In this document: positions 1-24,330 of the stretch, in pieces
Layout: every line of letters begins with the position of its first letter
Position numbering within the stretch: position 1 is the stretch's first letter
IMG/VR virus record: IMGVR_UViG_3300009788_000292
Location: 1 to 24,330 of that record
DNA length: 24,330 nucleotides
Reading direction: 5' to 3' (one strand)
Origin: a virus
Made by a program: the position numbers and the translations under genes
The notes under the pieces: model-generated
Seen by the model: the letters and a program-made list of their open reading frames with translations, nothing else
The model's database searches: none
Told to the model about the DNA's origin: nothing

Positions 1-99
1 ACAATTAGATACAAACAGTCTAAAAGATTCCCGATGGTCGAGTACTCTGCCTACCTCCTCTCCTATACACCTCCCTCCCAGAGGCTATCAATCGCATAA
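1..99 (+). CDS. C-terminal end of an upstream gene (partial, tentative)
   Basis: The first reading frame is open from the window edge to a TAA at 97-99, giving 32 residues that end SQRLSIA. The DNA at 45-80 is almost pure pyrimidine on this strand, unlike the purine-rich coding strand of every gene downstream. No family can be named from so short a piece. An ATG at 34 could alternatively start a 21-residue peptide. The call rests only on the open frame and its tight junction (2 bases) with the next small ORF. Confidence 0.3.
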   Translation, partial: TIRYKQSKRFPMVEYSAYLLSYTPPSQRLSIA

Positions 100-101
100 A
101 A

Positions 102-200
102 ATGGTCGAAAAAAGTATCGACCCCTTCCATGTTCTTATCGTATTATCTATCGGTGTGATAGTTAATTTCTTTGTTTTTAACAAAATGATACAAAGTTAA
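102..200 (+). CDS. Putative 32-aa single-helix membrane peptide
   Basis: ATG at 102 opens a 32-residue frame closed by TAA at 198-200. Residues 10-26 are a continuous hydrophobic run (Val, Leu, Ile, Gly, Phe), long enough to span a membrane, followed by a short polar tail ending KMIQS. The start is 2 bases after the stop of the preceding frame, which would allow translational coupling. The nearest GAGG (81-84) is too far upstream for a normal ribosome binding site. It could be a tiny holin-like or host-modifying peptide, or a chance ORF. Confidence 0.3.
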   Translation: MVEKSIDPFHVLIVLSIGVIVNFFVFNKMIQS

Positions 201-223
201 GTTTTATCAGGATATATAAAACA

Positions 224-610
224 ATGGCAGTACGAGATTCAAAAGGAAGAATAATATATAAACCTAAGAAAGGCGAGCCTAGCCGTTTTCCAAAGGGAGT
301 ATCTGGCAATCTTAATGGCAGAACAAAAGGAAGTCTGAACCGTTATTCTATTGTAGATCTTTTCAAGGCCATTAATAAGATTGAAAATGCTAAGAGCAAA
401 TCAGGTAAGAAAATTAGAAAGAAGATACTTGATACTTTTGTAATGCAAGCCTACGATAATCCCGCTTTAATGACCTCTTTAATGAAGAAGTTGTTGCCTG
501 ATTTAAAATCAGTTGAAAGCCTTGTAACTTCCTTTGAGACTTCAATGTCTGATGAGATGGCCGAAGAGATACAGAAAAAATTAAAAGAACGCTACTCTAG
601 TAAGGAATAA
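224..610 (+). CDS. DUF5681-type protein, candidate terminase small subunit
   Basis: 128 residues, strongly basic. Residues 21-37 carry the signature F-P-K-G-x-S-G-N-x-N-G-R-x-K-G-S, which I recognise as the DUF5681 motif of small phage proteins often found just upstream of terminase. The rest looks helical: a basic middle (GKKIRKKI) and an acidic-basic C-terminal helix with EEIQKKLKERY. An AGGATAT sequence lies 12 bases before the ATG. Position at the head of the packaging block suggests a DNA-recognition or small-terminase role, but this is inferred from context; no helix-turn-helix is obvious. Family membership is more certain than the function. Confidence 0.6.
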   Translation: MAVRDSKGRIIYKPKKGEPSRFPKGVSGNLNGRTKGSLNRYSIVDLFKAINKIENAKSKSGKKIRKKILDTFVMQAYDNPALMTSLMKKLLPDLKSVESLVTSFETSMSDEMAEEIQKKLKERYSSKE

Positions 611-614
611 TAAA

Positions 615-881
615 ATGGCATTAGCAGATAAAATAACATTGTTGAGTCAGGAACTTGGTCAACGACAGAAAGCACAACATGCAAGAGCATTGTTGCAAAA
701 CCTTCGCAGTGTTGTTATTGAAACTAACACAGGGATTCAAGCAGTAGTGGACAGTGGCTCGTTTGATACTATTGATACTGAGATTAAACAAGCTCTTATT
801 GCTGCTTGGAATGTATCCAAAGATGCACAGACTGCTTTTGAAAATGCTGCGATAACTGAGTTGCTTGATTGGAGGTCATAA
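615..881 (+). CDS. Small helical phage protein of unknown function
   Basis: 88 residues, predicted almost wholly helical from composition (Ala, Gln, Leu and Glu rich) apart from a T-N-T-G turn near residue 38. It starts 4 bases after the previous stop, with AAGGAA inside the end of the preceding gene as the binding site. Its stop shares one base with the ATG of the next gene (TAATG), showing translational coupling. No recognisable motif. It sits between the DUF5681 protein and the zinc-ribbon protein, so it probably belongs to the packaging or early assembly set; I do not recognise a family. Confidence 0.65.
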   Translation: MALADKITLLSQELGQRQKAQHARALLQNLRSVVIETNTGIQAVVDSGSFDTIDTEIKQALIAAWNVSKDAQTAFENAAITELLDWRS

Positions 882-1078
882 TGAAACAAAGACAAGGCAA
901 GCTTGGTAAATACAAAGAAGGAGCCAAGAATGAGAAGATGGTCGATTTGATTATAACGCTCTGTGTGAAATGTGGTCAGAGGCTTAACTACAACATAGAG
1001 AACAGTTGTCCGTATTGCGGGTCAATCTCTATTACCTGTGAAAATTGTGGAGACGTAACTTTCTCGTTTGGAGAATAA
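881..1078 (+). CDS. Triple-CxxC zinc-ribbon protein
   Basis: 65 residues from the ATG at 881, preceded by a near-perfect GGAGGT (871-876) that decides this start over an upstream in-frame TTG at 869. The N-terminal 20 residues are Lys-rich. Three CxxC pairs follow: C28/C31, C43/C46 and C53/C56, each followed by Gly, typical of rubredoxin-like zinc knuckles. Two pairs could bind one zinc and the third is extra. Such small zinc ribbons bind nucleic acid or protein. The position before the terminase region suggests a regulatory or assembly role, but the partner is unknown. Confidence 0.7.
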   Translation: MKQRQGKLGKYKEGAKNEKMVDLIITLCVKCGQRLNYNIENSCPYCGSISITCENCGDVTFSFGE

Positions 1079-1081
1079 TAG

Positions 1082-3379
1082 ATGGCTGCTCCAACACTTA
1101 CAATAAATGCCAGTGGTCAACTTGAAATAGCAGACGGTACTTCTGGAGACCCAGTTACTTGGAACGATGTATGGGACTGGGATGATGGAGGCGGTTCTTC
1201 CGGTGGCGACGGTGATGTTCCTATAGATGGTGGTGGCACAGCTAAAGTTAGTGCATACATGACCGAACATGTTGCTGATGCAATGTATGAAATACTTGAT
1301 GATGTTACTTTCGGTGATGGCAGTGCATCGTCTTATTTTGTAACCAAGAACGAAATGATATACGTCGATGACAATATAGATGCTACAATTAAATCAGAAG
1401 CTACATTTCAAATGGGTGAATTACAGGGTGATGGTGGCATTAATGGTTCATTTATATCTACATATTCGAGTGGTAATTGGTATATAATAGTCGAAGGTCA
1501 AACAACAGCCGTGTTCAAAATGTATGCTTCTATGATGAAGAGGAGAAGTGGTAATTTTACCGTGCTTCGTGATGGTACTATAGATATCCGTGATTCTATT
1601 TATTGTAGTATTTATGAAGGTAGTAATAACTATTGTGTTATTTTATTTGCTGATACTGTTGATAATTTAATCCTTAAACGGTTCTATATCAATAATGGAG
1701 GAATATATTATTCGGTGACACCAGATACTGCTGTTAGAATACACAGTCATTATACTCTGTTTGGAATAGAGGCTTACAGAGATGTGATTATTGAAAATGC
1801 TAATGTAACAAGCTTCGGAACAAATGATATTTATGTACACGGGAATAAGACAGTAATATTAAAAGACCCTGCTTATCATATAACGACGCCGCATTTAAAT
1901 ACAGCTGGTGATATTCTGACAGAACAATACCCCTGCAACATTCATTGCACAGATAAAGATGGTGGTAACCTTGAAGATGTTGATGTTGATTGTGAATATG
2001 CTCATCTTGTACTTGGCACTGATTCTAAACTTTATAAATGTATCGCTATTTTTACAGCAGAAGATGGAACTTACAGACCTATAACAGGAGGCAGTTGGGA
2101 AGATAAATGGGAACTATACAGTAATGATGGCGACAAAGGTGGTTCTTGGAGAGAAGATAGTTTTACTTTTAGATCGGGTTCAGAAGAATTTGCAACCGCT
2201 CCTACACGTGGTACTGGTGATATAACTGAACAGACAATTGATTATAAAAAATGGGTAGGAACTTCAGAATTATTAGAAGCACGGATACACAAATTTACAT
2301 TTAGTCATGCAGATTACCCTGATTTTGTAATGAATGGTATAATTGCAGACCATCCTTTAGTATGGGAGATAGACATGGGACAGAGTAATGCAAATCTAAC
2401 TACGTTGATGGAAGCCGCTGTAGCTACAAAACTTGCTACTAACATACCGGGTTCGCCACCTACGGCAGGTTCTATCAATGAGCGAATTAAAGCTCTTGAC
2501 GTATTGACAGAGGCAAGTGGCGATGGTGACTTGGCCGCTGTTTTAGCTGATACTGGCACTACAATACCTGCTTTACTTGGTGATATTGATAGCACAGTTT
2601 TGAACACTACTACCATTGCTTCTTTGTCAAGTCAAACGAGTTTTATACTTACAGCAGGCTCAACAGATGACAATGCTTATAATGATTGTATTGTTATAAT
2701 AGAAGATGCAAGTACAGCAGTACAAAAGGCAATAGGATATATTTCAAACTATGACGGTGCAAGTAAGCGAATAACTTTAATTGCTGACCCAGCAATATTT
2801 ACAATGGCAGCTACTGACAAAGTATCAATTATAGCAGCAACGAAAAGTCATCTTGGTGATATTAAAACAGCTGTTGAAGAAACAATTCCTTCTTTGCAAG
2901 ATACATTGGATGTACTCTTGCGCACGCTTTTAGATAGTACTGTAATGACAGTGACTACGGTTGCTACGTTGGCGAGTCAAACAAGCTTTACACTTTCGGC
3001 AGGTTCAATCGATGACGATGCATATAATAGTTGTATGATTATTCTTAAGAGTGTTTCAGTACCTGCTACGAAAGCTATAGGGTTTATATCTGACTATACA
3101 GGTTTATCGAAAACTGTAACACTGCAAGCAGATCCTGGGATTTTTACTTTGGCTGTTGGTGATGAAATTATTGTTATGGCAGTACCAATGAATGAAATAA
3201 TGAATGTTAAAAGACTTTTACGTACCGATAAAGTTATTGATGATAGTGGAACGCCATGGGTAGTAGACTATAAAGAAGAAGGAACTGAAACAGTATTGAT
3301 GGCTAAGACAATGAAGAATACTGATGGTGAAGACATAACAAATGTTGATAATGTACTTGGACAGTTAATTAAGGAATAG
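1082..3379 (+). CDS. Large beta-helix-like virion appendage protein with C-terminal repeats
   Basis: 765 residues, starting 3 bases after the previous stop with GGAGAA upstream. Residues about 30-55 are a Gly/Asp-rich flexible stretch. Residues about 130-270 show short strand-turn repeats with regularly spaced Ile/Val and Asn/Asp/Gly turns (for example NLILKRFYINNGGIYY and DVIIENANVTSFG), the look of a right-handed beta-helix as in phage tail spikes. Residues 512-586 and 627-700 are two copies of a beta module containing S-Q-T-S-F and A-G-S-x-D-D, which I recognise as recurrent in phage structural proteins. No catalytic motif found. It is probably a surface fibre or appendage, although its place before the terminase is unusual for one. 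No signal peptide. Confidence 0.6.
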   Translation: MAAPTLTINASGQLEIADGTSGDPVTWNDVWDWDDGGGSSGGDGDVPIDGGGTAKVSAYMTEHVADAMYEILDDVTFGDGSASSYFVTKNEMIYVDDNIDATIKSEATFQMGELQGDGGINGSFISTYSSGNWYIIVEGQTTAVFKMYASMMKRRSGNFTVLRDGTIDIRDSIYCSIYEGSNNYCVILFADTVDNLILKRFYINNGGIYYSVTPDTAVRIHSHYTLFGIEAYRDVIIENANVTSFGTNDIYVHGNKTVILKDPAYHITTPHLNTAGDILTEQYPCNIHCTDKDGGNLEDVDVDCEYAHLVLGTDSKLYKCIAIFTAEDGTYRPITGGSWEDKWELYSNDGDKGGSWREDSFTFRSGSEEFATAPTRGTGDITEQTIDYKKWVGTSELLEARIHKFTFSHADYPDFVMNGIIADHPLVWEIDMGQSNANLTTLMEAAVATKLATNIPGSPPTAGSINERIKALDVLTEASGDGDLAAVLADTGTTIPALLGDIDSTVLNTTTIASLSSQTSFILTAGSTDDNAYNDCIVIIEDASTAVQKAIGYISNYDGASKRITLIADPAIFTMAATDKVSIIAATKSHLGDIKTAVEETIPSLQDTLDVLLRTLLDSTVMTVTTVATLASQTSFTLSAGSIDDDAYNSCMIILKSVSVPATKAIGFISDYTGLSKTVTLQADPGIFTLAVGDEIIVMAVPMNEIMNVKRLLRTDKVIDDSGTPWVVDYKEEGTETVLMAKTMKNTDGEDITNVDNVLGQLIKE
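2615..2839 (+). repeat. Copy 1 of a ~75-residue beta module
   Basis: Encodes residues 512-586 of the large appendage protein. It shares with copy 2 the order SQTSF, AGS, DD/DDD, AYN, a K-A-I-G-[YF]-I-S core, ADP-[AG]-IFT and a final run of hydrophobic residues. The offset between copies is 115 residues. The copies are clearly diverged at DNA level, so the duplication is old. Confidence 0.7.
2960..3181 (+). repeat. Copy 2 of the ~75-residue beta module
   Basis: Encodes residues 627-700 of the same protein and matches copy 1 through SQTSF, AGSIDDDAYN, KAIGFIS and ADPGIFT. It is separated from copy 1 by a helical linker of about 40 residues (IKTAVEETIPSLQDTLDVLL). Confidence 0.7.
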
Positions 3380-3387
3380 CAAGCGTA

Positions 3388-3687
3388 ATGCGAACACAAC
3401 ACACATTACAAAATGATTTAGCAATACTTGGTATAGCAGCAGGTGTTTCTCTTGATATAGTGAAGAGAACTTTTCGCAAACTTGCTCTTAAGTATCATCC
3501 GGACAAAGGTGGTGATGTAAAATCATTTGTTCTTGTACAACAAGCGTATGAAAGGATAACAGCGTATGGACAAACAACACCGAGACCAGAACATATTCGA
3601 GCAATGCAGCAAGTTATAAATGTAAGAGTAAATGTATGGGTAAATATGGGAACTACAACTGCTAGTACTACGAGCGGAACATGGTAA
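3388..3687 (+). CDS. Phage J-domain protein (DnaJ-like)
   Basis: 99 residues. Residues 11-57 form a J domain: helix I with LAILGI, basic helix II (KRTFRKLALKY), the invariant H37-P38-D39 tripeptide followed by K-G-G, and helix III ending with the usual QQAYE pattern. J domains contact DnaK/Hsp70 through HPD and stimulate its ATPase. There is no Gly/Phe region, zinc finger or substrate-binding domain; the C-terminal 40 residues are a short tail rich in Val, Asn and Thr. The last 7 bases overlap the large-terminase start, so the two genes are coupled. AAGGAA precedes the ATG. The likely role is recruiting host Hsp70 to terminase or head assembly; the J domain is seen, the role is inferred. Confidence 0.85.
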   Translation: MRTQHTLQNDLAILGIAAGVSLDIVKRTFRKLALKYHPDKGGDVKSFVLVQQAYERITAYGQTTPRPEHIRAMQQVINVRVNVWVNMGTTTASTTSGTW

Positions 3688-4994
3688 AAAAGAATACAAC
3701 ATTATCGTTGTCTGAAATTAAATGGCTCGGTGAACATGTTGCAACGTTTGAGCCATTGGGTCATTCACAGGAAAGCTTCTTTATTTCTATGGCTGTCATA
3801 AGATGGTTATTTGGCGGCAATCAGTCTGGAAAGACATATTCTAACATGATGGATTTAGCACAAATTGCATTAAATATACATCCAACAAGGAAAGTAAAAA
3901 CAGGTGTACACTGGGTTGCAATAGAAAGTTGGGAGCAAGTGCGTGATATTCTATGGGAAAACTATTTAAAGCTTTTTATAAAGCCACACCATATTAAGAG
4001 TATACTTTATGGTCAAGCTAAAGTACCACGCAAACTAATCTTGAGTAATGGGCATATTATTGAATTCAAGGCTTTTAATCAAGGACGTGAATTATTCGAA
4101 GGACGTGCAATTGATTCTTGTCACTGTGATGAGCAATGTCATCATGACTTTCAAGGAATATTTAATGAGATACAAGCAAGACTTCTAAAGCAAGATGGTT
4201 TTTTATCTTGGAGTATGACGCCGATTTTGCCACAACCTTTTCTTGAAGAACGTATTGACGACTTACCTGATACAGATGAAATTTTTCATGCTGATCTTAA
4301 TGATAATCGTATTAGTACTGGTGGTTATATTTCCGACAAGAGAATAGATAAAATGATTGCTGATTGGCCGATAGAAGTACAGGCCACTCGTATCAAAGGG
4401 CGCTTTGCATCTTTCTATGGAGCAGTGTATAAAACTTTCAACAGACAAATACATATGATAAGACCGTTTAAGATTCCTGTTGAATGGCCGAAATATCGTA
4501 GCTTTGATTTTGGTTTTACAAATCCCTTTGTTTCTTTATGGTTGACTAAAGACAAAGATGAGAATTGGTACGTATACAGAGAATACTATCAAGCGCAGAC
4601 AGGTATTCAAGAACATATTCAAAACGTTAATCGTCTTAGCGGAGATGAAACTTATATAGAGTCTTATGCAGATCCTGAGAATGCTGAGAATCGTGCTGAT
4701 ATGCGCAAAGCAGATATAGCCACAAGGCCAGCTCGTAAAGATGTTGCAAAAGGTATTGAATTCGTACAGACAAAACTTAAAGTAAAAGAAAATGGTAAAC
4801 CAAGTTTGTTTATCTTTAGTGGTTGCAAACATACGGCAAGAGAATTTGCTGGCTATCATTATCCACAAGGTACCAATGCAAATAATCCAAAAGATATACC
4901 AGTACAAAAGAACGACCACACTTTGGATGCTTTGAGATATGCTTTATATACAGCTGAGAAGCCTTTTAGGAAAGGAACGGTCTATGCCGCCTAA
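3681..4994 (+). CDS. terL: Terminase large subunit (ATPase-nuclease packaging motor)
   Basis: 437 residues. The Walker A sequence GGNQSGKT is at residues 45-52 and the Walker B acidic pair is D150-E151, followed by a coupling motif SWSMTP near residue 177. The C-terminal RNase H-like nuclease has D276 (in SFDFGF), D331 (in ADPENAEN) and D416 (in NDHTLDALRY). The enzyme translocates DNA into the prohead using ATP and cuts concatemers. The residues before the Walker B pair are Cys-His-Cys (147-149) where hydrophobic residues are normal. It overlaps the J-domain gene upstream by 7 bases and the portal gene downstream by 11. Length and motif order are complete, so it should be functional. Confidence 0.95.
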   Translation: MVKKNTTLSLSEIKWLGEHVATFEPLGHSQESFFISMAVIRWLFGGNQSGKTYSNMMDLAQIALNIHPTRKVKTGVHWVAIESWEQVRDILWENYLKLFIKPHHIKSILYGQAKVPRKLILSNGHIIEFKAFNQGRELFEGRAIDSCHCDEQCHHDFQGIFNEIQARLLKQDGFLSWSMTPILPQPFLEERIDDLPDTDEIFHADLNDNRISTGGYISDKRIDKMIADWPIEVQATRIKGRFASFYGAVYKTFNRQIHMIRPFKIPVEWPKYRSFDFGFTNPFVSLWLTKDKDENWYVYREYYQAQTGIQEHIQNVNRLSGDETYIESYADPENAENRADMRKADIATRPARKDVAKGIEFVQTKLKVKENGKPSLFIFSGCKHTAREFAGYHYPQGTNANNPKDIPVQKNDHTLDALRYALYTAEKPFRKGTVYAA

Positions 4995-6360
4995 AAAAAT
5001 TAAAAAAGGTTCAGTTTATGTACAGACTACCAAAGGTGTTTATCCATATTCTATATTGCAAAAAGCTGAAGTTGAAGTGAAAAAATCTTCTAAGCAGCTT
5101 AAGCAAGAAACATCGTGGATGTCCGACAATGAAATAATGCCTCCGCCTTATCCGCCGGAGTCGTTCTTGTTGTTGTATGAGTCTAATGCTATTTTTTGGA
5201 GATGTGTAAATCAACTTGCAATTGATGTTGCAGGTTTAGGATGGACATTGCAATTAAAAGAAGGACAAAAAGAAAATGAAGAAGAATTAAAACGCCTAAA
5301 TATCTTTTTGAAAAAACCTAATGCTGATGAAGCTCTTCGTACTATTCTTAAACAACTCTTAATAGACTGGGGTGTGATAGGCTGGTTTGGTCTTGAAGTT
5401 ATTCGTGATGCTTCAGATGCTATTGCTGAACTATATCATGTTCCTGCACATACGCTACATGTGCATAAATCTAAAGAAAAATATGTACAAATACGCAATA
5501 ATAAAAAGGTGTGGTTTAAAAAGTTTGGCCTAGACAAAAACTTCTCATCAAAGAACGGCACGGAAGGTAATTTTGATATAAAGAAAAGAGCTAATGAACT
5601 AATATTTTATCGCAACTTTTATCCGAAGTCTGATTATTATGGTGTGCCAAATGCTATTTCTGCCATTGGTGATATAGTTGGTTTAGTAGGTTTGCGAGAT
5701 TATAATTTAGCTTTCTTTGAAAACTACGGTGTACCTTCTGCTATTATTGTTTTGGACGGCGAATGGGAAGATGGCTCTGACAAGACGATTTCAAAGTTTT
5801 TGAATAAAGAATTTCGTGGTGTAGACAACCAACATAGAACACTAGTTGTAAAGCAACCTGAGAAATGTACATTTGATTATACACCGATTGGAAATGAAGT
5901 AAAAGAAGGAAGCTTTAAATTATATGAGCAAGTGCGTAAAGAAGATGTAATGGTAGCGTATTCAATACCGCCTGAAAGGATAGGAGTACGTAGTGGTGTA
6001 ATTGGTAAACTCGGTGGCAACGTAGCAGAAGAAGCAAACAAGATTTATGTACAAGGTGCTGTTGAACCTCTTCAGCTTGATTTGGAAGACATTCTTAATA
6101 ACAAGCTTTTAGTTTCAGAAGAATATGAATTCAAATTCAATGATATTGACTTGCGAGACTACACTGCTGAAATTGATAGGTTGGTTAAACAAGTACGTGC
6201 TGGAATTAGAACCAGAAACGAAGCACGCAATCAATTAGGCCTTAAGCCTTATGCTGGTGGTGATGCATTCTTGATTGAGAGCGGACTTATAGAATCAGGC
6301 GAAAGTGACGAACCACTTAGCAAAGCTGAAAAAGAATTTTTGGATGCACAAGATGAGTGA
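4984..6360 (+). CDS. Portal protein
   Basis: 458 residues from ATG 4984, chosen over ATG 4939 because AAGGAA lies just upstream of 4984 and the longer form would overlap the terminase by 56 bases. The portal is the dodecameric ring at the head vertex through which DNA enters and leaves. Sequence features match HK97/PBSX-type portals: an early RCVNQLAIDVAG helix, the central PNAISAIGDIVGLVGLRDYN helix before FFENYGVPSA, and SIPPERIGV followed by a Gly-rich turn. The position directly after the terminase fits. The N-terminal 40 residues are basic and probably disordered. Confidence 0.92.
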   Translation: MPPKKIKKGSVYVQTTKGVYPYSILQKAEVEVKKSSKQLKQETSWMSDNEIMPPPYPPESFLLLYESNAIFWRCVNQLAIDVAGLGWTLQLKEGQKENEEELKRLNIFLKKPNADEALRTILKQLLIDWGVIGWFGLEVIRDASDAIAELYHVPAHTLHVHKSKEKYVQIRNNKKVWFKKFGLDKNFSSKNGTEGNFDIKKRANELIFYRNFYPKSDYYGVPNAISAIGDIVGLVGLRDYNLAFFENYGVPSAIIVLDGEWEDGSDKTISKFLNKEFRGVDNQHRTLVVKQPEKCTFDYTPIGNEVKEGSFKLYEQVRKEDVMVAYSIPPERIGVRSGVIGKLGGNVAEEANKIYVQGAVEPLQLDLEDILNNKLLVSEEYEFKFNDIDLRDYTAEIDRLVKQVRAGIRTRNEARNQLGLKPYAGGDAFLIESGLIESGESDEPLSKAEKEFLDAQDE

Positions 6361-6523
6361 AGTAAAACCAGAACTTGAAAGCATTCGTTGTATAAGAACG
6401 CGTAGTCTTAGAGAAGATATATACAGAGGTACTGGTAATGCGAATATCACATTTAGTCCAGAACGTGAACGAAGAATTTTAGAACATCAAAGAAGAGTAC
6501 AAAATGAACTTGCTAATAACTAA
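6353..6523 (+). CDS. Small charged protein overlapping portal and MuF genes
   Basis: 56 residues from ATG 6353; an upstream in-frame start at 6305 would lie inside the portal gene and has no better binding site. The first 8 bases overlap the portal stop and the last 20 overlap the next gene. The protein is rich in Arg and Glu (for example SPERERRILEHQRRVQ), likely one basic helix. No family recognised. Nested overlap on both sides argues for translational coupling and a stoichiometric role in head assembly, but it might also be only a coupling device. Confidence 0.5.
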   Translation: MSEVKPELESIRCIRTRSLREDIYRGTGNANITFSPERERRILEHQRRVQNELANN

Positions 6524-8483
6524 AGCAAAACTTAATCCAATACATAGTAGGATGGATTCGCTTCTTATGCGAAATGAGAAGGTGTTGCAGGAAGCAATAC
6601 AGAAATGGTTTGCTTTTACTGTTAAGCAAGTACAAACCGATTTGCGTACCAAATTTAAAAAAGACATCACATCAGAATTAACTGATTGGGATTTTATAGA
6701 AGAACAAGGAAAGAAAATTATTAAGCCTGCAACTTTATCCGTTATGCAATCTGGTGGAGATGGTGCTTATAAGATGTTTCAAGTAAAAGGTGCTTTCGAT
6801 GTTTTGAATGTAGACGCAGTAAGAGCTGCTGACAAATTTACAGCCAAGCTTGTTAAGGGTGTAAATGCAGAAACTAAAAAAGGCATTCGTAAACACATTT
6901 CGAACGGTGTTAAAGCAGGCAAAGGAATGCCAAAGATAGCTAAAGAACTTCGTCCTCTTGTTGGACTTACAAGTAGACAAACACAATCAGTAGGTAATTA
7001 TCGCAACCTTCTTGGTAACAAGGAAAAGTTTCCCGGCCTTTCTGATTCTGATATTGATAGGAAAGTTGGTAGATATGCGGACAAAACTCATCGACGTAGA
7101 ACGCAAACAATTGCAAGAACTGAAACAGCACGTGCACAGAATATTGGTTATGCACAGGGTATGGATGATTTGGGTGTTATGCAATTACAATTCAGTGCTA
7201 CTATAGATGAACATACTTCTGCAACGTGCACTGAATTGAATGGGAGAAAATATGACGTAGGCGAAGCAAAGAATATTATTCCTGTACATCCTAATTGTCG
7301 TTGTGCTATGTTACCGGTATTAGCTGGCAAAGCTGTTGACAGTGTTGCACAGATGGCGGAAGCTTTACCTAGTCATATAGGAGATTTGGTTACAAGATGG
7401 GAAGGCGCCTTGTCACGAAGTAATAAATGGGTTTTAAAAGACAAGCTAAGAAAACTCGGTCATAATACCGATGGAAGTCCAATTGGATTAAAGCCACCTA
7501 TTATACCGACGCCTACAATTACACCGCCGCCAGTGACAGGCTTGCCACAAAATGTGCAGGACTTAGTTACACGTTGGCAAAGTGCAACATCTCGGAGTTC
7601 AAAGTGGTCTTATCAGAATAAACTAAAACAACTTGGATACGATGTTAAAACAAGATTGTATAAACCAACTGGTATTACGCCTAAGCCTATACCAAAACCG
7701 AAACCAAAAGCACCTGAGGGCGTTTTGCCAAGAAGTGAGTTCAATACTACAACAGATTGGGATAAGCATCTTGTATCACATAAGCAAAGTTTAAAAGAAC
7801 GTATTGGAGTGGACTTAGAAACTTTGTCTACCAGACCCGGTGCTCCCGGCTATGAAGAAGCACTTACAAAATTTGAAAAGGCTATTAAATCTTATACGAA
7901 GCCTACCGTGGATACTTCTATGGCGGCTAAGTCGACAAGTGTAGATGTAGCCGAGCTTAGTACTAGACTGCAAGAGCCAGTTAAAAATAGCGTGACTAAC
8001 GGCAGTAAGAAATATCTTAGTACATTAGATGATATAGGATGTGATGATATTCTCAATGTGTATAATAAGAATTATCATACCATGGAAATACACAGCAGGC
8101 ATACGCGGGCTAATGCGCGTCCGAAGCTGTTTGAGACAAACTTTGGCGCCGATGTAACGCATACAGAAATATTCCATGAAATGGGACATTTGTTAGAAAG
8201 TCATGAAGCGTTAAGGCTTAAAGCAAACCGGTGGGTAAGAGCACGAGGTAAAGATAAAAAAATACCTTATAATAAGATATGTACTTGGTCTAAAGATAAA
8301 GAACTAGGCTACAAGGACAAATTCATCGACCCTTACGTCGGTAAGATATACGGAGATGGGCATACTGAAGCCATATCAATGGGCATGCAAAATTTTACTT
8401 CTTATAAAAAAATGTTGAGTTTCGCCAAAAGAGATTTTGACCATTTTTCTTTTATTCATGGGATATTAACTGGTGCAATTTGA
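6504..8483 (+). CDS. MuF-type minor head protein fused to an HExxH metallopeptidase
   Basis: 659 residues. The N-terminal half is an SPP1 gp7/MuF domain, with I-A-R-T-E-T-A-R at about 203-210, C242 in the CTELNG segment and H262-P-N-C-R-C267. Two related segments beginning DLVTRW at residues 294 and 353 follow, each about 27 residues and separated by proline-rich linkers. The C-terminal domain, about residues 520-659, carries H558-E-M-G-H562 with a second acidic motif HTEAISMG (E622) 60 residues later, the arrangement of a zinc metallopeptidase. MuF proteins enter the prohead and can be ejected, and polymorphic toxin domains are known at MuF C-termini, so this is a candidate injected protease effector. 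Its target is unknown. Overlaps neighbouring genes at both ends. Confidence 0.85.
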   Translation: MNLLITKAKLNPIHSRMDSLLMRNEKVLQEAIQKWFAFTVKQVQTDLRTKFKKDITSELTDWDFIEEQGKKIIKPATLSVMQSGGDGAYKMFQVKGAFDVLNVDAVRAADKFTAKLVKGVNAETKKGIRKHISNGVKAGKGMPKIAKELRPLVGLTSRQTQSVGNYRNLLGNKEKFPGLSDSDIDRKVGRYADKTHRRRTQTIARTETARAQNIGYAQGMDDLGVMQLQFSATIDEHTSATCTELNGRKYDVGEAKNIIPVHPNCRCAMLPVLAGKAVDSVAQMAEALPSHIGDLVTRWEGALSRSNKWVLKDKLRKLGHNTDGSPIGLKPPIIPTPTITPPPVTGLPQNVQDLVTRWQSATSRSSKWSYQNKLKQLGYDVKTRLYKPTGITPKPIPKPKPKAPEGVLPRSEFNTTTDWDKHLVSHKQSLKERIGVDLETLSTRPGAPGYEEALTKFEKAIKSYTKPTVDTSMAAKSTSVDVAELSTRLQEPVKNSVTNGSKKYLSTLDDIGCDDILNVYNKNYHTMEIHSRHTRANARPKLFETNFGADVTHTEIFHEMGHLLESHEALRLKANRWVRARGKDKKIPYNKICTWSKDKELGYKDKFIDPYVGKIYGDGHTEAISMGMQNFTSYKKMLSFAKRDFDHFSFIHGILTGAI

Positions 8484-8733
8484 AAAGTATTTTAAAATCT
8501 GGCTCTTACAGGATGAAAAAATTTCTCTCGAAGAAGCTTTGAAATTAGCTAAGCGAGAAATGATTTCAGACTTTGTTTATGATCCTCTTGGTATGTGCAA
8601 TGAGAAATCTTGGTGGTGGTGTGTAGCTGTCTTAGAAGTATTGCAACAAGAGGATTGGATACGAGAATTTGAAATTATTAAACCAGCACCAAAAGAACAA
8701 CAGATAGAAGCAAAAGAAGGAGTTGTTTACTAA
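8473..8733 (+). CDS. Small protein after the MuF fusion, candidate immunity partner
   Basis: 86 residues starting at GTG 8473, overlapping the MuF stop by 11 bases, with GGGATA upstream. Largely helical and acidic at its N-terminus (KISLEEALKLAKREM), with a Trp/Cys cluster KSWWWCVAVLEVLQQEDWIREFE and a charged tail. No family recognised. In MuF polymorphic toxin loci the gene immediately downstream often encodes a small immunity protein, and this gene has the right position, size and coupling. It could equally be an ordinary small head protein. An internal ATG at 8560 (residue 30) is possible but has no better binding site. Confidence 0.55.
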   Translation: MQFEKYFKIWLLQDEKISLEEALKLAKREMISDFVYDPLGMCNEKSWWWCVAVLEVLQQEDWIREFEIIKPAPKEQQIEAKEGVVY

Positions 8734-8996
8734 TGAAAGAACAAACAAACAATCAGATAACACGTTGGATGAAGATTGGAATTGAAATAAGTATTATACT
8801 TTTTGCCGTAGGCATTGCGTGGGCAACTTTGAGAGGTTCAGTAAAGGAAAATACTAAAGATATTGACAAACATGATACACGTATTAAAAGAGTTGAGCAA
8901 ACGAATGCAGAAGTTAAGGCTGATATACGAGAAATTAAAGTCGAACAAAAACATATCAGTAAAGGCATTGAAGAAATTAAGGAAAGTTTAAAATGA
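8733..8996 (+). CDS. Single-helix membrane protein with coiled coil
   Basis: 87 residues. After a short polar N-terminus, residues 15-32 form one hydrophobic segment (IGIEISIILFAVGIAWAT). The rest is a heptad-patterned coiled coil of about 50 residues with alternating Lys/Glu and Ile/Val. The layout resembles small phage membrane proteins near holins (XhlA-like) but with helix and coil in reverse order. AAGGAG lies 11 bases before the ATG and the start shares a base with the previous stop (TAATG). Location between head genes, not in a lysis cassette, makes a lysis role uncertain. It overlaps the protease gene by 4 bases. Confidence 0.7.
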   Translation: MKEQTNNQITRWMKIGIEISIILFAVGIAWATLRGSVKENTKDIDKHDTRIKRVEQTNAEVKADIREIKVEQKHISKGIEEIKESLK

Positions 8997-10375
8997 GAAT
9001 AGAGCAAGTAGATAAAATAAAGCTTTCTAAAGCTTGTGATAAAGAACTACTTATTCTCAAATTGCGGTTTACGCAATTATGGGACAAGGTATTCGTACAT
9101 GATGAAACTGCTTCAGTTGGTAGCTTGAATCGCAACAAATTTCTTAAGAACTATAAAATGCTTCTTGATGAAATGGACACGCGTAAAATAGAAAAGAGTA
9201 CCAGTGCTATTGACAAAGCAGTTTTTAAGAAAGCTATGACCACCCACAAATATGGAATTGATGTATCAGATTTTGAAGATATTGTTCTCTTTCCAAATGT
9301 AGCATTTGTCAGTGCTGGTTCTATAAATAATGAAACTGTGAATGCTATTTTGAAACAAAGACAGGATGAAGTCATAGAGTTCATGAAAACAAACGATGCT
9401 AATAAACCAGTAAATGCTTATATACCAATATATGATTTGGTGTTGAAAGCAAAACAGAAAACAGAAATAATAGAAGTTTCAAAACCTTATCCTAATGAAC
9501 ATTCTGCAAGACTGCAATCTCCAGACAAGTTTGATACAAAAACTTTTAGAAGAACAAAGGGGGGAACTCTGTACGGTTCCAAAAAAATTCCCTCAACTGT
9601 TTCCATTATATGGGGCAAGCTGAAAGATAAAGCGAAACCAACAGACCCCCCTATTGCTCAAGCATTGAGATTTCCAACTTCAAATTGGACAGCTACCAAA
9701 GCAAAGAAATGGTTAGCAGACAATGAAATAAAATTCACCACCTTTGAAGCAGCAACGAAAAAAACTAAAAAACTTTGGAGTAAAAAATACATCGACGCCT
9801 TGCCAGACTCTGCATTTATGTATGTAGATGCGATAACTAAAACAGGAGAATTTCCTTACATAAATAGAGAAGGTAAAATTGATTTAATACGTTTGACAGA
9901 ACTGCCAGCAAAAATAACTAAAAGTGATTTATCCGAAGATATAAAAACCGAACTAATAGCAAAAGCAGAAAAGCTGCTTGAAGATATAAAAGAAGGTAAG
10001 ACATTTGAAAAGTTTGTTTCCGTTTATCCTATAGATAAAGCGGACAAAGAAGAGCACATTGTGTGTGGTGTCGTTTACACACCAGACGAAGAAGATTCAC
10101 AAGGTGACAAAGCGAATGCTGAAGAGATTCGTAAAGCTGCTTACCAATTTATGGAGCAGGTGCAAACCTTTAAGGTTATGCACAAAGGTAACAAGGTAAA
10201 AGTAAAAGTATTGGAAAGCTATGTAGCTCCAGCAGCTTTTACAATTGCTAAACAAGCAGTCAAGAAAGGAACATGGTTGATAACGGTTCGAGTGCTTGAT
10301 AAAGCAATTTGGAAAGCTGTAAAAGATGGTGAGCTTACCGGTTTTTCAATGGCAGGTTATGCTAATACAGCGTAG
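8993..10375 (+). CDS. XkdF-like prohead maturation protease with N-terminal extension
   Basis: 460 residues. The C-terminal 85 residues match the XkdF-like serine protease family: H397 in KVMHKGN, S409 in LESYVAP, then a K-K-G-T-W-L-I-T-V strand and the closing GELTGFSMAGYA. This enzyme trims scaffold and capsid subunits during head maturation. The middle contains a second recognisable unit: RLQSPDKFDTKTFRRTK, FPTSNWTATKAKKWLADN and KFTTFE at about residues 173-235, a module I associate with protease fusions in phage head operons. Residues 1-150 are helical and unrecognised. ATGA overlap with the gene upstream; the scaffold follows after 10 bases. Catalytic assignment of H397/S409 is by family resemblance. 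Confidence 0.8.
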   Translation: MRIEQVDKIKLSKACDKELLILKLRFTQLWDKVFVHDETASVGSLNRNKFLKNYKMLLDEMDTRKIEKSTSAIDKAVFKKAMTTHKYGIDVSDFEDIVLFPNVAFVSAGSINNETVNAILKQRQDEVIEFMKTNDANKPVNAYIPIYDLVLKAKQKTEIIEVSKPYPNEHSARLQSPDKFDTKTFRRTKGGTLYGSKKIPSTVSIIWGKLKDKAKPTDPPIAQALRFPTSNWTATKAKKWLADNEIKFTTFEAATKKTKKLWSKKYIDALPDSAFMYVDAITKTGEFPYINREGKIDLIRLTELPAKITKSDLSEDIKTELIAKAEKLLEDIKEGKTFEKFVSVYPIDKADKEEHIVCGVVYTPDEEDSQGDKANAEEIRKAAYQFMEQVQTFKVMHKGNKVKVKVLESYVAPAAFTIAKQAVKKGTWLITVRVLDKAIWKAVKDGELTGFSMAGYANTA

Positions 10376-10385
10376 GAGATAACCA

Positions 10386-11330
10386 ATGGCAAAAGCACGT
10401 AGTTTAAAAGATATTAAGTTGAATGAAGTTTCGCTTGTTGATAAAGCAGCGAACAAAAAGAAGTTCCTGTTTTTTAAGCAAGTAGATGGTGCAGAAAAAA
10501 AACCTTCTGCTAAAAAGTTGAAAAAGAAAATTAACATTGTAATAGATAGTGACGGAACAATCGGTGGAACAAAGATTTCTGTGAATAAGGACGAGCTTAA
10601 AGATCTTAAAGACTTTAGCTTTTACTTCTATAGTGATAATGATGTATCAAGAGCTGTATCTTGTTCTTATTCGAAATTTGTTGAAACCGATGATGGCTTT
10701 AGCCGTTCTGAAACTTTCCACCTTTCTAAAGGAGATTTAAAGATGGACGAAAAAATTGAGAAACAATTAAAAGCGTATTTTGGCGAAGACACAGAAATAG
10801 ATTTCGAAAAGGCAGAAGAAAACGATGTTATAATTAAATCGTTGGAAACTGTTAATGACTATCGGGGTGAATTCCCTGATGACTTGGAAAAAGCAATAGG
10901 CATTATTGCAAAACAAGCTGGTTTGTACGTTCCGCAGAAAACTGAAAAGACAGAAAAGAAGGACGACAAGACTGACTTGGAAAAAGCAGGTGCCAAACTT
11001 TCAAAGGAAACTTTAAAAAAGATTGTAGAAGCGTTAGCAGCTTTGAAGTCGATTCTTCCACAACTTGCAGAGAAGACTGAAAAGAAAGACGATGATAAAT
11101 CTGAAGTTGAAAAAGAAATTGAGAAAATCACAAAAGCACTTGAGCAACTTGAAAAAGACAAAGAAAAAGGCACTGAAAGTGAATTAACAAAAGCTCTTGC
11201 TACGTTGGCAGAGAGGCTTGCAACAGTTGAGAAAAACACTGGAACGAAGAAAAGTATTGACAGCCAAGATGATGATGAAGAAGAAGAAAACAAAGACATC
11301 AAATGGAAAAGTTTTCAGCAAAAAGACTAA
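10386..11330 (+). CDS. Scaffold-like head assembly protein (long form)
   Basis: 314 residues, preceded by AGGAGATAAC. The N-terminus carries the segment L-K-D-I-K-L-N-E-V-S-L-V-D-K-A-A-N, seen at the start of XkdF-type protease/scaffold proteins. The middle is a compact domain of about 80 residues, and from residue 120 onward the protein is charged, Lys/Glu-rich and coiled-coil-like with repeated T-E-K-K-D-D segments and an acidic DDDEEEE tail. That profile and its place between protease and capsid fit a scaffolding protein that is digested during maturation. A strong internal ribosome binding site (10728-10734) leads an in-frame ATG at 10743, so a shorter form is probably also made. Confidence 0.75.
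   Translation: MAKARSLKDIKLNEVSLVDKAANKKKFLFFKQVDGAEKKPSAKKLKKKINIVIDSDGTIGGTKISVNKDELKDLKDFSFYFYSDNDVSRAVSCSYSKFVETDDGFSRSETFHLSKGDLKMDEKIEKQLKAYFGEDTEIDFEKAEENDVIIKSLETVNDYRGEFPDDLEKAIGIIAKQAGLYVPQKTEKTEKKDDKTDLEKAGAKLSKETLKKIVEALAALKSILPQLAEKTEKKDDDKSEVEKEIEKITKALEQLEKDKEKGTESELTKALATLAERLATVEKNTGTKKSIDSQDDDEEEENKDIKWKSFQQKD
10743..11330 (+). CDS. Nested scaffold short form from internal start
   Basis: 195 residues, in frame with the longer scaffold gene and sharing its stop. AAAGGAG at 10728-10734 sits 8 bases before ATG 10743, as good a binding site as those of the separate genes here. The product would be the coiled-coil, charge-rich part alone. The arrangement parallels lambda Nu3, an in-frame scaffold started inside the protease gene. 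Whether it is used is untested. Confidence 0.6.
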   Translation: MDEKIEKQLKAYFGEDTEIDFEKAEENDVIIKSLETVNDYRGEFPDDLEKAIGIIAKQAGLYVPQKTEKTEKKDDKTDLEKAGAKLSKETLKKIVEALAALKSILPQLAEKTEKKDDDKSEVEKEIEKITKALEQLEKDKEKGTESELTKALATLAERLATVEKNTGTKKSIDSQDDDEEEENKDIKWKSFQQKD

Positions 11331-11342
11331 GGAGAAAAACAA

Positions 11343-12440
11343 ATGAGAACAAATAAACATCTGTTAAGTAAAAAAGAACAGATTCAAAAGATGGTCAGCT
11401 TGCCTGATATTACTCTGACTGCAGAAGAAGCTGATCGTTTTATCGACTATATTGTCGATGAATCTGTAATGAAAAACAAAGCACGTGTAGTCAAAATGAA
11501 TAAGCAAACACAGAACATTCGTGCTTTGGGTTTAGGCACTGGTGATTTCTTACATCCTGGAACGACGTTCAGTTCTTCGGAATATAAGAAGACACTAAGT
11601 GAAAACAAAATCGAACTCGCATCTCAGAAAGTTCGTGGATGTATTGCTATCTTTGATGATGACCTTGAAGATAACATCGAAGGCGATGCATTTATAGACC
11701 ACCTTATGAAAATGGTAGCAAAGAAAATTTCAAACGAACTTGACATTGCATATTGGATTGGTGACACTGGTGCAGGCAATGCTTATGGTGACACTGACGT
11801 CAAGAGTTTGTGGGATGGTTGGCGTTTCAGAATTGCCAATGGTGATACTGATGGTGACACATATTACAACTCTGTTGCTGGTGGTTCAACTATACTTGAT
11901 GCAACTAGTGCTTCTTCGTTTGATTTTGAAGAAGGCAGAATAGCAATGCACGGTTCGTCAGCACCTTATCTGTGGGAGTTTAAGTACAACAAGATTTTGC
12001 AAACACTGGATTCCAAGTACAAAGTTGGCGGACTTGCCAATATGGCTTTTTACAACAATGACCAAGTAACACAAAACTATATTGAAGCTTTGTCAGCACG
12101 GTCGACTATTCTTGGTGACCAAGCGATCATGGGTGGTACAGCTTTGAAGTACGGAATGGTGCCAATTGTTAGTTGTCCTAACATGCCTATCACAATGGAT
12201 GGTAGTACACAAGCAACTGAAGCTGCTTCTGGTGGTGCTTATGCTGATGTATTACTTACACCGAATGGTAATTTGATTGTAGGTATTCAAAGAAACATCA
12301 AGATTGAAAGTCAAAGAGAAGCTGCCGACGAAGCCACCTATTGGTTCTATTCAATGAGATGTATACCTGCGATTGAGAATATCAATGCCTGTGTGCTTCT
12401 TAGAAAGTTACTTGTAACAGGTACAATGACAGATTCTTAA
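11343..12440 (+). CDS. Major capsid protein (HK97 fold)
   Basis: 365 residues after AAGGAGAAAAAC. Features agree with HK97-fold capsid proteins: an N-terminal helical arm, then an E-loop-like strand region around HPGTTFSSSEYKKT, a long spine helix containing DAFIDHLMKMVAKKISNELD (residues about 116-135), and a C-terminal A-domain with a beta strand run ending NACVLLRKLLVTG. Position after protease and scaffold is the standard one. No long N-terminal delta domain is present; scaffolding is supplied by the separate upstream gene. Gly/Asp/Thr-rich loops around residues 140-175 may face outward. Confidence 0.88.
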   Translation: MRTNKHLLSKKEQIQKMVSLPDITLTAEEADRFIDYIVDESVMKNKARVVKMNKQTQNIRALGLGTGDFLHPGTTFSSSEYKKTLSENKIELASQKVRGCIAIFDDDLEDNIEGDAFIDHLMKMVAKKISNELDIAYWIGDTGAGNAYGDTDVKSLWDGWRFRIANGDTDGDTYYNSVAGGSTILDATSASSFDFEEGRIAMHGSSAPYLWEFKYNKILQTLDSKYKVGGLANMAFYNNDQVTQNYIEALSARSTILGDQAIMGGTALKYGMVPIVSCPNMPITMDGSTQATEAASGGAYADVLLTPNGNLIVGIQRNIKIESQREAADEATYWFYSMRCIPAIENINACVLLRKLLVTGTMTDS

Positions 12441-12460
12441 AAAATTGAAAGGGTTGTTTT

Positions 12461-12754
12461 ATGAAAAAGAAAAAGTACAGCGTACACAACTATGGAAATA
12501 CGCGTTCTGTCTCTGTGAAAGGACAGCCGTGGGAAATTTCTAAGAATACTACTATTGAAATTGACAACAGTGAAGTTGCTGCTGCGTTTGACGAGATGCT
12601 ATTCATCGATGTTGAAGTCATAAAACAACCTTCTGCTAAAAAGGAAACAACTAAGAAGAAAGCAACCGTTAGAAAAACAAGAAAAAAGAAAGCGACACCT
12701 TTGAAGAAATACAAAAAGTTTAAACGACGCAAAAATCTAAGGAGAAAAAAATGA
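12461..12754 (+). CDS. Small capsid-accessory protein with very basic tail
   Basis: 97 residues. The first 55 form a small beta-like domain (VHNYGNTRSVSV, PWEI, NTTIEID) of a type common right after capsid genes. From residue 58 the chain is almost entirely Lys, Arg and Thr, ending KRRKNLRRKK, suitable for contact with packaged DNA or an acidic capsid surface. GAAAGG lies upstream of the ATG and the stop overlaps the next ATG (ATGA). The exact family is not recognised. Confidence 0.65.
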   Translation: MKKKKYSVHNYGNTRSVSVKGQPWEISKNTTIEIDNSEVAAAFDEMLFIDVEVIKQPSAKKETTKKKATVRKTRKKKATPLKKYKKFKRRKNLRRKK

Positions 12755-13656
12755 GTAAAAGAAATTTAGCTACAATTGATAGTGATATGTTTACACCTAT
12801 TGGAAGGTTACTGCAGCAAGCAATGGCACACGGTATTACCAATGACATGATTTACGGTGGTCTTGAAACAGGGCAAACAGCTTTGCAAGCAATAACAGCT
12901 ATAGCTGCCACACAAAACTGCCGTATTGGAACTCGTCGTGTGACGTGGGATGGAATGGTGTATCGTTACACTGCTGCAGAATCTACACTAAAAACAACTT
13001 ACTTGGCGCACAGTTATAACAGTAGACAAGAAGTTGGCTATTCTTCAGTTACTACTGGTGCTTCTGCTGGCGGTAATACTATCATCTTTACACTTTCTGG
13101 AAGTGATGGTGATGGTAGTGGAAACCTTGCTTTAAACTACTTAAAAGATGGTATTGTTTGCATTGATATGGGACAAACAAACGCTGATGCTTTGTATCAA
13201 ATGCGAATTCTGAGTAATACTCTTGTTTCAAGCGGTGGAGCATGCACTCTTGTTGTTGATGGTGTTTTCCCACTTGCAATAACAGATTCAATGTCTATTG
13301 AGGCAATGGCAAGTCCATATAAAAGTCTTGTTAATGATGGAACACTGACTGCTCGCCATGTATCTTATATGGGATTACCTCAGAGAGCTGCAACTGCCGT
13401 CATTCCCTATAGTTGGATTCTAACTTGGGGACCGTGTTGGGTAACTCCAAACAATGCTTTGGCTACACATAATGCTGGTAACGCTGATTATAGTAGTGCA
13501 TTGGTTGCACATCCAAATGTTTCTGGTGGTAGTGTAGGCCCACATGATGATGATTACGCTTTGTCTGAATATATGCAACATGTTGGTTTTGTACTTTCAT
13601 GGGCACAAGCAGGAACACAAGGCGCACCATTCATGATGCTGCAGATTAGTCCGTGA
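12751..13656 (+). CDS. Head decoration-like structural protein
   Basis: 301 residues, started at ATG 12751 with AAGGAGA upstream and a 4-base overlap with the basic protein. Composition is Gly, Ser, Thr and Ala rich with many beta-strand segments and no membrane span or catalytic signature. Notable segments: an N-terminal helix (MFTPIGRLLQQAMAHG), a beta-rich centre and a C-terminal YALSEYMQHVGFVLSWAQAG. Placement right after the capsid suggests a decoration or major accessory protein on the capsid surface; I do not recognise a named family. Confidence 0.6.
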   Translation: MSKRNLATIDSDMFTPIGRLLQQAMAHGITNDMIYGGLETGQTALQAITAIAATQNCRIGTRRVTWDGMVYRYTAAESTLKTTYLAHSYNSRQEVGYSSVTTGASAGGNTIIFTLSGSDGDGSGNLALNYLKDGIVCIDMGQTNADALYQMRILSNTLVSSGGACTLVVDGVFPLAITDSMSIEAMASPYKSLVNDGTLTARHVSYMGLPQRAATAVIPYSWILTWGPCWVTPNNALATHNAGNADYSSALVAHPNVSGGSVGPHDDDYALSEYMQHVGFVLSWAQAGTQGAPFMMLQISP

Positions 13657-13703
13657 CGAAAAATTGAAAAGTTGAAGTTTTTGCTGGAAAGGAAAATGAA
13701 ACT

Positions 13704-13814
13704 ATGGCAAAAAAGCAAAAAACAGAAAAAGAAAAACGCTGGGATGAATTAGGCATCAATGATGGAACAGCATCAGAATCTGCTAAAGAGTCTAAAGAAT
13801 CTAAAGAGAAATAA
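13704..13814 (+). CDS. 36-aa lysine/glutamate-rich peptide
   Basis: ATG 13704 follows GGAAAGGA (13686-13693) at about 10 bases. The product begins with a Lys-rich stretch, has a central W-D-E-L-G-I-N-D and ends in a Ser/Glu/Lys repeat (E-S-A-K-E-S-K-E-S-K-E-K). A shifted ATG at 13696 gives only 18 residues. It is the last ORF before the hairpin terminator candidate. Possibly a tiny structural or DNA-condensing peptide; existence as a gene is supported mainly by its binding site. Confidence 0.45.
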   Translation: MAKKQKTEKEKRWDELGINDGTASESAKESKESKEK

Positions 13815-13831
13815 AAGCGAATAGGTTTTTA

Positions 13832-13868
13832 GGGGTTTGTACCTCGATTAAAACAAACCCCATATTTT
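13832..13868 (+). terminator. Candidate intrinsic terminator after the head block
   Basis: GGGGTTTGT at 13832-13840 pairs perfectly with ACAAACCCC at 13853-13861, a 9-bp stem with a 12-base loop, followed by ATATTTT. The U-run is short, so termination may be partial. It lies in the gap between the head and neck genes, where a drop in transcription after the abundant capsid genes would make sense. Confidence 0.65.
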
Positions 13869-13881
13869 GAAAAGAGATATT

Positions 13882-14100
13882 ATGAAACAAGATTTAAGAA
13901 CAATGGACATAATAAATCCTGAACTTCGTGGCATGCCACAGGAAGACTATTTACAAGAATTAAATATTCGTTCGCACAAAGCAGGGTATACGACTAGAGA
14001 CGGCAAACAAATACCAGCAAAAATTATGTCTACTGGTTTTGGAGAATCTAAATTAAACATTTGGCCACGAGATGAAAATGGAAAATTAATTGATGACTGA
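13882..14100 (+). CDS. Small protein of unknown function
   Basis: 72 residues from ATG 13882, preferred to the TTG at 13867 because AAAGAGAT lies just upstream of it and the TTG would sit in the terminator tail. Mostly helical at the N-terminus (MPQEDYLQELN), then a basic turn-rich section with TTRDGKQIPAK and a Trp near the end. No family recognised. It is the first gene after the terminator candidate. Confidence 0.6.
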   Translation: MKQDLRTMDIINPELRGMPQEDYLQELNIRSHKAGYTTRDGKQIPAKIMSTGFGESKLNIWPRDENGKLIDD

Positions 14101-14111
14101 AAGGAACTAAC

Positions 14112-14621
14112 ATGTCAAGAATAAGAGATATTTATTTATTGACCAAGCAAAGTCCAATGGTTGGGAATACTTATTTGTCTACGTTGTGTCCGCAGACTCT
14201 CGAGACAGATGTAGCAGATAAGTGGTTCGAAAATGTTTTGGACGGTTTGTTGAGTGGTAACAGAGGTGGCAAATTCAAAATGCTTTTGAATTCATCGGGT
14301 AGTGAATATGTAATGGTTGATAAATCAATGATACGCACAATGACAATTACATATGATACTGCTCATGTATTCAACTTTGATGGTGGAGAACATCTTCCTG
14401 TAGTTGGAGAATTGGTAGCTGTTAATGGTGCAGAAACTACTGAGTACGCTACGATAAAAAGTTTCACTGTGACAAGTGGTACTTGGGCTAGTGATGCAGC
14501 AGGTGTAATGGAAGTGCACAAAGCCACTAACGCATTTGTAGCTAACTTAGCAAACGATGATGTAATTGAAGACAGTGGTGGCACTACAATTTGTGATGTT
14601 GTTGGTGTTATCTCAAGGTAA
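14112..14621 (+). CDS. Beta-rich structural protein with paralogous segment
   Basis: 169 residues, AAAGGA upstream. Residues about 36-83 (W-F-x3-L-x3-L ... K-F ... G-x-x-Y ... D-K-S-M-I-x3-T-I-T-Y) match the whole second half of the 79-aa neighbour encoded at 14645-14884, so the two are partial paralogs. The following 85 residues are beta-rich (TVTSGTWAS, EVHKATNAFVA) and absent from the neighbour. No named family; likely a head or neck decoration subunit. Confidence 0.6.
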   Translation: MSRIRDIYLLTKQSPMVGNTYLSTLCPQTLETDVADKWFENVLDGLLSGNRGGKFKMLLNSSGSEYVMVDKSMIRTMTITYDTAHVFNFDGGEHLPVVGELVAVNGAETTEYATIKSFTVTSGTWASDAAGVMEVHKATNAFVANLANDDVIEDSGGTTICDVVGVISR

Positions 14622-14644
14622 TAAAAAAATGAAAGGAAAACAAA

Positions 14645-14884
14645 ATGGCAACACCCGGAAATATAACTGAAATTGACATTACCTCGACACAGGGTAAAAC
14701 AGGTTTATTTAGCAACCAATGTCCATTTGATAGTGGTACAACGCAAAGAAGAGATTGGTTTTTGTACCTAGCTGCAGAACTTAATAAAGCTGTAGGTAAT
14801 AAAACCTTTAGACTTGTTTGCGCTGATGGAGCTTACCAACTTGATAGAAGTCTTGTTAGTGCTGTTACGATAACCTATTCGTAG
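14645..14884 (+). CDS. Small paralog of the preceding structural protein
   Basis: 79 residues, with GAAAGGAAAA upstream. It shares the W-F ... L-A-A-E-L ... K-T-F-R-L ... G-A-Y ... D-R-S-L-V ... T-I-T-Y pattern with residues about 36-83 of the 169-aa neighbour and stops right after it. It therefore represents the minimal version of that domain. Its function is unknown; both copies are probably virion components. Its TAG stop lies within the binding site of the next gene. Confidence 0.6.
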   Translation: MATPGNITEIDITSTQGKTGLFSNQCPFDSGTTQRRDWFLYLAAELNKAVGNKTFRLVCADGAYQLDRSLVSAVTITYS

Positions 14885-14896
14885 GAGAAATAAATT

Positions 14897-15778
14897 ATGA
14901 TTGTAGAACTACATAAACATAGTGGTGCAAATATTAAACGGTACCTTGCACTTTCTTCTGATGAAAAGCCGACTAAAGACATTTTTAAAGGCTCAGAGCT
15001 TATAGAAATTGACACAAGTGACGAGTTTATATTTGCTAACGGTAACTGGATTCAAATAGACAGATGTCGTTCTCACTGGGATATTAAACTTGCCAAACAA
15101 CAAGTATGGCTTGAAACAGTTACCTATGGTATAGAAGACGAAGAAGATTATATTGGCACTATTCTTAAGCCAATAAATCACGTACACTCTTTAGTCAGAC
15201 TTACTGGAAATAATACGGCAGAGTTTGTCAGTACGCCAGTTTTTGCAGGTAACACTTCTTCGAAGTATATGCTTGAAGCCATATCTGTTCAGATACCTTT
15301 TGAACCTCCTGCAGAAAATCCTGGTTTTAAAACCGTTTTCAGTTATACAAAATCTTCGTATTATTTGAACACGTGGTCAGTACCTGTTTATGCAGAGATA
15401 ACAAATAATCAATGTACAATCGATGGTGTACAACTTTCTTTTAATGATGTTGCAGTTGGTGATACGTATCAATTTGTTGCAGGTGGAAGTTGGCACACAG
15501 CAGAAACAGGAATGCGTAGTCACATTGCTGAACTTTACATTTGTGCGTCTGAAGGCGGAGATGCAACTCCAGCACCTTTCAGGGTAAACATGTATGCAAA
15601 CGATGCTTTTGTTTGGGGCACAGATGCGAATAAAAATGGTCCAGTTGATAAGTTCTGGCAACTTCCTTTTTATGCTCGCGAAGATGGATTGAATAAAACC
15701 TTTGAAATACGTCTTGCAGAATTTCAAGCTGGAGTAATCGAACGCATTACTTTGATTATGAAAGGATGGGACGAATAA
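14897..15778 (+). CDS. Beta-rich virion protein of unknown function
   Basis: 293 residues, TAGGAGA upstream of ATG 14897. The N-terminal 55 residues have the pattern of a small adhesion-type domain (IDTSDEFIFANGNWIQID). The remainder is strand-rich with a Trp/Tyr-heavy core, typical of jelly-roll virion proteins. Cys residues are few and no enzymatic motif is visible. TAATG coupling to the next gene. It could be a fibre or decoration subunit; I do not recognise a family. Confidence 0.55.
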   Translation: MIVELHKHSGANIKRYLALSSDEKPTKDIFKGSELIEIDTSDEFIFANGNWIQIDRCRSHWDIKLAKQQVWLETVTYGIEDEEDYIGTILKPINHVHSLVRLTGNNTAEFVSTPVFAGNTSSKYMLEAISVQIPFEPPAENPGFKTVFSYTKSSYYLNTWSVPVYAEITNNQCTIDGVQLSFNDVAVGDTYQFVAGGSWHTAETGMRSHIAELYICASEGGDATPAPFRVNMYANDAFVWGTDANKNGPVDKFWQLPFYAREDGLNKTFEIRLAEFQAGVIERITLIMKGWDE

Positions 15779-16356
15779 TGATTGAAGAAGAAACAAAAGC
15801 ACTTATCGTCATAGACTATGCGCATCACGAAGTGCATAATGGAAATTCATATATGGCACACTATGATTTAACTACTTCGTCTGCAAATGACCATCAAACT
15901 GCTATTGGTTTTACAACGCCAAATACTACTAAGTGGCTCCATTTGTTAATTCGTATAGCTGCTTCAAGTCCGGCTGAGTTTTCTATTGATGAAGTTCCCA
16001 CCATTGATGATGAAAAAGGAACTGCATTGGTTGCATATAACAGAGATAGAAATAGCAGTAATATAAGTGGTATACTTTCACTTGCTTCTACTGCTGTTGC
16101 TGGACAAGCTACATCATATACTAATACACAAATAGCGGCTGCAAGTTATTCTGCTGGAACTATAATTGGACACTATCTATTAGCAGGTGGAAAAGGGCCA
16201 AGAGTTGTTGGCGGCACTAACAGAGGTTCGCAGGAAATAATTTTGAAACAGAATACTAAGTATTTATTTTTGATGCAGAATATTGGCGCAAATGCTAACT
16301 TACATGAAATACATTTAAATTGGTATGAGCACACCAATAAAGTTTTTGACATTTAA
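15778..16356 (+). CDS. Recurrent phage structural protein with HHEVH motif
   Basis: 192 residues from ATG 15778 (TAATG junction); the ATG at 15766 has its purine stretch too close to serve. The start region D-Y-A-H-H-E-V-H-N-G-N-S, the central FTTPNTTKWLHL, the YNRDRNSSN segment and the terminal HLNWYEHT are a set I have seen recurring in uncultured-phage structural proteins, usually near neck genes. Predicted all-beta. Function not established: a head fibre or decoration role is the best guess. The two His pairs could bind metal but no active-site arrangement is evident. Confidence 0.6.
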   Translation: MIEEETKALIVIDYAHHEVHNGNSYMAHYDLTTSSANDHQTAIGFTTPNTTKWLHLLIRIAASSPAEFSIDEVPTIDDEKGTALVAYNRDRNSSNISGILSLASTAVAGQATSYTNTQIAAASYSAGTIIGHYLLAGGKGPRVVGGTNRGSQEIILKQNTKYLFLMQNIGANANLHEIHLNWYEHTNKVFDI

Positions 16357-16372
16357 ATAAAGGATAAATAAA

Positions 16373-17551
16373 ATGCCAGCTTCAGGAAATTATATCTTAG
16401 AAGCAGATATAGATAATTGGGATGTACCTTGTGGCTTAGAAGAAGAGTTTGCAACTTCTGCTGTTGCTACTTCTACGGACATCATTACAGTGACACATGA
16501 TATAGATACGGGTGCGGAAGTTAGTTTCACAACTACTGGTACTTTGCCCGATGGCTTGGAATTAGATACATTATATTATGTTATTAATGTAAGTTCTGTA
16601 ACTATTAAGGTAGCGAATTCACCTCTGCTTGCTGCACTAGGTACACAAGTAGATCTTGTGGATGCTGGAACTGGCACTCATACTATTCGAATAAATTGGA
16701 GCGAGACTTTTGCAACTACAGATGTCACACTTGCTTCAGATAAAATTACCGTGTCTCATGATATTGATGATGCTTGTAAACTAAGATTTAATTCCAGTGG
16801 TTCCACGCCTGATTTGCCAGCACCTTTGGTTGTAGGAGTTGCGTATTATGCTATCAACGTAGATCCAACTCATGTACAAGTAGCAACAACGCCAGCCAAT
16901 GCTATTGCAGGTACTAATATTACTATTACGGATGTTGGGTCAGGTACACATAGTTTGTTTGTTGGAGAAGGTGAAACAGAATACGATAGACAACAAGCCA
17001 TAAACCGAGTTGAAGACTTAATTGAAAAATTAACTAAGGACTTTTTCTATGCTGAAGATTTTGTTATCTATCTTGATGGCAACGGAAAAGACAGATTATT
17101 CTTAGGCCTTGTGCCAGATATTATATCTGTTAGTAAAGTAAAAATTTCAGGTGTTGAACTTACTTCTTCTTGGTATACATTCGACAATGATTCAATTTAC
17201 TTAGATCCAGAAGCAGTTACTTCCGAAGAAGGCGACATGGCAGAACTGCACCTTCGCTTAAAGTATGAGCGAATATTATTTCCAAGAGGTATGGGCAATA
17301 TAAAAGTAACTGGCACCTATGGAAAAAGCACTGTGCCCGCACGCGTAAGGCAAGCTGCAATTATACTTTGTAAAGCAGAGAATGATCCTGAGCTTTATCC
17401 AAGTTATGATTCAAACTTAAAATCTGAAAAGATAGGTGACTATAGCTACACTGTAGCTGATGGCAAAAACATAACTAAGACTGGTATTGATGCTGTGGAT
17501 GATTTACTCAGAGAATACTTAAGAAAAAAGCCAATGCTTGGAGCAGTATAA
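16373..17551 (+). CDS. Head-tail connector (adaptor) with two inserted beta domains
   Basis: 392 residues, AAAGGATAAA upstream. A short N-terminus (EADIDNW) is followed at about residue 205 by the helical adaptor core D-R-Q-Q-A-I-N-R-V-E-D-L-I-E-K-L-T-K-D-F-F and DGNGKDRLFLGLVPDI, ending with a helix (AAIILCK) and YSYTVADGKN. This is the gp6/gp15-type connector that binds below the portal. Residues 31-106 and 118-195 are two copies of a beta domain inserted between the N-terminal segment and the core. Length is roughly twice that of a plain adaptor. Shares its last base with the next ATG (TAATG). Confidence 0.8.
   Translation: MPASGNYILEADIDNWDVPCGLEEEFATSAVATSTDIITVTHDIDTGAEVSFTTTGTLPDGLELDTLYYVINVSSVTIKVANSPLLAALGTQVDLVDAGTGTHTIRINWSETFATTDVTLASDKITVSHDIDDACKLRFNSSGSTPDLPAPLVVGVAYYAINVDPTHVQVATTPANAIAGTNITITDVGSGTHSLFVGEGETEYDRQQAINRVEDLIEKLTKDFFYAEDFVIYLDGNGKDRLFLGLVPDIISVSKVKISGVELTSSWYTFDNDSIYLDPEAVTSEEGDMAELHLRLKYERILFPRGMGNIKVTGTYGKSTVPARVRQAAIILCKAENDPELYPSYDSNLKSEKIGDYSYTVADGKNITKTGIDAVDDLLREYLRKKPMLGAV
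16463..16690 (+). repeat. Copy 1 of the inserted beta domain in the connector
   Basis: Encodes residues 31-106: T-D-I-I-T-V-T-H-D-I-D, then TLPDGL, T-L-Y-Y-V-I-N-V, IKVA, and D-A-G-T-G-T-H-T-I. I recognise this YYVI/GTGTH module from repeats in phage tail and fibre proteins. The offset to copy 2 is 87 residues. Confidence 0.75.
16724..16957 (+). repeat. Copy 2 of the inserted beta domain in the connector
   Basis: Encodes residues 118-195: S-D-K-I-T-V-S-H-D-I-D, then PLVVGVAYYAINV, VQVA and D-V-G-S-G-T-H-S-L. Protein similarity to copy 1 is clear while the DNA has diverged. Confidence 0.75.
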
Positions 17552-17871
17552 TGTTAAAGAATTTATACAACTCAGTGATAGATGTTTTAAGATTGACCTT
17601 AACTAGTGATGGTATGGGTGGTAAAACTGAAACTAAATCCGTGTTGCACAAAAATTTAAAATGCAGAATCAATTGGAAAACTGGTGGTGAGAAAATTCAG
17701 TTTGACAAAGAGACATATTATCGTGATGCAAAAGTTTATTGCAGTGTAGTCGACATTACGGTAAAAGACAGAGTACTTTTTAACGGGACTGAGTACTTGA
17801 TCGTAGACGTAGCAAATCCCGATAACATGGACAAATATTTAGTCCTAAATATAAGGCTGTTACAATCATGA
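17551..17871 (+). CDS. Head-tail joining protein (head closure)
   Basis: 106 residues. The sequence has the form of phage head-tail joining proteins: an N-terminal strand with L-R-L-T-L-T-S-D-G-M-G-G-K-T, a KNLKCRINWKTGGE section, then VYCSVVDITVKDRVLFNGTEYLIVDVANPD. It belongs to the small beta-barrel family (SPP1 gp16-like) that seals the head and forms the tail docking site. Placement right after the connector agrees. ATGA overlap with the 51-aa gene that follows. Confidence 0.78.
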   Translation: MLKNLYNSVIDVLRLTLTSDGMGGKTETKSVLHKNLKCRINWKTGGEKIQFDKETYYRDAKVYCSVVDITVKDRVLFNGTEYLIVDVANPDNMDKYLVLNIRLLQS

Positions 17872-18023
17872 CAAACGAACAAAGAGAAGAAGCACAAAAA
17901 ATAATGCGTGAGTTGATGGTTTTCATGAGCGACTTTAATGATTTGCAAAAGACTTTCAGCCGCTTACAAAACGATGCGAAAGTACTTTATGAACAATTGG
18001 ACAATAGACTTGACGATGGCTAA
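17868..18023 (+). CDS. 51-aa coiled-coil peptide
   Basis: ATG 17868 overlaps the stop of the head-tail joining gene (ATGA). The 51 residues are entirely helical in composition, with EEAQKIMRELMVF, DLQKTFSRLQNDAKVL and EQLDNRLDDG giving a heptad-like hydrophobic pattern. No family recognised. The gene ends directly before the structured RNA candidate, and its tight overlap is the main support that it is expressed. Confidence 0.6.
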   Translation: MTNEQREEAQKIMRELMVFMSDFNDLQKTFSRLQNDAKVLYEQLDNRLDDG

Positions 18024-18131
18024 CGGCTATCCAAGTAGATACGTATGTATTCCGAAGTGCAGCTGTAAAAGGTTTGGGTCGGGTGAAGCTGTCGCTGTAC
18101 ACTGAAGGCTTCCGGCTTGGATAGCTTTTTG
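18024..18131 (+). ncRNA. Candidate structured RNA with 10-bp closing stem and U-run
   Basis: GCTATCCAAG at 18026-18035 pairs exactly with CTTGGATAGC at 18116-18125, followed by five T. A G-U pair extends the stem on each side. Inside, AUAC/GUAU (18039-18042 with 18047-18050) can form a small hairpin; CC-GAAG (18052-18057) pairs with CUUC-C-GG (18109-18115, one bulged C); and UGCAGC (18058-18063) pairs with GCUGUA (18094-18099). The apex is a 30-base loop rich in G. The segment is more GC-rich than its surroundings and has no ORF of its own. It is not a tRNA: no acceptor or T-loop. It could act as an ncRNA, an attenuator, or a processing site before the tail genes. Confidence 0.6.
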
Positions 18132-18141
18132 AAAGGTAATA

Positions 18142-18444
18142 ATGGGAATAACGAAAGACAACACGGATAAATTTTTTAAGAAAGTTGAAGCACAAGTAAG
18201 TGCCAATTTGAAAACAGCTACTATGCTTGTTGAACGAGATGCAAAAATTTTCTGTCCTGTTCTTACTGGTACGCTGAAAAGAAGTATTACGCATGAATTT
18301 CCAGGTAAACATACAGCTATCGTTGGTTCGAATATTGAATACGCTCCTCATGTAGAATTAGGTACATCGAAGATGGCAGCACATCCTTTTCTTAGACCAG
18401 CAATAATAAAAAATCGTAAAGCAATAAAGAGGCTTTTAAAATGA
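18142..18444 (+). CDS. Tail component, HK97 gp10-like
   Basis: 100 residues, GAAAGG upstream. The conserved features of the HK97 gp10 family are present in order: an N-terminal helix, then D-A-K-I-F-C-P-V-L-T-G-T-L-K-R-S-I, the turn GSNIEYAPHVELGTSKM and the ending HPFLRPAI. The family forms part of the neck/tail terminator interface. It is directly after the structured RNA and overlaps the next gene by 4 bases (ATGA). Confidence 0.9.
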   Translation: MGITKDNTDKFFKKVEAQVSANLKTATMLVERDAKIFCPVLTGTLKRSITHEFPGKHTAIVGSNIEYAPHVELGTSKMAAHPFLRPAIIKNRKAIKRLLK

Positions 18445-18902
18445 ATGATTTATTTACAGGTTTGTATGACAAATATATTGCTGACACAGCTTTGGTTGCA
18501 GCTATAACTGGCTTCTATAATACTGAAGCACCTCCTAAAGCTGTGTTTCCATATATTGTTTTCCAAATGATTATAAACACACCTGATTTGGATTCATCAA
18601 ATAATTGGGAAAATTATACTTTGCAATTTAACATTTTTGATAATTCACGTTCGGCAGACACTATTGGTGCTATCTATGAATTGTTAAAAGGTGATACGGC
18701 TTCGGGAACGGGTTTTGATTATTTCGATTTAATCGTTGACAATTACACAACTGTGGCAATGGTAAGACAATCTGCTCGCTTGTTGCGTGTAGATAAAATT
18801 TGGCAATACAATGTGCTCTATGAATTGCTCTCCACCTATACGGGTGAAGTTGCGACGGCACAGTATTGTGGAAACTTTTACAATCTTTTAGGAATTTACT
18901 AA
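18441..18902 (+). CDS. Tail completion protein, DUF3168/gp17-like
   Basis: 153 residues. The arrangement LFTGLYDKY ... ADTALVAAITGFYNTEAPPKAVFPYIVFQM, then an Asn-Trp-Glu strand YTLQFNIFDNSRSAD and the helix TIGAIYELL is that of the tail terminator/completion family (DUF3168). These proteins cap the tail at the head end. It overlaps the gp10-like gene by 4 bases and ends in a TAATG junction with the transferase gene. Confidence 0.82.
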   Translation: MNDLFTGLYDKYIADTALVAAITGFYNTEAPPKAVFPYIVFQMIINTPDLDSSNNWENYTLQFNIFDNSRSADTIGAIYELLKGDTASGTGFDYFDLIVDNYTTVAMVRQSARLLRVDKIWQYNVLYELLSTYTGEVATAQYCGNFYNLLGIY

Positions 18903-19999
18903 TGGAAAATCGTATGGCAATAACTGAACAAGACAAGGAGTTACTCACAAAATTCATAAAGGAGAAGAACATAAAAAGTGTGCTTGAATTCGGTACAGGA
19001 GAATCAACATTTTTGTTTAATGTTTATTGTACTAGGGTAATAAGCTTTGATACAGATAAAGATTACTCTGCAAAATTTAGATCCAAACTAAATTGTACTG
19101 CTTTGCAATTATGGGAAGGCAAACTAGATGCTGATATGCAAGATACGTGTAGTGAATTAGATGTAGATATGGTTTTTATCGATGGCCCAGCAGGTGGAGA
19201 AAACAGAGAACCATCTTATCGATTGGCGGTTATGACAAAAGCAAAATATATTGCTTGCCACGATACACATCGTGAAACAGATTATCGTTGGGTAAGCAAA
19301 CACCTTAAAGATTGGACTTTAGTTACATCGAATAGCATGCTTTCAATTTATGAAAACAAACCTTGTACAAGTAAAGTGTTTATTAGTATTCCAATGCCCA
19401 GAGATTATAAAGTAGACTTTGAAACAATGCGCTTTTGCACAACATCAATGCGCAAAGGATGGCACTGGGCAAACTGTCCTTCGATAGAACCAACCTTAGC
19501 GAGAAATATGCTCATAGCACAATTCCTAACAAGAGAAGAGTTTGCAGACTATACACATCTATTCTTTTTAGATGCTGACACTATACCTCCTCCAGATACA
19601 ATACAGAAATTACTGTACCATGATAAAGACGTGGTAGCAGGTGTAACCCCTATCTGGCTGCATAGTAATATATATTGGAATGTACAAGTCGAAGAAAAAA
19701 AGAACATGGCTGCACGTGCATTGCCAAAAAAACTAACCAAAGTTTTGAGAGTAGGTGGCACAACAGTTCTTATAAAAAGAAAAGTGCTCGAGAAATTAGC
19801 GTTTCCTTTTTATAAAGTAGTTTTAGCAGAAACTATGGAAGAAATAAACAGAGTTGGGCCTATCTTGCAAGGTAGTGATTATTATTTTTGTGACCGAGTA
19901 CGTGAAGCGGGATTTGAGATTTACATTGACCCGCAGATTATGTGTAAACACATAAGACCAGTTAACTTATTGGATTTAATTGTTGAATATAAGGAGTAA
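18902..19999 (+). CDS. Methyltransferase-glycosyltransferase fusion protein
   Basis: 365 residues from ATG 18902 (TAATG junction, TTAGGA upstream); the ORF's upstream alternatives lie inside the tail completion gene. Domain 1, residues about 10-160, is a Rossmann methyltransferase-like fold: V27-L-E-F-G-T-G-E-S for SAM binding, an FDTDKD strand end, FIDGP at D94 and HDTHR at 120-124. Domain 2, residues about 165-365, is a GT-A glycosyltransferase: VFISIPMPRDY start, D224-A-D-T nucleotide-sugar motif, G324-S-D-Y-Y-F-C-D-R and the closing YIDPQIMCKHI. Probably decorates a virion protein or a host surface sugar. Substrate unknown. It interrupts the tail genes, so it may be an acquired moron. Confidence 0.75.
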   Translation: MENRMAITEQDKELLTKFIKEKNIKSVLEFGTGESTFLFNVYCTRVISFDTDKDYSAKFRSKLNCTALQLWEGKLDADMQDTCSELDVDMVFIDGPAGGENREPSYRLAVMTKAKYIACHDTHRETDYRWVSKHLKDWTLVTSNSMLSIYENKPCTSKVFISIPMPRDYKVDFETMRFCTTSMRKGWHWANCPSIEPTLARNMLIAQFLTREEFADYTHLFFLDADTIPPPDTIQKLLYHDKDVVAGVTPIWLHSNIYWNVQVEEKKNMAARALPKKLTKVLRVGGTTVLIKRKVLEKLAFPFYKVVLAETMEEINRVGPILQGSDYYFCDRVREAGFEIYIDPQIMCKHIRPVNLLDLIVEYKE

Positions 20000-20004
20000 A
20001 AACT

Positions 20005-20370
20005 ATGGCAACATATCATGGTAAATCAGCTAAAGCAGATTTTGGCGGTGCGGTCGCCGCAGCACTTGCATGGACAATGGCAACTATTGCAGATATTGCC
20101 GAATCAACTTATATGGGTTTGACGTGGAAAACTTTTGCATCAGGTTTTCGAGATGCTACAGCTACTCTCGATTGTAATGCACAAGCAGAACAAACAACTG
20201 CTTATCTCGGAACTAATGCAGCACTCAAACTCTATATAAATAGTACGAAATATTTTTATCTCAACACTGCAATTTGCACCGGACTAACAGAAACTGTGAA
20301 CATGAATGACGTAGGAAAGGTTTCTTATGACTTTGCGATTGATGCTATTGGTGGCATCACTTACGTCTAA
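20005..20370 (+). CDS. Tail tube-like protein, copy 1
   Basis: 121 residues, AAGGAG upstream. It begins M-A-T-Y-H-G-K-S-A-K-A and contains I-A-D-I-A-E, both shared with the next gene, plus a Thr/Ala-rich beta core and VSYDFAIDAIGG at the end. Size and beta composition fit a tube or tail-accessory subunit. Placement directly before the tail assembly chaperone supports a tail-tube family member. Confidence 0.62.
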   Translation: MATYHGKSAKADFGGAVAAALAWTMATIADIAESTYMGLTWKTFASGFRDATATLDCNAQAEQTTAYLGTNAALKLYINSTKYFYLNTAICTGLTETVNMNDVGKVSYDFAIDAIGGITYV

Positions 20371-20395
20371 AAATTTAATTTAAGGAGACTTAATT

Positions 20396-20788
20396 ATGGC
20401 AGGGTTTCATGGTAAAACTGCAAAAGCATGGTGGGGAAGTACTGGCTATACAGAATTCGCTAACATAACGGAATGGTCTTGCTCATTGATAGCCGATGTT
20501 GCAGAGAGTCATTCTATGCATGCTACCAGTTTTGGTAAGACAAGAGAAGTAGGATTCAAAGGCGGAACTGCAGTTGTAACTTGTTTTCTAGCTGGAGAAG
20601 AAGTTGTAGAAGAAGATGATACAATTACGCTAGAACTTTGGCGCACATCAACTTCTACGGACAAAGGATATTCAGGTTCAGCAATTGTTACTGGAATTGA
20701 CTTTGGTGTTGACAAAGATGGTATTGAAACTATTTCTTACAGCTTTCAGTTTACAGGTACTGTAACATCCACTTTGGGTGCTTCATAA
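20396..20788 (+). CDS. Tail tube-like protein, copy 2 (major tail protein candidate)
   Basis: 130 residues, AAGGAGA upstream. It shares H-G-K-[ST]-A-K-A and A-D-[IV]-A-E with the preceding gene and ends with an aromatic strand ETISYSFQFTGTV. It adds an acidic loop (EEVVEEDD) and is the gene nearest the chaperone, the usual place of the major tail tube protein. Which copy forms the tube cannot be told from sequence. Confidence 0.68.
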   Translation: MAGFHGKTAKAWWGSTGYTEFANITEWSCSLIADVAESHSMHATSFGKTREVGFKGGTAVVTCFLAGEEVVEEDDTITLELWRTSTSTDKGYSGSAIVTGIDFGVDKDGIETISYSFQFTGTVTSTLGAS

Positions 20789-20803
20789 AATAAGGAGAAA
20801 AAA

Positions 20804-21274
20804 ATGAGTATGGATTTATCTGGTTTTGTTCACAAACGAACAAAGATCAAAATTGGTTCTGAGACTTTTACTTTTACTGAGTTGAATATGGCAGACATGG
20901 CAGAATTCAGGGCACATGTAAAAACGCAACGTGATACTGCGAATGAAAAACGTCGTGCACGTCTTTTGGAAGATGCTAAAAAAGTGCCTAACATAGATCC
21001 TGTTGAGTTGCTTCGTCTTACCGATGCGTCGATAACAGAAGAAGAATTTGCTATGGAATCCGAAACACTCGAAGGTGTTGGCTATCTTGCTTATCTTAGT
21101 TTGAGGCACCACAATGCAGAAGTTAGTTTAAGAGATGTACTAGATATTATTACACCACAACTGCTAGAGGAAGTAACAGATGCTATGTTTCCACCTTTAC
21201 CAAAAGAAGCAGGAGTAAAAGGTAAAAAAAAAGTAAAGTCAAAGATAGTAAAATCTCCGAAACAACAGCAGTAG
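20804..21274 (+). CDS. Tail assembly chaperone, short form (gpG-like)
   Basis: 156 residues, AAGGAGA upstream. An all-alpha chaperone-type protein with beta start (KIKIGSETFTFTEL) and helices through residue 120, ending in a Lys-rich tail VKGKKKVKSKIVKS before TAG. It lies between tube and tape-measure genes, which is the gpG position, and a slippery A-run occurs just before the stop. It binds the tape measure during tail assembly; the long form arises by frameshift. Confidence 0.78.
   Translation: MSMDLSGFVHKRTKIKIGSETFTFTELNMADMAEFRAHVKTQRDTANEKRRARLLEDAKKVPNIDPVELLRLTDASITEEEFAMESETLEGVGYLAYLSLRHHNAEVSLRDVLDIITPQLLEEVTDAMFPPLPKEAGVKGKKKVKSKIVKSPKQQQ
21211..21232 (+). promoter_or_regulatory. 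Programmed -1 frameshift site
   Basis: Nine A at 21224-21232 provide A-AAA-AAA in the zero frame (codons 141-143 Lys). AGGAG at 21211-21215 lies 10 bases before the heptamer, the spacing of the dnaX frameshift stimulator. The -1 frame from 21229 is open to 21468 with no stop. No strong downstream hairpin was seen by eye. The pair therefore looks like a gpG/gpGT recoding site. Confidence 0.72.
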
Positions 21275-21468
21275 CTTTGCTATGCAGATTTTATGGATTT
21301 AGTTTTGAGGCTGTAATGCAATTTACTATAAGACAGTTTACAATATTTTCTATTGAGATGGGAAATATAATACGCATGGAATCTGGTGGCAGTGTTACAC
21401 AACCAAGAGTATTCACAGGCGAAGCAGCACACAGACAAGCACTAAAAGGATTTGGAGGTAGATCCTAA
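21232..21468 (+). CDS. Frameshift extension of the tail chaperone (gpGT-like T domain)
   Basis: Frame -1 to the chaperone gene. If translation slips at the A-run the product is 221 residues, 143 from the first frame and 78 from this one. The extension contains LCRFYGFSFEAVMQFTIRQFTIF and a tail GEAAHRQALKGFGG, similar in shape to gpT domains. The TTG at 21277 could start it alone, but no binding site precedes it. The stop overlaps the tape-measure ATG (TAATG). Confidence 0.7.
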   Translation, partial: SKVKDSKISETTAVALLCRFYGFSFEAVMQFTIRQFTIFSIEMGNIIRMESGGSVTQPRVFTGEAAHRQALKGFGGRS

Positions 21469-23174
21469 TGGCTGAATCCTTGATGGAAGCCCATGTAAAA
21501 ATTGGTGCAAAACTCGAACCACTTAGAAGAGGACTAGCAAAAGCAAAAGCAGCCGTAGTAAAAGCTGTAGCAGCAATGCAAAGAGCTTTTGAAAAATTAT
21601 ATTCTGTTAGTAAAAAAGTTTTTCTTGGTCTTGCTGTATATTTGGGTATAGCATCAGTAGCAGCAATGAAACAAGAAGACGCTGAATTTCAATTAGCCGC
21701 CGCTTTAAAAATCACTGGAGAATATACAGACGCTTTAATGAAAAAATTCAAAGCCTTTGCTTCTTCTATTCAACAGGTAACAACTTATGGAGATGAAGAT
21801 GTACTTATGGTCATGCGTATGGGTTCAACTTTAGGATTGACTGCGAAAGAATTGGAGAAAGCAACCAAAGCAGCATTAGGATTAGGCGCAGCTTTTGGTG
21901 GACGTATGCGACCAGAAATGGCAATGCGATATATCGTTCAAGCTATGAGAGGAGAATATAGTTCATTGGCTACTTATATTGTAGCTTTAAAATCAGCCGA
22001 AACTCCAATGGAAAAACAACGAGTTTTACAAGAAGCACTTACTAACGCATGGGCAATTGCTGAAGCACAAGCATTAACAACTTCTGGTGCGCTTAAGCAA
22101 ATGAAAAATACCATTGGTGATATACTTTTTGAAGCGGTAGGCAAGCCTTTTTTAGATAATATTAGAAGAAGTGCAAAAAGAATTAAAAAATGGGCAGAAG
22201 ATAATCAAGACAAAATTAAAAAACTTGCGGAACAATTCGATCGCTTAGTGGAAGTTGGTGCAAAGGTAATATCTAAATTTGCAGGACCACTTATAAATAC
22301 AATGACTGAGTTAACAAAGAAGTTTGCAGACTTTGCAACCGCTTCTAAGTTAGAAAATGCTATCTGGGCAGTTGGAGAATGGACAGACAAAATATGGAAT
22401 AGAATAAAAGCTTTATATCAAGGTATAAAAGGTTTATGGGAAAGTGAAATACTCGGTAAAACAATTGGTGATGCATTCAAATATGCTTTTGATAAAGCTA
22501 CTGCTCAATTGGAACGCTGGGGTAAGCAGATTAAAATTATAATAAGTGCTATTGCTGGCACGGTCGGTTATGAATTCTCACAAAGATTTGGTGAAACAAT
22601 CGGAAGAGGAATGATTGACATAGCAGATAAAATTAGTAACATCTCCACTCTTATTTTGGTACCACTACAAAAAGCTATGTACATGGGAGGTACAAAACTT
22701 TTAGAAGAACGTATGGGAGCAACAAAACCTAGCATGGGAAAAGCACTAGAAAGAGCAGGAAGAGTTCCATTACGTGAAGTAGGAATACCGCCTTATGTAC
22801 ATCTTCTAATTACAAACGTAAGTGTACTTATTAAAGCTATGGATGAAGCGACAAAAGAAAAATGGCGTCAAATTCGTGCAGAGTTTGATGTTACAAGAAA
22901 ATCAACTGAAGCAGCAGATAAACAACTTGCTGCAGCAGGTGGACCACCGCCTCCGGGTGGTGGCGATGGTAAAGGTGCTCGCTTTGGTACTGTAGGTTTA
23001 CGAGAAGCATGGAGTCAAATGGTATCCGGAATGAAAGCTGACCCAGCACTTACATTGCAAGAAAAACTTATTGCTACACTAGAAAAAGTTGGCAAAATGT
23101 TAGATGGTTCAATACATGCAACGAGTAAAAATGAAGTAGCAGCATTAAAAACAGCTGGTACAGTAGGAGAATAA
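21468..23174 (+). CDS. Tape measure protein
   Basis: 568 residues, long and helical, directly after the chaperone frameshift. Residues 51-66 are a hydrophobic run (VFLGLAVYLGIASVAA), and a second Gly/Ala/Ile segment occurs near IIISAIAGTVG. Other features: KLEPLRRGLAKAK start, TSGALKQMKNTIGDILFEAVG in the first third (a tape-measure-family landmark), and a low-complexity GGPPPPGGGDG linker near the C-terminus. The protein sets tail length; at about 0.15 nm per residue the tail would be near 85 nm (estimate). No lysozyme or peptidase motif was seen. Confidence 0.9.
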   Translation: MAESLMEAHVKIGAKLEPLRRGLAKAKAAVVKAVAAMQRAFEKLYSVSKKVFLGLAVYLGIASVAAMKQEDAEFQLAAALKITGEYTDALMKKFKAFASSIQQVTTYGDEDVLMVMRMGSTLGLTAKELEKATKAALGLGAAFGGRMRPEMAMRYIVQAMRGEYSSLATYIVALKSAETPMEKQRVLQEALTNAWAIAEAQALTTSGALKQMKNTIGDILFEAVGKPFLDNIRRSAKRIKKWAEDNQDKIKKLAEQFDRLVEVGAKVISKFAGPLINTMTELTKKFADFATASKLENAIWAVGEWTDKIWNRIKALYQGIKGLWESEILGKTIGDAFKYAFDKATAQLERWGKQIKIIISAIAGTVGYEFSQRFGETIGRGMIDIADKISNISTLILVPLQKAMYMGGTKLLEERMGATKPSMGKALERAGRVPLREVGIPPYVHLLITNVSVLIKAMDEATKEKWRQIRAEFDVTRKSTEAADKQLAAAGGPPPPGGGDGKGARFGTVGLREAWSQMVSGMKADPALTLQEKLIATLEKVGKMLDGSIHATSKNEVAALKTAGTVGE

Positions 23175-23176
23175 CA

Positions 23177-23983
23177 ATGGCTAGAGATGCAATACTTTCT
23201 ATTGATTATACAAGAGAACCTGGGTACCCAAAAGAAAGAATCACACGCACAGAAGTTGAAGTTGTTGACATGATGCAATGTGCATGGGCTGATAGAATAA
23301 CTTTAACTAAAGAACTTCTTGGTCATACTTTCGCAGGTATTTTATTTTCAGCACACAAATATGATTTCGGCGATGACAAAATAGGAAATATTTATTGTAA
23401 AGATGTTTCTATAATACCACGTATTACAATCAATTCTTCCGGTGAATATATTACAGCACTTTTGGAAGTAGTATATGGCAATTTAGGTTATAGTGAACCC
23501 GAACAAGGAGTAGTTTATGTTACTGAATCACTTGAGCCTGCTTCAGAATTTTTGACACTAAGCCATGAAGGTTTGTATTGGGATGTTGCACAAGCAGAAC
23601 CTCTCGGTGATACTGATGCTCCAGCGGTAATTTTACGAATGATTGATTGGGTTTATACATTACATTTTATGTCTCATATTCCTAGTTGGGTTTGGTCACA
23701 TCCAGGTACAGTAAACAATGCAACTGTTTATTCAAGAGAATTAAACAAATATTTTCCTGCTTACACGCTTTTGTGTGGCAATCCTACTTTAAGTAGAGAA
23801 GTGACAAGCGAAGGAACGACTGCTTGGACAATTACAGCAAGATTTACTTATCGCTATGAAACATGGAATAAATTTCCACGTACTACTGAAGCAGGTGCAT
23901 TAGATTTTTATCCCATATATGATAAAAATGGAAATGCAAAAGCTTTTTATACCGCAACCAATTTTGGGAGTATTGTAATATGA
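23177..23983 (+). CDS. Distal tail-like protein of unknown function
   Basis: 268 residues, AGGAGAATAAC upstream, 2 bases after the tape-measure stop. Strand-rich, Trp/Tyr-rich, with sections MQCAWADRITLTKELLG, IDWVYTLHFMSHIPSWVWSHPG and ITARFTYRYETWNKFPR. The gene after a tape measure usually encodes a distal tail or hub protein, so this role is inferred from position. No recognised family. ATGA overlap with the last gene. Confidence 0.6.
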   Translation: MARDAILSIDYTREPGYPKERITRTEVEVVDMMQCAWADRITLTKELLGHTFAGILFSAHKYDFGDDKIGNIYCKDVSIIPRITINSSGEYITALLEVVYGNLGYSEPEQGVVYVTESLEPASEFLTLSHEGLYWDVAQAEPLGDTDAPAVILRMIDWVYTLHFMSHIPSWVWSHPGTVNNATVYSRELNKYFPAYTLLCGNPTLSREVTSEGTTAWTITARFTYRYETWNKFPRTTEAGALDFYPIYDKNGNAKAFYTATNFGSIVI

Positions 23984-24330
23984 CTTTACACATTGCTAAA
24001 TTTATACACTTACGTGCAGGTAAAGATAAAGTAAGCGCAAAGCAATACAACAGGCTTGTTGACATTGTTATGAAAATGTCACAATCTTTAATGACACATG
24101 GAATAATGGATAGTAGTGGTTTTTGTACGCGGAAACAACCACAAGGTACTTCAACAGGAGCAGGAAGTGTTCGCTTAGGTATAGCACAGGAAGCAGCGCC
24201 GGGAGATATAGATTTAAGTGTAAAGTTTGTTATGCCTGATGGAACAACTGCTTATGGCGATGCTTTCGATGTTGCTTGTAAAACTACTGGAAGTGCGAAT
24301 TTAAACTCTACTTTGCCGAGAATAGCCAGC
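23980..24330 (+). CDS. Distal tail gene, cut by the window end (117 codons visible)
   Basis: ATG 23980 overlaps the previous stop (ATGA). The open frame runs to the window edge. The N-terminus is basic and helical (KDKVSAKQYNRLVDIVMKM), followed by a Gly/Thr/Ser beta-rich portion (QGTSTGAGSVRLG) resembling the opening of tail-tip or fibre proteins. Too little is visible to name it. Confidence 0.6.
   Translation, partial: MTLHIAKFIHLRAGKDKVSAKQYNRLVDIVMKMSQSLMTHGIMDSSGFCTRKQPQGTSTGAGSVRLGIAQEAAPGDIDLSVKFVMPDGTTAYGDAFDVACKTTGSANLNSTLPRIAS

Follow-up and report, generated by a model that had tools for sequence, protein, structure and literature searches.

In the late region of an uncultured phage, two head-tail genes are separated by 118 nt (stop at 18023, next ATG at 18142; coordinates refer to the window, i.e. 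the whole stretch of 24,330 nucleotides that was analysed), and the locus raises the question of whether this gap harbours a functional RNA and what such an RNA may do at a border between late genes. An earlier note had placed here, at 18024-18131, a structured RNA closed by a perfect 10-bp stem (18026-18035/18116-18125) across an 80-base interior and followed by U5, features that are exact in the sequence. It had also described the gap as devoid of ORFs, which is accurate for the + strand and inaccurate for the - strand, where a 131-aa ORF crosses it. The locus is laid out as follows:

17868-18023, + strand: upstream neighbour, a 51-aa ORF with its stop at 18021-18023, 2 nt ahead of helix P1
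18026-18125, + strand: whole RNA domain (model positions 1-100), covariance model match of 108 bits
18126-18130, + strand: U5 3' of P1
18142-18444, + strand: downstream neighbour, neck1/tail-completion (HK97 gp10-like) gene with its ATG at 18142 (phrog_5, E 4e-19)

A conserved RNA recognised by comparison

The window contains a single perfect inverted repeat of 10 bp or more with a loop of 60-100 bases, against a mean of 1.3 in 20 dinucleotide shuffles, and in folding energy the RNA has a z-score of -1.24, 25 of 200 shuffles being as stable, so that the single-sequence evidence, consisting of one 10-bp repeat, does not exceed chance. Energy folding and inverted-repeat statistics give no support by themselves and were rejected as sole proof; the RNA is judged real on comparative evidence. 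Specifically, the RNA of about 100 bases is a conserved structural RNA with compensatory changes in all helices, and the structured element proposed at this position is borne out by nine distinct homologous sequences, the window included, which come from ten IMG/VR contigs (all metagenomic, with one RNA per contig), are 55-99% identical and keep the same fold.

A scan with the neck-gene protein led to L002/L063 and L003/L070, in which the gap sequence differs and the pairing pattern is the same, while L041, L053 and L317 were reached by scanning with patterns and with neighbouring proteins. The covariance model R1, built from five sequences, then recognised L349 and also L454, L455 and L445; members score 78-108 bits with R1, and the best non-members about 19 bits (R1 or R2, more than 2.5 Mb of loci). 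A blastn search of 50,697 phage records returned no homologue of the RNA, in 84,980 prokaryote genomes the pattern AAAAGGTTTGGGN{12,36}CTGAAGG had chance matches only, and named phages with a phrog_22694 gene, a neighbour of the RNA in some members, carry no copy near that gene. The pattern-scan matches in viral contigs were mostly chance matches in coding sequence, and the model rejected those on which it was run. Since the scans of the collections relied on exact core patterns or on neighbouring proteins, distant members can be missed, and the absence from cultured phages and prokaryotes is valid for those patterns and for blastn.

The RNA is a new family, set apart by the absence of an Rfam relative, in line with the earlier impression that it belongs to no known family. 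At the gathering score, Rfam 15 contains no family that matches the window or seven relative loci, and at E values up to 10, with three members, it yields no sense-strand match and one unrelated chance match on the - strand; ARAGORN detects neither a tRNA nor a tmRNA. Among orphan structured RNA motifs of comparative genomics (e.g. PMC2864571), which are likewise metagenomic and supported by covariation, the present RNA differs in not being among the Rfam families tested.

Fold, covariation and conserved loops

The domain comprises the closing helix P1, the hairpin P2, the helices P3 and P4, a helix K that joins the loops of the latter two, and two conserved loop segments:

18026-18035, + strand: 5' strand of P1, pairing with 18116-18125; 8 of 10 pairs compensatory, 94% of cells paired
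18038-18051, + strand: P2 hairpin, GATAC-GTAT-GTATT; 3 of 5 pairs compensatory
18052-18055, + strand: 5' strand of P3, CCGA, pairing with UCGG at 18079-18082
18057-18063, + strand: 5' strand of K, GUGCAGC, within the P3 loop, pairing with 18094-18100; 6 of 7 pairs compensatory, 97% paired
18064-18078, + strand: conserved loop UGUAAAAGGUUUGGG, candidate functional site; 12 of 15 positions identical in 9/9 members, two more in 8/9
18079-18082, + strand: 3' strand of P3, UCGG
18085-18089, + strand: 5' strand of P4, GAAGC, pairing with GCUUC at 18108-18112; 4 of 5 pairs compensatory, 100% paired
18094-18100, + strand: 3' strand of K, GCUGUAC, within the P4 loop; values as for its 5' strand
18102-18107, + strand: conserved CUGAAG within the P4 loop; C, G, A and A in 9/9 members, U and G in 8/9
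18108-18112, + strand: 3' strand of P4, GCUUC; values as for its 5' strand
18116-18125, + strand: 3' strand of P1; values as for its 5' strand

The inner stem of the earlier note (18058-18063/18094-18099) corresponds to six of the seven base pairs of K, and the compensatory changes that it had proposed to look for among relatives are found in both of its stems, with 8 of 10 pairs of P1 and 6 of 7 of the inner one changed on both sides. It had missed the P2 hairpin, the helices P3 and P4, and the crossing of these two by K. Nested minimum-energy folding of the window RNA yields P1, P2, P3 and P4 and cannot display K, a loop-loop helix of 7 bp that crosses both P3 and P4 and thereby makes the fold a double pseudoknot or, in another reading, a four-way junction with kissing loops. 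P1 is longer by two pairs in most relatives (columns 11/106 and 12/105), of which the window has U18036-G18115 only, and P2 is peripheral or optional, being missing in L053. P4 occurs with six strand pairs (GAAGC/GCUUC, AAGAC/GUCUU, GGGAC/GUCCC, GAGAC/GUCUC, AGAGC/GCUCU and GAUGC/GCAUC). P3 (CCGA/UCGG, CUGA/UCAG or CCUA/UAGG across phages and, by eye, UCCU/AGGA in L349 and L455) is the weakest helix, with 83% of cells paired and one pair only changed on both sides, whereas the other helices have several; its weakness is partly due to a shift of one register in L063 and L041, both of which pair CUGA/UCAG by eye. A pairing of CCNAA with UUUGG in place of P3 was dropped by eye, as it is broken by the members with CCUAA.

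In the nine-sequence alignment, compensatory changes affect 22 of 31 base pairs and 94.5% of the cells are paired, and none of 500 column shuffles matches the observed structure. Sliding the partners by 1-3 columns leaves 28-45% of cells paired and 1-9 double-change cells, against 57 in the true register. P3 and P4 are not part of the model used to fit the alignment, which contains P1, P2 and K, so that the support for P4 is an independent confirmation. Moreover, when all column pairs are ranked by covariation, 14 of 33 structure pairs are among the highest 1%. A tree-aware, simulation-based covariation test, which has little power with nine sequences, gave no single pair with E below 0.05 (best 0.07), and four of its five top pairs belong to the structure. 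G-U pairs outnumber A-C mismatches (21 vs 2), an excess that points to selection on the + strand RNA rather than on its complement or on the DNA.

While the helix columns vary freely, the loop UGNAAAAGGUUUGGG (18064-18078) and CUGAAG (18102-18107) are nearly invariant. Invariant loops amid variable helices are the usual signature of catalytic RNAs or of RNAs that bind a ligand or a protein.

Two sites in the late region

In all members the RNA lies between late genes and on their strand, at either of two sites. The first, after the 51-aa ORF and before the phrog_5 neck gene, is occupied in the window, L063, L041, L053 and L317; the second, between the phrog_22694 gene and a phrog_313 tail-chaperone gene, in L349, L455, L454 and L445. 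P1 begins about 1-30 nt past the upstream stop codon, except in L317, where the upstream ORF reads into P1 and has its stop codon in the P2 loop, and it ends about 13 to 45 nt before the next start codon. The U-run after P1 varies in length at the first site and is absent at the second. A translated frameshift, a bypass or a fusion of the flanking genes was rejected, since stop codons precede the RNA in 8 of 9 members and the flanking genes differ at the second site.

The RNA is absent, at the sites compared, from the close relatives L322 and L004 and from the second-site relative L352 (incomplete contigs cannot prove absence from the whole phage), and is therefore dispensable or replaceable. 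In L322 and L349 there is a direct overlap of the 51-aa ORF with the neck gene, and in L004 the phrog_22694 gene occupies the first site, exactly where others carry the RNA, an arrangement which suggests that this gene and the RNA may once have moved together. In a tree of three neck proteins, first-site and second-site genomes fall into separate groups with low deep support, and in the RNA tree the four second-site RNAs form one group; with this single clade, weakly seen in the gene tree, a single relocation together with several losses would account for the distribution.

Several other features of these regions were noted. Members of the phrog_22694 family stand at three different head-tail places in related and named phages (L004 4469-4945, L349 7666-8169, L474 2887-3393). 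In L317, a NUMOD3 and HNH homing endonuclease gene (1750-2430), situated two genes upstream of the RNA, is inserted between a 392-aa gene and the head-completion gene, and in L318 the small ORF and the neck gene, separate in other relatives, are fused in one frame (7208-7741). In relatives without the present RNA, the interval from the head-completion gene to the small ORF contains another non-coding element, about 140 nt long and homologous among them (GTTCTAAG...AGAAC...GTCAG; L320 2077-2217, L351 about 57-197, L352 1284-1415). At the second site L353 has a terminator-like GGGGAGG/CCTCCCC hairpin (6490-6620) and L318 a larger inverted repeat (AGCCTA/TAGGCT, 8880-8990), as though an RNA element were often present at the border ahead of the chaperone gene.

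Elsewhere in the window, the C-terminal half of a 367-aa tail-region protein (18896-19999) matches a glycosyltransferase family 2 domain, and its N-terminal half has no match. Another conserved RNA candidate is an H-type pseudoknot (13819-13880) in which AGGU/ACCU crosses GGGGUUUG/CAAACCCC, located directly 5' of a ribosome binding site and the ATG at 13882. It is kept with compensatory changes in L041 (AAGGCU/AGCCUU with AGGGUUG/CAACCCU) and L053, with UUUUA and AUAUUUUGAAA conserved, and has no Rfam match.

Possible roles in late mRNA

From the fold, the selection on the + strand and the sites occupied, all of which are observed, we infer that this new family of compact, independently folding RNA in late mRNA may act in cis between cistrons, the reading that we favour with a confidence falling just short of probable. 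The constant late-gene strand, the single copy per contig and the differing downstream genes speak for such an action. The domain would work on the late (head-tail) mRNA of uncultured tailed phages at gene borders, where it would separate or protect transcript segments, with consequences for mRNA processing or stability and for the differential expression of neck and tail genes, and the invariant loops would be the site of self-cleavage or of the binding of a host or phage protein.

Within what the evidence allows, the most specific version is a putative self-cleavage. The nearest precedent for such a use is given by the hammerhead ribozymes of (pro)phages, which flank varying prophage genes and have been proposed as cutters of long phage transcripts (PMC3088659): they too are small RNAs between varying phage genes with a conserved unpaired core and variable helices, whereas the present RNA lacks their CUGANGA and GAAA core arrangement, and has another helix order and no Rfam match. 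The HDV-like theta ribozymes of gut phages (PMC10879173) are likewise phage RNAs with a double pseudoknot; unlike them, the present RNA is larger, has a different order of helices, does not lie beside tRNA genes and again has no Rfam match. Against cis processing by self-cleavage stand the absence of a match to the known self-cleaving classes, i.e. those in Rfam, and the size of the domain, about 100 nt, which exceeds the 50-80 nt expected of small self-cleaving ribozymes (PMC10085705); in the same study, none of ten other motifs picked on similar grounds cleaved when assayed. A new class of self-cleaving ribozyme (or other catalytic or ligand-binding RNA), built as a four-way junction with kissing loops and cutting late polycistronic mRNA at chosen borders, is conceivable and rather unlikely.

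A trans-acting phage small RNA, excised from the late region or transcribed within it and acting on host or phage RNAs or proteins, would, if processed from late mRNA, look identical in these data. The self-contained domain with its ends joined by P1, the tolerance of location and the invariant loops would suit it, but there is no sigma-70-like promoter on the + strand near the RNA, a U-run 3' of P1 exists at the first site only and no target is predicted; we regard this explanation as rather unlikely.

The RNA might instead control transcription of the long downstream tail genes, either as an attenuator formed by P1 and the U-run or through processive antitermination like HK022 put or epsC/EAR. 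The mid-operon position and the U5 after P1 in the window agree with this, and HK022 put offers the precedent of an RNA that alone suffices to act on RNA polymerase in antitermination (PMC9378689). A length of about 70-120 nt and a place within or before a long operon are further points in common (PMC9378689, PMC2864571); the present RNA differs in lying in the middle of the late region and in having no match to the epsC/EAR model of Rfam. The scan for intrinsic terminators finds none and the four second-site members have no U-run, so that a plain terminator is unlikely. HK022 put, which binds RNA polymerase directly and suppresses pausing and termination, consists of two simple hairpins and is not known to form pseudoknots, unlike the two crossing interactions found here. 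Transcription control as a whole appears distinctly unlikely. Of what the earlier note had envisaged, a new phage ncRNA or a regulatory or processing element is supported, while the control of tail transcription by termination is weakened by the missing U-run in four genomes.

Equally doubtful is a riboswitch or a protein-binding operator controlling how the next gene is translated. Aptamers typically combine invariant loops with variable helices, and the RNA does lie upstream of a ribosome binding site, but that site is not consistently masked by P1, and the members hold no fixed relation to one gene and its ribosome binding site: the two different downstream genes and the spacing of 13-45 nt from P1 to the start codon make a translational switch unlikely. 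Lastly, a degenerate mobile RNA (the remnant of a mini-intron or guide RNA) hopping between intercistronic sites, to which the two sites, the sister phages without the RNA and the homing endonuclease gene of L317 might point, is very improbable, since each contig has one copy, no nuclease gene was noticed with it in the other members, and one relocation with losses suffices for a single second-site clade.

Starting from one unannotated phage window, the comparison thus yields a new RNA family with a complex and well-supported topology, whose fold and invariant loops are known in enough detail to be tested directly. A new ribozyme class, if true, would be of wide interest, and if the domain processes late mRNA in cis between cistrons, as favoured here, it would show how phages can make neck and tail proteins in unequal quantities from a single transcript.
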